Of a stretch of DNA of 64,000 bases, positions 1 to 64,000 are shown piece by piece; position 1 is the stretch's first letter; every line of letters begins with the position of its first letter. Made by a program: the position numbers and the translations under genes. The stretch lies in contig NZ_QHLX01000004.1 in NCBI RefSeq assembly GCF_004135675.1, forward strand, positions 62,001 through 126,000, read 5' to 3'. The DNA comes from Marinitoga lauensis (GTDB lineage Bacteria > Thermotogota > Thermotogae > Petrotogales > Petrotogaceae). The notes under the pieces were generated by a model. That model saw only the letters and a list, made by a program, of their open reading frames with translations, ran no database searches and was not told where the DNA came from.

Positions 1-399
1 AAAAAATTTGCTGCATTAAAAAGAGTAGAAAAGACGTGGCTCTGTTTTATGAAAGAGTTCAAAGATATTCATAAACACGCAATTCAAGACTTACAAAATA
101 TTGTTGATGGAAACATAACTGATATATCTAAATTTTGGAAAGATTATTCAAACTACTGGACATGGAAAGCAGGGCAAATTGAAAATAAAGACATTAGCTT
201 AGGTAGAAGATACTATTATGGTTCTGAGATTTTAGGATTAATTAATGCTGGTATGGGAAGAACTGCTTTATTTGAGGTTATGTTTGATTTTAGAAAACTT
301 TTATTCCTTTATAATAAATCTTTAAAAAAATTACATCCTGATTTATACGATAAATATAAATTTCCGGAAGCCCTGGTTGAAATGATTAAAAATTTATGA
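1..399 (+). CDS. hypothetical protein, 5'-truncated by window edge
   Basis: The reading frame is open from base 1 to the stop at 397-399. An internal ATG lies at 49, but the frame continues upstream without a stop, so the true start is outside the window. The visible part (about 132 residues) is mostly helical, rich in aromatic and charged residues, with no signal peptide or membrane segment. I do not recognise the family. It is convergent with the radical SAM gene and shares a palindromic terminator with it. Confidence 0.6.
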   Translation, partial: KKFAALKRVEKTWLCFMKEFKDIHKHAIQDLQNIVDGNITDISKFWKDYSNYWTWKAGQIENKDISLGRRYYYGSEILGLINAGMGRTALFEVMFDFRKLLFLYNKSLKKLHPDLYDKYKFPEALVEMIKNL

Positions 400-401
400 A
401 T

Positions 402-425
402 TTAGGAGTTCATATGAACTCCTAA
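402..425. terminator. bidirectional palindromic terminator
   Basis: A perfect 24-bp inverted repeat (two 12-nt arms, TTAGGAGTTCAT and its complement) lies between the convergent stops at 399 and 435. AT-rich stretches follow on both sides, so it can serve both genes. Confidence 0.6.
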
Positions 426-434
426 GGAAGAACA

Positions 435-1427
435 TTATTTTATAACTCTGTTTAAAATTTCAATATATGAATATTTCTTATTTTGATAAATAAAATATTC
501 TTCGTTATGAAATGAAATATTTGAATTTTCCAGCAATTTCAAATTCTTTTTCTTAAAACCTATAAAATTCGATTTAAATTTTATAGGCACAACTAAGTCA
601 GGAAAATTTTTCATAATATCTTCTGCTATCTTTGTTCTAACAAGATCTCCAAATGAATCATGATATGGACCTGCCACTACATTTTCCCTTTCTTTTCCAT
701 ATAAACAAATCCCTAATCTTATAACTTTTTTCCCGGATGCCTCAATAATTTCTGTCATTTTAGCTACCTTATCAATTGCAATATCAAGTGTTTCAGGAAT
801 ATATTCTCCATTTTTATACATTTTTTCAAGGGTTGAATTTTTCAATACTACCGTAGGATGTATTCTAACGCTTTTTGCTTTCAGCATCGTTGTTATAATA
901 GCAGATGTTATATCTTTATTATATGAACTCTCAGGTAATCCTGTCATTAAATGAACTCCATAATCCATATTATGTTTTTCCAACAAATCAATTGCATTCC
1001 ATACATCATTTAAATTATGTGGCCTATTAGCAGCGTTTAAAATATCATCAAAAAATGACTGTATGCCTATTTCTATGAAATTAATTGTATAGTTTTTTAA
1101 TATATTTATTTTTTCTTCTGTAATCTCTTCTGGTGATGTGGAAAAACGTATACCAAAAGCTTTTTTCTGATTAATTTTTTTTTCTGCCCAATTTAAATAA
1201 TATTTCATTTTTTCAGTTTCCATACCTGTAAATGTTGCCCCGTAAAAAGCAATATAAGGATTAACTTTTTCTGGAAAATAACTAATATATTTTTCAAACG
1301 TTTCATCTAAATTTTTTATATCTGGTTTTTCCCTTATACCTGTAGCAGAATATTCATTACAAAAGACACATATTTTTTTACATCCTGCATGTGGAATAAA
1401 GATAGGAATGATATATTCTCTCGACAC
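435..1427 (-). CDS. radical SAM protein, Elp3/HemN-like
   Basis: A radical SAM enzyme of about 330 residues. The cluster motif is CX3CX2C (CKKICVFC, near residue 16), followed by a FYGATFTG segment and an IGIQSF motif typical of the Elp3-like/coproporphyrinogen-oxidase-like fold. This suggests a [4Fe-4S]/SAM-dependent reaction; the substrate is unknown. The frame extends to a GTG at 1442, but a GAGGTGG Shine-Dalgarno sits just ahead of a GTG at 1427, so I take 1427 as start. It is preceded by two hairpins and is probably transcribed alone. Related proteins act on RNA or tetrapyrroles, but nothing here fixes the role. Confidence 0.75.
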   Translation of the reverse strand: MSREYIIPIFIPHAGCKKICVFCNEYSATGIREKPDIKNLDETFEKYISYFPEKVNPYIAFYGATFTGMETEKMKYYLNWAEKKINQKKAFGIRFSTSPEEITEEKINILKNYTINFIEIGIQSFFDDILNAANRPHNLNDVWNAIDLLEKHNMDYGVHLMTGLPESSYNKDITSAIITTMLKAKSVRIHPTVVLKNSTLEKMYKNGEYIPETLDIAIDKVAKMTEIIEASGKKVIRLGICLYGKERENVVAGPYHDSFGDLVRTKIAEDIMKNFPDLVVPIKFKSNFIGFKKKNLKLLENSNISFHNEEYFIYQNKKYSYIEILNRVIK

Positions 1428-1451
1428 ACTTCCACCTCTCACACTTACACA

Positions 1452-1479
1452 AATCCGGCGGCCTAGTTCCCGCCGGATT
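1452..1479. terminator. GC-rich hairpin ahead of radical SAM gene
   Basis: A perfect 10-bp stem (AATCCGGCGG with its complement) closes an 8-nt loop. It lies between speE and the radical SAM gene, close to the latter's start. It lacks a clean U-tract on the minus strand, so it may be a leader hairpin and not a terminator. Confidence 0.4.
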
Positions 1480-1545
1480 CAATATATTATAAAAATAAAA
1501 TATAAAAAATGTATCAAATATTATTTTACAATTTATCTAAAATCT

Positions 1546-1573
1546 AAACCGGTGGATACTAATCCACCGGTTT
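1546..1573 (-). terminator. terminator of the speD-speE operon
   Basis: A perfect 12-bp stem with a 4-nt loop lies 11 bp past the speE stop. On the minus strand it is followed by a T-rich stretch. Confidence 0.75.
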
Positions 1574-1583
1574 TATATTATTA

Positions 1584-2465
1584 TTACTTTTCTAAGCCTA
1601 TTAATTTTTTTACAAAATTTGGTAATGCAAAAGATGCAACATGAATTTCTTCATTGTAATATTTTAATGTATCTTTCTTCTCAAAATTTCTAACCTTTTC
1701 AGGATCGAAATCTTTTAATGGATCTAATACTTTTGAAGCAAATGTATAACTCCACATTCCTGATGGATATGTTGTCATGAATCCCATGTATACTTTAGTT
1801 ACAGGAAATGCACTTTTAATTCTATTATATGCAATTCCAACCCATGCTCTATCATAGAATGGATCTTCTGTTTCAGCAGAGAACACTCCATTTTCTGTCA
1901 AAGCATTATTACATGCTTTATAGAAATCTTCTGTAAATAAGTGTCCTCCTTCTCCAGCAGTTGGATCTGTTGAATCTACAATAATTACATCAAAATAATT
2001 TTCAAATTGTCTTACATATTCAGCACCATTTTCATTTACTATTTTTAATTTTGGATTATTAAATTCTACGCTTGTAGTTGGTAAATAATTTCTTGCTGCT
2101 TCAATAACCATTGGATCAATTTCACATAAAATTACTTCCTCAACTGATGGATGCTTTAATACTTCTCTTGTTGATCCACCGTCTCCTCCACCAATAACCA
2201 ATACTCTTTTTGGATTTGGATGAATAAACATTGGTACATGAACCAACATTTCATGATACATAAATTCATCTACTTCTGTAGTCATTGTAATTCCATCTAA
2301 GGAAAATACTCTTCCCAATTCAGGGTTTTCAAAAACATCTACTCTTTGATATTCACTTTGTCCAGAAAATAATATCTTGTTCATTTTCATAAATAATCCT
2401 ACATCGCCACCTGTATACCATTCCATATATAATAAATGTCTTCCTGGTTCCAAATTCTTTTCCAT
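1584..2465 (-). CDS. speE: spermidine synthase (polyamine aminopropyltransferase)
   Basis: Transfers the aminopropyl group of decarboxylated SAM to putrescine (or longer amines in thermophiles), in the cytoplasm. The 293-residue protein has the family length. It carries the N-terminal WYTGGDVGLF region, the nucleotide-binding GGGDGG motif near residue 93 and the DSTDP motif near residue 165 that holds a catalytic Asp. A GGAGGG Shine-Dalgarno precedes the ATG at 2465. It lies 12 bp downstream of speD, which makes its co-substrate, in the order regulator-speD-speE. The exact amine product (spermidine, norspermidine or longer) cannot be told from sequence. Confidence 0.95.
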   Translation of the reverse strand: MEKNLEPGRHLLYMEWYTGGDVGLFMKMNKILFSGQSEYQRVDVFENPELGRVFSLDGITMTTEVDEFMYHEMLVHVPMFIHPNPKRVLVIGGGDGGSTREVLKHPSVEEVILCEIDPMVIEAARNYLPTTSVEFNNPKLKIVNENGAEYVRQFENYFDVIIVDSTDPTAGEGGHLFTEDFYKACNNALTENGVFSAETEDPFYDRAWVGIAYNRIKSAFPVTKVYMGFMTTYPSGMWSYTFASKVLDPLKDFDPEKVRNFEKKDTLKYYNEEIHVASFALPNFVKKLIGLEK

Positions 2466-2477
2466 TTCTATCCCTCC

Positions 2478-2873
2478 TTAAGCTTCCACTTTATGTGGTG
2501 AATTTTCATCTATTCCTATTTCTTCATAAACGCCTCTTAAATGTTCTATTGTTTGCGCTCTTTGAGAATTAAATTCCCTTTTTAAAAATTCAAAACTCTT
2601 CCATGGATCCACATGATCTCCACATGTATAAATATCAACTGAAGCATAACCATATTCAGGCCATGTATGAATAGCAAAATGTGATTCTGAAACAATAACA
2701 GCTCCACTTACCCCATGGGGCAAAAATCTGTGGAAAGTAGATGTTACTATAGTTGCTCCCGATTCTATAGAAGCCTTTTTCATTAATTCTTCTATTTTAT
2801 CTACATCGTCTAAAATATCTTTATCACACTCATAAAATTCTGCTATAATATGTCTTCCTAATGATTTTGCCAT
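2478..2873 (-). CDS. speD: S-adenosylmethionine decarboxylase proenzyme, class I prokaryotic
   Basis: Makes decarboxylated SAM for SpeE. The 131-residue proenzyme has the ESH self-cleavage site (Glu63-Ser64): Ser64 becomes the pyruvoyl group of the alpha chain. The HTWPEYGYASVD and YTCGD segments carry the expected catalytic His69 and Cys84. The length matches short bacterial/archaeal SpeD. A GGGAGGG Shine-Dalgarno sits ahead of the ATG. It is the middle gene of the polyamine operon, 22 bp after the XRE-cupin regulator and 12 bp before speE. Confidence 0.95.
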   Translation of the reverse strand: MAKSLGRHIIAEFYECDKDILDDVDKIEELMKKASIESGATIVTSTFHRFLPHGVSGAVIVSESHFAIHTWPEYGYASVDIYTCGDHVDPWKSFEFLKREFNSQRAQTIEHLRGVYEEIGIDENSPHKVEA

Positions 2874-2895
2874 TTACAACCCTCCCATGGTATTT

Positions 2896-3428
2896 TTATT
2901 GTATTTCAATCCATAATACTCTGGCTTTTTTCTTTTTACTGGAATTCTTTATATAATGTATTTTATCTGCCTTAAAATAAAAAGCATCTCCTGTTTTCGC
3001 TTTATATTTAACATCATCCAGCCATAATTCTATATTACCCTCTAATATGTATCCAAATTCAGAACCTTCATGATAGTTCTCCTCTTCTGTTTGAGCCATT
3101 GGTTCAAGCTCTACAATTATTGGTTCAATCTTTTTTACTTCAGTATCAGTCATTAACAATTCTTCTTTTATACCATCAGGAGTATCATATATTGGAACTC
3201 TTTCATTTTTTTTGTATATAACCTTTTTTTCTTCAAAATCAGAAAAAAACTCTTTAAGATTTGTTCCTAATGCTCTTAAAATCATTTCCAAACTTTCGAG
3301 AGTCGGAGAAGTTAAATCTCTTTCTAATTGTGATATAAATCCTCTCGTTAAATCCGCCCTAACGGCTAATTCTTCTTGTGTTAATCCCTCGAAAGCCTTA
3401 ATTTTTTCAGCTTTTCCCCTATTTTCAT
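2896..3428 (-). CDS. XRE-family regulator with C-terminal cupin domain (frameshifted)
   Basis: An N-terminal helix-turn-helix (GLTQEELA...RGFISQLERD) is followed by a cupin sensor with an EEENYHEGSEFGYILEG core, the PuuR/cupin-XRE layout. The ATG at 3428, behind an AGGTGA Shine-Dalgarno, starts MKIGEKLKKLRLSR. That frame stops after 15 codons, while the rest of the helix-turn-helix continues in the next frame. One missing G in the run at 3386-3388 explains this, and adding it gives 177 residues. The gene heads the speD-speE operon, so it probably senses a polyamine or related metabolite and controls its own operon. A sequencing error is more likely than inactivation. Confidence 0.8.
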
Positions 3429-3566
3429 AATATCACCTGTATTTTTAAAGTATCTTTTATGTATTTTATATTAAACTTATAAAATATTTATAGAAAAACA
3501 CTTATAGAAACATTATTCTTTTATGCTCTTTTCAAAAAGACATTTTTCCACACTTCAATGAACATT

Positions 3567-3589
3567 ATAATAAACAATACGTTTATTAT
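3567..3589. promoter_or_regulatory. inverted repeat overlapping -10, candidate operator
   Basis: ATAATAAAC-aatac-GTTTATTAT is a 9-bp perfect dyad that overlaps the -10 element and the likely transcription start. This is the usual place for an autorepressor site of an XRE protein. Function is inferred from position only. Confidence 0.45.
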
Positions 3590-3616
3590 TATAATCTTTT
3601 TTTCTTTCATTGTCAA
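3588..3616 (-). promoter_or_regulatory. consensus promoter for regulator-speD-speE
   Basis: On the minus strand TTGACA (3616-3611), a 17-bp spacer and TATAAT (3593-3588) form a perfect sigma-70-type promoter about 160 bp upstream of the XRE-cupin start. Confidence 0.8.
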
Positions 3617-3673
3617 CAAATGTTCTTATCAAAAACGTATTTTTAATATTAAAGTTTTTTTACACCTGTGCTT

Positions 3674-3702
3674 TTGTTTTTAAAAGAAATTAATGTTATA
3701 AT
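3674..3702 (+). promoter_or_regulatory. promoter for the fliS unit
   Basis: TTGTTT (3674-3679), 17-bp spacer and TATAAT (3697-3702) lie about 48 bp upstream of the ATG at 3750. Confidence 0.6.
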
Positions 3703-3749
3703 TGAATTAGACGATATTAATTATGAGCTATGTCAGGAGGTATGTTTTT

Positions 3750-4355
3750 ATGGACAATATAAAAATTAAGGTAATTTATGAATCAGATAATCAAACATTT
3801 GAAAGAGAATTTTCAAAAGATCAGTTTAATAACTTTAATGAATTAGTTAATTTTTTTCAAACAGAAAAAGTTAATTCGGTATTAACCGGGATGAAGATAA
3901 ACGGAAAAGAAATTCCTATGAAATTTTATGATGAAATCAAAAATGCTTTTTTTGAAGGTGGAGAAGAAATAGTACTGACATTTGATGATTTATATGGTTT
4001 AGTAAAAAAACTGCTTTTAGAAGGTGAGCAATACATTTCAAAAATAGAAAATTCTTTGAGTACAATTTCAAAAGAAGTTATGTTAAATACCAAAGAAGGT
4101 CATAAGATGATTAAAGCATTAGCAGAAGGATTACAAGCTATGAATACAATATTATCTCAGGCATCAAAAGTTTTAAATAAAACATTTATAACTGACGAAG
4201 AAATGGAAAAGCAAAAAAGTATATTGGAAAAAATTACAGAATCTCAAAGCATTTCTGATAATGTAGAAATCTCTGATATAATCGACTATGAATTTACCGA
4301 ATTGTTAGATATCTTTAAAAAAGCATTTGAAAGGGCTATAAACGAAATCGATTAA
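3750..4355 (+). CDS. hypothetical protein upstream of fliS
   Basis: An acidic, largely alpha-helical cytoplasmic protein of 201 residues, with no signal peptide or membrane segment. An AGGAGG at 3735-3740 sits 9 nt before the ATG at 3750, so I prefer this start to an in-frame ATG at 3723. I do not recognise the family. It lies 17 bp before fliS and is probably co-transcribed with it from the promoter at 3674-3702, so a role in flagellar export or filament assembly is possible but unproven. Confidence 0.7.
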   Translation: MDNIKIKVIYESDNQTFEREFSKDQFNNFNELVNFFQTEKVNSVLTGMKINGKEIPMKFYDEIKNAFFEGGEEIVLTFDDLYGLVKKLLLEGEQYISKIENSLSTISKEVMLNTKEGHKMIKALAEGLQAMNTILSQASKVLNKTFITDEEMEKQKSILEKITESQSISDNVEISDIIDYEFTELLDIFKKAFERAINEID

Positions 4356-4372
4356 GCGAGGTGGTGAGCTTT

Positions 4373-4819
4373 ATGTATCAACCAAACAATTTCCAAAATG
4401 CTAATAACAGATATGTTGAAAGCATGGTAAAAACCGCAAGCCCTGCAAAATTAGTTGAATTACTATACTTAAACTCAATAGAAAGATTAAATAGAGCCAT
4501 GAATATGATTAAAAACAAAAAAATAGCCGAGGCTCATAATCAGATCGTAAGAGTTGAAGATATAATTATGGAATTAAATCTCTCTTTGGATATGGAAAAA
4601 GGGGGCGAAATTTCAAAAAATTTAAGAGCATTATATAATTATATGTATAGGCGTTTATTAGAAGCAAATTTAAATAAAGATATTGAAATATTAGAGGAAA
4701 TAAAAATTTTATTAAATACTTTATTAGAAGCATGGCGTGAAGCAATGAAGCAGGCAGGAGATATAATTAAACAGCAGGTTAATCAGCCTACAAGAAAAGG
4801 ATTAGATATTTCCACATAA
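4373..4819 (+). CDS. fliS: flagellar export chaperone FliS
   Basis: FliS binds the C-terminal helix of flagellin in the cytoplasm and holds it unfolded until export. The 148-residue protein shows the family pattern: an N-terminal YVESMVKTASPAKLVELLY segment and a helical-bundle core with a YMYRRLLEAN stretch. An AGGTGG Shine-Dalgarno precedes the ATG at 4373; the upstream in-frame GTG codons lie within it. It follows the unknown gene closely and ends at a strong terminator. It shows that the organism, or its ancestor, makes flagella. Confidence 0.9.
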   Translation: MYQPNNFQNANNRYVESMVKTASPAKLVELLYLNSIERLNRAMNMIKNKKIAEAHNQIVRVEDIIMELNLSLDMEKGGEISKNLRALYNYMYRRLLEANLNKDIEILEEIKILLNTLLEAWREAMKQAGDIIKQQVNQPTRKGLDIST

Positions 4820-4822
4820 TTT

Positions 4823-4843
4823 AAACTGGCTTTGTGCCAGTTT
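4823..4843 (+). terminator. terminator after fliS
   Basis: An 8-bp stem (AAACTGGC/GCCAGTTT) with a 5-nt loop is followed by a T-rich tract. Confidence 0.85.
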
Positions 4844-4888
4844 TATTTTTTTGTGATATAATTGTAATGAGAAGCAAAGGGGGATATT

Positions 4889-5732
4889 ATGGAATTTAAA
4901 AAAGCAAGCGAAATTCCTAAAGTTGCTATTGTAGATTTAGTTAATCAAACATTTAAAGATTATACCGTACCAATTAATTGGACAATAACATCTTTTGAAT
5001 ATGATGTTAGAGAAAATTCAATTTCATTAGAAGATTCATATATTGTCTTTGAAAATGAAAAACCTATTGGTTTTTCTTTGGTTTCCATAAGAGGTACAAG
5101 GGAAGAATAGACGCTTTTGGTTTTTTAAAAGAATATAGATTAAAGGGATATGGCTCAGAACTACTTTATTATACACTTGAAAAAATGAAATGGAAAGGCA
5201 TTACAAAAGTAACTCTAGAAGTTGTAGACACAGAACTTAGCGCAAAAAAATTTTATAAAAAACATGGATTTAAAGAAAAAAGGATATTGGATAGTTTTAT
5301 CAAATACCTGGATAAAACTAAAGAATCAAAATTCAAATATGTAAAAACAGATTATAAATATATACATGATAGAGCTGTAGAAGCCTTGCATTATATTGGA
5401 AGAAACCCTAACTGGCAAAGAGAACCAAAAACATTGGAATTATCAAAAGATAGGTATCAAATGGAAAGAATCACACAAAAAGGTTTTACTATTGGATATG
5501 TTGTATGGGAACAACAAAAGAAGGCGCTTTTATAGTTGATATTTCTCCTATTATCGATATTACAAGATATGATGAAATTTTAGAAGATTTATTAAATAGG
5601 TTTGCTGAATTGAATTTTAAAAATGTTACTATAGTTTCTTTACCTGAAAACGATCCGTTGTATCCACTAATAGAAAAATATAATTTTAATCCTTTTTTAA
5701 GACAGGTAGAAATGGAGAAAAGAATACATTAA
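4889..5732 (+). CDS. GNAT-family acetyltransferase (two frameshifts)
   Basis: The frame starts behind AAAGGGG at the ATG 4889 and runs in three segments. Together they give an acetyl-CoA-dependent N-acetyltransferase of about 281 residues. The GNAT core is visible as a YRLKGYGSELLYYTLE motif (acetyl-CoA loop) and a SAKKFYKKHGFKEK motif. A second, degenerate GNAT-like half follows. One missing G at 5100-5102 and one missing A at 5516-5519 account for both breaks. The substrate is unknown. It is transcribed alone and shares a bidirectional terminator with the next, convergent gene. Confidence 0.7.
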
Positions 5733-5759
5733 AAAGCGCAGTTTTTTAACTGCGCTTTT
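5732..5759. terminator. bidirectional terminator between GNAT genes
   Basis: A 12-bp stem (AAAAGCGCAGTT and its complement) with a TTTT loop and T-tracts on both strands lies between convergent genes. Confidence 0.85.
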
Positions 5760-6281
5760 GCCACTCTCTTCTCAATATACCCATTATGATTTCATCATGA
5801 TATTTTCCTTCTCTAAAAATTTGTTCTCTTAATACACCTTCAACTTTAAACCCAACTTTTTCATATGATCTTATTGCTCTTTTATTAAAACTAAAGACAT
5901 GTAATTTAACCTTATTTATATTCATTTCATCAAATATAAAATTCACTAATAATTTCATTGCTTCTGTTCCATAACCATTATTCAAAAAAGGTTTTCCTAA
6001 AAAGATTCCACAGTTGCTACGGAATTTTTCCAATCTACTTCATTTATTCCACATCCACCTATATATTCACCATTCTCTATTAATTCAATTGCAAAATCAT
6101 AATTCCCTTTACCCATTGGATTTATATTTTCATACCATTTTTCTTCATCTTCTTTTTTAAAAGGAAATGGAATCCCTGGTGTTAAATTCTTTTTTACTTC
6201 ATATTCATTAATATACTTTAATGCTTTATCTAAATCATCTTTACGATATGCTCTTAATCTTATTAATTTCCCCTCTAACAT
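5746..6281 (-). CDS. GNAT acetyltransferase, RimJ/RimL type (frameshifted)
   Basis: The N-terminal MLEGKLIRLRAYRKDD is the typical opening of the RimJ/RimL family (N-terminal acetylation of ribosomal proteins or small-molecule acetylation). The second half has FLNNGYGTEAMKLL (acetyl-CoA binding) and SYEKVGFKVEGVLRE. The frame breaks at VATV, and one missing G (C on the plus strand) at 6008-6009 rejoins it to GIFLGKP, giving 178 residues. GGGAGGG precedes the ATG. The substrate is not predictable from sequence. Confidence 0.75.
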
Positions 6282-6364
6282 GAAATCCCTCCCTAACCGT
6301 TTTTAATAAAAATACAAATATTTGAGAATATTATAACAAATTATATCTCCTAATGTCAATTATA

Positions 6365-6632
6365 AATATTGATTTATTGAAGTTGGTATGAAATTAATAA
6401 TAACAAATTATAAAATTTCATAATAAATCGAGAAAAGACTCGAAATTTGCCTGATAAAATCATGAATGTAGCTGTTAAAATCCTAAGGATGGGATTTTAA
6501 GCGAAGCAACACACGATGTGTTGTCTGAGCGACAGCTGAAAATGAATGATTTTATCAGATCAGCAAATGAGCGTCTGATCGAGATTTATTATGCAAATTT
6601 TATAATATGTTTTATTTTAATAAATCAATATT
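6365..6632. repeat. 268-bp nested inverted repeat (MITE-like or structured RNA)
   Basis: Perfect 14-bp terminal inverted repeats (6365-6378 and 6619-6632, AATATTGATTTATT) bound a set of nested imperfect arms. ATTATAAAATTT pairs with 6596-6607, CATAATAAATC with 6581-6593, and CTGATAAAATCAT with a matching stretch near 6544-6557. At the centre are two small hairpins, TAAAATCC/GGGATTTTA and CAACACA/TGTGTTG. No gene is encoded. The 420-bp gap between the GNAT gene and mnmE consists mostly of this structure. Confidence 0.6.
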
Positions 6633-6716
6633 ATTAACAATACAGGATTATAATATTAAAAAATATTGTAGTATTATATGTTATAATATATCAGAAAAAC
6701 TTTGGGGAGTGGTTTT

Positions 6717-8056
6717 ATGATTTTTGATACTATTGCAGCAATATCTTCACCTTTAGGAACAGGAGCTATTTCTGTAATAAGACTAACCGGAAAAAACGTT
6801 TTACAGGTTATAACTGATCTCTTTAATATCAATAATCCAGAACCAAAAAAAATGTACTATGGTTGGATTAAAGAAAAAGAGGATGTTATAGATGAAGTAA
6901 CATGGGTATATCATAAAGGTCCAAAAAGTTATACTGGTGAAGATATGCTTGAAATATTTGGTCATGGTGGGATCTTAGTTACAAGAAAAATCCTGAATAT
7001 TATTTTATCAAAAAATGTAAGAGAAGCATTACCTGGAGAATTTTCTAAAAGAGCCGTTATAAATAAAAAAATGGATTTAGTAAAAGCCGAGGCTATTAAT
7101 GAATTAATACATGCAAATTCCGAGTACGCTTTAAAAGCAGCTGCAAACCAAATGGACGGAAAACTTTCAGAAAAAATACAAATGCTAAAAAAAGAGTTAT
7201 TCAATATTGCTGCAAGAATTGAGGTAGAAATGGATTATCCTGATGACTTTGAAGTAGATAATTTTGAATTTCTTAATTCTCTAAACTCTATAAAAGATGA
7301 ATTAGAATATTTATACGAAAATGCTGATAATGGTATCTCTGCCATAGAAGGAATAAAAATGGCTATTGTCGGAAAACCAAATGCTGGGAAATCTACATTA
7401 TTAAATGCTTTACTAAGAAAAGACAGAGCTATAGTAACTGATATCCCTGGAACTACAAGAGATACCATAGAAGAAAATTTGAATATTCATGGCATTTATA
7501 TAAAATCAATAGATACTGCTGGAATAAGGGAAACCGATGATGTTGTAGAAAAAATTGGTGTAGAAAGGTCTTTAAAAGCCATTGAACAGTCAAAGTTGGT
7601 ATTATTTGTATTGGATAATTCAACTGGAATAGAAGATTATGATATAGAAATATATGAAAAAATTAAAAATCTAAATAAGGATATTATTATAGTAATAAAT
7701 AAATCCGACCTTAAAAATAAAGATAATTTTGAAATCCCATGGAAAAATCATGATATTGTTAGAATATCAGCAGCTACAGGAAATATTAAAAATCTTGAGG
7801 ACTTAATCTATGATAAACTAAAAAATACAGTTACTACAAATGAATTTACACTTACAAACGAAAGACAAAAGCGAGCTGTTAAAAAAGCTATTGATTCTGT
7901 AATAAAAGCTATTGAAGGAATTGAATTGGGTCTTACAAATGATGCAATAATGTTTGATGTAAGAAAGGCTATTGAGGGCTAAATGAATTAACAGGTGAAG
8001 ATTATACAGAAACATTATTAGACAACATATTTGGAAATTTCTGTGTAGGAAAGTAG
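6717..8056 (+). CDS. mnmE: tRNA uridine-5-carboxymethylaminomethyl(34) modification GTPase
   Basis: MnmE works with MnmG to modify the wobble uridine of tRNAs, using folate and GTP. The N-terminal tetrahydrofolate-binding domain starts MIFDTIAAISSPLGTGAISVIRL. The G domain has the P-loop GKPNAGKS, the switch DIPGTTRD, DTAG and NKSD. GGGGAGTGG precedes the ATG at 6717. The frame stops at 7982, but the next frame continues to the diagnostic FCVGK C-terminus at 8056. One missing G at 7976-7978 explains this, and the corrected length is 446 residues. It is probably intact in the organism. Confidence 0.92.
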
Positions 8057-8065
8057 GTGTGAATT

Positions 8066-8772
8066 ATGAATTATACAATATTATCTATTTTATTTGGATT
8101 AATCCCTTAGCTCAATTATTTATCAAAGGATGGCTATTTTTTGGAATTTCATTAATTGCATTTATTGTTTTTTATCAAATATTAAAGTCAAAAGGAAAAC
8201 AGGTCTTTTCATTTTTATCTGCTACAATAATAGGAAGTGAAGCCATAGCACTACTTTTTGGATTTACGAATTTCTTTATTCTCTTTTATCTTTTAGTTGT
8301 TTCTGGTATCTTTTTAGTTGCTGCTAACGAAGAAAAAAAGGTGGATATATTAAGAGAATATATAAATACAAATAATATGAATTCTCAAAAATGGGACTAT
8401 TACCATTTATTTTTTGGACGTGGAGAAATTTCTTCTATAGAAGAAGTAGGAAAATTAATTCCTTCTATTCTGGCAATAGGAGAAAATAATATAGCATATT
8501 CTGTAAAAATGCCTAATGGAGACTATTATAATCAAATTATTCCAATTAAAAATATAAACTCATATGATCTTTACGACATTAAAGGTAAACAGGAATTATA
8601 TTATGTAAAAATACAGGACTTATTCCTGCCTAATAGAAGATTAAGAACTTTGCATAAACCTTATTTAGAAAGTTTTTGTTTAACTATTTCAACAAAAGAT
8701 GGAGAGCTTATATCCTTTTATGAAGAGCCAGACATACTCCAAAAAATAATAATAAAATTGGATGAAATATAA
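8066..8772 (+). CDS. hypothetical membrane protein (frameshifted)
   Basis: An ATG at 8066 behind AGGTG starts MNYTILSILFGLIP, then stops. The other frame continues LAQLFIKGWLFF. One missing C at 8104-8106 joins them into about 235 residues. Three hydrophobic segments in the first 90 residues are followed by a soluble C-terminal domain of about 140 residues. It sits 9 bp downstream of mnmE, so the two are probably co-transcribed. I do not recognise the family. A GTG start at 8059 without a frameshift is possible but gives a less natural N-terminus. Confidence 0.6.
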
Positions 8773-8801
8773 CTTGTAAAAATCTTGAAATATTTTTTTA
8801 C

Positions 8802-8833
8802 TTGACTGGTAATGATTTTTGTGGTATTATAAT
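8802..8833 (+). promoter_or_regulatory. promoter of the tRNA cluster
   Basis: TTGACT (8802-8807) is followed after 17 bp by TATTAT (8825-8830), overlapping TATAAT. This lies about 30 bp upstream of the first tRNA. Confidence 0.75.
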
Positions 8834-8862
8834 TCTCGGACATCTGATGAAGATGAATGAGT

Positions 8863-8938
8863 CGGAGCGTAGCGCAGATGGTAGCGCGCCGGTCTTGGGA
8901 ACCGGAGGTCGCTGGTTCGATCCCAGTCGCTCCGACCA
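8863..8938 (+). tRNA. tRNA-Pro (anticodon TGG)
   Basis: The cloverleaf has acceptor stem CGGAGCG/CGCTCCG, anticodon loop CTTGGGA with TGG, a T arm with GGTTCGATCC and an encoded CCA end. Confidence 0.95.
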
Positions 8939-8959
8939 GAAGGTGGCGAACTTTCATGT

Positions 8960-9035
8960 GCGGCTGTAGTTCAATTGGTAGAACACTGGCCTTCCAAGCC
9001 AGGGGTTGCGAGTTCGAGTCTCGTCGGCCGCTCCA
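8960..9035 (+). tRNA. tRNA-Gly (anticodon TCC)
   Basis: The acceptor stem is GCGGCTG/CGGCCGC, the anticodon loop CTTCCAA contains TCC, and the T arm has GTTCGAGTC with an encoded CCA. Confidence 0.95.
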
Positions 9036-9111
9036 GCGCCCATAGCTCAATAGGATAGAGCATTGGATTTCTAATCCAAGGGTTGGGGTTCGAGTCCCTC
9101 TGGGCGCGCCA
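9036..9111 (+). tRNA. tRNA-Arg (anticodon TCT)
   Basis: It directly abuts tRNA-Gly. The acceptor stem is GCGCCCA/TGGGCGC, the anticodon loop TTTCTAA contains TCT, and CCA is encoded. Confidence 0.95.
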
Positions 9112-9130
9112 CCTTTTTTTATTTAGAGAT

Positions 9131-9206
9131 GGTGGCATTAGTTCAGTGGTAGAACGCCTGACTGTGGATCAGGATGTCGTGGGTTCAAATCCCACATGCC
9201 ACCCCA
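9131..9206 (+). tRNA. tRNA-His (anticodon GTG)
   Basis: The anticodon loop has GTG. The extra 5' G opposite the discriminator C (G-1:C73), the hallmark of tRNA-His, is encoded, as is CCA. Confidence 0.95.
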
Positions 9207-9209
9207 ACA

Positions 9210-9240
9210 AAAGAGGAACCAAGTTTATTGGTTCCTCTTT
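9210..9240 (+). terminator. terminator of the tRNA operon
   Basis: A perfect 13-bp stem (AAAGAGGAACCAA and its complement), 5-nt loop and T-run follow tRNA-His. Confidence 0.9.
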
Positions 9241-9286
9241 TTTTAAAATTATATTTCGTTTATACGAAAATATTGGAGAGTGAAAT

Positions 9287-10532
9287 ATGCTAAAAAATTT
9301 ATTTAAGAATAAAAATTTTATTTTAATAGTTATTTCTGATGCAATTAATAGGTTTGGGGATTCTATTGATAAAATTGTTTATCCATGGATGGTTTATGAA
9401 ATTACAAATTCAACACGTATTATGGGAATTCTGTTTGCAGTTAATTTTATTCCTCAAATAGTTTTTCTTATATTAGGAAGTAATTTTATTGATTCTTTAT
9501 CTAAAAAAAAATATTGTTATTTTTGGCAATATAATGCGTGGAATACTTGTCTTTTTTACAGCAATTCTATTGTTATACAATTCAATAAATACTTTTTACA
9601 TATTCGTATTTTCCATAATCAGCAGTACTTTAGGCTCTATTATAAAACCCGCTAATAAAACATTAATACCTTTAAGCGTTACAAAATCTAAATTATTAGA
9701 TGCTATCTCCTTTTCAAATTTATTAATTTCTATAACGGATATAGCGGGTTGTTGTTTGGAGGTTTTATATCTGTTTATTTCAGTCTATATATAGCTTTTA
9801 TTATTAATAGTTCAACTTTTTTTATTTCTTCTGTTTTATTATCCTTCGCCAGGATAAATGAAGTACTTGAAAAAAATTATTCAAAGAAAAAACTTCTTTT
9901 TTTGATACCTTTAAATATATAAAGAATAATGAAATATTATTTCCAACCATTTTAATGGCGTTTATTATAAATCTATGTATAACACCATTTTATATATTAC
10001 AAGTTGTATACGTAAAAGATATTCTAAATCAAAACACCATTTATATTAGTTATATGGAAATATCATCGTTATTTGGAATAATAGTGGGGAGTTATATAGT
10101 ACCTAAAATAGTAAAAAACAATAAAAAACTTAATATTATTTTTTTAAGTATTATATTTTTAAGTATTACATATGCTTTATATTCACTTCCAAAAATACTG
10201 GATTTTATAAATAATATATTATTTATATACATAATACTTATAAGCTTTTTCTTTGGGTTTTGGGGCCTTTTTCGACAATTCCATTAAATTATTATATCCA
10301 ATCGTCTTCCCCTAAAAACATGTTAGGAAGAATTAATTTATTAAAAAGTTTTTTAGCAAGATGTTCTGCTCCATTATCAGGAATAATAATATCAGTCTTA
10401 TCAAACAAAATAAGTATAATAACATTATTCTTAATTTTGTCAGGTATTATGGGATTTTCAGCAACAATATTTTATTTGAAAAATTATAAAACATTTAATA
10501 ACGAAGAGCATATCATCAATGATTTGATATAA
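9287..10532 (+). CDS. MFS transporter (four frameshifts)
   Basis: Several overlapping frames add up to a 12-TM-like permease of about 415 residues. The N-terminus, with SDAINRFGDSIDKIVYPW, resembles the macrolide-efflux/MFS_3-type branch of the major facilitator superfamily. Breaks are explained by one extra A in the A9 run at 9503-9511, a missing G at 9746-9748, a missing A at 9887-9892 and a missing G at 10262-10265. GGAGAG precedes the ATG. With four breaks it could be a true pseudogene, but the same kind of break occurs in essential genes here. The substrate is unknown; drug or metabolite efflux is the family's usual role. Confidence 0.65.
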
Positions 10533-10599
10533 TATTTTTATACTATCAAAAAATTAAAAGTTTAGAACTTATACAAAAATTTTATCGTAGCTATATAAC

Positions 10600-10630
10600 A
10601 AAAAAGGCGAGATTTGTTCTCGCCTTTTTT
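10600..10630. terminator. bidirectional terminator between MFS gene and ahcY
   Basis: A GGCGAGA/TCTCGCC stem flanked by A6 and T6 lies between convergent genes, just past the ahcY stop. Confidence 0.85.
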
Positions 10631-10632
10631 GT

Positions 10633-11856
10633 TTATTTCCAACTATTTAAATATTCTATTTGTTCTGGCGTCAATTCATCTATTTCTATCCCCATAGACT
10701 TCAATTTTATCTTAGCAATCTTTAAATCAACTTCATATGGAACCGGTCTAACATCTATTTCTATTTTTCCTTTATTTTCTTTTAAATATTTTGCTCCTTC
10801 CAATTGCAATGAGAAAGATAAATCCATGATTTCTACTGGATGACCATCTCCATTTACCAGATTAACCAATCTACCCATACCCAATAAGTATAATTTATTT
10901 CCATTTGGCATTGTATATTGTGTAACTCCTTCTCTAACTTCTTTTTTATCAACATTTATTCTTTCAAGATCAGCAACTTTTACTTCTATATCAAAATGCC
11001 CAGCATTAGCCAATACTGCTCCATCTTTCATTTTCAAGAAATGTCTTTCTACAATAACATCAGTATCACCAGTTACTGTAATAAAGAAATCACCTATTTT
11101 TGCAGCTTCATCCATTGGCATTACTTCAAATCCATCCATAACAGCTTCAATTGCTTTTATAGGATCAACCTCTGTAACTATGACCTTAGCTCCTAATCCT
11201 TTGGCTCGCATTGCTACACCTTTGCCACACCAACCATATCCAGCAACAACTACATTTTTACCTGCAACTGTTAGATTGGTTGATCTAATTATTCCATCCC
11301 ATGTTGATTGACCTGTACCATATCTGTTATCAAAGAGATATTTCATATAAGAGTCGTTTACATCGATAACTGGCACTTTTAATTTTCCATCATTTAATAA
11401 TGCTTTATATCTCTTTATTCCTGTAGTTGTTTCTTCGTTAATACCCCAAATGTCATCCAATAATTCCGGGAATTTTTCTACTATTCTTACGCCCAAATCT
11501 GCCCCATCATCTATTACTATATTTGGTTTTATGGATAATACTTTATCAATATTTTCCCAGTATAATTCTTCCTCTGGTGTTCTTTTAGCATATACATTTA
11601 CTCCATATGTTTTTAAAGCTTCTGCAACATCATCCTGCGTTGATAACGGATTACTACTTGTTATTGCTACATTAGCACCCAATTCATGTAATACCACAGC
11701 TGTATATGCTGTTTTAGCTTCTAGATGGATACTCATAGATATATTTATTCCTTTAAAAGGTTGTTCTTCCATATACATTTCTTTTAATGTGTTTAAAACT
11801 TTCATGTGTTGTTTTACCCATTCGATTTTCATTCTTCCAGATTTAATTAAATCCAT
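10633..11856 (-). CDS. ahcY: adenosylhomocysteinase
   Basis: Hydrolyses S-adenosylhomocysteine to homocysteine and adenosine, with NAD as bound cofactor. The 407-residue length fits the shorter bacterial/archaeal form. It shows SIHLEAKTA near residue 43, the NAD-binding GYGWCGKG at about 206-213, and NAGHFDIEV. GGAGGGG precedes the ATG. It is the last gene of the transsulfuration operon: methyltransferases make SAH, AhcY releases homocysteine, and the two PLP enzymes upstream turn it into cysteine. A strong terminator follows. Confidence 0.95.
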   Translation of the reverse strand: MDLIKSGRMKIEWVKQHMKVLNTLKEMYMEEQPFKGINISMSIHLEAKTAYTAVVLHELGANVAITSSNPLSTQDDVAEALKTYGVNVYAKRTPEEELYWENIDKVLSIKPNIVIDDGADLGVRIVEKFPELLDDIWGINEETTTGIKRYKALLNDGKLKVPVIDVNDSYMKYLFDNRYGTGQSTWDGIIRSTNLTVAGKNVVVAGYGWCGKGVAMRAKGLGAKVIVTEVDPIKAIEAVMDGFEVMPMDEAAKIGDFFITVTGDTDVIVERHFLKMKDGAVLANAGHFDIEVKVADLERINVDKKEVREGVTQYTMPNGNKLYLLGMGRLVNLVNGDGHPVEIMDLSFSLQLEGAKYLKENKGKIEIDVRPVPYEVDLKIAKIKLKSMGIEIDELTPEQIEYLNSWK

Positions 11857-11894
11857 ATTATCCCCTCCAATAAGTTTTGTATAATTTTATTATA

Positions 11895-12626
11895 TCATAT
11901 GAACACAGCTTTATATAAATATATTTTTTTGTCACCAACCACACAATATGCTTCTAAAGGATTTATTTTTACATCATCAAATACTTTTTTGCTAATATTT
12001 TTTATTTCACCTAAAGAAAATCCCGGATGCGTATCTTTTAAATCATCCAATATTTCAACATGTTCATGTTTTAATATATCTATTATTATTACCTTCCCAT
12101 TTTTCTTTAAAACTTGTTTCATGCTTTTTAATACTTTTTCAGGTTCTAAAAAATGATGAAAAGCTAAAGTGGATATAATGATATCAAACTTCTCTGGTTT
12201 TTTATCCTTATAATATTCATTTGAAATTCTTATTGACTCTTTAATTTTTTCTGCAACACCCCAGATAGCTTCTATATTCCTCTTTTTCAACCTATTTAGC
12301 ATACTTGGAGTTAAATCCAATGCATGAGGTAAAGAAATGATATTTTTTTCATTTAAACTTTTTATTATTTTTTCAGTGAAAAATCCCGATCCAGCAGCAA
12401 CGTCAAGAAACGATATCTCTTTTTTATCCAATTCAATTATTTCTGATACTATTTCTTCTACCATAACATTTATACATTTATCGTTAAGATATGATTTTAC
12501 AATTTCATCTCTTGAAGGAGCTTCTTCTTCAAAATGTTTAATCTGCTCAATGAGTTCATTTATTACTAATTTATCATATCCTAATTTTTCAAAAAATATT
12601 TCTACTTCACTCAATGTTGGCATCAT
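11895..12626 (-). CDS. class I SAM-dependent methyltransferase
   Basis: A 243-residue methyltransferase with the SAM-binding motif I FLDVAAGSGFFTE, an acidic ALDLTPSML motif and ISTLAFHHFLEPE, similar to UbiE/COQ5-type enzymes. The acceptor is unknown. It overlaps the upstream PLP-lyase gene by 4 nt (ATGA) and lies 38 bp before ahcY. This points to a function in SAM turnover, either producing SAH for AhcY or methylating a sulfur metabolite. An N-terminal extension of about 60 residues precedes the fold. Confidence 0.8.
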   Translation of the reverse strand: MMPTLSEVEIFFEKLGYDKLVINELIEQIKHFEEEAPSRDEIVKSYLNDKCINVMVEEIVSEIIELDKKEISFLDVAAGSGFFTEKIIKSLNEKNIISLPHALDLTPSMLNRLKKRNIEAIWGVAEKIKESIRISNEYYKDKKPEKFDIIISTLAFHHFLEPEKVLKSMKQVLKKNGKVIIIDILKHEHVEILDDLKDTHPGFSLGEIKNISKKVFDDVKINPLEAYCVVGDKKIYLYKAVFI

Positions 12627-13780
12627 TTTCTCACCGCCTTAAATCCTTTTTCAAAGTCTTCAATTAAGTCCTCCACATTTTCTATGCCAACTGAAACTCT
12701 TATCAAAGAATTTTTAATACCTATTTTTATCCTTTCATCTTCAGGAACAGCTGAATGCGTCATTAAAGCAGGTAATTCTATTAAAGATTCAACCCCACCC
12801 AAACTTTCAGCAAGTGAAAAAAGAGCTAAATTTTCAACGAATTTTTTAGCCTCATTTAATCCACCTTTTATTTCAAATGATAACATTCCTCCAAAACCTT
12901 TCATTTGTTTTTTAGCCAGCTGATGTTGTGGATGAGACTTAAGACCTGGATAATATACTTTTTCAACATTAGAATTTTCTTCCAAATACTTTGCAATAAT
13001 TAAAGCATTTTTTTCATGTTGTTCCATACGTATTGCTAAAGTTTTTATTCCTCTCATAACGAGCCATGAATTGAATGGCGATAATATAGCTCCTATCGAA
13101 TTTTGATGAAAACTTATTTTTTCATATAATATATCATTATTCAACATTACAGCACCACCAACAACATCTGAATGACCATTGATATACTTTGTAATACTAT
13201 GTAATACTATATCGGCTCCAAGATCCAATGGATTTTGAAAATATGGGCTGGCAAATGTATTATCAACTACTACCACTAAGTCTTTTTCTCTGGCTAATTT
13301 AGAAATCTCTTCAATATCAGCAAGTTTTAATAACGGATTTGTTGGTGTTTCAATCCAGATCATTTTTGTGTTGTTTTTAATGGATTTTTCAATATTTTCT
13401 ACATTTCTGAAATCAGTATAACTTACTTCAATACCAAAACGATTCAATACTTTATTAAATAATCTTTTTGTTCCTCCATAAAGATCATCAAAAGCTATAA
13501 CATGATCACCCTGTTTTAATAAAGATAAAATTATAGTAGTTTCTGCTGCCAATCCAGAAGAAAATGCCAAACCATATTTTGCATTTTCAAGAGAAGCTAA
13601 TTTGTCTTCCAGGCTATTTCTGGTAGGATTTCCACTTCTCGAATAGACATATCCTTCTTCAACTTCATCAAGTGATTCTTTTGCAAAAGTAGTTGAAAGA
13701 TGTATGGGATAAATCGCATCTCCATATTGAATGTTTTTAGGATTTTCACCAACATGTATTGATTTTGTTAAAAATTTCAT
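12623..13780 (-). CDS. mccB: cystathionine gamma-lyase/synthase family PLP enzyme
   Basis: A Cys/Met-metabolism PLP enzyme of 385 residues. It carries the YSRSGNPT motif, the SSGLAA phosphate-binding loop, and the Schiff-base Lys in SITKYINGHSDVVGG. In this family, cleavage of cystathionine to cysteine, homocysteine gamma-elimination and gamma-synthase activity cannot be separated by sequence alone. The CBS-type enzyme upstream and AhcY downstream favour gamma-lyase in reverse transsulfuration. It overlaps both neighbours by 4 nt, indicating translational coupling. Confidence 0.88.
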   Translation of the reverse strand: MKFLTKSIHVGENPKNIQYGDAIYPIHLSTTFAKESLDEVEEGYVYSRSGNPTRNSLEDKLASLENAKYGLAFSSGLAAETTIILSLLKQGDHVIAFDDLYGGTKRLFNKVLNRFGIEVSYTDFRNVENIEKSIKNNTKMIWIETPTNPLLKLADIEEISKLAREKDLVVVVDNTFASPYFQNPLDLGADIVLHSITKYINGHSDVVGGAVMLNNDILYEKISFHQNSIGAILSPFNSWLVMRGIKTLAIRMEQHEKNALIIAKYLEENSNVEKVYYPGLKSHPQHQLAKKQMKGFGGMLSFEIKGGLNEAKKFVENLALFSLAESLGGVESLIELPALMTHSAVPEDERIKIGIKNSLIRVSVGIENVEDLIEDFEKGFKAVRK

Positions 13781-14933
13781 TTTAACACCTCCAAAATTTT
13801 TTCGTCATTTGTTTCAAAACCATGTTCAATTAACCAATCATCATTGAAAACTTTAGTCAAATAGTTTCTTCCACTATCAGGAAAAATCACCAATACCTTT
13901 TTGTTATTTATATTATTCTCCTTTAAATATTTTATTGTCCCATAAAGTGCTGCCCCTGAGGAGCCGCCAACCAGAATTCCTTCATTTTTTGACAAAAACC
14001 TCGTCATTGAAAATGACATCTGATCATTTACAACTACTATATCATCAATAGCCTCTAAATCTATAGTTTCCGGAATAATATCTTCACCAATACCTTCAAC
14101 AAAATAAGAATGGGCATGTTTTAATGCTTCTTCTAACTTCACTCCTTTTTTTACAAGATTGTAAATAGAACCCACAGGATCTACTCCTATTATTTTTATT
14201 TCACATTTTTCTTTCATAAACGAACTTATTCCAGTAATTGTACCCCCTGTACCCATTCCGGAAAATATAAAATCTATTTTTCCGTTAAATTGTTCCCAAA
14301 TTTCTCTTGCGGTTGTTTCATAGTGAGTTTTTGGATTATTTTTATTGTAATATTGATTTGGTATATATGCATATATATTTGGTTCAGTTTTTTCATTTAA
14401 AATCTTTTTTAATTTATCAATTTTATTTTGGTCAATAAGTTTTTGAACATAATCAACTATTTCCTTTATTTCATTAATTTCTAATTTTTTATTTCTTTTC
14501 CACACAAGATTACGTAATATTTCAGCAATTTTATAATAAGAATTTGGAGAGTCAGGGGTTACCTCTGTAGGGGTTCTAACAACAAAAGCACCATAAGCTT
14601 TTAATAAAAACTCTTTTTCCATACTTATTTTAGAAGGCATTGTAAAAATTAATTTATTTCCTTTACTCAGTGCATATAAGGCTATTCCTACTCCTGTATT
14701 TCCAGAAGTTGGTTCTATTATAATGGTATCTTTATTAACTTTATTCTCATTTTCAGCGCTTTTTAACATGTATACGCCCACTCTATCTTTTATACTTCCA
14801 CCAGGATTAAAATATTCAATTTTTGCATATAATTCGTTTTTCAAATTAAAAAATTTTTCTATTTTATTTAATCTTACAATAGGAGTTTTTCCTATTAAAT
14901 CTAAAATATTTTTAAAAATTTTTTATTCACCAT
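13777..14933 (-). CDS. mccA: cystathionine beta-synthase/cysteine synthase family enzyme (frameshifted)
   Basis: A fold-type II PLP enzyme that joins homocysteine with serine or O-acetylserine. Motifs: GGSIKDRV with the PLP Lys, PTSGNTGVG, and the RTPTEVTPDSPNSY stretch typical of the CBS branch. The long frame begins at KNELYAK. The expected N-terminus (ILDLIGKTPIVRLN) continues upstream and joins an ATG at 14933, 7 nt behind AAAGGAGG, if one A is restored (T5 run 14909-14913, plus strand). The corrected length is 385 residues. There are no C-terminal CBS regulatory domains. It is the first gene of the operon. Confidence 0.85.
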
Positions 14934-14997
14934 GAAATAACCTCCTTTGTGAATTTGTTCTCAAATCAATGTAGACTAAAAATATCCGATTAACCAA

Positions 14998-15026
14998 ATT
15001 ATACCAAATAGGATAAAAAAAGTCAA
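14998..15026 (-). promoter_or_regulatory. promoter of the transsulfuration operon
   Basis: On the minus strand, TTGACT (15026-15021), a 17-bp spacer and TATAAT (15003-14998) leave a leader of about 57 nt. No riboswitch fold is evident in the leader. Confidence 0.8.
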
Positions 15027-15059
15027 GATTAAATTTTTAATGTAAACAAATATTAAAAA

Positions 15060-15083
15060 AAGACTTCTGATTCCAGAAGTCTT
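15060..15083. terminator. hairpin between kamA-like gene and transsulfuration operon
   Basis: A perfect 10-bp stem (AAGACTTCTG) with an ATTC loop is flanked by A- and T-rich DNA. It lies upstream of the mccA promoter, so it insulates the operon from the upstream kamA-like unit. Confidence 0.55.
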
Positions 15084-15108
15084 GATTTTCAGGCAAAGTA
15101 TAAAATAA

Positions 15109-15240
15109 AAGCTCCCAAAGGAGCTTAAGCACTTTGCGAAGCAAAGGGATTTGAATTCCTTATTATTAAGTAATTTTTTCTAAATATTTTACGTAATGAA
15201 GCGTTAGCTTTCGCTTTGCGAAAATCTAAGGTTTAAAGAA
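15109..15240. repeat. short hairpin repeats (CTTTGCGAAGCAAAG type)
   Basis: AAGCTCC/GGAGCTT (15109-15126) and CTTTGC-gaa-GCAAAG (15132-15146) are followed by another GCTTTCGCTTTGCGAAA stretch. Similar words recur at 35690-35905. Apart from these and the terminators, the 350 bp between mccA and the kamA-like gene hold no coding sequence. Confidence 0.45.
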
Positions 15241-15256
15241 TTTTATTATTAAATAT

Positions 15257-15297
15257 TTTACTCTAAACACTTCACTTTGTGAAGTGTTTAGAGTAAA
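15257..15297 (-). terminator. terminator overlapping the kamA-like stop codon
   Basis: A perfect 19-bp stem with a TTT loop. The gene's stop codon (15288-15290) lies in the arm, an economical stop/terminator overlap. Confidence 0.75.
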
Positions 15298-16400
15298 GGA
15301 TTGTCTATAACATATTCCTCAACAAGTTCTTTATAATCATCAAGCCAATATGCATTTGGATTTCTTTTAAACACCATGAACTTTCCTGCATTATTTGGAT
15401 CATGTGCTCTTTGATATCTAAAAATTATATGTTCCTTTGTAAGACCAGCAACTTCAATTTTACCTGTTTCATGTGACATAGCAAATCTTGCTCTTTTTGC
15501 AAGTCCTGATATATTCATTATAGCTTTAAGAAATATCTGATATCCTTCTTCCACAGGAACAGCAAATGGCTTATTACCAGCAACTGGTCTTCCCTGGAAA
15601 ACATAATATGGTGGAACTCCTATGAATGACAATTTTTTAAACAATTCCATCAAGGTTTTCCAATTAGCATTTACTCCTTTTATTAATGGAGTTTGATTTG
15701 CCAAAATCGCACCTGCTTTTAATAACATATTTACAGCTTTAATTGCAACATCAGTAATTTCATTTGGATGATTAAATTGAGTCATAATATATATTTTCTT
15801 TTCATTTGTAGAATATTTTTTTATCATTTCAATTAATTCTGGATCTTCAATAATTCTATACGGATTAAAAGCTACCATCTTTGAACCTATTCTGATTATT
15901 TGAACATGTTCTATTTCTCTAATTTGTTTTATAATATTTTCAAGTTTTTTAGTGGATAATAGCAATGGATCTCCACCTGTTAACAGTACATTGGTTATCT
16001 CTTTATGTTGTTTAATGTACTCTAAATCTTCACTTACATCTCTAACCACTTCTGCACCAACATTTATAAATAACCTTTTTCTGAAACAAAATCTACAAAA
16101 TCCACCACATACATCATTTACCAAAAGCAATGCGGTATCTCTATATTTATGTTGTAATCCTTTACTTATGGTATAAGATTTTTCATTTGAAGCGTCAAGT
16201 CTTCCCCATTCTTCCAATTCTCCAATTTGTGGAATGATAAGATTTCTTATTGGGTCATCTGGATCATCCCAGTTGATTAAACCTAAATAATAATCATTTG
16301 CTCTAAACTTATATTTTTCTGTAACCTTTTTTAATTCTTTTTTTTCTTCCTGACTTAATTGTTCTACTTTATCAATATCAATTATATACTTTACACTCAA
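15288..16400 (-). CDS. kamA: lysine 2,3-aminomutase family radical SAM/PLP enzyme
   Basis: A PLP- and SAM-dependent aminomutase of 370 residues. The cluster motif is CGGFCRFCFRK (CX3CX2C). LLTGGDPLLL and YYVFQGRPVAGNKPF, characteristic of the KamA/EpmB/glutamate-aminomutase group, follow. A GGGAGGTG Shine-Dalgarno points to the TTG at 16400; the GTG at 16409 lies inside it. The gene stands alone with its own promoter and terminator, with no beta-lysine acetyltransferase beside it. Whether it makes beta-lysine (osmolyte or catabolism) or acts on another amino acid is open. Confidence 0.8.
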   Translation of the reverse strand: MSVKYIIDIDKVEQLSQEEKKELKKVTEKYKFRANDYYLGLINWDDPDDPIRNLIIPQIGELEEWGRLDASNEKSYTISKGLQHKYRDTALLLVNDVCGGFCRFCFRKRLFINVGAEVVRDVSEDLEYIKQHKEITNVLLTGGDPLLLSTKKLENIIKQIREIEHVQIIRIGSKMVAFNPYRIIEDPELIEMIKKYSTNEKKIYIMTQFNHPNEITDVAIKAVNMLLKAGAILANQTPLIKGVNANWKTLMELFKKLSFIGVPPYYVFQGRPVAGNKPFAVPVEEGYQIFLKAIMNISGLAKRARFAMSHETGKIEVAGLTKEHIIFRYQRAHDPNNAGKFMVFKRNPNAYWLDDYKELVEEYVIDNPLL

Positions 16401-16547
16401 TTCTAACACCTCCCTAAAATTAAATAAAAAGAATTGAATATTGAATATAAAACAAAAATAATGCGAATGATGGTTCGCAGATTACTTAAATGAGTATTGA
16501 AAGTTTTCTATTTAAAGACGTATAGAAAGTATTTTTGAAGCATTAAT

Positions 16548-16575
16548 ATTATATCATATTTCTCCACATTCTCAA
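16548..16575 (-). promoter_or_regulatory. promoter for the kamA-like gene
   Basis: On the minus strand, TTGAGA (16575-16570), a 16-bp spacer and TATAAT (16553-16548) lie about 150 bp upstream of the start. Confidence 0.55.
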
Positions 16576-16587
16576 AAAAGATGTATT

Positions 16588-17352
16588 TTAATATTCAAAT
16601 ATAACCTGAGGTTTTTTCTTTGTGGGGTGTTCTGTAATTATACAATCTATATCAAAAATTTCCTTCATTATTTTCTCTGTTATTATCTCTTCCGGTTTTC
16701 CTGAATATTTTATTTTTCCTTCTTTGAATATATATATTCTATCAGAATATAAAGATGCCAGATTTACATCATGAAAAATCGATAAAACACTTTTATTATT
16801 TTTCACTGATTCTTCTTTTACCATTCTAACCAATTGTTGCGTATATCCCGGATCTATTTGCGAAACAAATTCATCTAATAATAATATATCGGTATTTTGC
16901 ACCAATGCTCTTGTTAACATTACCCTTTGTTTTTCACCACCACTAAGTGTATTGTATACTCTTTCCTTGAATTTCAATGTATTTGTCTTTTTCATAGTTT
17001 TAATAATGATATCTTCATCTTTAGAAAATAACGTTTCATATGGAATTCTGCCTGTTGAAATAATATCTTCAACAGTAAAATCAAAGGATGTAAAAAATTC
17101 CTGTGGAACAACTGAGATTTTTTTAAATAACTCTTTTTTTGAATAATTTTCTATTTCCTTATCAAATAATATTATTTCTCCACTTTTTTTCTTCTCTAAA
17201 AGCGTCAATAATTTTAAAACTGTTGTCTTCCCTGAACCATTAGGCCCAATTATAGAAACAAATTCACCCTTTTCAAGATATAAATATTCAATTTCAAGAT
17301 TGAAATGATTATTATATGAAAACATGAGATTTTTTATTTCCAATAATTTCAT
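16588..17352 (-). CDS. btuD: vitamin B12/corrinoid ABC transporter ATPase
   Basis: An ABC ATPase of 254 residues in the FecE/BtuD group. It has Walker A GPNGSGKT, signature LSGGEKQR, Walker B ILLLDEFVSQID and switch His in SIFHDVN. Its ATG overlaps the stop of the permease gene (ATGA) once that gene is corrected. It is the last gene of the btuF-btuC-btuD operon behind a cobalamin riboswitch, which is what identifies the substrate as a corrinoid instead of an iron siderophore. Confidence 0.88.
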   Translation of the reverse strand: MKLLEIKNLMFSYNNHFNLEIEYLYLEKGEFVSIIGPNGSGKTTVLKLLTLLEKKKSGEIILFDKEIENYSKKELFKKISVVPQEFFTSFDFTVEDIISTGRIPYETLFSKDEDIIIKTMKKTNTLKFKERVYNTLSGGEKQRVMLTRALVQNTDILLLDEFVSQIDPGYTQQLVRMVKEESVKNNKSVLSIFHDVNLASLYSDRIYIFKEGKIKYSGKPEEIITEKIMKEIFDIDCIITEHPTKKKPQVIFEY

Positions 17353-18362
17353 AATCTATTTCCTCTTTTCATAATGATTATAAAAATAGGAGCCCCACAA
17401 GAGAGGTTGTTACCCCAATGGGTAATTCAGTTGGTCTGAATAAGTAGCGTGAAAAAAGATCAGCAAATCCTAAAAATATACCTCCATATATCATCGATCC
17501 AATTGTTGAATAATATATATTTGGACCTGTTATTTTTCTAACCAGATGTGGAATTATCAATCCAACAAAACCTATTATACCAGCTTTTGAAACCACAACA
17601 GAAACTGCAAAAACATTTATTGTTAATACTATTAATTTTATTTTTTCTGGATTAATACCAGAAAAAATTGATATTTCATCTCCCATTGCAACTACTTCTA
17701 TATGTTTTTTAAAAATAAAGTTCACTGCTATTTGTAACACCAAAAATATAGTTAATATTATTAAATCATTCCATACAATATTTCCAGTGCTTCCCATGAG
17801 CCAGAAATTCACATGTAAAAGATTTTGCCAGAATAACACTGTAAATAATGTCGAAATAGAATTAAACACAAAACCAACTATAACACCACTCAAAATCAAA
17901 GAAACAACAGGTATTTTTTTCCCTTCTTTGGCAAGGGAAAAGGTTATAATCGTTGCTATTAAAGCAAAAATAAAAGCAAATGTTTCTATTCCAAATGGTA
18001 AGTCTATTCCATATACACTCTTTAAAGCGGTATATATTACTGCTCCAAAGCTCGCTCCTGAAGATATACCAATAATAAATGGGTCGGCAAGTGGGTTTTT
18101 TATTATCATTTGAAAATCATTACCAGCTATTGCAAGTATTGCTCCTATTAATAAAGTACCTATTACCCTTGGTAATCTTAAATTGAATATTATTCTATCA
18201 TACAATGGATTATCTGAATTATTTGCAAATGCAAGAATTACATTTTTAAAGGGTATTTTTACCGTTCCTAAAGATGTAAATAATATTATAGATAATATAA
18301 TAAAAACTATTCCCAATAACAGGGAAAAAATCGGGAATTCCCCCCGATTTTAATTTTTTCAT
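17349..18362 (-). CDS. btuC: vitamin B12/corrinoid ABC transporter permease (two frameshifts)
   Basis: A FecCD-family permease with about ten membrane segments and hallmark motifs LRLPRVIGTLLIG, NPLADPFIIGISSGA and GFVGLIIPHLVR. The ATG at 18362 overlaps the btuF stop (ATGA). The N-terminal frame joins the main frame if the G6 run near 18339-18344 has one G too many. At the other end a missing C at 17393-17396 restores the usual VGAPIFIII C-terminus and a stop overlapping the btuD ATG. The corrected length is 337 residues, normal for the family. The 4-nt overlaps at both ends support the corrections. Confidence 0.85.
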
Positions 18363-19243
18363 TTATTTTCACTGAAGAGTTTATTAATCTCTCCCAATAA
18401 GTCTATTAATCCTGTGTTTGGTAATGATGCTTTATTACCGTCAATTATAAATACCTTTTTGTTTTTTACAGCATTAACATCTTTAAATTGTTCTGCATTC
18501 ATTATTAAATCATATGCACCCTTATCTCCTGGATAATATGCTGGAACCAAAATAATATCCGGATTTTCTTTAACAACAAATTCCGGACCAACTGCAAACC
18601 AACCGTTATTTCCTGTATATGGTGCTGTTAAGTTAATACCGCCTGCATAAGTGATTAATTCATTTAAATATGAACCTGTTCCACATGTCCACATTTGAGA
18701 AACACTACCATATGCGGATAAATACATAACTTTCGGCTTTTCTTTCCAGGAAAAAGTATTTTTTGCTATGTTTAACATTTGAGCTCTTAATTTTTGTGCA
18801 TAATCCTGAGCTGTTTTGTCTTTTCCTAATATAACGCCTACAAGTGTTAAATCTCTAAACATCTCATTTAATGTTGTTGGATTTATAACAAAGGATTTAA
18901 TACCAAATTTTTCTAATTTAGAAACCTCACCTTCCTGAAATCCTCCAGTTAATAATACAACATCTGGATTCAATGATACTATTTTTTCTACATTTAATGG
19001 AACCATATTTCCTATTTTTTCTACATCGGTAATATATGAATCAAAATCCGTTACTCCAACCACTTTATCCTTTGCACCAAGTTTTACTACAAAATCTGAA
19101 ATAGCTGGTGCTGCTACTACAATTCTTTCAACTTTCTTTTCAAAGGTTACCACTCTTCCTAAATCGTCAACCAATGCCACAGGTTGAAAGGCAAACAAAG
19201 ATAATGTCAATACCAATAATAACGCCAAAAATACCTTTTTCAT
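18359..19243 (-). CDS. btuF: corrinoid-binding periplasmic protein
   Basis: A 294-residue class III substrate-binding protein. It has an N-terminal signal peptide (MKKVFLALLLVLTLSLFAF), DLGRVVTFEKKVERIVV at the start of the mature domain, and the long-helix two-lobe pattern (VEKIVSLNPDVVLL, MNAEQFKDVNAVKNKKV). It has no lipobox Cys, so it would be free in the periplasm under the toga. GGAGGG precedes the ATG. It is the first gene after the cobalamin riboswitch and terminator hairpin. Confidence 0.88.
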   Translation of the reverse strand: MKKVFLALLLVLTLSLFAFQPVALVDDLGRVVTFEKKVERIVVAAPAISDFVVKLGAKDKVVGVTDFDSYITDVEKIGNMVPLNVEKIVSLNPDVVLLTGGFQEGEVSKLEKFGIKSFVINPTTLNEMFRDLTLVGVILGKDKTAQDYAQKLRAQMLNIAKNTFSWKEKPKVMYLSAYGSVSQMWTCGTGSYLNELITYAGGINLTAPYTGNNGWFAVGPEFVVKENPDIILVPAYYPGDKGAYDLIMNAEQFKDVNAVKNKKVFIIDGNKASLPNTGLIDLLGEINKLFSENK

Positions 19244-19271
19244 CTATAATCCCTCCTATAAAAAATCTATT

Positions 19272-19300
19272 TTCCATCTTCTTTTCGCGAGAAGATGGAA
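19272..19300 (-). terminator. riboswitch expression-platform terminator
   Basis: An 11-bp stem (TTCCATCTTCT and its complement) with a 7-nt loop is followed on the minus strand by AATAGATTTTTT. It lies between the cobalamin aptamer and the btuF ribosome-binding site, so it probably terminates transcription when B12 is bound. Confidence 0.75.
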
Positions 19301-19305
19301 CAAAT

Positions 19306-19460
19306 CCCTTTAAAGCAGGTCTCCCGGCTCATGGCTCATCCTACTCCCAACGCCTTCCCAGAGAAATGTTTCCAGTGGCATAGTGTTGGTTTCGTCCCCA
19401 TTCACGGTGGCGCGACCGCAACGGATTTTCACCGTTTTCCCTCACACTTTAAAGGAATTT
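19306..19460 (-). ncRNA. cobalamin riboswitch
   Basis: The minus strand contains the B12-box core GCCACTG (19379-19373), GGGAAAACGGTGAAAATCC upstream of it, CGTTGCGGTCGCGCC and GGATGAGCCATGAGCCGGGAGACC, all hallmarks of the cobalamin aptamer. Closing arms TTTAAAG pair at its two ends (19309-19315 and 19447-19453). A promoter lies just upstream and a terminator just downstream. It controls btuFCD. Confidence 0.92.
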
Positions 19461-19479
19461 TTATTTAATTGTCAATGAT

Positions 19480-19508
19480 ATTATATCATGAAAAATCCTT
19501 CATGTAAA
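19480..19508 (-). promoter_or_regulatory. promoter of the riboswitch-btuFCD transcript
   Basis: On the minus strand, TTTACA (19508-19503), 17 bp and TATAAT (19485-19480). The aptamer begins about 20 nt downstream of the -10 element. Confidence 0.65.
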
Positions 19509-19514
19509 GAAAAT

Positions 19515-19531
19515 CCCGGGAAAACCCCGGG
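19515..19531 (-). terminator. terminator of the LVIVD lipoprotein gene
   Basis: CCCGGG/CCCGGG stem with a 5-nt loop. On the minus strand ATTTTCTTT follows. It lies 20 bp past the stop at 19552. Confidence 0.6.
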
Positions 19532-19551
19532 GAATTGATAAACACATTAAA

Positions 19552-22500
19552 TTAATTAGTTACTAAGTTTCCAAAGTTAATCCATTTATAATCGCTCGTT
19601 AGACCTGGTGTATAAGGTGTTGAATTATTATCATATAATACTACAACTCCATTATCACCATCTGCTACTAATGTATAATAATTTGCACCTGCACCACCAT
19701 TACCTACATAATTTACACTATATCCTGCACCTTGAGTATCATATTCACTTGCTACATAGTCATTATCACCATCTGGATCATTACCTGATGTATGTAAAGC
19801 ATCAGCATTTGATAATGTTGTTGGATCTGCTACTCTAAATACAACAACTCCTCTATTTCCTGCTGCTAATGTATAATATCCTGCTACTCTTAGATTAATA
19901 CCTGTAATTATAGCATCATCGAATCTTACGCCACCTTTAAGTGTCCAGGTTAATGCGCCAGCACCATCATATGAATAATTAACAACGGTTAATCCTTGAG
20001 TTCCATCTGCTACATATGCATTATCATTTGCTGTGTCTACGTATAAGTCAAATGCTGTTCCTGATGTGTCATATCTATCCTGAGCGTGGTCTGAATCTGG
20101 TAATGAAGGACTGTTTGCTGTAGAAATATCAAATAATACTATACCAGCTTCTCCATCTGCTACTAATAATCCTGGTTGTGCTCCAGCTGTAGTTGTATCA
20201 TAATCATCATCATAACCTATTGCCATCATTACACCAGCGTTACTTGAACCTGTACCAGTATCTATAAATGTATTTACATAAACTGGAACTCTTGTGTTTG
20301 CCTGTGTCGTTATATCAAATACTGCTAAACCTTTAGGACCATCTGCTACATATAGCCATTCATCTCCACTTAAATCAAAACTTCCATCTACAGCATATGG
20401 ATAAACATCATATGCATAACCGTCTGTATCTATATTTCCTATTAATGCTATATCTGCTGCATTTTCAAATGGTGTGTCATTTGCATCTGCATCTGCATCT
20501 ATTACTGCAAGACCTTTAGGACCATCTGCTACATATATAAGATATTCTTCAGCACCTGCTCCATCATCATGAGCAACATAATAAACAGACCTTGCATAAC
20601 CTGGAGTGTCAATTGTATCAATTAATGTTGGATTTGCTATATTTGCTAAATTAGCTCCTGCATCATATACTTTTACACCATTATCACCATCTGCAACTAT
20701 CAAATATCTATTTCCTGTTACGAAAGTATCCCTTGCTACCGAACCTAAATCAAAACTACCCGTTAACGTTAATGCATTTATATCTATAATATTCAATCCA
20801 TTATAACTATCTCCTATAAATCCTGTTCCTCCATCTATAATTATCCCCTTTGCATATCCTGCTGTATTATATCTTCCTACATATGCCAATGAAGAATTAC
20901 CTAATTTTACTACTCCATTGGAACCATCTGCTACATATACATAATCACCTAATGCATCCACTGCTTCTGCATAACCAGCTGTATTATATGATGTACTTAC
21001 GCTTGGATTTGTTTCATCACTAATATCTACTTTATATACTCCATCTTCTCCAGCTGCTACATATGCATAATTTCCATCTACAACAACATCTAATACATTT
21101 GAAATATCGCTTAACGTTCCTACGATTGCTGGATTTGTTACATCACTAATATCAACTATTACCATTCCACCAGAACCTGCTGCTATATATGCTGCCGTTC
21201 CATCTACCGTTACTGACTTTGAATCTCCATTAATTGCAAGGTGTGACTTTAATGTTAATGTAAATTGTCCTGATGGATCATCATCGTCACCATTAGCATC
21301 ATCCGTAGTACCTGGATCAAATTGTGCTATGTATAATCCTTGTGTTCCTGATGCTACTAAAATATAATAATTTCCTCCTGATGTATAATAAGCTACACCT
21401 TTCGCCTCATCTCCTACGTAGAATGGATCTAATTGGTCATCTAACTCAAATTGAGGTGATGTGTTATCATCATCATAAAATGCTACCTTTAACCCTTTAT
21501 CGCCATCAGCTATTGCTACATAACCTTCTGAATTAATATCAAATTTTGCTACATCATATACGTAACCATCTGTATCTATTACATTATCTGATGGTCCAGC
21601 ATCCTGTTCTATGCTTGGATTTGCAGGTGTGCTTACATCAATTACAAATACTCCTTCATATCCTCCTGCTACAAATATTTTATCCAATGTTACTGTTGAG
21701 AAACTATATGTCGTACTTGAACCAGGAAGCTGAGTTTCTCCACCCTTTCCATCTTTTGCGACTACTTTCCAATAATATGTTGTTCCTCTTAATAAAGATA
21801 AAGCTGCTGTCTGTGAATTAGTTAAATCTGTAGCTATTTTTGTTGTTGAATCTAAATTATTTACCAATGTTTGATCTGTTCCTAAATATACATCATATGT
21901 AACGCTATCTCCATCTGGATCGGTTGCGTTATCAAAATCAAGTGTTGTTGTTATAGAAACATTATTTGCTCCATCTGCTGGTGTAGGAGCAGCACCTCCA
22001 AATACTGGTGGTGAATTTTCTGTTGGTAAGTTTTTACCATAATTTCTTGCAAAAATTATGAAATCATATAAGTCTATTTTACCATCAGGAAAAGCTATAC
22101 TATAGATTGAATTTGTTTGCCAATCAGAAATAGGAGCTATTTCTGAAGGATATATATCAAAATCCGCATCATATGCTGCATCACCTAGTTGAGTATCATA
22201 ATGATCCAAAAAGATTAAGAAATCATCAATATCAACAGTATTATCTCTTTCATCACCTGTAGTATCTGGATCATCAAAATCACCTAATAATATAGGATCA
22301 TAAACTACTATGTCTCCACCATATGTATCAGCAGAAACTGTATTCAAACTGTGATCTAACAAAGTAACATCTAAGCTCGTATTACCCTGACCTTTAGGAT
22401 TAACATCTTTTGCAATAATATATATTCTTACAATATCTTCGTCTTCAATAGTTAATTCACTACCATTTTGTGTTGTAAAGGTTATTTCTAAATCTCCTGG

Positions 22501-23136
22501 ATTATTTATTGGATCTGAAAGTAATGTATTTACTGCTGCTGAATTCAATAATTGAACTCCATTATTTCCTTTTGATGTATCAATATCTATTAAAGTGTTT
22601 GGATAATATAAATGAATCTGAAAACTTTCTACTCCTGAGATATTTTTTGCATGAATCACTATAGAAGCTTCATCACCTGATCTTAAAGTAGTTGCATCCG
22701 AAACGCTTAAACCATCAGAATACGGAGCACTTGCTTTTGTAATAACCTTATTACCTGCTAACAATGCTGCTTTAGTTTCAATTTGTGTTTTTTCTACATT
22801 TAAATAATTTCTTTTTACTGAAAACAGTTTTTCACCTTTAACTATATCCTTTTGTGCTTTTGAAAACATTATAACTGTTTTGTTAGGATACGTTTTTACC
22901 AGCATCAATGATGTGTTTTTATTATAAATAAATGCGTCTTTTGGTATTCTTGTATTGAATTCCATCTCAATAGCTGATGCATTTACCTTTGAATAAAAAT
23001 CATAATTTGCAGTTAAGTCTACACTTATATGATTTGTATTCAACATTTCTACCGGGACTGTCTTAAAGCATCCTACCAAAACAAATGCCACCAACAGCAA
23101 AATCCCCATAAATAAGAATCCTTTTTTGTTCCGCAT
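19552..23136 (-). CDS. surface lipoprotein: cohesin-like, dockerin-like, Fn3-like and LVIVD beta-propeller
   Basis: A 1194-residue exported protein with a lipobox (LVGC, Cys23). After a linker come four regions. A cohesin-like beta domain spans about 145-280. A dockerin-like pair of calcium-loop helices spans about 283-370 (VDIDDFLIFLDHYD and GKIDLYDFIIFARNYGK). An Fn3-like domain spans about 376-482 (DPDGDSVTYDVYLG ... YYWKVVAKDGKGG). From about 486 to the end run many LVIVD-type propeller blades with repeated YVADGxxGL words. The composition is acidic, Asp-rich and lysine-poor in the propeller, fitting a calcium-dependent cell-surface protein. GGAGGTG precedes the ATG. It is transcribed alone. 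The ligand is unknown; scaffold or adhesion roles are plausible. Confidence 0.85.
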   Translation of the reverse strand: MRNKKGFLFMGILLLVAFVLVGCFKTVPVEMLNTNHISVDLTANYDFYSKVNASAIEMEFNTRIPKDAFIYNKNTSLMLVKTYPNKTVIMFSKAQKDIVKGEKLFSVKRNYLNVEKTQIETKAALLAGNKVITKASAPYSDGLSVSDATTLRSGDEASIVIHAKNISGVESFQIHLYYPNTLIDIDTSKGNNGVQLLNSAAVNTLLSDPINNPGDLEITFTTQNGSELTIEDEDIVRIYIIAKDVNPKGQGNTSLDVTLLDHSLNTVSADTYGGDIVVYDPILLGDFDDPDTTGDERDNTVDIDDFLIFLDHYDTQLGDAAYDADFDIYPSEIAPISDWQTNSIYSIAFPDGKIDLYDFIIFARNYGKNLPTENSPPVFGGAAPTPADGANNVSITTTLDFDNATDPDGDSVTYDVYLGTDQTLVNNLDSTTKIATDLTNSQTAALSLLRGTTYYWKVVAKDGKGGETQLPGSSTTYSFSTVTLDKIFVAGGYEGVFVIDVSTPANPSIEQDAGPSDNVIDTDGYVYDVAKFDINSEGYVAIADGDKGLKVAFYDDDNTSPQFELDDQLDPFYVGDEAKGVAYYTSGGNYYILVASGTQGLYIAQFDPGTTDDANGDDDDPSGQFTLTLKSHLAINGDSKSVTVDGTAAYIAAGSGGMVIVDISDVTNPAIVGTLSDISNVLDVVVDGNYAYVAAGEDGVYKVDISDETNPSVSTSYNTAGYAEAVDALGDYVYVADGSNGVVKLGNSSLAYVGRYNTAGYAKGIIIDGGTGFIGDSYNGLNIIDINALTLTGSFDLGSVARDTFVTGNRYLIVADGDNGVKVYDAGANLANIANPTLIDTIDTPGYARSVYYVAHDDGAGAEEYLIYVADGPKGLAVIDADADANDTPFENAADIALIGNIDTDGYAYDVYPYAVDGSFDLSGDEWLYVADGPKGLAVFDITTQANTRVPVYVNTFIDTGTGSSNAGVMMAIGYDDDYDTTTAGAQPGLLVADGEAGIVLFDISTANSPSLPDSDHAQDRYDTSGTAFDLYVDTANDNAYVADGTQGLTVVNYSYDGAGALTWTLKGGVRFDDAIITGINLRVAGYYTLAAGNRGVVVFRVADPTTLSNADALHTSGNDPDGDNDYVASEYDTQGAGYSVNYVGNGGAGANYYTLVADGDNGVVVLYDNNSTPYTPGLTSDYKWINFGNLVTN

Positions 23137-23344
23137 AATTTCACCTCCGTGTATTATTTATTGGCATTAATAAAATCGACCAAAAAAAAAAAACTTTATA
23201 AATATTAAAAAAATATATTAAATTTAACTTTATTTTATTGTTTAGACTATATAATCTCTCTATCGGTTCAAAAAATGTGTTTTTAACAAGTATAAAATAT
23301 TTTTGTTTAGCAAAGAATTAGCAAATATCATCTCAAAAAATTTT

Positions 23345-23389
23345 ATAAAAAATAAAGCCACATTTGACAAATGTGGCTTTATTTTTTAT
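23345..23389 (-). terminator. terminator overlapping the stop of the 1.6-kb-residue lipoprotein gene
   Basis: A perfect stem of about 21 bp around AATAAAGCCACATTT with a 3-nt loop and a T6 tract on the minus strand. The gene's stop codon (23386-23388) is within the arm. The rest of the gap 23137-23344 is AT-rich with no gene and no promoter I can fix. Confidence 0.8.
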
Positions 23390-26300
23390 TGAATAGCAAT
23401 AATACCAATATCGCTAATATCAACATCTAATTCTTTACCATTTGAATCTACAATTTTAGTATTTGGCGTAAATTCAACCTCTGTATTACCACTATTCCCT
23501 ATTGCGGTAAATGTGATTTTTAAAATATCACTATCATTGATAGTAAAAGGTGAAAATGATAATGTTGTTATTTTTATTTTGCCATTATTGATATTAATTA
23601 TTAAACTTCTTCCCTGTAATTCACCAATTGCCTGAATATTATTTTGTGATAGTGTTAATTTTGTTTTATCATAACTTATTTCTATATCGAAGGCCTGAAC
23701 ATTTTCCAGCTTTTGACCATGAATAATAAGATCTCCCTGACCTCCAGATTGTATTGTTACATCTTTAAAATACAATTTTGGTGTTAATGGACCTATTGAT
23801 TCCTTTACTGTAAATGAATAAGTATCACTGCTATTTTCTCCACCCTTTCCATCTTTTGCGACTACTTTCCAATAATATGTGACTCCTAATTCCAAATCAG
23901 ATATAGACAATGATGTAGTTGAAATATTTGTTCTATATGGTGATGAGAAATTTTGAGTTTTGTCTAAATAAACGTCATATGTCAATGAGTCACCATCAGG
24001 GTCTGTCGCATTCCACACCAGAGTAACATCTGGATCAATATCTGTCGCATTATTCGGCGGTGATAATAATTGTGGTATATTTGGTGGATTATTTACTTTT
24101 ACTGATGTAGTAAATGAGTATATATCACTTGATGTTACCCCACCTTTACCATCCTTCGCAACTACTTTCCAATAATACGTCTCTCCTGGTTCTAAGTTAA
24201 TACTATATGATGTTCCTTCATAATCTGTTTCTTTAGGTGTAGATAATATTGGTTCTTTTTCAATATATATATCGTATTTTAAAGCATCTCCATCCGGGTC
24301 AGAACATGACCACTTCAAACTAGCATTTATAGGTATATTTTCACTATTATTTGCTGGTTCTAGCAACGTAGGTTTAAGAGGTGGATTATTTTCACCAACA
24401 ACTTCTTTAACTGTGAAACTCCACAAATCACTTTTTGAGGTATTTCCATAGTCATCCTGTGCTTTAACATACCAATAATATGTCCCTGGTTTTAAATTGG
24501 ATATTTGATATTCTTTCTTTGTAAGCCTTTGAGCTTTTAACTCCTGACTTACACTATCTCCAAAATAAACATCATAATATACTACATCGCCATCTGGATC
24601 TGATGATTCCCAGGATAGTGTAACATTAGATAAAGCAATTTCACTCTTGTTTTGTGGATAAGGATTATACGGTTTTAAAGGTGGTCTGTTAGAAGGCATT
24701 ATTATATTTTTATTTATATTTCCAGTATGTTTTTTATCCCCTAAAGAAATGGGCCATGGTGAATTGCGTAAAAATTGTGTTTCTCCATAAATCCCGTATA
24801 AATAACCATCTATGGTGCCAAAAATTATAACTCCATTACTATCTATATTTGGAGAATATTTTATTTTACTATATTCATCATACCATTCCAGATTTCCATT
24901 ATAAATGATAAATTTATTTTTTGTCGTTATATACTTTACTTTATCCATTAAAATAAATGAATATGGTATATCTTTTAATTCTATGATTTTCATATCATCG
25001 CTTTTATAATAATATTTGTATAATTTGCCCTCGTGAGATCCAAAGATTATAGAATTATCCTCTGCAATAAGTATAGATCCTGATATTTTCTCATTTATAT
25101 TTTTTTCAAATTCTATATTACCAAAGCTATTAATAGAATAAATTTTATTCTCTTCTGTTGCAAAATATATATTATCATTATTATCCATTGAAAGCTCAGT
25201 AGAAATTATTCTATTAAAGCTTTTTTTAAATATTTCTTTTCCATTTGAATCCAAACAATATAGATAATTGTTTAATCCAAAATATATGTTATCATTATTA
25301 TCTACCACTATATTAGTTGTAGGCATTCCATTTAATTGTTTTTCCCATATTTCATTACCAAAAGGTCCTAATTTATATATCTTACCTGTATCTGTTATTA
25401 CATATATTTCACTATTACCACTTAAAGCAACTGGTTTTGATATGCTACTATCAAGTTTTATAGAGTTTGATAAACTACCATCTGAATTAATAATGTATAA
25501 TTCTCCATTTTCATTACCAATAATTATTTGATCTAAAGGATTTAAAACAACTGGAGATTTTATAAATCCATTCGTTTCATATTTCCATAGTTGTTTTCCA
25601 TAAGGATTATAAGCATATACATTTCCAGAACTGGTAGAAAAATATATAGTGTTATCTTCAGATATTGCCGGAGAATATATAGTTGCTCCTTCAACTTTAA
25701 CTTTAAATTTTTCCTCCGCAGGCGCAGGAATTGTATAAAAACTATACATATCACTTTCCGATTCCAATTCCCCATCATTTGCTACAACTTTCCAATAATA
25801 TTTTTTACTGTTTTCTAAATTAACTTCATATGATGTTGCATTTGTTGTAGCAATCAAATTTAAATCTCCATCTTCACCCAAATATATTTTATATATTAAA
25901 TCATCATCTTGTGGATCATCACATTCCCAGGTTAACACAACATCTTTTGGAATTTCTATGCTTTGATTTTGTGGATAAGTTAATTCTGGCTTTTCTGGAG
26001 AAGAGTTATTTCTCATATATGAATCTCTATTTTTAAAGATGTTTTTCCCAAAAGCTGGCCATGAATCATTCAATATATTCTCATCTTCAATGGAAATAGA
26101 ATACAATTTATCTTCAGAGGCAAAATATAACAAACCATCATTCAACAAAACATCCGTTTTTATTTCTCCAAAATTCTTCAGGACTATCTTATTTTCATTT
26201 TGAGCTATTCCATCATTTAATACTGCAATTAAATTCTTATTGCCAGTTATTAATAATGTTTTTGTATAAATATTATTCAAAATATATGTATCTACTAAAT

Positions 26301-28257
26301 TCCCTCCTTTATCTATTTTAAATACTTTGCTTTTCCCACCAGCATATAAATAATCTCCATCATATACAATATCATTTTCTATGCTTTCTGATAAATTTAA
26401 TTCCCAATTTTTATTTCCTTCCTTTGTATAAGAATATATTTTATTTCCTGTAGCAAAGTACATATTATAATTTTCATCATTTGAAATTAGAGTTGTAATC
26501 TTTTGAGAAAATGTTATTTCTTTATATATTCTACCTTTTGGTTTCGTAATAATTATTTTTCCAGAATCTTCATAATTACCAGATATAATTAAGTATCCAT
26601 TTTCGATTATTAAGATAGGCCCGTTTGGTATTATATTATACTCTCTACTCCAGTAAAGAGTATAATCTTCTAAATTGTATACATATACACTTCCATCTTC
26701 AGTTATTATATATAAATATTCTTGATTTTTATAATCTTCATCCGCAGTAATTCCTACAATTTCTCCAGGCACTTTTATTGTATTAATAACTTCAAATTTA
26801 TCTAAATCTATTATTTTTAATATCCCGCCATTGATAGGAACAAACATTAAATTCCCAAAAATAACACTATTTGGCATTATATTACTTATGTCAATTGAAG
26901 AATCTTCTATACCATTTGTATTTAAACTACTTATTTTATCTTTATTCACAATTATTAGTTTATTATTATATATAAAATATTCTTTATTTCAGAAATATCT
27001 TTTCCCATTGAAGTGTCGTTGGTTCTTTCTTAGTTTTAAAATATATTTCATCACTTGCTGTTATACCGCCATATTCATCTTTTGCTACTATTTTTAAATA
27101 ATAATTGGTATCATAATTCAAACTAAAACTATATTCTTCTGAAGAAACGTCTGTAGCTATTTTCGTATAATTATTAGAATAATTTCCCAAATATATATCA
27201 TATTTTAAAGCGTCCCATCCGGATCAGAACAATTCCATTTTAATATAAAATCCTTAGGAACTATTGAATTATTTAAAGGATAAGTGATTTTCGGCTTTTC
27301 CGGAGGCTGATTAACATCTTTAACAATAATATTTAAAAATCCACTGGAATTGTCTTTTGTATCTGAAACAATTATTTGCTCTTGAATTTTTTTACTTAAA
27401 TTGAAATGTTTTACAAAATTATATCCTGGTTTAAATATATATTTATTTCCTTGAATGCTGGCTCCGTTGTTTGTTACTATACTATATTCAAAATAATCAT
27501 CTTCCATATCTGATACAAAATTACTTAGATCTAATTCAAATGTTTCATTTTCTTTTACTATAAAATTTTTTTGAGGAAAATCAACAATTGGTGGTGTATT
27601 TGATAATGTTTTGAACATCCATGTTTCTGAAGTAGTAGATGATCCATATGTATCATAGGATACTACTTTCCAATAATAGGTAGTATCTAATTTCAATTTT
27701 TTTAACGTATAATCTGTCTTAGTTAATGATGTTGCTACAGGAGTATTAAGAGGTGTAGCATCATCTAAATATAAATCATATAAAACAATATCTCCATCGA
27801 AATCCAAGCTTTTGTTCCATTGGAATTTTATATTATATGGATAAACTGAATTATCATTATTACTTGGAGATATTAAAAATGATTTAATTGGTTTAGTATT
27901 TGGTTTATATGTTTCAAATTGAGAATTTTTTTTAACTTTTTCACCATTTTCATCAATTGCTTCCAACCACCATTCGTATTTTACTAAATTCTCTAAGTTT
28001 TTTACAACATAACTGTTTCCTGCCAGGTTCTTTTCTTCCTTAACAAGTTTTCCATTTGAAAATAAATAAAAATTATAATATAATGTTTTTCCTTCTGGAT
28101 CTTTAGCCGTCCATTTGAAGGTTATTTTATCAGGATTAACTTTTTCACCATTTGATGGACTCATGGTTTCAATTATAGGAGGTTGATTTTGAAATATACA
28201 CCCATGTAGAAAAAACAATAAAATTAGTATTATTAATAATTTATATATCTTTTTCAT
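23386..28257 (-). CDS. giant surface lipoprotein: Fn3-like repeats, PQQ-like propeller, C-terminal cohesin-like domain (two frameshifts)
   Basis: Three consecutive frames form one lipoprotein of about 1623 residues. It has a signal peptide with lipobox LHGC (Cys20). Several Fn3-like modules follow, each with WxxxDPDGDxLxYDIYLG and YYWKVVAKD words. PQQ/quinoprotein-like propeller stretches (NPYGKQLWKYET, DGYLYGIYG) separate further Fn3-like modules. A C-terminal cohesin-like domain of about 125 residues ends the protein. Frame breaks: a missing C at 27214-27216 (DPDG junction) and one extra base in the T3 run 26987-26989. AGGAGG precedes the ATG. Its C-terminal cohesin could bind the dockerin-like module of the neighbouring lipoprotein. 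Confidence 0.8.
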
Positions 28258-28351
28258 AAGATTTCCTCCTATATATTTGACTACTCAAAAGTTCATTTAG
28301 TTCTTAATAATATCTTCGTATTATTTTTCTATAATGATTAATTATTTACCT

Positions 28352-28383
28352 AAACACACAAGAGCTAATGCTCTTGTGTGTTT
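28352..28383. terminator. long hairpin upstream of the giant lipoprotein gene
   Basis: A perfect 14-bp stem (AAACACACAAGAGC) with a TAAT loop. It has a T-rich flank on the plus strand and lies in the 200-bp gap between cstA and the lipoprotein gene. Confidence 0.5.
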
Positions 28384-28414
28384 TATTTTAATTTATTATA
28401 CTCCTTCTATTTAC

Positions 28415-28451
28415 TATAACAAAAGCACCCGATTTGGGTGCTTTTGTTATA
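28415..28451 (-). terminator. terminator after cstA
   Basis: A perfect 16-bp stem (TATAACAAAAGCACCC and its complement), 5-nt loop, directly at the cstA stop. Confidence 0.8.
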
Positions 28452-28454
28452 AGT

Positions 28455-30139
28455 TTATATTTCCTCTTCAACTGGTTCTGGTTCTTTGCCAGCTTTTGCT
28501 ATTGCTATAAATCCTTCAATTATAATCCATAATGCAATAATAAGTGTTGCAACTGTGATAAATATCAACAATCCATTATTTGAAGCTATAAATTTCTTTA
28601 AATTCATGAACGTTGCATATAATGTTATTACCATCATGAATAACATTGGTAATCCTGTAATCCAGATTGGTTTCCTTTTCTTAGCAAGATAAACTGTACC
28701 TATTAACAATGCTAAACTTGCTAATAATTGGTTCAATGCACCAAAAACTGGCCATAATATTAAAGCACCTTTACCCCCATCTGCTGACAATGCTAATGCC
28801 ATTGCTGCTAAAATAACAATTGCCGTAGCAATATATCTATTTTTTAATGGTTTTACTACTACTTCTTTATTTTTATTTGAGAATAATTCCTGCAATGCAA
28901 ATCTTTGAATTCTTGCAGATGAATCCATTGTTGTTCCAGCAAATGAAACAATAAATACAGCCATTATTGTCTTAGCTAAGTCTAAAGGAATGCCGTAAGA
29001 ATTCATCAAATTTGCTGAACCATTGATAACTGCTGATAATTTTGCACCTAAACCACTTGCTGCTGCCCATGATGCATAATGTGATGTAAATGCTTCTACT
29101 CCTCCACCATTCATCCCTAAACCTGCAGTTACAGCAATTATAACTATAGTTGCTAAAACGCCTTCTAAAATCATTCCACCATAACCAATTGGAAGAGAAT
29201 CTGTTTCTTTTTCCAATTGTTTTACTGTTGTTCCTGAGGCAGCCAAACTATGAAATCCTGAAATAGCGCCACAAGCTATTGTGATGAATAAAATTGGGAA
29301 TAATGGTGGTGCATCTGGAACTGTTTGGAATGCAGGCGCAACAATTTTCGGATGACCAACTAAGATACCCAATACCAACAATGCCATTGCAATCAATAAT
29401 TCATGTGAGTTAATATAATCTCTTGGTTGTAATAATTTATGTACTGGTAAAGTTGAAGCAAGGAATACATAAACCATTAAGATGTAAATCCATGTAACTA
29501 CAGAAATACCTTTTATTGGCATAAGAACCCTATTGCTATTGTTACATACATTAAAATAACAGCTATTATTGAATATACTGTGTCATTTTTACCTTTGTTA
29601 TAAACCATATAACTTAACCACATTGCTATAGGTATTTCCATCCATACTGGAAATACTGATTGTGGATACATTTTGAATAATAAAGCTACAATTAATCCAA
29701 AAACAGCTAAAACTATCCACAACAAAAATTGTATCAATATTAAAAATATTTTTGCTGTTCTTTCATTGATTAAATTACCTGTTAATTCACCAATAGTTTT
29801 TCCTTGATTTCTGGCTGATACGATTAATGATGTGAAATCATGAACTGCACCCATAAATATGGAACCAAAAAATACCCATATAAATGCTGGAACCCAACCC
29901 CAAATTACACCTATTGCCGGACCAACAATTGGACCTGTTCCTGCAATTGTTGTAAAATGGTGCCCTAATAAAATATGTTTTTTAGTAGGAACATAATCGA
30001 CGCCATCTTCAAATTCCTTTGATGGTACTGGATTTTTGTCATTTAGCCCAAAAATCTTTCTTGCAATCCATTTACCATACGTGTTATAAGCTAACCAATA
30101 ACCTACAAAAGCTAAAATTGCTAAAAGCAATGAATTCAC
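28455..30139 (-). CDS. cstA: CstA/BtsT-family peptide or pyruvate transporter (frameshifted)
   Basis: A carbon-starvation CstA-family membrane transporter of about 561 residues. The N-terminal part has GHHFTTIAGTGPIVGPAIG and VHDFTSL; the C-terminal part has AISGFHSLAASGTT and FAGTTMDSSARIQR, all family signatures. The two frames join at GFL-MPIKG if one G is restored (C run 29528-29530). AGGGG sits before a GTG at 30139; the ATG at 30157 has no Shine-Dalgarno. Family members import peptides (CstA) or pyruvate (BtsT). The LytS/LytTR pair directly upstream resembles the BtsS/BtsR system that controls BtsT, which supports pyruvate or a related substrate. Confidence 0.85.
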
Positions 30140-30213
30140 ACAGAATTCCCCTTTCATAATTTTTTGTGTATGATTAGTATATCAGTTGATATATTAATTT
30201 AACAATTAAACAT

Positions 30214-30246
30214 ACAAAAAAATGACCTGAACGGTCATTTTTTTGT
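30214..30246 (-). terminator. terminator between lytTR gene and cstA
   Basis: A 14-bp stem (ACAAAAAAATGACC), 5-nt loop and T7 tract. cstA therefore has its own promoter region (about 30140-30213). Confidence 0.8.
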
Positions 30247-30273
30247 ATTAAAAGATATGTATTTTTCTTGACA

Positions 30274-30954
30274 TCATATATTAAGCATATTTCTGACATC
30301 TTTCATATGAGTTTTTCCAATAGGAATAATTTTATTATTCTTCATTTGAAGTGAATTCAAATCTTTTATGAGCTTATCTATATAATTAAGATTTATAATG
30401 TATGATTTATGTATCCTGAGAAAATTATCTGGTAATTCTTTCTCCAATTTATTTAAATTCTTAAAATGTTTTAACACATATTCTTCATTATTTGTTCGAA
30501 CCAATATTTTCTTTTCGAAATATTCAAAATAATATACCTCTTCAAAATCCAAAAATATTATTTCATTTTTATTTTCAACAGCAATTTTACTTAATTTTGT
30601 ATCTTTAAAAGCTTCTTCTATTCTATTAACTGTTTCTATAAATCTTACTTCCGAGACCGGTTTTGTTAGGTAATCCAATGCTTTAACTTCAAATGCATCT
30701 ACTGCATATTCGGAATAAGCAGTAACAAATACAATTTTATATTTTTCAAGATATTTTGAAGCCTTAATACCATTCATTTTTGGCATTTCAATATCAAGGA
30801 AAATAACATCAATATCGTTTTTTAGTTTGCTTTTTAAAAAGTCTTCAACACTTTCAAAACATCCCTTTATTTCAAAAGGACTCATTTCATTAATTAAATC
30901 TTTTAATGTTTCTCTTGCATAGTATTCATCATCTATTATAGCAACATTTATCAT
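30274..30954 (-). CDS. LytTR-family response regulator
   Basis: A 226-residue response regulator. The receiver domain has acidic DDE near residue 9, phospho-acceptor Asp54 (VIFLDIEMP) and the conserved Thr/Lys (VTAY, KP). A LytTR DNA-binding domain from about 125 to the end carries ENKNEIIFL and LRIHKSYIINLNYI. It overlaps the kinase gene by 4 nt. It most likely activates cstA, whose promoter region follows the terminator at 30214-30246, in the manner of BtsR or YpdB. Confidence 0.9.
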   Translation of the reverse strand: MINVAIIDDEYYARETLKDLINEMSPFEIKGCFESVEDFLKSKLKNDIDVIFLDIEMPKMNGIKASKYLEKYKIVFVTAYSEYAVDAFEVKALDYLTKPVSEVRFIETVNRIEEAFKDTKLSKIAVENKNEIIFLDFEEVYYFEYFEKKILVRTNNEEYVLKHFKNLNKLEKELPDNFLRIHKSYIINLNYIDKLIKDLNSLQMKNNKIIPIGKTHMKDVRNMLNI

Positions 30955-32604
30955 ATTAGCTCACCAACTTTTGAATTAATTTTTATCTCTATCGTGGTTC
31001 CACTAAATAAACCGTTTTTTATATTAAATGTATAATTATCCTCATATAATGATTTCAATCTATTTTCTATTAAAGAAAGTCCTTTACCTCTATTTTTTAA
31101 GCTTCTAAAACCCTTACCATTATCTTCCACATATATAATAACTTGACTATCTTTTTCTTCTATTACGATTTTTATCAATAATTTATCATCTTTCATCCCA
31201 TGTTTTATCGAATTTTCTACTAAAGGCTGTAATATAAATGGTGGGATTAACTTTTCTTCTAATTCTTTATCAAAAATTATTTCATAGTCTAATTTGTCTT
31301 TAAATCGTAATTTCATTAGTTCCAAATAGTTAATAGTAAAACTTATTTCTTTTTTATTGTTACCAATTTCGAGTTTTCGTAAAGTGTGTATCTCAACAAA
31401 TCAGATAAATTATCTATAAATTTATTAACCTTTCGAGGTTCCTTTTTAGATATGTATTTTATAGCATTTAAGGTATTAAATAAAAAGTGAGGACTTAAAT
31501 TTGCCATTAATTCTCTTAATTTTTCTTCTGTTGCTAATTTTAAATTTTTATTCATTTTTGAAATAGATATTATTAAAGACAAAATTTGTGCAAGTTTTTT
31601 ACCAAAAATAACATCAGAATTCTTTATGGTATTATTTTTAGAATAATATAATTTTAATGTTCCTATTAAATCCCCATTCAAATCTTTTAATGGCACTATT
31701 AAAGCAGAATAAAGAGGGCAATTATCTTTTTCGCAATTTATTCCTTTTTTCCCCACCACTTTCAAACCTTTTTCATTTGCTATTACCTTTTTTGTTGCTC
31801 CTGTTTTTATTTCAAGCCGGCAAAGTGATGGTCATCACCTATACCAACATGAGCAAGAATTTTTCTTTATCTGTTAAAGCTACTGCTTCAAAATCTGTGT
31901 TTTCTAAAATAACTTGAGCTATTATATTAGCACTTTCCTCATTAAAACCTATTTCTACAGTATTTAAACTCTTTTCCATTATAAAAAATATTGAATTCAT
32001 AGCATTTTCTGCAGTATATTCAAGTTTTTCTTCCATATTTAGAATCATAAAATTTAAAAACGATACGCCAAGAGCATTTGTTATTACCATTGGAAATAAT
32101 ATATTAAAAGTTATATCATAAGCAAGAGTAAAAGGTTTTACCATGATTAAAACATAGGTTAAATGAACTATTTCAATAATCGCTGTATAAAAAAGCGTTC
32201 TAAAAAAAGTAAAATGTTGTCTTCCATAGTATTGGGATATTACTCCACTCATAATTCCTGCAGTTAACGTTCCAAAAAAACATGGAATTGCTGTAATACC
32301 TCCTAAAAAACTCTAAATATTGCTGAAATTAATGCTGCAATAATTCCTCCAGGAATCCTCCCAACATACCTGCCAGAATAACTCCTATATCCCTATAATT
32401 TACTATAGCACCATTATATTTAACACCAAAAAGTGTCCCTAAAATACCAAGTAATCCTCCAATAATACCGAGAACAATTTTATTTTTAGCAACAAGAGTT
32501 TTGCCAAAAATCTCTTTTATAAAATATGTCTGGAAAATTATATACGTTATTACCAGTATCAAAGATACTCTTTCGAGTAATATTAAACTAATATTTCCTA
32601 ACAT
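30951..32604 (-). CDS. LytS-type sensor histidine kinase (five frameshifts)
   Basis: Fragments in three frames rebuild a kinase of about 552 residues. An N-terminal 5TM-LYT membrane sensor starts MLGNISLILLERVSLILV. A GAF-like domain has CEKDNCPLYSALIVPL. The dimerisation segment is SPHFLFNTLNAI (phospho-His) and the ATPase has QPLVENSIKHG and VEDNGKGF. Breaks: about 32357 (missing G), 32305-32310 (missing T), 31860-31864 (missing A), 31817-31820 (missing base) and 31350-31355 (missing A). All are one-base losses in homopolymers. It pairs with the LytTR regulator downstream (ATGA overlap). Confidence 0.82.
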
Positions 32605-32874
32605 GGGTCTCTCATCATCGCCCTATCTCCAAAATCTCCTAAATCTTTTAACTCTGAATCTTTAATTTCTTTAGCCTTTCTTTTAGCTTCTTTATAAAAG
32701 TTCAAGGTTGAATTTATTTCTATATAGTCCCAAGTTCTTCTATCATTTCTTTAGCTTTTCCCTGTGGCCTTTTGAAACAAATACTATAACTTTTTCATAT
32801 TGTCCTTTAACCTTTTTTATACTCCTAATATCTACAACTCCTATTCCAAAACCATATAATATTAATGTTTTCAT
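32598..32874 (-). CDS. small conserved-looking protein upstream of lytS (two frameshifts)
   Basis: Not visible as one frame. An ATG at 32874 behind GGGAGGA starts MKTLILYGFGIGVVD. Restoring a G at 32768-32769 and another at 32729-32731 gives 92 residues ending at a stop (32598-32600) just inside the lytS start. The early part (LILYGFGIGVVDIRSI) looks like a Rossmann-type beta-alpha opening; the rest is Lys/Glu-rich helix. The 7-nt overlap with lytS suggests coupling. I do not recognise the family. Confidence 0.55.
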
Positions 32875-32886
32875 ATCTTTCCTCCC

Positions 32887-34103
32887 TTATAAATTTGACA
32901 TTAAATATGCATATACTTTTGTATCTGCTATTAAATGTTCTATTTTTATATATTCATTTGGTTGATGCGCCATATGATCCATAGTTCCCATACAACTGCA
33001 GGCAATCCTTCATGTCTTAAAATAGCTGCACAAGTACCTCCACCTATTCCACCAACAAATGTTTTTATATTTCTTAATTTCTCTACACTTTCTTTTAATT
33101 TTAATACCATAGGATGATCTGCAGGTGTTGGTTTTGGTGCGTTTTCCATTTGTGGAATCTCGATGTTTATCTTAACTCCAAATTTCTTTTCATATTTCTC
33201 TTTTATTTTATTTACATCATCTAATATTTCATTTAAATCGTATTGTGGCAATACTCTACAATCAAAATATAACACATCCGTTCCAGGAATAGTATTTACA
33301 TTATCAACATTATGTTCTTTTTTGTTGGTTCAAATGTTGAAATTGGAATTCTACCAAACATTTCATCTACAGCATTATATTTCTCATGCAAAAATTCATC
33401 TAATTCTTTTGCAAAATATATTGCGGCTCTATGTGCATTTTTAGCAACATTAGGAGTAGCTGCATGAGCCTGTTTCCCTTCTGTAATTATTTTTAACCAT
33501 AGGATAGATTTTTCAGCTATTTCAATAAATGAACCTTCATTATTTCCAGAATCAGGAACATAATACCAATCATTTTTATTAAAAATATTTTGTTTTAACA
33601 AATATTTTATTCCATAATCACTGCCTGTTTCTTCGTCAGAAACAAAAACAAGCCCTATATTATCTTTGGGTCTGATATTTAAATCCATTATTGATTTAAC
33701 TCCAAATAATGTAGCAATTAACGAACTTCCATTATCTTCTGACCCTCTTCCGTAAATCTTACCATCTTTTATAATAGGATCAAAAGGTCATGATCCCATA
33801 ATGACAAGTCTCCTTCAGGAACTTTGTCCATATGTGTAATAAACCATATTGTTTTTTCAGGATTTGTTCCTTTATATATAGCAACAATATTTGGTCTAAA
33901 TCCATATTCCACAGCGTCATCTGGAGCATCATATCTTTTAATCTCATCAAATTTTAATGTTTTTAAATAGGATTCCAACCATTCTGCAACTTCTTTTTCT
34001 CCAGGACCTCCACCTCTTGGATTAACCGAATTTATTGATACAAACTTTTTAATGCCTCTATTACTTCATTTTTTATACTCTCCACATGATTTATAATATC
34101 CAT
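32887..34103 (-). CDS. M20-family metallopeptidase/dipeptidase (four frameshifts)
   Basis: A zinc peptidase of about 406 residues rebuilt from several frames. Metal and catalytic motifs of the M20 (ArgE/DapE/PepV) family are visible: ITHMDKVPEGD, GRGSEDNGSS, SDEETGSDYG and MDHMAHQPNEY near the C-terminus. AAAGGGG precedes the ATG. One-base losses at 34046-34050 (A), 33786-33787 (C), 33318-33323 (A) and 32987-32989 (G) explain all breaks. It lies 12 bp upstream of the small gene and LytS, so the unit may couple peptide hydrolysis with uptake of the products. Confidence 0.8.
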
Positions 34104-34139
34104 TTGATTTCCCCTTTAAATTATTTTTCTATATTTTCT

Positions 34140-35657
34140 CTATAATATAATCCTCAATATTTCTTTTTCAGAATTTATATTTATTCCTATAAGATATATT
34201 TCTTTTCCTTTGTATTTTTCATAGTATTTCTTCTTTTTATCTGAGCTAGCGCTTCTTCTGCACTTTTGTCCAGTTTTGCTTCGAATATATATACTCTTTC
34301 ATTGAATTCTAATACTACATCGCTTCTTCCAAGGTTTGTCATTTCTTCTGCTCTTACATTTAGACCTGCTATTGCCAGTATTGCAAATATCAATGAGTGA
34401 TAATATCTTTCTTCTTTTTGATGTAGATTATACGGTATTGCACTTATTACTTTTTTTATTCCTTCTATTAATCCTTCTATATCATTGTCATATATCTTTT
34501 CATATATTATATTTTCTGCTTCATCTAATCCTTTTAATCCATAGTTTGCTTCTAATATTAATCTTGAGAAACTACTTTTTACTTCTATATTTGGATAGTC
34601 GAGTATATATTTCTTTTTTAATCCTAATTTTTTTATTCCTTTAAAGGTTAAATATCCTGCCTGCGTGAAGAATACATTTGCATTTGCATCTTCTATTTCT
34701 CTTGTTGAGAAATCCATTGCACTTACTGTGTCTTTTACTAAGTCTTCATAGGTTATCTTTCTGTTTTTTATGTATTCGTATAGGAATGATGGTGAGCCGC
34801 TTTCAAACCAGTAATTTTGAAATTCTTTTCTTCAAAGAACTTTAATATTGAAAATGGATTATATACATAATGTTCTCCATCAAATGAAAATCCATTATAA
34901 TATTCTTTTAATCCTTTTAGTAATTCTTCTTCACTTATTCCTATTTCTTTTGATGTTTCTTTTATATACACTTTGAAATAATGTTCGAGTTCTTCCTGTG
35001 TATATCCTAACATTTGTGAGTATTTTTTGTTTAACGATATATCGTTTAAATTATTTAATGCAGAGAATACTCCTGTTTTTGTGAATTTTGTTATTCCAGT
35101 GATGAATACAAATTTTATATATTCATCATTTGATTTTATTGTGACATAGAAATCTCTTAATATTTCTCTATATCTTTCTGCTTTTTCTTTATTATTTATA
35201 TTATCCAGTATTGGTTTTTCATACTCATCTACCAGTATTACTACCTTTCCTTTTTTGATAACTTCATTATTAATTCATCAAATGCAAATTTGTAATCATC
35301 TTCTTCAATGTCTACTCCGTTTCTTATTCCTTCTTTTTTTATTATTTTTGTTAGACTTTTTTTGAACCTCTCTTCATTATCTGTTGCTGATGATAGTATG
35401 TCTAATCTGATAATTGGATACTCTTTAAATTCCCATTTGTCGTATATATAAGTATCTTTGAATAATTCTTTTTCTCCTTTGAATATATAATACAATGTTG
35501 ATAGTGTTAAGCTCTTTCCAAATCTTCTTGGGCGGGATAAAAATATTGGCACTTCTGAACTTATCAGGTCATATATATATTTCGTTTTATCTACATATAC
35601 ATAATTTCCTTCTATTATTTTTTTATAATCCTGCACCCCTATTGGTAATTTTTTCAT
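34140..35657 (-). CDS. AAA-ATPase-like/PD-(D/E)XK nuclease-like protein (three frameshifts)
   Basis: A 506-residue member of the family that combines an AAA-like N-terminal domain with a C-terminal PDDEXK_9-type nuclease-like domain. It starts MKKLPIGVQDYKKII, with a P-loop-like SRPRRFGKSLTLSTL and Walker B-like VVILVDEYEKP. The C-terminal SDVVLEFNERVYIFEAKLDKSAEEALAQI carries the D-ExK nuclease core. GAGGAGGTGG points to the ATG at 35657. Missing A at 35251-35256, 34815-34818 and 34234-34238 explain the breaks. Such genes occur in many copies in anaerobes and are thought to be mobile or defence-related; the function is unproven. Confidence 0.8.
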
Positions 35658-35689
35658 CAATTCCACCTCCTCATGCCATAATTATACCA

Positions 35690-35905
35690 GAACTTTTCGC
35701 TTCGCAAAAACACATCGCTCCGCGAAGGGTTTTTGATTAGATTTTATAATAAAAATTTTTATTCCAAAAACACTTCACGAAGTAAAGCGTTTTTGTTTTT
35801 TTAATAAATAAAATTATAATCTTAAAACCTTTTGCCTTGCAAAAGCTTTTAGGTCTTTTTATTATTAAATAAAATTTTCTAAACCCTTCGCATAGCGAAG
35901 AGTCA
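35690..35905. repeat. cluster of short GCGAAG-type hairpins
   Basis: The 296-bp gap upstream of htrA's terminator holds a row of small palindromes: TTCGCTTCGCAAAA, CGCTCCGCG, CACTTCACGAAGTAAAG, CTTTTGCCTTGCAAAAG and CTTCGCATAGCGAAG, separated by T- and A-rich spacers. The words resemble those at 15109-15240. No gene is present. Confidence 0.45.
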
Positions 35906-35920
35906 AACTGTCAACAAAAT

Positions 35921-35946
35921 AAAAGGTCCGGATAACCGGACCTTTT
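35921..35946 (-). terminator. terminator after htrA
   Basis: An 11-bp stem AAAAGGTCCGG with its complement, loop ATAA, T-tract, 7 bp past the htrA stop. Confidence 0.9.
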
Positions 35947-35953
35947 TTAAAGA

Positions 35954-37336
35954 TTATTTACCCATATAGCTGAAATATACAGATGCTCTATAACCATCTC
36001 TAAATATGATAAATCCTATATAATCACCTTTTTTAACCCTTGATGAAAGTTTTTGGAAGTCTTTAATAGAATTTAATTTTGTCCCTTTTCCATTTACATA
36101 CATTTCCATTATTATATCGCCTTTTTTAATATTTACATATTGAGCTTCTGAACCTTCTTTTACATCTTCAACCATTACACCATACATATCCTTGGGTAAT
36201 TTGTATTCATTTAAGTCTTCAGGTGTTAAATCTCTTACTTTTAATCCTAAATAATAATCTTCTGTAGCTTTTGCAAATTCTTCTCTTTCAGCTAAAGTAA
36301 TATCATATGTAATTTCTTTACCTTTTCTATTAACAACTACTTTTATTGTTTCTCCAGCAGGATATGTTTTTACAATATATACAAGTTCGTCCGCACTACC
36401 TATCTCTTTATTATCTATTTTCACTATCACATCACCTGGTTTAATACCAGCCTTTGCGGCAGGAGAACCTTTTTCAATATCACTAACAAATGCCCCTTTT
36501 GTTACTTTTAAACCAAATGTTTTAGCAAGTGATTCCGTTACATTTTGTATATAAACGCCCAAATAAGCTTTTGATACTTTACCAGTATTTATTAATGCTT
36601 CTGCAAATCGTTTTGCAAAATTAATTGGAATTGCAAATCCTAAATTTTGACCTTCTGTTGGATTAACTATAGCTGTATTTATACCAATAACTTGAGCATG
36701 TATATTTAATAATGGACCACCACTATTACCAGGATTGATAGCGGCATCTGTTTGAATTAAATCTGCATAAGAACCATTACCATCAGGTTTTGGTATTTTT
36801 CTATGAACTGCACTTACAACACCTAAAGTTACCGTGTGTTTAAATCCTAATGGGTTCCCTATTGCAATTGCCCATTCACCAATCTGAATATTATCAGAAT
36901 CTCCTAATTCTATTACTGGTAATTCGTCTTTTGTTTTAACCTGTAAAACGGCAATATCTAAGTCTTTATCTCCACCTACATATTTTGCTTTGTATTTTTT
37001 CCCATTTAATGTTGTAACTGTTATTTCATCTGCATTTTCAACAACATGATAATTGGTTAATATATATCCTCTTTTATCAAAGATAAATCCTGTTCCTAAT
37101 GCTTTAAACTCTCTATCCTGAGTCCATGGTGATTCACCAAAAAATCTTTTATAAAAATCCTCAAAAAATGGATCTATTGAAGCCTTCCTATGCCCTACCG
37201 CTTCAATATTAACTACAGCAGGAGCTGCTTCTTTTACAACTTTCACAACTGGTGACACATAATCAGGATTGACAAAGGCAAAAGAAGATACTACCATCAG
37301 CAATAATGACATCATTACTACTACCGTTTTCTTCAT
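35954..37336 (-). CDS. htrA: HtrA/DegP-type serine protease with two PDZ domains
   Basis: A periplasmic quality-control protease of 460 residues. A signal peptide (MKKTVVVMMSLLLMVVSSFAF) precedes the trypsin-like domain, which has the catalytic triad His in NYHVVENAD, Asp in DKDLDIAVL and Ser in GNSGGP. Two PDZ domains follow (SPAAKAGIKPGDVIVKID and a more divergent GVMVEDVKEGSEAQ). GGAGGTGG precedes the ATG at 37336, so an upstream in-frame ATG at 37351 is not the start. It is a single-gene unit with a terminator. Confidence 0.93.
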   Translation of the reverse strand: MKKTVVVMMSLLLMVVSSFAFVNPDYVSPVVKVVKEAAPAVVNIEAVGHRKASIDPFFEDFYKRFFGESPWTQDREFKALGTGFIFDKRGYILTNYHVVENADEITVTTLNGKKYKAKYVGGDKDLDIAVLQVKTKDELPVIELGDSDNIQIGEWAIAIGNPLGFKHTVTLGVVSAVHRKIPKPDGNGSYADLIQTDAAINPGNSGGPLLNIHAQVIGINTAIVNPTEGQNLGFAIPINFAKRFAEALINTGKVSKAYLGVYIQNVTESLAKTFGLKVTKGAFVSDIEKGSPAAKAGIKPGDVIVKIDNKEIGSADELVYIVKTYPAGETIKVVVNRKGKEITYDITLAEREEFAKATEDYYLGLKVRDLTPEDLNEYKLPKDMYGVMVEDVKEGSEAQYVNIKKGDIIMEMYVNGKGTKLNSIKDFQKLSSRVKKGDYIGFIIFRDGYRASVYFSYMGK

Positions 37337-37415
37337 TCCTACCACCTCCATTTTATCATCTTTTTCAAAATATTTTTGCTCGCTTTCCTTAGAATTTCCT
37401 TAGAATATTTTTAAA

Positions 37416-38102
37416 TTAATCTAACAATATTTTGTTAATTTCATAAAGTATTTCGTGATTTTCTTCTAATGTTCGTTTTGTTATATCTTTGAATTCAAAT
37501 TGTTCTTTTATTTTTACTGGTTTATCGTTTAATATATAAACCACTTCACCAAAATTTGCTACTTCAAAAGGATCATGAGTTACCATAATAATAGTAAATT
37601 TATTTTTTTCTGAATATTTATAAGTTCTTTGATTATCCTATATTTATTGGATAAATCAAGTGATGAAAATGCTTCATCCATTAATATGATATCTGGTTTA
37701 TACGATATCGTTCTTAATATATTTATTCTTTTTTTCATCCCACCAGAAAGTTCATCTGGATATTTTAATAATACGTTTTTCTCAAGATTTAATAAGTTTA
37801 AATATTTTTCTAACTCTTCCATTAGTATGGTGTCATTTATTAATTTTATATTTTCATATATATTAAGCCACGGAACTAATCTATCATCCTGAAAGATATA
37901 TCCGATTTTGCCTTCAATAATTATTTCTCCATTATCTTTTTCCAAAATTCCAGCTAATATATTTAAAATCGTAGTTTTTCCTATTCCGATTCTCCAAGCA
38001 ATACATTTATTTTTTCTTTTTAAAAACAATATCAAATCCAGATAATATGACGTTATCTTCAAAACTTTTGTTCAAGCCTTTTATGATAATATCCTGTGAC
38101 AT
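37416..38102 (-). CDS. ABC transporter ATPase, SsuB/TauB/ThiZ type (three frameshifts)
   Basis: Rebuilt as 229 residues: MSQDIIIKGLNKSFED, Walker A GESGIGKTT, Q-loop GYIFQDDRLVPW (typical of nitrate/sulfonate/taurine and thiamine-precursor importers), signature LSGGMKKR, Walker B IILMDEAFSSLD and MVTHDPFE. Missing bases: an A in the A6 run near 38012, a G near 37989 and an A near 37606. It lies about 50 bp behind the permease. No substrate-binding protein is adjacent, so the substrate is undetermined. Confidence 0.75.
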
Positions 38103-38152
38103 TTTATTTAAATTTTTCACTGAATCTACTTGATTCGTATAATTATTATTTC

Positions 38153-38888
38153 TTATTTCTTTTTTCTTCTTGTATTAAATGCTGAAATATATTTCAACAC
38201 TTTTTCAGAAAACATTCCTAAAATTGCTAGTATTATAGTATATGCAAAAACTCTTTCTGTATTTAATGCTATTTTAGCAAAGGAAAGGCTGACTCCCAGC
38301 CCCTATCTCCTGCTAAAAACTCTCCAACTATAACGGCCTTCCATAAACTACCTGATATCATATTTAATGTGGACTTTAGAAAGGGAGTAGAGAAGGTATA
38401 TATATTTTTAAAAAGATATTTTTTTTGCTTACTTTAAAAACCTTAGCCATTTCTAACAACTTTTTATCTGTTGAAGCAATGCCTTCGGATATATTTAATA
38501 CTATTATAGGAAAGATTACCATAAAAGCGACGAAAACAGGAGTATAAAAACCTATTCCAAACCATAACATTGCTATGGCAATATATGAAACCACAGGAGA
38601 ACTTTGAATAATCATTAAAAATGGACGAAATATTTCAAAAAACGTTTTACTTAATCCTGAAATAAATCCTATTGGAATGCCTATTATCATAGAAATAAAA
38701 AAGCCCATTATTATTTTTAAAAATGTATTGAGTAAGTCAAGATAAAAAGTCGTCTCTCCAAGAAGGTTTAACATTTCCAGAAAAACATTTTGTGGAAATG
38801 GTATTAGAAGATTATTATTAGTTATGAAAGATATTATCCACCATATGAATATTAATAATATTATCCCTATTAAGGTATTTTTTTTCAT
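38153..38888 (-). CDS. ABC transporter permease, SsuC/TauC/ThiX type (two frameshifts)
   Basis: A 245-residue inner-membrane permease. The N-terminal part has FISMIIGIPIGFISGLSKTFFEIFRPF and PVVSYIAIAMLWFGIG. The C-terminal part, in another frame, has STLNMISGSLWKAVIVGEFLAGDRGWG, the conserved permease loop that contacts the ATPase. Missing bases near 38379 and at 38295-38297 explain the breaks. AGGGG precedes the ATG at 38888, which lies 8 bp after the uvrC stop. It is the partner of the ATPase downstream. Confidence 0.75.
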
Positions 38889-38895
38889 ATATCCC

Positions 38896-40625
38896 CTAAT
38901 CAAAAAATTCCTTTATTTTCTTGGAAACCTTTTCATTTTTTATTATTTCATTTATCTCTTCCCATGAAGCTTTTGAAATATTCTCTAAAGAACCAAAATG
39001 ATTAATTAAAAGCTTTTTCCTTTTTGGCCCAATTCCCGGTATATCATCTAATCTTGATTTTTCAAATCTTTTTGCTCTTAATTTTCTGTTGAAGGTTATT
39101 GCAAATCTGTGTGTTTCATCCCTCATAAATATTAACATCCTTAAAACAGGATGATCCAGCGAAAGATGTAAATCTTCAATATCACCAGGAAACACTATTC
39201 TTTCATCTTCTTTTGCAATACCCACAACATCGACATCATCTAATGTATACCCTATTTCTTTTAAAGCCTCAACTGCGGCATTTACCTGACCTTTACCTCC
39301 ATCAATGAATAATAAATCTGGTAATGGATGTTTTGTGTATCTTTTTCTAATTACTGTTCTTATTGATTCAAAATCGTTTGGTTCTTTAAATTCATCAAGC
39401 CTATATCTTCTATAATCCTCTTTTTTGGGTTTTCCATTTTCAAAGGTTATTAATGAAGCTACAGTATACATTCCCTGTAAATGTGAAATATCTATTCCTT
39501 CTATTCTATATGGTATTCTTTTTAACGATAGTATTTCTTTAGCCTGTTTCAGGGTGTTTCCGAGGTCTGTTTGTTTCTTCACTTCTTCTTCCAAGTTTCG
39601 TGATGCTATTACGTATAATTCTTCACTTTCATCTTTTAAGTTTTTTATCTTTTTTAATCCATTTTTTGTTAAGAAATGGTCTATTTCCTCATCTATTCCG
39701 TTGATATAATCTTTTATCCAGATTTCTTCAGGTACAATATTTTTTCTTATTACATAATATTGATGTATAAACTCATTGATACTTTCATCTATGGTAAAGG
39801 TTAGTTTTGATATTATATATCCCTGTCTTATTATCAACAATACCACTATTGGATATTCTTCATCCTTTGCAATAATATCCACATTTTTATCTTTTATCAT
39901 TTCAACTCCAATGGGAATAAATAATTTATCTAATTTAAATAGCAAATCTCTCAACTGTGCTGCTTTTTCAAAATTCAATATTTTAGCATATTGATGCATA
40001 CTTTCTTCTATATATTTTCTTATTGATTTTATATTTCCTTTTAAGAATCTTTTTACTTTATTCACTGATTTTCTATATTCTTTTTTATCCACTTCAATAT
40101 AACATGGAGCGTAGCATTTTCCAAGGTGAAACAAAAAACATGGTTTTGTTTTTCTATCCAGTTTTCTTTCGCATGTTCTTACTTTATATACCCATTGAAT
40201 TATTTCAATAATATTTCTAACCATTCGAACATTTGAATAGGGTCCGTAGAATTCCGCTTTTTCTCCTTTTTTGGTTCTCACTAATTTCACCTGAGGATAA
40301 TCCTCTTTTGTAATAGCAATATAGGGATACACTCTGGCATCCTTTAATAATATATTGTATTTAGGTTTATGTGTGAAAATCAAATTTGATTCTAAAATCA
40401 ATGATTCATCTTCATTTCTAACCACTATATAATCTAAGAACTCCGCGTCTTCTACTATCTTTTTTACTTTTTCATTTTTTGTTGATTTGAAAGATTAAAA
40501 TATGAGGATATTCTATTCTTTAATTTTTTTGCTTTTCCTATATATATTGGTTTAGAATCTTTGTTTTTAAAAATATATACTCCAGGTTCATTAGGAATAT
40601 CTTTTAAAACATTTCTATCGAGCAT
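38896..40625 (-). CDS. uvrC: excinuclease ABC subunit C (frameshifted)
   Basis: The dual-incision nuclease of nucleotide excision repair. The GIY-YIG domain begins MLDRNVLKDIPNEPGVYIF with PIYIGKAKKLKNR. The cysteine-rich KPCFLFHLGKCYAPC follows, then a UvrB-interacting region, the RNase H-like nuclease (EGIDISHLQG, LLFIDGGKGQ) and C-terminal HhH (LDDIPGIGPKRKKLL). AGAGGAG points to the ATG at 40625, overlapping the DUF501-GGDEF gene by 11 nt. One missing A in the T6 run 40475-40480 joins the two frames; the corrected length is 576 residues. Almost certainly intact in vivo. Confidence 0.92.
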
Positions 40626-41889
40626 TTTTTCTCCTCTTTTTATTTTCATACATATTATTATCTGCTTTTTCAAACATTTCTTCAAGAGTTATATTATCGT
40701 TTTTATTCTTCACGCATTTTCCTGCAGAAACGGATATATTATATATCTTTAAATCATTTTTTACCTTTTCATCAATGCGTTTTATTATATTATCTATAGC
40801 TTTTTCAGAACCTGAATTAACCAGTATAATAAATTCATCTCCACCATATCTTATAGCCAGATCTGATTTTCTTACTGATTTATTTATTATCTCTCCCACT
40901 CTCATTAAAACATAATCTCCTGATTTGTGGCCGAATTTATCGTTTACAGGTTTGAAATTATCCAGATCTAACACTATTATGCCAAAACCTTTTCCTATAT
41001 ATTCTTTTAATTTAATTACTTTAGGTATAATCTCAACATAATATCTTCTATTTAACAACCCAGTTAAGGAATCAGTAAATATATACTTTCTTCCTCTCAA
41101 CATATCTCTAAATGAAAGAAGAAGTATTGCACTGAACAATATATTGTTTGTATAAAAATCATTAAAATTAAATAGAATTAACGTACTAAAAATATAAATT
41201 GATATATCTGTAATAGGTGAAGTTATGTATAACCCAAATCTAATAATTAATATAGCAAGAACTTTTATAAATATATTAAAAGCAAGAACATAATTTCCTA
41301 ATAATATATTTTTTGTTATTGATAAAATCCCAAAAAAAAATAATATAAATATGACTATATGAGTTCTTATGTCCCTATAATAAACAACAGATGCAGTTCT
41401 CACATTCCGCCTTTTCAATGCTATTCCACACCCTTTCTCCAATAGGGTTTTTTGTCCCCCTAAGTATGATGCTAACTGTAAATGTAAGCATTTTATGCTT
41501 TCAAAATTACTTATTCCCCCAATACCAATATTTTCCAATCTGTTTTTTACCCATTCAGGTTCTTTCTTTATCTTTTTATTTCTTTTTTCCTTTTCTTCAA
41601 TGTGTGCTTTTATATATTCTTCTCTTAATTCATCGTTATTTTTTATTTCCTCTTCCCATTCTTTTATTTTTCCAAGAACTTCTAATTTCCCAACTTCTTT
41701 GATTAAATGAGGACACGTTAGCCAATAAAGAGTTGGGAAGGGTTTTCCATCTTTCAATGGATAACTTTCAATTACCTGGGGAAAGCCATATGAACATCTT
41801 TTTGGAATTGATATTATTTTATTTGGTTTTCTGTTTATTTGTTTTTCTACAATCTCTATATCCTTTTTTGTAGGAGTAGTGATATCCAT
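40615..41889 (-). CDS. DUF501-GGDEF fusion (putative diguanylate cyclase)
   Basis: A 424-residue protein. Residues 1 to about 175 match the DUF501 pattern (RCSYGFPQVIESYPL, FPTLYWLTCPHL, KCLHLQLASYLGGQ). About four hydrophobic segments follow (177-260). A GGDEF domain ends the protein, with DSLTGLLNRRYY and intact RYGGDEF (349-353), so it may synthesise cyclic di-GMP. The fusion is unusual. There is no internal start codon near the junction, which argues that it is real and not two genes joined by an error. It overlaps prmA upstream by 34 nt and uvrC downstream by 11 nt. Confidence 0.75.
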   Translation of the reverse strand: MDITTPTKKDIEIVEKQINRKPNKIISIPKRCSYGFPQVIESYPLKDGKPFPTLYWLTCPHLIKEVGKLEVLGKIKEWEEEIKNNDELREEYIKAHIEEKEKRNKKIKKEPEWVKNRLENIGIGGISNFESIKCLHLQLASYLGGQKTLLEKGCGIALKRRNVRTASVVYYRDIRTHIVIFILFFFGILSITKNILLGNYVLAFNIFIKVLAILIIRFGLYITSPITDISIYIFSTLILFNFNDFYTNNILFSAILLLSFRDMLRGRKYIFTDSLTGLLNRRYYVEIIPKVIKLKEYIGKGFGIIVLDLDNFKPVNDKFGHKSGDYVLMRVGEIINKSVRKSDLAIRYGGDEFIILVNSGSEKAIDNIIKRIDEKVKNDLKIYNISVSAGKCVKNKNDNITLEEMFEKADNNMYENKKRRKNAR

Positions 41890-42701
41890 CCTGCTTCTTC
41901 CTCTCTTGATATTATATTATATTCTTTCTCAAAAACTTTATGAACCATTTCTTCTTCTCGTTCCTTATTTATCCCTGATAATATTAAATACCCATTTTCA
42001 TTTAATATTTTCTCTAATTTCTCATCATCCATTAACCTTAATAATATTGGAACCACTATATTTGCTATGATTATATCGTATTTTTCTTTTTCACTTATTG
42101 CTGAAAGCAAATCCGATTGTTTTACTTCTATATTCATTTCATTTAATTTAAACGTTTCTTTTGCCTTTTCTACTGCAAGAATATCATAATCCAACGCTAA
42201 TAATCTATTTGCTCCATATAATTTAGCTATTATTGATAATATACCTGTACCTGTTCCAATATCTAAAACATCAGCACCATTATTAATAACCTTAACCAAA
42301 TTCTTAGCAGCTAATTTAGTTGTTGGGTGTAATCCTGTTCCAAATGCAGTTCCTGGAATTATTTTTATACTTTTTACACCTTCTGGTATTTCATATTTTT
42401 TTTCAGGATCTGGAATTATCCATATATCCTTTATAAATTCAAATGGTTTTAATGATTCTCTCCATGGTTTTAGCCATTCATCTTCTGTAATATCTTTTTC
42501 AGATATTAATTCTAATTTATCTTTTAAATATTCAATAATATTTTCTTCTGGTTCCTTTTTATTAATATAAACCTTCACAACTTTCTGGCCTTTTGTTGGT
42601 TTGTCTACATAATAATTTTGAAACTCATTAATTGAGAAAAATGTCTCTATCTCATCTTCTAATTTTTCTGGCAAAACAAAAATATATTCAACAAATTCCA
42701 T
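41856..42701 (-). CDS. prmA: ribosomal protein L11 methyltransferase
   Basis: SAM-dependent trimethylation of ribosomal protein L11. The 281-residue protein has IIPGTAFGTGLHPTT, the SAM-binding VLDIGTGTGILSI and IIANIVVPIL, all PrmA signatures. The N-terminal substrate-recognition domain is short, as in Thermotogales. GAGGTG lies 6 nt before the ATG at 42701, so a frame reaching 42827 over-extends it. It is the first gene of a prmA-DUF501/GGDEF-uvrC-ABC transporter run of overlapping genes. Confidence 0.9.
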   Translation of the reverse strand: MEFVEYIFVLPEKLEDEIETFFSINEFQNYYVDKPTKGQKVVKVYINKKEPEENIIEYLKDKLELISEKDITEDEWLKPWRESLKPFEFIKDIWIIPDPEKKYEIPEGVKSIKIIPGTAFGTGLHPTTKLAAKNLVKVINNGADVLDIGTGTGILSIIAKLYGANRLLALDYDILAVEKAKETFKLNEMNIEVKQSDLLSAISEKEKYDIIIANIVVPILLRLMDDEKLEKILNENGYLILSGINKEREEEMVHKVFEKEYNIISREEEAGWISLLLQKRI

Positions 42702-42786
42702 ATTCATCACCTCAATAATAAGTATAACATCTTCATATAAAAATATATATAACTGAGTATGAAGAAAAAACAAAACCATAATATTT

Positions 42787-42822
42787 AAAACAATCCATCT
42801 ACTAATGCAGATGGATTGTTTT
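42787..42822. terminator. hairpin upstream of prmA
   Basis: A perfect 14-bp stem (AAAACAATCCATCT), 8-nt loop, T-tracts on both sides. It lies between prmA and the small-RNA candidate and can insulate either strand. Confidence 0.5.
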
Positions 42823-42879
42823 ATCATACAAATATGTAAAAATTCTAAAACTTTTATTGAACGGTTGCATTATTAATAA

Positions 42880-42909
42880 TTGAATCATACTCTGTCAATC
42901 TGGTATAAT
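42880..42909 (+). promoter_or_regulatory. plus-strand promoter of the small-RNA candidate
   Basis: TTGAAT (42880-42885), 18-bp spacer and an extended -10 TGGTATAAT (TATAAT 42904-42909), with no open reading frame downstream. Confidence 0.5.
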
Positions 42910-42915
42910 CTTCAT

Positions 42916-43040
42916 AAATAGTTGTAGAACGAGTATTTTTTACTGGATAAAGAAAAAACAGAAATTTACAATTAAACATAGTTCTGCTCAAAAAAGAGTT
43001 ACTTTTTTGAGCCCATAAAAACTATTTATGGGCTCTTTTT
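42916..43040 (+). ncRNA. candidate small RNA of about 125 nt
   Basis: From the promoter at 42880-42909 a transcript would run through two stacked hairpins, CTCAAAAAAG/CTTTTTTGAG (42987-43011) and GAGCCCATAAA/TTTATGGGCTC (43009-43035), and end at T5. No start codon and Shine-Dalgarno pair is present. Part of it (42965-43008) resembles the coding remnant at 45323-45439, so it could instead be the remains of a gene. Confidence 0.35.
43009..43040 (+). terminator. terminator of the small-RNA candidate
   Basis: An 11-bp stem GAGCCCATAAA with its complement, 5-nt loop, then TTTTT on the plus strand. Confidence 0.8.
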
Positions 43041-43158
43041 ATAAAACAAAAATTATTAAAGGTCTCTCAACTAACTTCGGGAAGATCCAATATCGAGTTG
43101 CAAAATACACACATCCTCCTTTTTTTCTAATTATACCAAATTATATCTATAAAAAACA

Positions 43159-43180
43159 AGCTACAGCATTTGCTGTAGCT
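43159..43180 (-). terminator. terminator after the CPBP operon
   Basis: AGCTACAGCA/TGCTGTAGCT stem followed on the minus strand by TGTTTTTTATAG, 6 bp past the stop of the last gene. Confidence 0.85.
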
Positions 43181-43186
43181 AATTAT

Positions 43187-43705
43187 TTATAATTTCATGA
43201 ACTTTCTTGTTTTTTGAGTCACCCATATAAAAATGTTAATAAATAAACCTATTAATATATACAATAAAAATATCTCGTATATTAAAAATTGATTTTTTAT
43301 CAAGGTAAAATTCATAATAGAATTAAAAAAAATTACTCCCAACGAAAATATTGATATAAACAGGATACTTTTATATAAAGAACTGATAAAATAGCTTATC
43401 AAAATTAAAGATATTAAATATAATGATAGGCTTTTTTCAATCCCAAATATAGCAAATTCAAAAAATATTCCAATAGAAATTAGTAAAATACTTATATGAC
43501 TATTATTAATTCTTTTGTATTCAAAGCATGTAATGAAAATTGGCCCTAATAAAATCAAGAAGCGAAATTTTAAGGATAACCCAATCATTAACCATATTAA
43601 TAATAAAATTGGGTAATATCTATAAAATAAATTTCCAGATTTTCTTTTCAAAGTAATAGTGACAATACCAAATAATACTAACAAAAAATTACTCAGTGAT
43701 AACAT
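43187..43705 (-). CDS. hypothetical polytopic membrane protein
   Basis: About 172 residues and nearly all hydrophobic, with five or six membrane segments and a basic C-terminal tail (TQKTRKFMKL). Its start overlaps the end of the small secreted-protein gene; the ATG near 43705 follows a weak GGTG, and the frame is open further upstream to 43783. It is the third gene of the CPBP-peptide operon and is followed by a good terminator. I do not recognise the family; a transporter or immunity role is conceivable from context. Confidence 0.55.
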   Translation of the reverse strand: MLSLSNFLLVLFGIVTITLKRKSGNLFYRYYPILLLIWLMIGLSLKFRFLILLGPIFITCFEYKRINNSHISILLISIGIFFEFAIFGIEKSLSLYLISLILISYFISSLYKSILFISIFSLGVIFFNSIMNFTLIKNQFLIYEIFLLYILIGLFINIFIWVTQKTRKFMKL

Positions 43706-44074
43706 CATAATCACCATTGACATTATAATATTTTTTCTCAAAATAATCCAAAATAGAATTATAAATATCTTGCGCTTTTTCAATTACTTTATTCCATGTA
43801 GAAGCCACTATAGTATCAATTTTTTCAAACACATTTGTTTTTAATTCATTCAAGGCATGATCAAAATAATCATACGTTATAAGTATAATTATAGTTCCCG
43901 CGGCCCTCCACCAGAAGAACTTCCACCATTTGCTGGAGTTAATTTCACTGGATCACCATATAACCTATTATTTCCCAGAGTATTTTCCAATTTACTTATC
44001 TTTAGATCGCTTGAGAAAGAAATACTTATCATAAAGATCATCAAAATATTTAATAAAAAGATACGTTTATTCAT
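43689..44074 (-). CDS. small secreted or membrane-anchored protein (frameshifted)
   Basis: AGGAGGG precedes an ATG at 44074 that starts a signal peptide (MNKRIFLLNILMIFMISISFS). A short mature stretch ends in a Gly/Ser-rich NGGSSSGGG. The frame then stops. One missing G (GGAGGG at about 43907-43909) continues it as AAGTIIILITYDYFDHAL and a helical tail to 43689, 128 residues in all. The glycine-rich segment runs into a short hydrophobic stretch, a possible glycine zipper or processing site. It sits between a CPBP protease and a membrane protein. I do not recognise the family. Confidence 0.55.
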
Positions 44075-44125
44075 ACAATCCCTCCTGATTTTTAGATTTT
44101 TATCTGGCGCCAGATATATTTATTT

Positions 44126-44714
44126 TTAATAATAAAGGTTGAACACAAGATTGTTGAGAAAATGGTATAACATAGTTGAATATATCGTTTTAGTTTTTTT
44201 AAATAAATAATAGTCTAATATTGCAAATATAAAGATATTTATTTTTCCATCTAACCATGTATATTGTTCATGAACACTGGCAAAAATAAATGCTGAAATA
44301 AAACAAACTATTTTATTGTTTTCAAACAAAATTTCTAAAAACTTATCACTATTAATCTATACAATATTTCTTCGTATAGAGGAGCCCAAGTTATAGCCAT
44401 TAAATTTATTGAAGAAAAAGCTTTGAAATCAAGGTTTTTAATCTTCAAATATATTCCAAAAAGATAGAAAAGTAATATAAATAAAAAAATTTATTTTTAA
44501 TAATAATATAAAAATTATTAGCTTTGAAATAGGATTTTAAAGAGTCTTCTCCTATTATTTCAATATATACCATTAGAAGATATAAGAGAAACATTACAGC
44601 CCAAAAATATGAAATACTGGAAGTAATTCCTACATAGGTTATTGCAATAATATGAAAAAGTATTATTCCTTTTATTTTATATGAATAGCTTTCTATATTG
44701 TTTGATATAAACAT
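44126..44714 (-). CDS. CPBP-family intramembrane metalloprotease (two frameshifts)
   Basis: Rebuilt as 196 residues of polytopic membrane protein. The CPBP/CAAX-protease motifs are present: APLYEEILYRL (the EExxxR motif), FIFASVHEQ (second zinc His) and YHFLNN at the end. AAAGGAG precedes the ATG at 44714. Missing bases lie in the A-runs at 44457-44461 and 44337-44341. Bacterial CPBP proteins process prenylated or secreted peptides or give immunity to bacteriocins. Here the likely partner is the small secreted protein encoded 50 bp downstream. Confidence 0.7.
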
Positions 44715-45104
<390 letters not shown>

Positions 45105-45322
45105 ACATTAATATGAATTCAATGTATTTTTTCTTTTCTTAAATTTAATAAATTTACAACTTTATTATATCATATGATATATTTTTATTGTTAATTTTTA
45201 TTATATACCTGTTGATTATTAATCATACATTTAAACTGCCAAAGTTATTTTGTTTTTATAGCAAGAAAATACATTATCATCGAGATTTTTAAAAAGGTGA
45301 AGGATTTTAAGGCAAAATCAAA

Positions 45323-45439
45323 AATTTTGCAATTAAATATGGTCTTGGTCAAAAAAGAGTTGCTTTAAGATATTATGCTTTTAAAGATAATGAAAGAGCT
45401 TTTCTTGATGATATTATTGAAAAGTTTTTAAGTGTATAA
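45323..45439 (+). pseudogene. C-terminal remnant of an unknown gene
   Basis: A 38-codon frame ending in TAA at 45437-45439 reads NFAIKYGLGQKRVALRY... and looks like the tail of a real protein (balanced composition, no runs). The upstream frame is broken within about 10 codons and no start is present. A diverged copy of the first third occurs at 42965-43008. Family unknown. Confidence 0.35.
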
Positions 45440-45443
45440 AATA

Positions 45444-45470
45444 ACCCTGGTCAGTTTAAACTGCCAGGGT
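45444..45470. terminator. terminator between remnant and permease gene
   Basis: Outer stem ACCCTGG/CCAGGGT and inner CAGTTT/AAACTG. On the minus strand it is followed by TTATTTTA. It serves the permease operon and possibly the plus-strand remnant. Confidence 0.75.
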
Positions 45471-45506
45471 ATTAGAATGTTAATACAATCATAAAAAATT
45501 TTGTTA

Positions 45507-46201
45507 TTATGCAGTTTTTCTTGCTTTTGCTCTAATTACGCAATCATCTATGGTAACTTCACCTTTTATTACACCTTGTGCAAATAATTTACAATTTTTA
45601 TATCCACATGCTCCACAATTCATGTTTGGTAAATCTGCAAGAACTTCTTTTTCATTTTCATACATTATCTCTTTATCCTGAATTTCCTCTATTATATCTT
45701 CTCTACTTACCAATTTTTCCATTATATATCCCATTATTAATATGGCAGGAATCGTCAATGCATATCTTGTCAAAGCAAAGGATAATCCAAGAAAACTTGA
45801 TTCAACCATAAACATAACAACCTTAACTACAGCCATGAACTGATGATAATAACAAGATTTGCTATACTTGCACCTTTTAAAAATAAAGCCTGTGCTACAG
45901 GAAAAGCTGCATAAATTGGTCCTGCAGAGATAGCTCCCGTAAATATTGATAAAAGCTTACCTTTTATTCCAGACTCTTTACCAAAGTGTCTCATTATAAC
46001 TTCCGATGGAACCCAAACGGTTATTAAAGATGAGATAATAAGTATTGGTGGCATAACTTCTATCATTTCTATAAGAAACCCTTTTGTCATTTCTAAACCT
46101 TTAAAAAATATTTCCGGTTTTACAAAAAATGCTATGGCATAAAGAACTATACTAATAAATATTAATTTGTTATTTTTAATTAAATCTTTTATTTTACTCA
46201 T
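45507..46201 (-). CDS. COG0701-type permease half with C-terminal Fe-S motif (frameshifted)
   Basis: The membrane part (MSKIKDLIKNNKL..., GAISAGPIYAAFPVAQALF) belongs to the YraQ/COG0701 permease family. A tail carries MNCGACGYKNCKLFAQ...C, a four-Cys pattern like the Fe-S domain of RnfB-type proteins. One missing C at 45833-45834 joins the halves as SSWAVVKVV; the corrected length is 231 residues. GGCGGTG points to the ATG at 46201. Its start overlaps the stop of the upstream half-permease (ATGA). Related permeases are often linked to metal, thiol or arsenic handling; the substrate here is unknown. Confidence 0.7.
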
Positions 46202-46674
46202 AGTATCACCGCCATTCCTGAAGCAATAAGTATTGCAGCTACAAAACTTATCCATAATCTATGTAATGTGAATTTCTTTCCAAAATATTTTATTTCTATT
46301 GGCATTGTAGCAAAACCAACCATTGTTAATGTTGTTATAAATGCTGCTATTGCTGTTAAATTTGCTCCACTTTGATAAAGTGATTTTGATAACGGAAATG
46401 CAATAAATGCAGGAATTATAGTCAATGCTCCTATAACTGCTCCATATACTGTACTTAAAAACTCATTAGAATTACCAAGTAACTGCTTTATCAATTCAGG
46501 AGGCAATATCGCCAGCACCAAACCTACCAGAGCCATAACACCTATTATTTCGACAAAGGTTTTTACCAGAAGATTCTTTGACAACACCAAACTTTCCTTT
46601 GTCTTTTCCTTACTTTTAAAAATTGACCATGTTAAAAACAAAACTGCAATAGCGATTAATATCACTGTATTCAT
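46198..46674 (-). CDS. COG0701-type permease, first half
   Basis: A 158-residue membrane protein with about four or five segments and the family word ALTIIPAFIAFPLSKSLYQSGA, which mirrors GPIYAAFPVAQALFLKGA in the next gene. The two genes are therefore the two homologous halves of one permease, split and translationally coupled. GGAGGT precedes the ATG. A Crp/Fnr regulator gene lies just upstream, but with a terminator in between. Confidence 0.7.
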   Translation of the reverse strand: MNTVILIAIAVLFLTWSIFKSKEKTKESLVLSKNLLVKTFVEIIGVMALVGLVLAILPPELIKQLLGNSNEFLSTVYGAVIGALTIIPAFIAFPLSKSLYQSGANLTAIAAFITTLTMVGFATMPIEIKYFGKKFTLHRLWISFVAAILIASGMAVIL

Positions 46675-46734
46675 ACATCGACCTCCTTTAATATTATTTT
46701 TTATTCTATCCTATTATAATAAAATAAAAAAAAT

Positions 46735-46760
46735 AAAACCGTGATTTCATTCACGGTTTT
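46735..46760 (-). terminator. terminator after the Crp/Fnr gene
   Basis: AAAACCGTGA/TCACGGTTTT stem overlapping the stop region of the regulator gene, with A/T-rich flanks. Confidence 0.75.
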
Positions 46761-47391
46761 ATTTAAACATCCTTAAATTTATTAATTTCACATGATTTTT
46801 ATCTATTGTTTTAATTACACCTTCATTTTCCAATTCTTTAATTTTTTTAGAAACAACCTCTCTAACACTCCCAATATCATTTGCTATTTTTTGTTTTGAT
46901 TTAAAATATATAATATCTGAATTCTGCTGTTTTCTTAAAAGTGAAAAATATTTGATTATTCTTTCTTTTATAGACCTTATAATTAATATATCCACAACAT
47001 TTGAAAGATTTAATAATTTTTTCGATATTTCATTTAAGTATAAAACAAGAAATTCTTCATTTTCTCTAAATAATTTAAGTACCCCTTCTCTTGAAATTTC
47101 TAATATCTTAGAGTCTTCTTCTACTATAATATATGATGGATAATTTTCACCAGAAAAAATCAATCCTTCTCCAAAACTTTCATTTTTATTCAAATATTTT
47201 AATACCTGTTCATTTCCCTCAGGAGTATATTTAACTACTTTTAGTTTCCCTTTTAAAATAATACTAATTTGTTTTAATTCTTCATCTGGAGAATGAAAAA
47301 CTTCATTTTTTCTTATTTCTATTATATTCCCATATTTTTCCAAAATTTGTTTGTTTTCGTTTAATAATTTCTGAAAAAAAATATTTTCCAA
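46759..47391 (-). CDS. Crp/Fnr-family transcriptional regulator
   Basis: A 210-residue regulator. The N-terminal cyclic-nucleotide-binding-like beta roll has LKGKLKVVKYTPEGNEQVLKYLNKNESFGEG. The C-terminal winged helix has KQKIANDIGSVREVVSKKIKELENEGVI. No N-terminal cysteine cluster is present, so it is not an oxygen-sensing FNR. The start is a TTG at 47391 behind GGGAGAG. It is 15 bp downstream of the SprA-like gene, probably co-transcribed, and may control the split permease beyond its terminator. Confidence 0.85.
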   Translation of the reverse strand: MENIFFQKLLNENKQILEKYGNIIEIRKNEVFHSPDEELKQISIILKGKLKVVKYTPEGNEQVLKYLNKNESFGEGLIFSGENYPSYIIVEEDSKILEISREGVLKLFRENEEFLVLYLNEISKKLLNLSNVVDILIIRSIKERIIKYFSLLRKQQNSDIIYFKSKQKIANDIGSVREVVSKKIKELENEGVIKTIDKNHVKLINLRMFK

Positions 47392-47405
47392 GCTTTCACT
47401 CTCCC

Positions 47406-47963
47406 TTACACTTTAGAATCAAGAATTTTACCCCATGTTACTCCACCAGTATATACTAACCTTCCTTCAGAATCATACGAAGTAAAATATCTAACATATA
47501 CCTGGGCCATTTTGCCTTTAAACATTGCTTCTTTTATTATTTCTCTTGCATGTTGACCTTCATGAGAACTAACAAACAAATATGAAGCACTTTCAGGAAC
47601 TGCTGTTGGATATTGAAATGAAACTGCTGAATCTGGAGAATTATCCTGTAAATATATATTGTTATCTTTATCATTAAAAGTTTGTTGTTGTACTTTAGTT
47701 TTTTTATCTTTTTGTGATGATTGTATAATATTAATTATACTTTTCTTATTTAGCTCTCTTGAAGATACTTTTTTTTCAGCATTTCTTAATTCTCTTTCTG
47801 CCTCTTCTATGTTTCCTGATTTTATTAAATTATCTATATTACCAACTTTTAACAACAAAGAATTATCTTTGTTGTTTATGGCCTTTAATAATATTCTTCT
47901 TAATTTAGATTCTAAGTAAATACTTCTAGTATCTGTTGAAGGTAAATAATTACCAATCCTCAT
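47406..47963 (-). CDS. SprA-related putative zinc metalloprotease
   Basis: A 185-residue protein with no signal peptide. A charged N-terminal region is followed by a C-terminal domain with SSHEGQHAREI, an HExxH zinc motif at 134-138, and a VYVRYFTSYDSEGRLVYTGG tail, the pattern of the SprA-related family. GAAGGTG precedes the ATG. It is the first gene of a two-gene unit with the Crp/Fnr regulator and is divergent from oadA. The role is unknown; other members are small bacterial proteins often annotated as catalytic SprA-like domains. Confidence 0.65.
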   Translation of the reverse strand: MRIGNYLPSTDTRSIYLESKLRRILLKAINNKDNSLLLKVGNIDNLIKSGNIEEAERELRNAEKKVSSRELNKKSIINIIQSSQKDKKTKVQQQTFNDKDNNIYLQDNSPDSAVSFQYPTAVPESASYLFVSSHEGQHAREIIKEAMFKGKMAQVYVRYFTSYDSEGRLVYTGGVTWGKILDSKV

Positions 47964-48090
47964 TTTTTCACCTTCTAATAATATTTTACTACTAAATATT
48001 TCTACTTCAAAATAATATCCCCCTATTCTTAATATTTTTTTTTATAATTTTTAATCTAATAATGTTTTAATTATTCTGGAGGTGGAAAAT

Positions 48091-49476
48091 ATGACAAAAT
48101 TTGTAGATACCACTTTAAGGGATGGGCAGCAATCAATAATAGCTACAAGAATGAAAACATCAGAATTTGAACCTATTTTAAATAAATTTGATGAAATTGG
48201 TTTTCATTCGATGGAAGTATGGGGTGGCGCTACATATGATTCCTGTATACGTTATTTAGACGAAGATCCCTGGAAAAGGTTGAAAATTATACGCGAAAAG
48301 TTAAAAAACACACAAATACAGATGCTTTTAAGAGGACAAAATATCGTGGGATATAGAAATTATGCAGATGATGTTGTTGAACTTTTTATAAATAAAGTAG
48401 CCGATTATGGCATGGACATTATCAGGGTTTTTGATGCATTAAACGATATTAGAAATTTGGAAAAAAGTATTGAAATTGCCAAAAAAAGAAATATTCACGT
48501 TCAAGGAGCTATTTCCTATACAATAAGTCCTGTACACAATCTTGATTTTTATATAAGCTTTGCTAAAGAGCTAATAGATAAGGGTGTGGATTCTATAGTT
48601 ATAAAAGATATGGCAGGTTTATTAACTCCTAAAATGTCGTATGAATTAGTTTCAGCGTTAAAGAAAAAATTCAATGTCCCAATTGAACTACATTCACATA
48701 ATACCGCAGGTATGGCTTCAATTGCATATCAAGCAGCTATTGATGCTGGTGTTGACTATATTGATACTGCACTCAGTCCATTTGCAAACGCCAGTTCCCA
48801 ACCTGCTGTGGAACCTTTTAATTTTGCACTTGGTGAACCATTAAATTCTGATTTATTATATGAATTAGCTCATCATTTCTGGAAAGTAAGAGAAAATCAC
48901 AAAGATGATGATATGAGAATGGTATCCATTGATTCAAGAATCTTAAAAGCACAAATCCCTGGCGGAATGTTCTCAAATCTGGTTTCACAACTTAAAAATC
49001 AAAAAATGTTACATCTTTTAGATGATGTTTTAGAGGAAGTACCAAGAGTAAGAAAAGATCTTGGATATCCGCCATTAGTAACTCCTACAAGTCAAATAGT
49101 TGGCGTTCAGGCTGTTTTAAATGTTATGTACAAGGAAAGATATAAAGCTATTACAAAGGAAGTAAAAAATTATTTAAAAGGAATGTACGGAAGACCGCCT
49201 GCACCTGTTGACCAGGAATTATTGAAAAAAGCTTTAGGAGATGAAAAGCCAATAACCTGTAGACCTGCAGATTTATTGGAACCTGAAATTAATAAAGCAA
49301 GAGAAGAAATATGTGCTTTAGCGGAAAATTATGAAGACTTATTAACATATATTTTATTTGGTGAAGTGGGAAAGAATTATTTGAAGAAAAAATATGAAAA
49401 AGAAATTCAGGTGGATTTCGAATTGGTTGAAGAAAATGAAGAATTTTCTGAAGACGAAAGTGTATATCCAGTATAA
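48091..49476 (+). CDS. oadA: oxaloacetate decarboxylase/pyruvate carboxylase carboxyltransferase subunit
   Basis: A 461-residue carboxyltransferase, starting MTKFVDTTLRDGQQSIIATRM, with the metal- and pyruvate-binding GGATYD, LLRGQN, KDMAGLLTP and HSHNT motifs. No C-terminal biotin domain (MKM) is present, so the biotin carrier must be a separate subunit, as in other Thermotogota. TGGAGGTGG puts the start at the ATG 48091. It stands alone with a strong terminator. The direction (decarboxylation with sodium export, or carboxylation) cannot be told. Confidence 0.88.
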   Translation: MTKFVDTTLRDGQQSIIATRMKTSEFEPILNKFDEIGFHSMEVWGGATYDSCIRYLDEDPWKRLKIIREKLKNTQIQMLLRGQNIVGYRNYADDVVELFINKVADYGMDIIRVFDALNDIRNLEKSIEIAKKRNIHVQGAISYTISPVHNLDFYISFAKELIDKGVDSIVIKDMAGLLTPKMSYELVSALKKKFNVPIELHSHNTAGMASIAYQAAIDAGVDYIDTALSPFANASSQPAVEPFNFALGEPLNSDLLYELAHHFWKVRENHKDDDMRMVSIDSRILKAQIPGGMFSNLVSQLKNQKMLHLLDDVLEEVPRVRKDLGYPPLVTPTSQIVGVQAVLNVMYKERYKAITKEVKNYLKGMYGRPPAPVDQELLKKALGDEKPITCRPADLLEPEINKAREEICALAENYEDLLTYILFGEVGKNYLKKKYEKEIQVDFELVEENEEFSEDESVYPV

Positions 49477-49511
49477 TAAAATAGCTCGAGGATTACTCGA
49501 GCTATTTTATT
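49475..49511. terminator. bidirectional terminator after oadA
   Basis: A perfect 16-bp stem (AATAAAATAGCTCGAG) with a 5-nt loop, overlapping the stop of oadA and next to the stop of the convergent peptidase gene. Confidence 0.9.
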
Positions 49512-51872
49512 ATTGGCAATGAAAATTCACCCAATAGAATGCTGTTATATCAACATTTATAGAAAAACTTAATGTTGGTTTTTTTGTTTTGAAATTATAA
49601 TTATAATCCACACCTGCATTTATTCCGTCAAATCCATACTTTCCATCCATTATCGAAAAATATGGATACCATATTTTTTTGATATTTTAACCCCTGGAAT
49701 AAGATTTCCGCTTGTATCATAGTAAATATATGGCTCGCTTTTCATAGAAAAAATATCAAAAGCCTTTGAATATTGAAAATAGTATATATTATTACTATAT
49801 CCTAATATGCTATTGCCTTCATAATAATTTTGATTATTTATTTTGTATGGACTGGTTATTATAGAAATCCCAATTCTTTTTGCTTTGATTTCAAAATTTT
49901 CTAATCTTATTTCACCATTAAAGGTTAAATAATTCTTTCTCTTTAAATGGAATTCAACGTTTTTTGAGATATTTAAATCAGAGTGGATAGTATTATTTTG
50001 ATACTTAAAAATTCCAAAATTTTGAGTATAATAATCAAGATAAAATCCAAATACAGGGCTAATATTATTAAAATCGGTTAATGCTCCTACTCCTATTCCA
50101 TAATTTAATCCTTCACTTAAAGAAAGGAAAATCCCGCCAATTTCGTTATTTTCTGCATATGGTAATATGAAATTATATTTTAGTGGCTCAGTATACTTTT
50201 CTAAACTACCTGCTTTTTCTAATTTATAATTAATGCTTAATTCATTTCTTTTTATATTTAATATTTTTAACGGTGTTTGATTTATCTTCATACTTGATAA
50301 ATGATAACCTTTAGAATCATAATATAAAAAGTATAAGCTCTCATTCAATATTATAGGATAAAAAGCTCCATATATATGATTGGTTAATTTAGAAAGTTGG
50401 TGATTTTTTAGGTTTAAAGCATAAATATTGAATATATGATCCTCGTAGTTAGCAGAATAATAAAGTATATTATCTTTCAAAAAGAGATTCATTTCTATAT
50501 ATTCATCATTTGTTAATTGAATTAGTTTTTTGTATTTAAATCAATATAAAAAATATCATTTTGATTGTTTATAATTCCAGAAAAATATATTTTATTATCT
50601 GAATAATAAAAATCATTTATTATGTATTTTCCATAATTCAATATTTTTTCTTTTTTAAACGTATTTAAATCAATTATAAATACTGCAGTTAAACCTTTAT
50701 TTATTTTTGTATATACAACCTTTCCCCCACCTGCAAAGGCAAAATTGGTTACTCTTTTATCTATTAATGTGTCGCTAATTGGACAATTGCATTTCAAATA
50801 AAGTGAATTAACATATTTTTCGTTTTGATTGGATATTAAATATAATATTTGTCCTTTTTTTGAAACATCAAACTTCCTAATATCAGGTAAAATTAATTCG
50901 TTATTTTTATATATGCCACTTCTTGAATTTTTGATTCCTTATAATAATATATATCTTTTCCATCTGTTTTCAAATTTGAAGTAAAATGATATGAGTTATC
51001 TATTTTTTTATATTCATCTGTATATCCTTTATTTAATAATTCCAGATATTGGTTTTTATACTTTACTTTTATATATAATAAAAAATCCTCCCATTTTTCA
51101 CCAGTTATTCTTTCAAATGCTGTACTAATAGTACTAAAGAATAAATGAGAATTCATTTCTTTTATTATTTTTCTTAAGATATTTTCACCATATTTTTCTG
51201 AAATTTCTTTCGTTAAAATAGTTCCATACATATAATTAAATCCTGCTGGTGACCAGATATCTTTATATGGTCCTGCCCAAGTGAATATCTTGGATAATCA
51301 GGACTCAATATTTCAGCTTTTAAATACATATTAAACAAATCACTCTGAAATCGGCCTTTAAAGTATTTGCTTTCCATATATATTGAAAGTCCTTCATGTA
51401 AATAACTTGGGTTCCAATTCATCATAAGTGTTTTTTTAATAATTTCACTTGGAATCCATGAAACATATTGATTTAAAGCATTTCCATAAAATACATGATT
51501 TAGTTCATGAGAAAAAACAAAATTTATCCAATCATACACATTATTAGATAATCCCATTTTAGCATTTGGAGAATTAACGTATAATCTTATTACATTTAAA
51601 GGAGGTACTGCAAAGGAGTTAACAAAATCCACATCATCAAAAATATAAACTGTTATTGTTCCAGGATCTGTGTCGTAAAAATCCGAATAATCTTTATACA
51701 ATAATTCTGATAATTCCTTTAATTCAATGTAATAAGAATACAATTCCTTTTCAAAAACAAACTTAAAATGTTTTGTCTCTTCTATATACGCTTTTTCAGA
51801 GAAATCATATATTATTCCTGCAAATACGGAAAAGGATAATAAAATCATTGTTAACAAAAATACTTTTTTCAC
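49510..51872 (-). CDS. exported gluzincin-type peptidase with beta-propeller and barrel-like C-terminus (four frameshifts)
   Basis: Rebuilt as about 788 residues. GAGGTG precedes the GTG at 51872, which starts a signal peptide (MKKVFLLTMILLSFSVFAG). The peptidase MA-like domain has FSHELNHVFYG (HExxH) and a downstream YLHEGLSIYMES Glu motif. TolB/WD40-like propeller repeats (KIYFSGIINNQNDIFYIDL, DNILYYSANYEDHIFNIYAL) follow. The last 250 residues are alternating beta strands like an outer-membrane barrel. Missing bases at 51276-51278, 50927-50931, 50526-50531 and 49674-49680 explain the breaks. Likely surface-located, anchored in the toga. Confidence 0.75.
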
Positions 51873-51942
51873 CGCTATCACCTCAAAATTAAATTTATAT
51901 GATATAATTTTATTATAAAAATCACAAAAAGGAGTTATTTTT

Positions 51943-53567
51943 ATGAAAGCTGTTATTATAGATGGTTATGTTGATGAACCCGCAATTTTAGGCGTACCAC
52001 CATATGTTTCACCATATATCAGGTATGCCGCAGGAGCATTATACTATCACGGTATTGACGTTGATTATTATACCATAGATCAGGTCAGAGAAGGTCAAAT
52101 GTGGCAATCTTTTAATCACTATGAATATTTAATTATTATCGCCGGTCTTACTGTGCCAGGACATTATCTTGGAGGAACTCCAATTTCTTTAACTGAAATA
52201 AATAAATTATTTTCTCTAAACAAAGAACCATTAAGGGTTTTAGGGGTCCTATTGTAAAAGGCTATACTTTAAGTGGGGTAAATCCGCTATAAAAGTAGAA
52301 TCAGAAAATATCGATTTTGTTGTAGAAGGAGATATTGAAAAATTTCTTTTTACCTATCCAGTATCAGATGATTTTACGTTAAAAGATAGATCAAATTATG
52401 ATTTGATTTCAAAAATTGCCCCTTAGGAGCAGAAATATTAAAAAAACATCCCGTTATCCAGATATTATTGTTGAAATGGATGTTTCGCGTGGTTGTGAAA
52501 GAACAAATGGATTTTGTTCTTTTTGCACCGAACCATTAATAAATGGAAGGTATAGAGAAAGGCCTTTAAAAGATACGTTAGAAGAAGCCAGGTCTATATC
52601 AAAAATCGGAGTTAAAAATTTTAGATTTGGAAGAGCAGCAAACTTTTTAGCCTATGGTTCCTTACTAAACAATGGAAATCCAAATATAGAATTATTTAAT
52701 GAACTATATCAGGAGATGGCAAAAATAGCAGAGATCATTCATACAGATAATGCCAACCCTGCTTATATAATCAAACACAAAAATGTTATTAAAAAACTTT
52801 TAGAAATTATTGTTAAATATAACACAGCTGGTGATATATTATCCTTCGGAATTGAATCCTTTGATAAAAATGTCGTCTTGAAAAATAGAATAGATATTTT
52901 ACCAGAAGAATCTTTTGAAGCTATAAAAATAGCAAATGAAGTTGGAAATATCAGGGATAAAAATGGTGTTCCAAAATTATTACCCGGTATAAACCTTTTG
53001 TTTGGTTTAATTGGTGAAACAAAAGATACTTTTGAAATAAATAAAAGATATTTAGAGAAAATCATGGAGGAAGATTTACTTGTAAGAAGAATAAATATTA
53101 GACAGGTTATGGCTTTTCCGGGTACATTAATATATAATGTAAAACCAAAACAACATAAAAGAGATTTTATTAAATTCAAAGAGTTCATGGAAAAATATAA
53201 TCACGAAATGATAAAAAAAGTATTTCCTGTTGGTACTATTTTAAAGGATTTAATCATCGAAGAAATAAAAGGTAAGGTTTCTTTTGGAAGGCAACTGGGA
53301 ACTTATCCTATAAAAACAGGTATTATTGGAAATTTAAATTTACTTGAAAAGGTTGATGGTATTGTTGTAGATCATGGTTCTCGTTCTATAACTGCCTTAA
53401 AATACCCTTTTGATATTAATAATGCGAGTTTAGAAGAGTTAACAGCTATTAATGGAATTGGTAAAAAAAATGCAGAAAATATTATACTTCAAAGACCTAT
53501 ATATAATCTTGATGATTTAAATATTTCTGAAGAGACTAAAAAAATCATAAACTTACTCAGGGGGTGA
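51943..53567 (+). CDS. radical SAM protein with N-terminal B12-binding-like and C-terminal HhH domains (four frameshifts)
   Basis: A 542-residue enzyme. The N-terminal domain (MKAVIIDGYVDEPAILGVPPYVSPYIRYAAGAL) resembles cobalamin-binding-type domains of B12 radical SAM enzymes, though no DxHxxG is seen. The cluster Cys lie in SRGCERTNGFCSFC, a CX6CX2C spacing unlike the usual CX3CX2C. The helix-hairpin-helix end is INNASLEELTAINGIGKKNAENII. Missing bases: G at 52243-52246, G at 52275-52278, C at 52419-52422 and C at 52450-52452. The next gene, 4 bp on, encodes a TM1266-like protein. Substrate unknown; the HhH suggests nucleic acid. Confidence 0.75.
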
Positions 53568-53571
53568 TTTT

Positions 53572-53829
53572 ATGGGAAAGATCAGAGTATTGGGAATTTA
53601 TATTCATGACAGAAAAAAAGAAGCAGGCGAAGTTCAAAAACTATTAACGGGTTTTGGATGCATTATAAAAACAAGACTTGGATTACATGATGCTTTTGAT
53701 GATGATTGTAGCGACAGAGGCTTAATCCTATTAGAACTTGCTGGAGATCAGAATTTATGGAATGATTTAGAGGAAAAACTTTCAAAAGTTGAAGGAATTA
53801 CTGTAAAAAATATGGATTTTGAATTTTAA
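53572..53829 (+). CDS. TM1266-family ACT-like putative regulator
   Basis: An 85-residue protein with the ferredoxin-like ACT/NikR-type pattern (RVLGIYIHDRKKEAGEVQKLLTGFGCIIKTRLGLHD ... ILLELAG). It matches the TM1266 family often found with the hydrogenase maturation genes hydE/hydG/hydF. No hydrogenase gene is in this window. GGGGGTG precedes the ATG, 4 bp after the radical SAM gene, so both belong to one unit. Confidence 0.75.
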   Translation: MGKIRVLGIYIHDRKKEAGEVQKLLTGFGCIIKTRLGLHDAFDDDCSDRGLILLELAGDQNLWNDLEEKLSKVEGITVKNMDFEF

Positions 53830-53830
53830 A

Positions 53831-53863
53831 AAAAGAAGGCAGTTCGATGAACTGCCTTCTTTT
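53831..53863. terminator. bidirectional terminator
   Basis: A perfect 15-bp stem (AAAAGAAGGCAGTTC), GAT loop, between the TM1266-like gene and the convergent carboxypeptidase gene. Confidence 0.9.
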
Positions 53864-55342
53864 AAAGTTTATAAACTTTATTAAATTTGTTTTCTATATA
53901 TTCCATAAAGTATTTTGGATTCAATGGCTCTCCTGTTACCATTTTTACCAATTCTCCTGGTTCATATATTTTACCTTTTGAATGTATATTTTCTCTTAAC
54001 CAATTCAAAGCACTTTCAAAATTACCCTCAGAAATTTCTTTATCCAACATCGGCATATCTTCTTTCATTTTTTTATAAAATTGTGCAGAATATAAATTTC
54101 CTAACATATATGAAGGGAAATATCCAAATGAGCCATGGGCCCAATGTACATCTTGCAATACACCTTCACTATCTTTTTCGGGAACTATACCCAGATATTC
54201 TTTCATTTTTTTATTCCATATTTCAGGCAAATCTTCAACTTTTATTCTATCATTTATTAAAGCTTCTTCAATTTCAAATCTAAGCATAATATGCAGGTTA
54301 TATGTAACTTCATCCGCTTCTGTTCTTATAAAACTTCTTTCTACAAAATTCACTGCTCTAAAAATCTCTTCGGGTGTATTTTCCCTAAATTCAGGAAAAA
54401 TATCAACAAGATCCTTATAAAAATAATTCCAGAATTCTAAACTTCTACCTATGATATTTTCCCAGAATCTCGATTGACTTTCATGAATTGCCATAGAAGC
54501 ACCATCGCCTATTGGTAATCCAGAGAATTCTTCAGGAATTCCCTGTTCATATAAAGCATGTCCTCCTTCGTGAATTGTGCTATATAATGAGTCATTTAAG
54601 TCCTTTTCATTGTATCTTGTTGTAATTCTTACATCATGTACACCTATTGTTGTTGTAAATGGGTGCATTGCCACATCCATTCTTCCTGCATCAAAATCGT
54701 ATTTCATTAATTTTAAAGCTCTTAATGATAACTCTTTTTGTTTTTCAATTGGGAAATATCTTTTCATTATGGAATTATCCGGTTTTTCTCCTTTTTCCAA
54801 TTTAGCAAGATAATCAACCAAAAATTCTCTTAATGGTTCTATTACTTTTTTTAACTCTGATGTTTTTAATCCAGGTTCATATAAATCTAATAATGCATCA
54901 TATCTATTTTCCTCATATCCTAAATAATCTGCCATTTTTTTGGTTAACTCCACAACTTTTTCAAGATGTGGTTTAAAAACGTTAAAATCATTTTGAGTTT
55001 TTGCTTCTTCCCATGCAGCTTGTGCTTTAGAGGAGGATATATTTATTTCTTTAAATAATTCTGTTGGTATTTTTTTGAATTTTTCATATTCTTTTTTACC
55101 TACTTTTACTATAGCAGTATCAATTTCATTCAAATTTTCTTTTTCAGCAGCATTCAATAACTCCCCATCTCATCAGAAACTGACATCTCAAATGCTTTTC
55201 CTGAAATTTCGCCAATAACTTCTGCTCTTTTTTCTGCAGCTTTCTTAGGCATATGTGTTTCAAAATCCCACTCTAATAAAGAAGATGCAGTATTATACTT
55301 TGAAATTAACAAATACTTTTCCTTTAGTTTATCTATATACAT
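53862..55342 (-). CDS. carboxypeptidase Taq, M32 family (frameshifted)
   Basis: A thermostable zinc carboxypeptidase of 493 residues. The active site is TIHEGGHALYEQG (HExxH) with the downstream IHESQSRFWEN Glu. HPFTTTIGVHDVRITTRY and YNLHIMLRFEIE are M32 family words. The N-terminal 62 codons are in another frame; one missing G (C run 55163-55166) restores MGELLNAAEKEN. The LacI-type regulator gene lies 12 bp upstream on the same strand, so the two may be one operon. Confidence 0.9.
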
Positions 55343-55354
55343 TATTTACCCCCT

Positions 55355-56346
55355 TTATGCTGATTGTCTAATTATTAATTTAGGCTCAATAAATTTTCTT
55401 ACTTTTACATTACTTTGCATTATTTTTATAATGTTGTTTATCCCCATTCTTGCTAATTTATCCAGTGGTTGTTCTATTGTGGTGAGTCTTGGTTTAAAAT
55501 ATGTTCCTATTTGAATATTATCAAAACCTATAACCGGAATATCTTCTGGAACATTATACGATAACTCCTCAAGTGCCTCAATTGTTCCAAGGGCCATCAA
55601 GTCCGTTTGTGCAAAAACAGCATCTATATTTTTTAATATTCTAGCATTTTTCTTAATTGCTTTTTTCGCCGCTTCAAAGGTAACATCTATATCCAATATA
55701 TGTTCTTCTACAATTCCGGCCTCTTTTAACGCTTTTCTATATCCTTCAGTTCTCTCTTTAAATTCATAATTAATACTCAATCCTGATAAAGTTAAAATAT
55801 TTTTATATCCTTTTTCAATTAAATATTTAGTCGCTAAATATCCCCTTTTTCCTGGTTGGTTCTAACATAATTAATAATCGATGTATCCATAAAATTTTGA
55901 GGTACATAATGCAAAAATATATAGGGAAATTCCTTTTCCAAAATAAATTCGACATCTTCTCTTGAAATAAAAGGATTCATTAACAATAAACCATCTACAC
56001 TTCTACTTTGAATCATCTTTCTTATATATTTTTTTTCTATTTCATATTCAATCCTTACATGATAACCTTTTATTTGTGCTTCTTTAATTAATTTACCCAG
56101 CAAATTTGCAAAAAATATTTCTCCCCTTATATCATCAAAAAATTGAGGAATTATTACACCTATAGTATTGGTTTTTTTTCTGTTTAAATTTCTGGCTGCT
56201 TCATTAAATTCAAATCCCAGCTCTTCTGCTATTTTCTTTATTTTTTCTTTTGTTTTTTTAGATATATTTGGATAATCGTTTAAACTTCTGGAAACAGTTG
56301 AAGGACTAACTCCAGCTATTTTAGCAATATCCTTTATTGTAATCAT
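55355..56346 (-). CDS. LacI-family transcriptional regulator (frameshifted)
   Basis: A 330-residue regulator. The N-terminal helix-turn-helix (MITIKDIAKIAGVSPSTVSRSLNDYP) is followed by a hinge (AARNLNRKKTNTIGVIIP) and a periplasmic-binding-protein-like effector domain (DAVFAQTDLMALGTIEAL, VIGFDNIQIGTYFKPRLTTIEQP). AGAGGTGG points to the ATG at 56346. The break near 55860 needs one extra A. It is divergent from glmM and likely autoregulates through the operator-like site at 56369-56383. The effector, probably a sugar, is unknown. Confidence 0.85.
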
Positions 56347-56368
56347 ATTATCAACCACCTCTATACTT

Positions 56369-56383
56369 TTGCAAACGGTTTAT
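56369..56383. promoter_or_regulatory. LacI-type operator candidate
   Basis: TTGCAAACGGTTTAT carries the AAACG-TTT core typical of LacI/GalR operators. It lies between the lacI-type promoter and its start codon. Confidence 0.5.
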
Positions 56384-56393
56384 TTATGATATA

Positions 56394-56422
56394 ATAATAC
56401 TACAACTTTATTTTTTTGTCAA
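56394..56422 (-). promoter_or_regulatory. promoter of the LacI-family gene
   Basis: On the minus strand TTGACA (56422-56417), 17 bp and TATTAT (56399-56394). Confidence 0.7.
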
Positions 56423-56452
56423 TTTTATTAGCCATAATCGGAGGTGGGTAAT

Positions 56453-57769
56453 TTGAAAAGATTGTTTGGAACTGATGGCATTAGAGGCTTGGTAAATGAA
56501 GAATTAACTGTAGATCTTGTTTATAAAATAGGAAATGCACTTGGAAGAATGTATAGTGGAAAATACAAAAAATTATTAATAGCAAGAGATACAAGAAATT
56601 CAGGAGAAATGATTGAAGCTGCACTATCAGCTGGAGCTCTATCTGCCGGTTTAAATGTTGAATTTTGTGGAGTAATTACAACACCAGCATTGGCTTATCT
56701 TACTAAAAGCGAAAAAACATTAGGGGTTATGATCTCTGCGTCTCATAACCCTGCTAATTATAATGGTATAAAAGTTCTGGCCGAAGGCTTTAAAATTTCA
56801 GATGATGATGAAATAGATATAGAAAATTTAATTCTGGAAAGGGAACCTGAATATGTTCCATACGGTGAAATTGGAAAGATGACTTCTTCACATTTAAAGG
56901 ATAAATACATAGGATATATAATTTCTGAATATGAATTAAATAATATCCCTTATAAAATTGCTATAGACGTTGGTCATGGTTCTACAGGTGCTCTAATAGA
57001 TAGAATATTCGACACCTTTAATCTAAAATATGATGTATATTTTAATGAACCCAATGGTTTAAATATCAATGAAAAATGCGGTTCAATTCACCCAGATGTT
57101 TTAGCTAATATTATCAAAAATGATGGTTATGATCTTGGAATATTATTCGATGGTGATGGAGATAGATGTTTATTTATAGATAAAAAAGGTAATCTAATCG
57201 ATGGAGATAAATTGATGGCTATTAATGCGTTAAAATTAAAAGAAAAAAATAGATTAAAAAACAACATGGTTGTAGCTACTATTATGAGTAATCTAGGATT
57301 AGAAAAATTCCTTGAAACACATGATATTAAACTCTGCAGAACAGCTGTCGGAGATAAATATGTCCTGGAAAAGATGTTATCTTCCAATGCTAAATTGGGA
57401 GGAGAACAATCTGGTCATATAATTTTTCTCGATAAAGCTACCACGGGTGATGGAATAATAACAGCATTGGAAACTTTAGAAACTTTATTATATTTCGGAC
57501 AGGATATCACTAGTCTAACAAAAAAGATACCTGAATATCCTCAATTATTAAAAAATGTTTCTGTTAAAAATAAAATAGCTGTTATGGAAAATAAAAAATT
57601 GAAGAAAGTTATTGACGAATACACATCTCTCCCAAATTTCAGGCTGGTCGTAAGGCCTTCAGGAACAGAACATAAAATCAGAATAATGGCAGAAGGAGAA
57701 GATAAAAAATTGGTTCATACTGTAGTTAATGAACTATATGAAATGATTGAAGAAATAGATAGATATTAA
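56453..57769 (+). CDS. glmM: phosphoglucosamine mutase
   Basis: Interconverts glucosamine-6-phosphate and glucosamine-1-phosphate for peptidoglycan and UDP-GlcNAc synthesis. The 438-residue protein has FGTDGIRG, the active-site phosphoserine loop ISASHNPA, metal-binding DGDGDR, GGEQSGHI and the phosphate-binding RPSGTE. GGAGGTG stands before a TTG at 56453; the upstream GTG is inside the Shine-Dalgarno. The last 182 bp are part of the 292-bp duplication caused by the insertion element downstream, but this copy is complete. Confidence 0.93.
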   Translation: MKRLFGTDGIRGLVNEELTVDLVYKIGNALGRMYSGKYKKLLIARDTRNSGEMIEAALSAGALSAGLNVEFCGVITTPALAYLTKSEKTLGVMISASHNPANYNGIKVLAEGFKISDDDEIDIENLILEREPEYVPYGEIGKMTSSHLKDKYIGYIISEYELNNIPYKIAIDVGHGSTGALIDRIFDTFNLKYDVYFNEPNGLNINEKCGSIHPDVLANIIKNDGYDLGILFDGDGDRCLFIDKKGNLIDGDKLMAINALKLKEKNRLKNNMVVATIMSNLGLEKFLETHDIKLCRTAVGDKYVLEKMLSSNAKLGGEQSGHIIFLDKATTGDGIITALETLETLLYFGQDITSLTKKIPEYPQLLKNVSVKNKIAVMENKKLKKVIDEYTSLPNFRLVVRPSGTEHKIRIMAEGEDKKLVHTVVNELYEMIEEIDRY

Positions 57770-57800
57770 ACAAATAAGCGCTTTGCGCTTATTTGTTTAA
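57766..57800. terminator. bidirectional terminator after glmM (left copy)
   Basis: A 16-bp stem (TTAAACAAATAAGCGC and its complement) with TTT loop, overlapping the glmM stop. Confidence 0.85.
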
Positions 57801-57879
57801 TACTTTAATTATTGATTTTATTACTTTATCAGAATCAAAAGGTTTAACAATATAATATGAAGCACCTTTTTCTACTGCT
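57789..57879 (-). pseudogene. 3' fragment of the CheY-like gene (duplicated)
   Basis: Encodes only the last 29 or so residues (AVEKGASYYIVKPFDSDKV...) of the regulator at 59997-60356. It arose as part of the target duplication and is cut off by the insertion element. Confidence 0.9.
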
Positions 57880-58017
57880 CCTGAGTTTGACAGCGATTTC
57901 ATGATTTTTGAAAAATCGAAACGGTAGAATGCGGGTTTGCGACGATGAAAAGGGTGAAAATTGGGGGTTGAAAAATTTTTGTAGTGACACAAATATTTTT
58001 AACAATAGCGTTATATT

Positions 58018-58071
58018 CTTGATTTCATAATATTTTTGTGGTATAATAAGTAATGGTATTATGAAATCAAG
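58018..58071 (+). promoter_or_regulatory. transposase promoter inside an inverted repeat
   Basis: 15-bp arms CTTGATTTCATAATA (58018-58032) and its complement (58057-58071) flank a promoter: TTGATT (58019-58024), 17-bp spacer, TATAAT (58042-58047). The right arm abuts the GAGGTG ribosome-binding site (58071-58076). A transcript from the element's own promoter would contain only the right arm; read-through from outside would form the hairpin and mask translation. Confidence 0.6.
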
Positions 58072-58082
58072 AGGTGATTTTT

Positions 58083-59689
58083 GTGTTTTTGAGAGTAGTT
58101 AAAAATAACAAAGGTGTTGAATATTTAAGAATTGTTGAAAGTTATAGGGAAAATGGTAAGATAAAGCAAAGAACTGTTGCAAACTTAGGAAGGATTGACT
58201 CTTTTAGCGAAAATGAAGCGAAAAATATAGTAAATAAACTCATACAAATATTTGATTTAAAAAATTATATTGATACAGAAGATATAAAAAAGGCACCGGA
58301 TAAAAAGAATTACGGAGCCAAAGTAATAGTAAATAAGATATTCGAAAGATATGAGATGAAAAGATATTTTGAAAGACTGGATAAAGAAATAAAATACAAT
58401 GCAGAAGAGATGCTAAAAATAATGGTGATGAATAGAATAGTAGAACCGAAAAGTAAATTGGGAATATTTAATAATTTAGAGTATTTTGGATATAACAAAG
58501 TGGAAGTTAAAAAAGAAAAAGACCTGGAAGAAAAAGATGTAATGCTGCACTGGTTATACAGAACATTGGATATATTGGCAGATAATAAAGAGTCGATAGA
58601 AAAACATATGTATAATCAAAGGATAAGTTTGTTTAATACAACGGTAGATTTAGTATTTTACGATGTAACGACATTAGCGTTTGAAACACAACAAACAAAT
58701 GAAATATTACAAATGGGATATTCAAAAGATAAGAAATTTAATGAATCACAAATAGTATTAGGGATGTCAATAGATCAGGATAGAATGCCAGTTAGTTTTG
58801 ATATATATGCAGGAAATACATTTGAAGGGCATACATTTAAAGATTCAATAGAAAAAATGAAAAAAGAATATCAATTAGGAAAAGTAATAGTAGTAGCAGA
58901 TAGAGGAATGATGAGTAAAAAAAATATAGAAGTAGTAGAAAATTCTAATTATGAATTCATAGTAGGAAAATCAATAAAACAAATAAAAAAAGTAAATATA
59001 TTTGAAGGAGAATTCATAGAACTAGCAAAAGGAATAAAATATAGAGAAGTAGAATATGAAAATAAAAGATTACTCATAATATATTCAGAAGAAAGAGCCA
59101 AAAAGACAGAGCAGATAGACTACGATTAATAGAAAAAGCGAAAAAAATGTTAGAAGAAGGAAATATAGATTCAAAAAGTAAAAGAGGAGCGAAAAAATAT
59201 TTAAAAGAACAGAATAAACAAAATTATATACTGGACATAGAAAAAATAGAAAATGATGAAAAATACGATGGATACTATGGAATAATAACAAACACAAAAC
59301 TATCTCCAAAAGAAATATTAGAACAATATCATACATTATGGAAAGTAGAAGAAACATTTAGAACATTAAAAAATTATCTTGAAACAAGACCGGTATTTCA
59401 TTGGACACCAAAAAGAATAAAAGGACATATTGTAATGAGTTTCATATCTTACATAATTCAAAGAACACTAGAATTAGAACTGGAAAAAAATAATGTTGAA
59501 TACTCTCATGAAAAAATAAGAGAAGCTATTAAAAATATGGAATACATTGAATTTAAAACACAAAAGCAACATCTTGTAGCGAGAATGAATTTAAATAAAT
59601 TAGGACAAAGAATATTAAATACATTAAATATTCCTGTACCAAAAATAATTTCACCCTATACAGAATTCAAAGAAAAATATAAAATTTAG
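58083..59689 (+). CDS. IS1634/IS4-type DDE transposase (frameshifted)
   Basis: About 535 residues. Starts at GTG 58083 behind GAGGTG: MFLRVVKNNKGVEYLRIVESYR, the usual opening of IS1634-type transposases. The catalytic region has VFYDVTTLAFE (first Asp), VVADRGMMSKKNIE (second Asp) and a C-terminal YHTLWKVEETFRTLKNYLETRPVFHWT (Glu, YREK-like). The frame breaks at 59100-59104; one missing A joins both parts. It is the only gene of the element. Confidence 0.88.
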
Positions 59690-59795
59690 GGGGTGTAATG
59701 ACACTTTTGTATTTAATAAAAAATTAACAATTGTTGTTTTTTAGAATAATTCTGCTTTTTAGAATTTTATTGAAAAAAATACTGTCAAACTCAGG

Positions 59796-59977
59796 AAAAT
59801 AAAAAATTGAAGAAAGTTATTGACGAATACACATCTCTCCCAAATTTCAGGCTGGTCGTAAGGCCTTCAGGAACAGAACATAAAATCAGAATAATGGCAG
59901 AAGGAGAAGATAAAAAATTGGTTCATACTGTAGTTAATGAACTATATGAAATGATTGAAGAAATAGATAGATATTAA
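59796..59977 (+). pseudogene. 3' fragment of glmM (duplicated)
   Basis: The last 60 codons of glmM (including RPSGTEHKIRIMAEG) up to TAA 59975-59977, without a start. A product of the insertion event. Confidence 0.9.
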
Positions 59978-60008
59978 ACAAATAAGCGCTTTGCGCTTAT
60001 TTGTTTAA
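59974..60008. terminator. bidirectional terminator (right copy)
   Basis: The same 16-bp stem as at 57766-57800. It now terminates the CheY-like gene on the minus strand. Confidence 0.85.
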
Positions 60009-60356
60009 TACTTTAATTATTGATTTTATTACTTTATCAGAATCAAAAGGTTTAACAATATAATATGAAGCACCTTTTTCTACTGCTTCCAAAACACGCA
60101 TCTTATGACCAAGAGCAGTTACCATAATAATTTTAGCCGAAGGATCAAATTTTAATATTTCTGTCAACGCTTTTATCCCATCCATAATCGGCATTGAAAT
60201 ATCCATCGTAACAAGATCTGGCCTATGTTTTTTATAGATTTCAACTGCTTCTCTACCATCTGAAGCTTCATATATATCAAAATTCAACGGTTCTAATATT
60301 AATTTCAGCTGATTTCTAATAAAAGGTGCATCATCTGCTATAAGGATTTTAGGCAT
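59997..60356 (-). CDS. stand-alone CheY-like response regulator
   Basis: A single receiver domain of 119 residues: acidic pair in ILIADDAPF, phospho-acceptor Asp52 in LVTMDISMP, Thr in MVTALG and Lys in VKPFD. There is no output domain, so it acts by protein contact (for example on the flagellar motor or a kinase). Its ATG overlaps the stop of the histidine kinase (TAATG), so they are a pair. Its 3' end lies in the insertion-element target duplication but is intact. Confidence 0.9.
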   Translation of the reverse strand: MPKILIADDAPFIRNQLKLILEPLNFDIYEASDGREAVEIYKKHRPDLVTMDISMPIMDGIKALTEILKFDPSAKIIMVTALGHKMRVLEAVEKGASYYIVKPFDSDKVIKSIIKVLNK

Positions 60357-62861
60357 TATATCACTTCCGGAACAATAATATGAAATTTAGTTCCTTCATT
60401 ATATTCACTCACCACTTTTATTACTCCTCCTAACTTTTCTACTTCTTTTTTAACAATACTTAATCCCATTCCTCTACCCGAAAGTTGTGTGACTCTTTCT
60501 GATGTTGTTATATAATCCAAAAATATAATATTCAACAAATCTGCTTCTGATTCATATTCAATATCTTTTATTTTGGCGATTTGTTTTAATTTTCCGATGT
60601 CAATCCCCTGTCCGTCATCTTCAATTATTATATTTATTTTATTGTTTTCCTTATATATCTCTATTCTAATATTTCCGCCCTCGTTCTTTCCATTTGCTAT
60701 TCTTATCTCAGGCATTTCTATACCATGAACAATAATATTTCTAAAAATATTAATCAATGATTTTATGAAATCAAAATATTTTTCAGGATCAATTAATATT
60801 TCATCTTTTGAAATAATTTTCGGATTATTTATTACTTTACCAAGTTTTTTTGCCAGATCCTTCGAATATGAAATATACGGATATAATAACTTTCTTAAAC
60901 TTTTATATCTTAACCTTTTTACTTCTTTTACTAATTCACTATTTTCATCAAGTATTTGCTTCATTTTATGCTCTAATTCATATATCTTTGATTTTGGTAT
61001 TCTTAATATATCTTCTTCAATTTCATGCCCTAACTCCTCTTTTAATTTATATATTTCCTTTTCAAAAACGTCATATAATTCAAAAATATCATTCTGATTC
61101 AAATTATTTTCTAAAACTTTATTTTCTATATTATGTAAAACTTCTGATAATTTATTCAAATGAAATTGAGAAAATATTCCTTTAAAATTATGGACATTTC
61201 TATATAATTCATTCTTATCTTTTTTCAAAATATCTTCTAACTTATCAAGCATCTTTTTAAAGCTTTTTATATTATAAACAAACGCCTCATAATTTCTTAC
61301 AATGTATACAATTTTCTCTAAATTCTCTTTTTCTTCATTAACTTTAATCCTCAACTCTTTTTCAGACGTAATATCTTTTAAAATCACCATTACAACATCT
61401 TCATGTTCTATATACTTAAAATTAACTTTATAATAACCATAATTTATTTTAACCTCTGAAGGCAAAAAGGAAAGGTAAACTTCTTTCTTAATTTGTTCTT
61501 TTTCATTAAATAAATCGTCAAAAATCCTTTTTATAAACTCTCTATCATAATTTAAAAACATTAAATCTATAATATTTGCCCCTTCTATGTTTTTTCCAAA
61601 TATTCTATTGCACTCTTTACTATATTCATTTCCAACTATCAAGTTCTTATCAAAGCTAAAAAAACCTTCTCCTGAATTATCCAGTAAAATTTTTATATCT
61701 TTAGTGCGTTTTGATACTTCTTTTTCAAGCTCTTTATTCCAATTTTCTAATATTTTATTTTTCACTGCTAGTTCCAGATTTAGCTCTTTAATATTCCTTA
61801 AAATCATAAAAACCATCGAATTTATCAAAATAAATATAGACCACTGTATTAACGGTCTTTCCCATTTTATCAATCTCAAATCACCTAAAAGTTCATATAT
61901 TACAAAACTCGAAACTAACAAAATAGAACCAGAAAAAACATATACTTTTGAATCTTTTAAACGATATCCTATAAAAATATTATGAATCATAATAATGATG
62001 TCTAAAAGAATCACAAAGTAAAGAGGTAATACATAAGCTACATAATAATTATATTCAAATCCTTTCATCATCTGAATTAAAGTAATAATTGCAAAATAAA
62101 TTATATGAAATGCTAATAACCACTTAATAACTTTTTTTGTGGAATAGTCAAATACATTATAAAAAATCCCATAAGCCTATTGGGGCAATGTATTTCCCAA
62201 AATCCATCATATATGCCCAAAAAACGTTATTATCATAAAAATATTTAAATGTTTGTGTTTGGCCAGAAATAAAAAAACCTATACCAAGTGAAAAAATACC
62301 TAAATAAATAATAGACCTTCTTACAGAAGAATCCCGTTGGAGAATAAAAAAATAAAAATATAATATTATGGATATAACTAAAACAAAAAAGCTAAAAATT
62401 ACTAATAATATTTTATCCAGTTCCACAAAAATTTGGTGAGTTAATAATTCTAATTCATTACCCAATAAAAATTCTCCAAAAAAACCCACATCTCTTCTTT
62501 TAGATGAAACTTTTATAATTAAATATTTATTTTGAAAGTTATAAGGTATTTTAAAAATACTTTTAGGGCTAAAAAAGCTTTTTGCAAATGTGTTATATAT
62601 TAAAGTTTCTCCTATTTGCATACTGGAATTATCAAAAATTCCTGTTAAATACACTGCAGGATTTTCTAACTCTATATCTGGAAGTTTATAACGCAGATAT
62701 AACATTTCACCTTTATTTTCTAACGGCACTCCAGGAGTATTATATTTATGCCATTTTGTTTCGTCTTCCCATTTGTACTCCCAACCATCATATAGTTTTA
62801 TATAGGTTAAAGCCATTATTGAAATACTTATATAAAACATAAAAAATATTATTTTTTTCAT
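60356..62861 (-). CDS. 7TMR-DISM sensor histidine kinase with PAS and HPt-like segment (two frameshifts)
   Basis: Rebuilt as about 835 residues. Signal-like N-terminus and a jelly-roll extracellular domain (about 25-160) precede seven membrane segments (7TMR-DISM, about 165-360), a coiled coil and a PAS-like domain (about 395-500). An HPt-like helix follows with RNVHNFKGIFSQF (His near 559), then a CheA-like ATPase (RNIIVHGIEMPE, IEDDGQGID, GRGMGLSIVKKE). No classical DHp H-box is seen, so the HPt-like His may be the phosphorylation site. Missing bases near 62172 and in the T7 run 62132-62138. An extended -10 (TGGTATAAT) lies just upstream; GAGGTG precedes the ATG. Confidence 0.82.
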
Positions 62862-63022
62862 CTCATCACCTCAGAAAAATTATACCATATTTCTGTACTT
62901 TTTTCGATTTATATGTTATAATTAAAATGAATACATAAATTAAATTATTATTAACTATTGAACAAAAGTAATTTTACAAAAGTCAAAATAGTATCTTTTT
63001 AAAAATCACAGGGGTGTAAAAA

Positions 63023-64000
63023 ATGGAGAATTTCAAAAAGTTTATTTCTTTATTTATGATTTTAATGATTTTTATTGTATCGTTCGCGACAGTTAAAAGT
63101 GTAACTATAAAAACTAAAAATATTGACACATGGGATTTTAATGTTTCTACTGATTATGCAATAATAACTCCAGGTATTATATTAAATGGAGATTTATTTA
63201 GTGCTATAGTAAAGAACGATACTAATCCCGCCACCATTTTCGCAGATATTACATTAAGGGTTTTGACTGGTGAGTGGGAAGGAGATTATTTAATTATCAG
63301 ATTTGGTCCTATTGAACTTAAATCAGGAGAAACATTTATTTTAAAAAATACCGAAGTTCTGGATTATCTCGATAAAGTATCTTTAAAAGAAAATAACATG
63401 ACGCATATTTCCGATTTAAAAGATACCTCTGATTTTTTAAACTTAGAGCTTGCAGAAGGAAAATACTCATTAAATATTAACATTATTGAATTAGAAAATG
63501 GAGAAGAAGTAGAAAAAGGAGCAAAAACTGCCAATATTGCAATAATAAAACCTGATCCTATTGAATTTGTAAAATTGCCAGAAGGAGATACACTTTATCC
63601 AACTATTAAATGGAGTCTCAGTAGGGTTCCATGGTATTCAGAAACCAAAAGTATATTGGAAATTGATGAAAATGGGAAAAAAATCTTTTCAAGAACATTT
63701 AAACATAACAAACCTGATCAAAATAACCTTGATTTAAATATAAAAGGTTACCCTACAGGAAATAATATTGAGGATGGTATATTTACTTATAGCATTACAG
63801 GAGAAGATAATGACCCCGTTTTCAAACGTGGAAAAACCTATACATTTAGAGTTATAATGAAAGACTCCGGAAACAATGAAATATCAAAAACGCTCGATGA
63901 AAATGTTACATTCAACATTTCTTACCCGGATATGGTTTTTCCTGTCGGCGAAATAGACAATGTTAAACCTATTTTTGAATGGTCTTTTGAATATGATTCA
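63023..64000 (+). CDS. exported protein of unknown function, 3' end outside window
   Basis: An open frame of 326 codons runs to the window edge. AGGGGTG precedes the ATG at 63023. The N-terminus MENFKKFISLFMILMIFIVSFA is a signal peptide. The mature part is beta-rich with DxxKP-like and WSLSRVPWYS words and repeats a theme near 63570-63650 and 63930-64000 (P-x-G-x-x-x/P-x-W), suggesting tandem Ig/Fn3-like modules. I do not recognise the family. It is divergent from the 7TMR-DISM kinase. Confidence 0.75.
   Translation, partial: MENFKKFISLFMILMIFIVSFATVKSVTIKTKNIDTWDFNVSTDYAIITPGIILNGDLFSAIVKNDTNPATIFADITLRVLTGEWEGDYLIIRFGPIELKSGETFILKNTEVLDYLDKVSLKENNMTHISDLKDTSDFLNLELAEGKYSLNINIIELENGEEVEKGAKTANIAIIKPDPIEFVKLPEGDTLYPTIKWSLSRVPWYSETKSILEIDENGKKIFSRTFKHNKPDQNNLDLNIKGYPTGNNIEDGIFTYSITGEDNDPVFKRGKTYTFRVIMKDSGNNEISKTLDENVTFNISYPDMVFPVGEIDNVKPIFEWSFEYDS

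Follow-up and report, generated by a model that had tools for sequence, protein, structure and literature searches.

Two unlike target cuts accompany the long, variable target duplications of an IS1634-family element in Marinitoga lauensis

The window analyzed here is a stretch of 64,000 nucleotides of Marinitoga lauensis DNA, in which an insertion sequence, element A, lies between glmM and a gene for a CheY-like response regulator. The element is 1,916 bp long, has perfect 14-bp inverted repeats, and is bracketed by direct repeats (DRs) that cover the end of glmM, the shared terminator, and the end of the CheY-like gene (Table 1), as the first-pass annotation had described. The two DRs, which that annotation had judged identical by eye, agree at 292/292 bases with zero mismatch in a base-by-base comparison, and such an exact duplication is, we infer, far beyond chance. 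A repeat tool gives a length of 294 rather than 292, because the element's final two bases happen to recur just before the left DR. Because 292 bases of the landing site were copied, both glmM and the CheY-like gene are whole, and the terminator is preserved on either side of the insertion.

Table 1. Features of element A and its surroundings (positions are those of the window)
Feature	Position	Strand	Remarks
Element A, window copy	57880..59795	+	One of 13 genome copies with both ends found
Left inverted repeat, CCTGAGTTTGACAG	57880..57893	+	Adjoining flank ends ..TACTGCT, outward AGCAGT: "G-type" cut
Right inverted repeat	59782..59795	-	Adjoining flank starts AAAATAAA: A-tract cut
Transposase, first frame piece	58074..59129	+	NF033559 positions 1-296
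Transposase, second frame piece	59147..59689	+	NF033559 positions 323-482
Left DR copy, 292 bp (glmM 3' end, terminator, cheY 3' end)	57588..57879	.	Identical to right copy
Right DR copy, 292 bp	59796..60087	.	Identical to left copy
glmM, intact, 441 aa	56444..57769	+	NCBIfam TIGR01455
glmM 3' remnant, duplicated, in right DR	59796..59977	+	
CheY-like response regulator, intact, 119 aa	59997..60356	-	
cheY-like 3' remnant, duplicated	57789..57879	-	Shares frame with IS sequence (67-aa frame 57789-57992)
Terminator-like hairpin, left copy (18-bp stem, 3-base loop)	57764..57802	.	
Terminator-like hairpin, right copy	59972..60010	.	

Characteristic of the IS1634 family are a DDE catalytic triad, a long N3-C1 spacer, and an altered YREK motif. 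In the window copy the transposase is split over two frames, i.e., it is broken, which the first-pass annotation had overlooked. Both pieces score above the NF033559 cut-off of 100 (217.5 and 149.7 bits), and Pfam DDE_Tnp_1 matches as well, with the second piece under Pfam's cut-off. Uninterrupted versions exist elsewhere in the genome, as a single 538-aa frame in a sister copy (L031) and as an open frame of 541 codons at six A loci, and whole-frame copies reach up to 385 bits with NF033559. Compared with the A consensus, the window copy has 0 substitutions and three gap columns. Its length and its ends (CCTGAGTTTGACAG) agree with the 1,500-2,000 bp and C-----YT reported for the IS1634 family (PMC2266710), to which, judged by sequence, the element belongs, as a DDE-type member.

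The glmM-cheY junction is present with one copy of the repeat, and with no element, in 6/6 same-genus genomes. The first-pass annotation had proposed a true and recent target duplication, and had named a 292-bp repeat without the element at an empty site, or mismatches marking the repeats as old paralogues, as what would speak against it; the congeners are all single-copy, no mismatch separates the repeats, and the identity of the DRs supports the recent date. In addition, two A copies nested in elements of its sister, B, serve as controls within the genome: one has a DR of ~551 bp made entirely of B sequence, and the other a DR of 415 bp, with 78 bases of B and the remainder from adjoining DNA. 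These controls, and those in the rRNA operons, agree with the congeners that the 292-bp duplication arose through a recent insertion of element A itself.

A genome-wide search for the element ends, which had been suggested along with the measurement of each duplication, gives 36 distinct insertions of A and B, and 34 of them bear DRs (13/13 for A and 21/23 for B). Insertion-made DRs differ in length from copy to copy, with a range of 28-1,302 bp and a median of 209.5; they stop at the element edges in 34/36, one with a first-base mismatch, and their lengths show no helical phasing at the periods tested (9.5-12 bp). The largest DR encloses two complete ORFs. Two insertions (L047 and L055) have no DR, and none of the 36 is a proven deletion. 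L055 adjoins an 801-bp fragment of another B, the left flank of L047 is repeated sequence, and both look rearranged. The count leaves out three single A ends close to the ends of contigs, seven B ends that are interrupted or have no usable partner, and both copies on C6, which repeat the flanks and DR of the C15 copy on a contig that contains an inverted repeat. A first scan of genome contigs with one transposase piece found no relatives. In a distant host, Turicimonas muris, 9/9 copies have DRs, of 114-808 bp.

The cuts made in the target differ between the two IS ends, one of which abuts an A-tract and the other (A/T)G. Statistically, a G at outward position 2 is found at the left end only in 17 insertions, at the right end only in 8, at both in 0, and at neither in 9 (p=0.0027), and when Turicimonas is added the counts are 21, 11, 1, and 10 (combined Fisher p=0.0006). 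The asymmetry in Turicimonas by itself is not significant (p=0.21, 9 copies). Across both genomes, all 32 insertions with a single G-type end have at least three A among the first four bases at the partner end. Two Turicimonas DRs measure 808 and 781 bp, and the asymmetry and gene-break tests used 814 and 782, values that include element bases, which leaves the end letters unaffected. The (A/T)G cut is made in the opposite strand, and its distance from the A-tract varies; in 34/36 the polarity is the one that yields a duplication. Which end took which kind of cut could be assigned for 32 of the 34 DRs, and these 32 enter the hairpin test below.

In this genome the A-tract cut falls at hairpins more often than a gene-context-matched null predicts: in an exploratory test, devised after the data were seen, in 12/32 insertions it coincides with the outer base of a hairpin resembling a terminator, vs 2.0 expected (1.88 on repeat). 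The hairpin is inside the DR in these cases, and 0 hairpins occur within 30 bases on the outer side of the A-cut; at the other cut, two hairpins are inside and two outside. In seven of the 12 cases the other cut falls within a gene, and all seven genes are transcribed toward the hairpin. Two of the three rRNA operons found were struck at the identical terminator base. This A-cut is on the terminator's upstream side, and the DRs measure 204 and 167 bp, so that the two insertions share the first cut and differ in the second; the third operon is unhit. Without one of these two insertions, the hairpin count is 11/31 vs 1.75 expected. At the window copy the hairpin is 176 bp away from the A-cut, and in Turicimonas the raw count of hairpins at the A-cut is 1/9, even with a 7-bp stem permitted.

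The sparing of genes at the window site had been proposed as a general advantage of this mode of transposition. The sparing itself is real in M. lauensis, where an ORF is broken in 5/34 insertions vs 19.9 expected from random placement with equal DR lengths, and where six DR spans cover two gene 3' ends (convergent genes) vs 0.4 expected. It does not extend to Turicimonas, where 4/9 vs 4.8 is as in random placement, and part of the effect is the choice of hairpins as targets. Gene sparing would be a by-product of DR length, hairpin choice, and selection.

Target polarity was also compared with the direction of replication. Replichores were marked by a gene classifier (accuracy 0.81 on 582 genes with each contig left out in turn) together with third-position skew, since gene strand dominated the raw GC skew, which was abandoned. 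In this genome polarity follows replication at 18:7 under strict assignment and 14:4 at the best-resolved loci, a link significant under several data cuts, and the window copy runs opposite to the trend. In Turicimonas the link is not reproduced (by our own tally, 3:4 strict and 4:4 loose), and the two genomes pooled give 21:11. Replication direction was therefore rejected as a general cause of polarity and is kept as a lead. The orientation of the IS itself relative to replication (20:14) is not significant in this genome. Coding strand was likewise rejected as a cause of polarity, at 9:9 strict and 11:13 loose.

On the whole, the best explanation, to which we give a probability of about 0.6, is that the DRs are made by insertion through uncoupled strand transfers at an A-tract or hairpin and at (A/T)G. 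We infer that two unlike, uncoupled, and ordered transfers lie behind the long DRs. One IS end would capture the A-tract or hairpin site, the other would attack the opposite strand later and farther off, and host synthesis from both target 3'-OH ends would copy the intervening stretch. Because the second transfer is separate and the intervening stretch is copied, DR length would reflect a waiting distance, with no fixed stagger. The site might be offered in this genome chiefly while the hairpin strand is single, e.g., as lagging-strand template. In a fuller two-step version for long-DR IS1634 elements, which is tentative and less likely than not, the first end would join an A-tract, preferably where a terminator hairpin begins on its 5' side, while that strand is single as lagging-strand template close to the fork. 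The second end would later reach (A/T)G in the opposite strand, perhaps by way of contact between transposase and clamp, and DR length would record the extent of strand opening at the second landing. An IS1634-family transposase has been reported to bind the beta clamp (PMC4549789).

Alternatively, both transfers could be paired in one transpososome on a looped or wrapped target, with cuts distant in sequence but near in space and an asymmetric target pocket as the source of the asymmetry. Such pairing fits the 34/36 insertions whose polarity is that of an ordinary 5' stagger, as well as the lack of a proven deletion, and an A-tract preference may reside in the pocket of one end. However, DRs from 28 to 1,302 bp without helical phasing, and the two rRNA operons that share only their first cut, argue against it and make it unlikely. 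Slightly less likely still is a target opened by transcription, where the strands are parted at the end of a transcription unit by an R-loop or a stalled polymerase and the IS ends attack both borders. The hairpins at the A-cut, the excess of convergent spans, the 7/7 genes transcribed toward the hairpin, and the two struck rRNA operons speak for it, but coding strand has no overall predictive value for polarity, the A-cut in the rRNA operons is upstream of the terminator, and Turicimonas shows neither gene sparing nor more than one hairpin in nine. That the repeats go back to older duplications in the host or to rearrangement, and that the element entered them by recombination, is hardly credible: the two insertions without DRs could be read this way, but at the window site the single copy in every congener refutes it, and the nested and rRNA controls, together with DRs that end at the element edges, oppose it.

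Long DRs that vary by copy, from 8 to 514 bp, are known for IS1634 of Mycoplasma mycoides subsp. mycoides SC and IS1549 of Mycobacterium smegmatis (PMC2266710), and because of this the window copy alone is ordinary. These elements share family and DR type with ours, and differ in host, whereas here the DRs reach 1,302 bp, two sister elements occur in one genome, the target is asymmetric, and hairpins lie at one cut. The earlier view that IS1634-type elements make long DRs stands for IS1634, IS1549, and the 292 bp found here, but not as a family rule: the same survey gives 5-6 bp as the norm, 6-bp sequences are reported at insertion sites of ISGka5, ISPfe2, and IS1634-1 of Acidiphilium (PMC8024623, PMC3281130, PMC4549789), members of the same family with short DRs, and two IS1634-family copies in G024 have 6-bp DRs (read by eye). 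The G015 DR is 105 bp. In a 14-row transposase tree, which is without IS1634 and IS1549 and carries a long-branch warning, A, B, G005, G015, G012, and two Turicimonas rows group apart (91/91); DR length is established for five of these seven (not G005a and G012), and the A and B rows were entered with alignment gaps and then realigned. Some IS elements insert into REP palindromes (PMC1525189), likewise palindromic extragenic DNA; that report describes the insertion as into the REP repeats, whereas here only one of the two cuts is linked to a hairpin, and the position of the other is free.

While the element family and its long DRs were already known, what is added here is the differing landing preference of the two ends, one of which is often at a transcription stop signal. 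Among the matches listed (titles and abstract starts, with most subscription papers outside the scope), we recognized no report of terminator anchoring, an asymmetric target, or a mechanism for long-DR IS1634 elements, and a 2008 survey states that the long, variable duplications made by IS1634 and IS1549 still had no proposed mechanistic model (PMC2266710). With 34 measured DRs, an end asymmetry, and two insertions that share one cut only, the question of long DRs is now testable, and the asymmetry pattern recurs in Turicimonas, whose nine copies are too few alone. The results show an IS spreading through a genome at a low cost in lost genes, and single insertions that are able to duplicate whole genes, as in the 1,302-bp DR.

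The window element belongs to the IS1634 family, in the branch that makes long direct repeats (DRs) at its insertions. Its flanking repeats had been judged identical by eye, and they match at all 292 bases, enclosing a 1,916-bp element that ends in perfect 14-bp inverted repeats. Each DR contains the 3′ end of glmM, a hairpin with an 18-bp stem, and the 3′ end of a convergent cheY-like gene, and an intact glmM remains to the left of the element and an intact cheY-like gene to the right. The transposase reading frame is broken into two. Aligned to the consensus of its sister copies, this one shows three gap columns and not a single substitution, so either a true indel or an error in the sequence may explain the break. 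In several copies, sequencing errors left uncorrected in the assembly could account for the small indels.

Coordinates of the window insertion and of individual loci
Location	Feature	Observation
57588-57879	left DR, window	
59796-60087	right DR, window	
58074-59689	interior of window element	small indels against consensus, few or no substitutions; pattern common to several copies
L053:5093 (C8:22592, M. lauensis)	longest DR, about 1,302 bp	encloses two entire ORFs (157 and 137 aa)
L055:5238	insertion lacking DR	abuts an inverted piece, 801 bp long, of a different B copy
L047:5528	insertion lacking DR	
L046 (C15), L048 (C6)	B copies or ends in series	same 116-117-bp DR between them
C6	reads as a large inverted repeat	built of such B + DR units
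L031:4716-6630 (A), L050:5053-6983 (B)	elements compared	core nearly identical, both outer parts different
L149:3817-14949 (congener G005)	inverted pair of IS1634-like copies	surrounds about 7 kb; an exact direct repeat of 166 bp is present in both outer flanks

We searched 21 genomes of the family, six of them from the same genus, for empty sites. In all six congeners glmM and the cheY-like gene are adjacent, single and without the element, with 25–79 bases between matched ends. In addition, the M. lauensis genome holds its own controls. Two copies of A (the window element and its copies) are nested in B elements (a sister element in the same genome); the DR of one is B sequence throughout, and that of the other includes 78 bases of B. 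Of the three rRNA operons found, two are also occupied by a B copy each, and in these Rfam identified 23S, 5S, tRNA and 16S; the third place, identified by its 98.8% match to the same block, has the same terminator and is element-free. Together, the congener sites and these controls answer the refuter named in the first-pass annotation, an empty-site genome with the repeat already doubled.

Both ends were located for 13 A and 25 B copies in this genome. A and B share a core, 95–100% identical, that takes up 11 of the 20 100-column blocks of their alignment, and their differences include the transposase N-terminus, C-terminus and inverted repeats, a sequence mosaic that suggests module exchange. 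Two C6 copies are duplicates and were left out; of the remaining 36 insertions, 34 carry DRs (A 13/13, B 21/23), of 28–1,302 bp (median 209.5) and with no 9.5–12 bp periodicity in length. Ten contain small indels, because of which ungapped comparison overlooked them or gave many mismatches; by gapped alignment they are 98.2–99.8% identical. The insertion with the longest of all DRs duplicated complete ORFs. Either the DRs have recombined with one another to give the B series and the C6 inverted repeat, or these are an artefact of assembly.

Related elements have DRs of 105 bp (G015) and 154 bp (G012) in the same taxonomic family, and of 6 bp, judged by eye, at two copies in a sister family (G024). 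Turicimonas muris, which we take to belong to another phylum than Marinitoga, has two IS1634-like elements with 26–29% protein identity to A and DRs of 114–808 bp at 9/9 loci. In a 14-row tree, the A/B-like and Turicimonas transposases form a group (91/91, with a long-branch warning) that excludes all remaining rows, which include short-DR relatives. The segment enclosed by the IS pair of G005 has frames resembling, by eye, ABC-transporter and other transposase genes; with the repeat in the outer flanks, the arrangement resembles the insertion of a composite transposon that made a long duplication.

The two target cuts are unlike: outward flanks show an A-tract at one end (the A-cut) and (A/T)G at the other. 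The second outward base is G at the left only in 17 insertions, the right only in 8, both in 0 and neither in 9 (Fisher p = 0.0027), or 21, 11, 1 and 10 with Turicimonas included (p = 0.0006); the G-type end can be either element end, more commonly the left. One G-type end with an A-rich partner occurs in 33 of 43 insertions, Turicimonas included, against 21.9 under random left/right pairing. Turicimonas alone, too small a sample, gives p = 0.21 for the end asymmetry. At the rRNA operons on contigs C7 and C9, the A-cut falls at the identical base and the second cuts differ. According to a 2008 survey, the long DRs had at that time no mechanistic model (PMC2266710). Long DRs of normal polarity, the lack of phasing, the unlike cuts, and a common first cut with differing second cuts favor two ordered, uncoupled strand transfers, which would make the long DRs and fit better than a single fixed stagger. 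The inequality of the cuts is observed; the rest, order included, we infer.

Hairpins accompany many of these targets. A perfect hairpin (stem at least 8) lies within 17/34 DRs, versus 1.7 (sd 1.2) in length-matched random stretches. Gene context accounts for much of this excess, and the context-matched comparison gives 18/32 versus 6.9 on the modelled empty site. The excess sharpens at the A-cut. A hairpin starts within 30 bases of the A-cut, on the DR side, in 12 of the 32 polarity-assigned insertions (matched expectation 2.0; repeat test 1.88) and on the outer side in 0/32; in the repeat test, hairpins within 3 bases of the A-cut number 5 (0.90 expected). At the non-A cut the counts are 2 inside (0.90) and 2 outside (0.43). 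This link is exploratory, noticed in the data without prior prediction; Turicimonas has such a hairpin in 1/9, and that of the window copy lies 176 bases from its A-cut.

Replichore assignment relied on third-position skew and on a gene classifier. Target polarity matches fork direction in 15/19 (first assignment), 18/25 (refined) and 14/18 (best-resolved loci), composition alone predicting an agreement of 0.469. The window copy disagrees, and Turicimonas agrees in 3/7. We regard the replication-direction link as a lead. An IS1634-family transposase has been reported to bind the beta clamp (PMC4549789).

Gene sparing was compared with randomly placed insertions of equal DR length, with 90 codons as the minimum ORF size. 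Only 5/34 insertions break an ORF, versus 19.9 (sd 2.8) expected, or 28.0 (sd 2.2) for random placement with 6-bp DRs. At least one cut lies within an ORF in 24/34, and in 19 of those the DR preserves whole genes. DRs across two convergent 3′ ends, as at the window, number 6 (0.4 expected), and across a 3′ and a 5′ end 0 (4.4 expected). The first-pass annotation had proposed sparing as a general advantage of this transposition mode; Turicimonas, with ORFs broken in 4/9 versus 4.8 expected, indicates that it is no general rule, and the proposal stands for the M. lauensis genome. There, DR length and site choice, with selection as a probable third factor, bring about the sparing, and the shares of the three are not fully separable.
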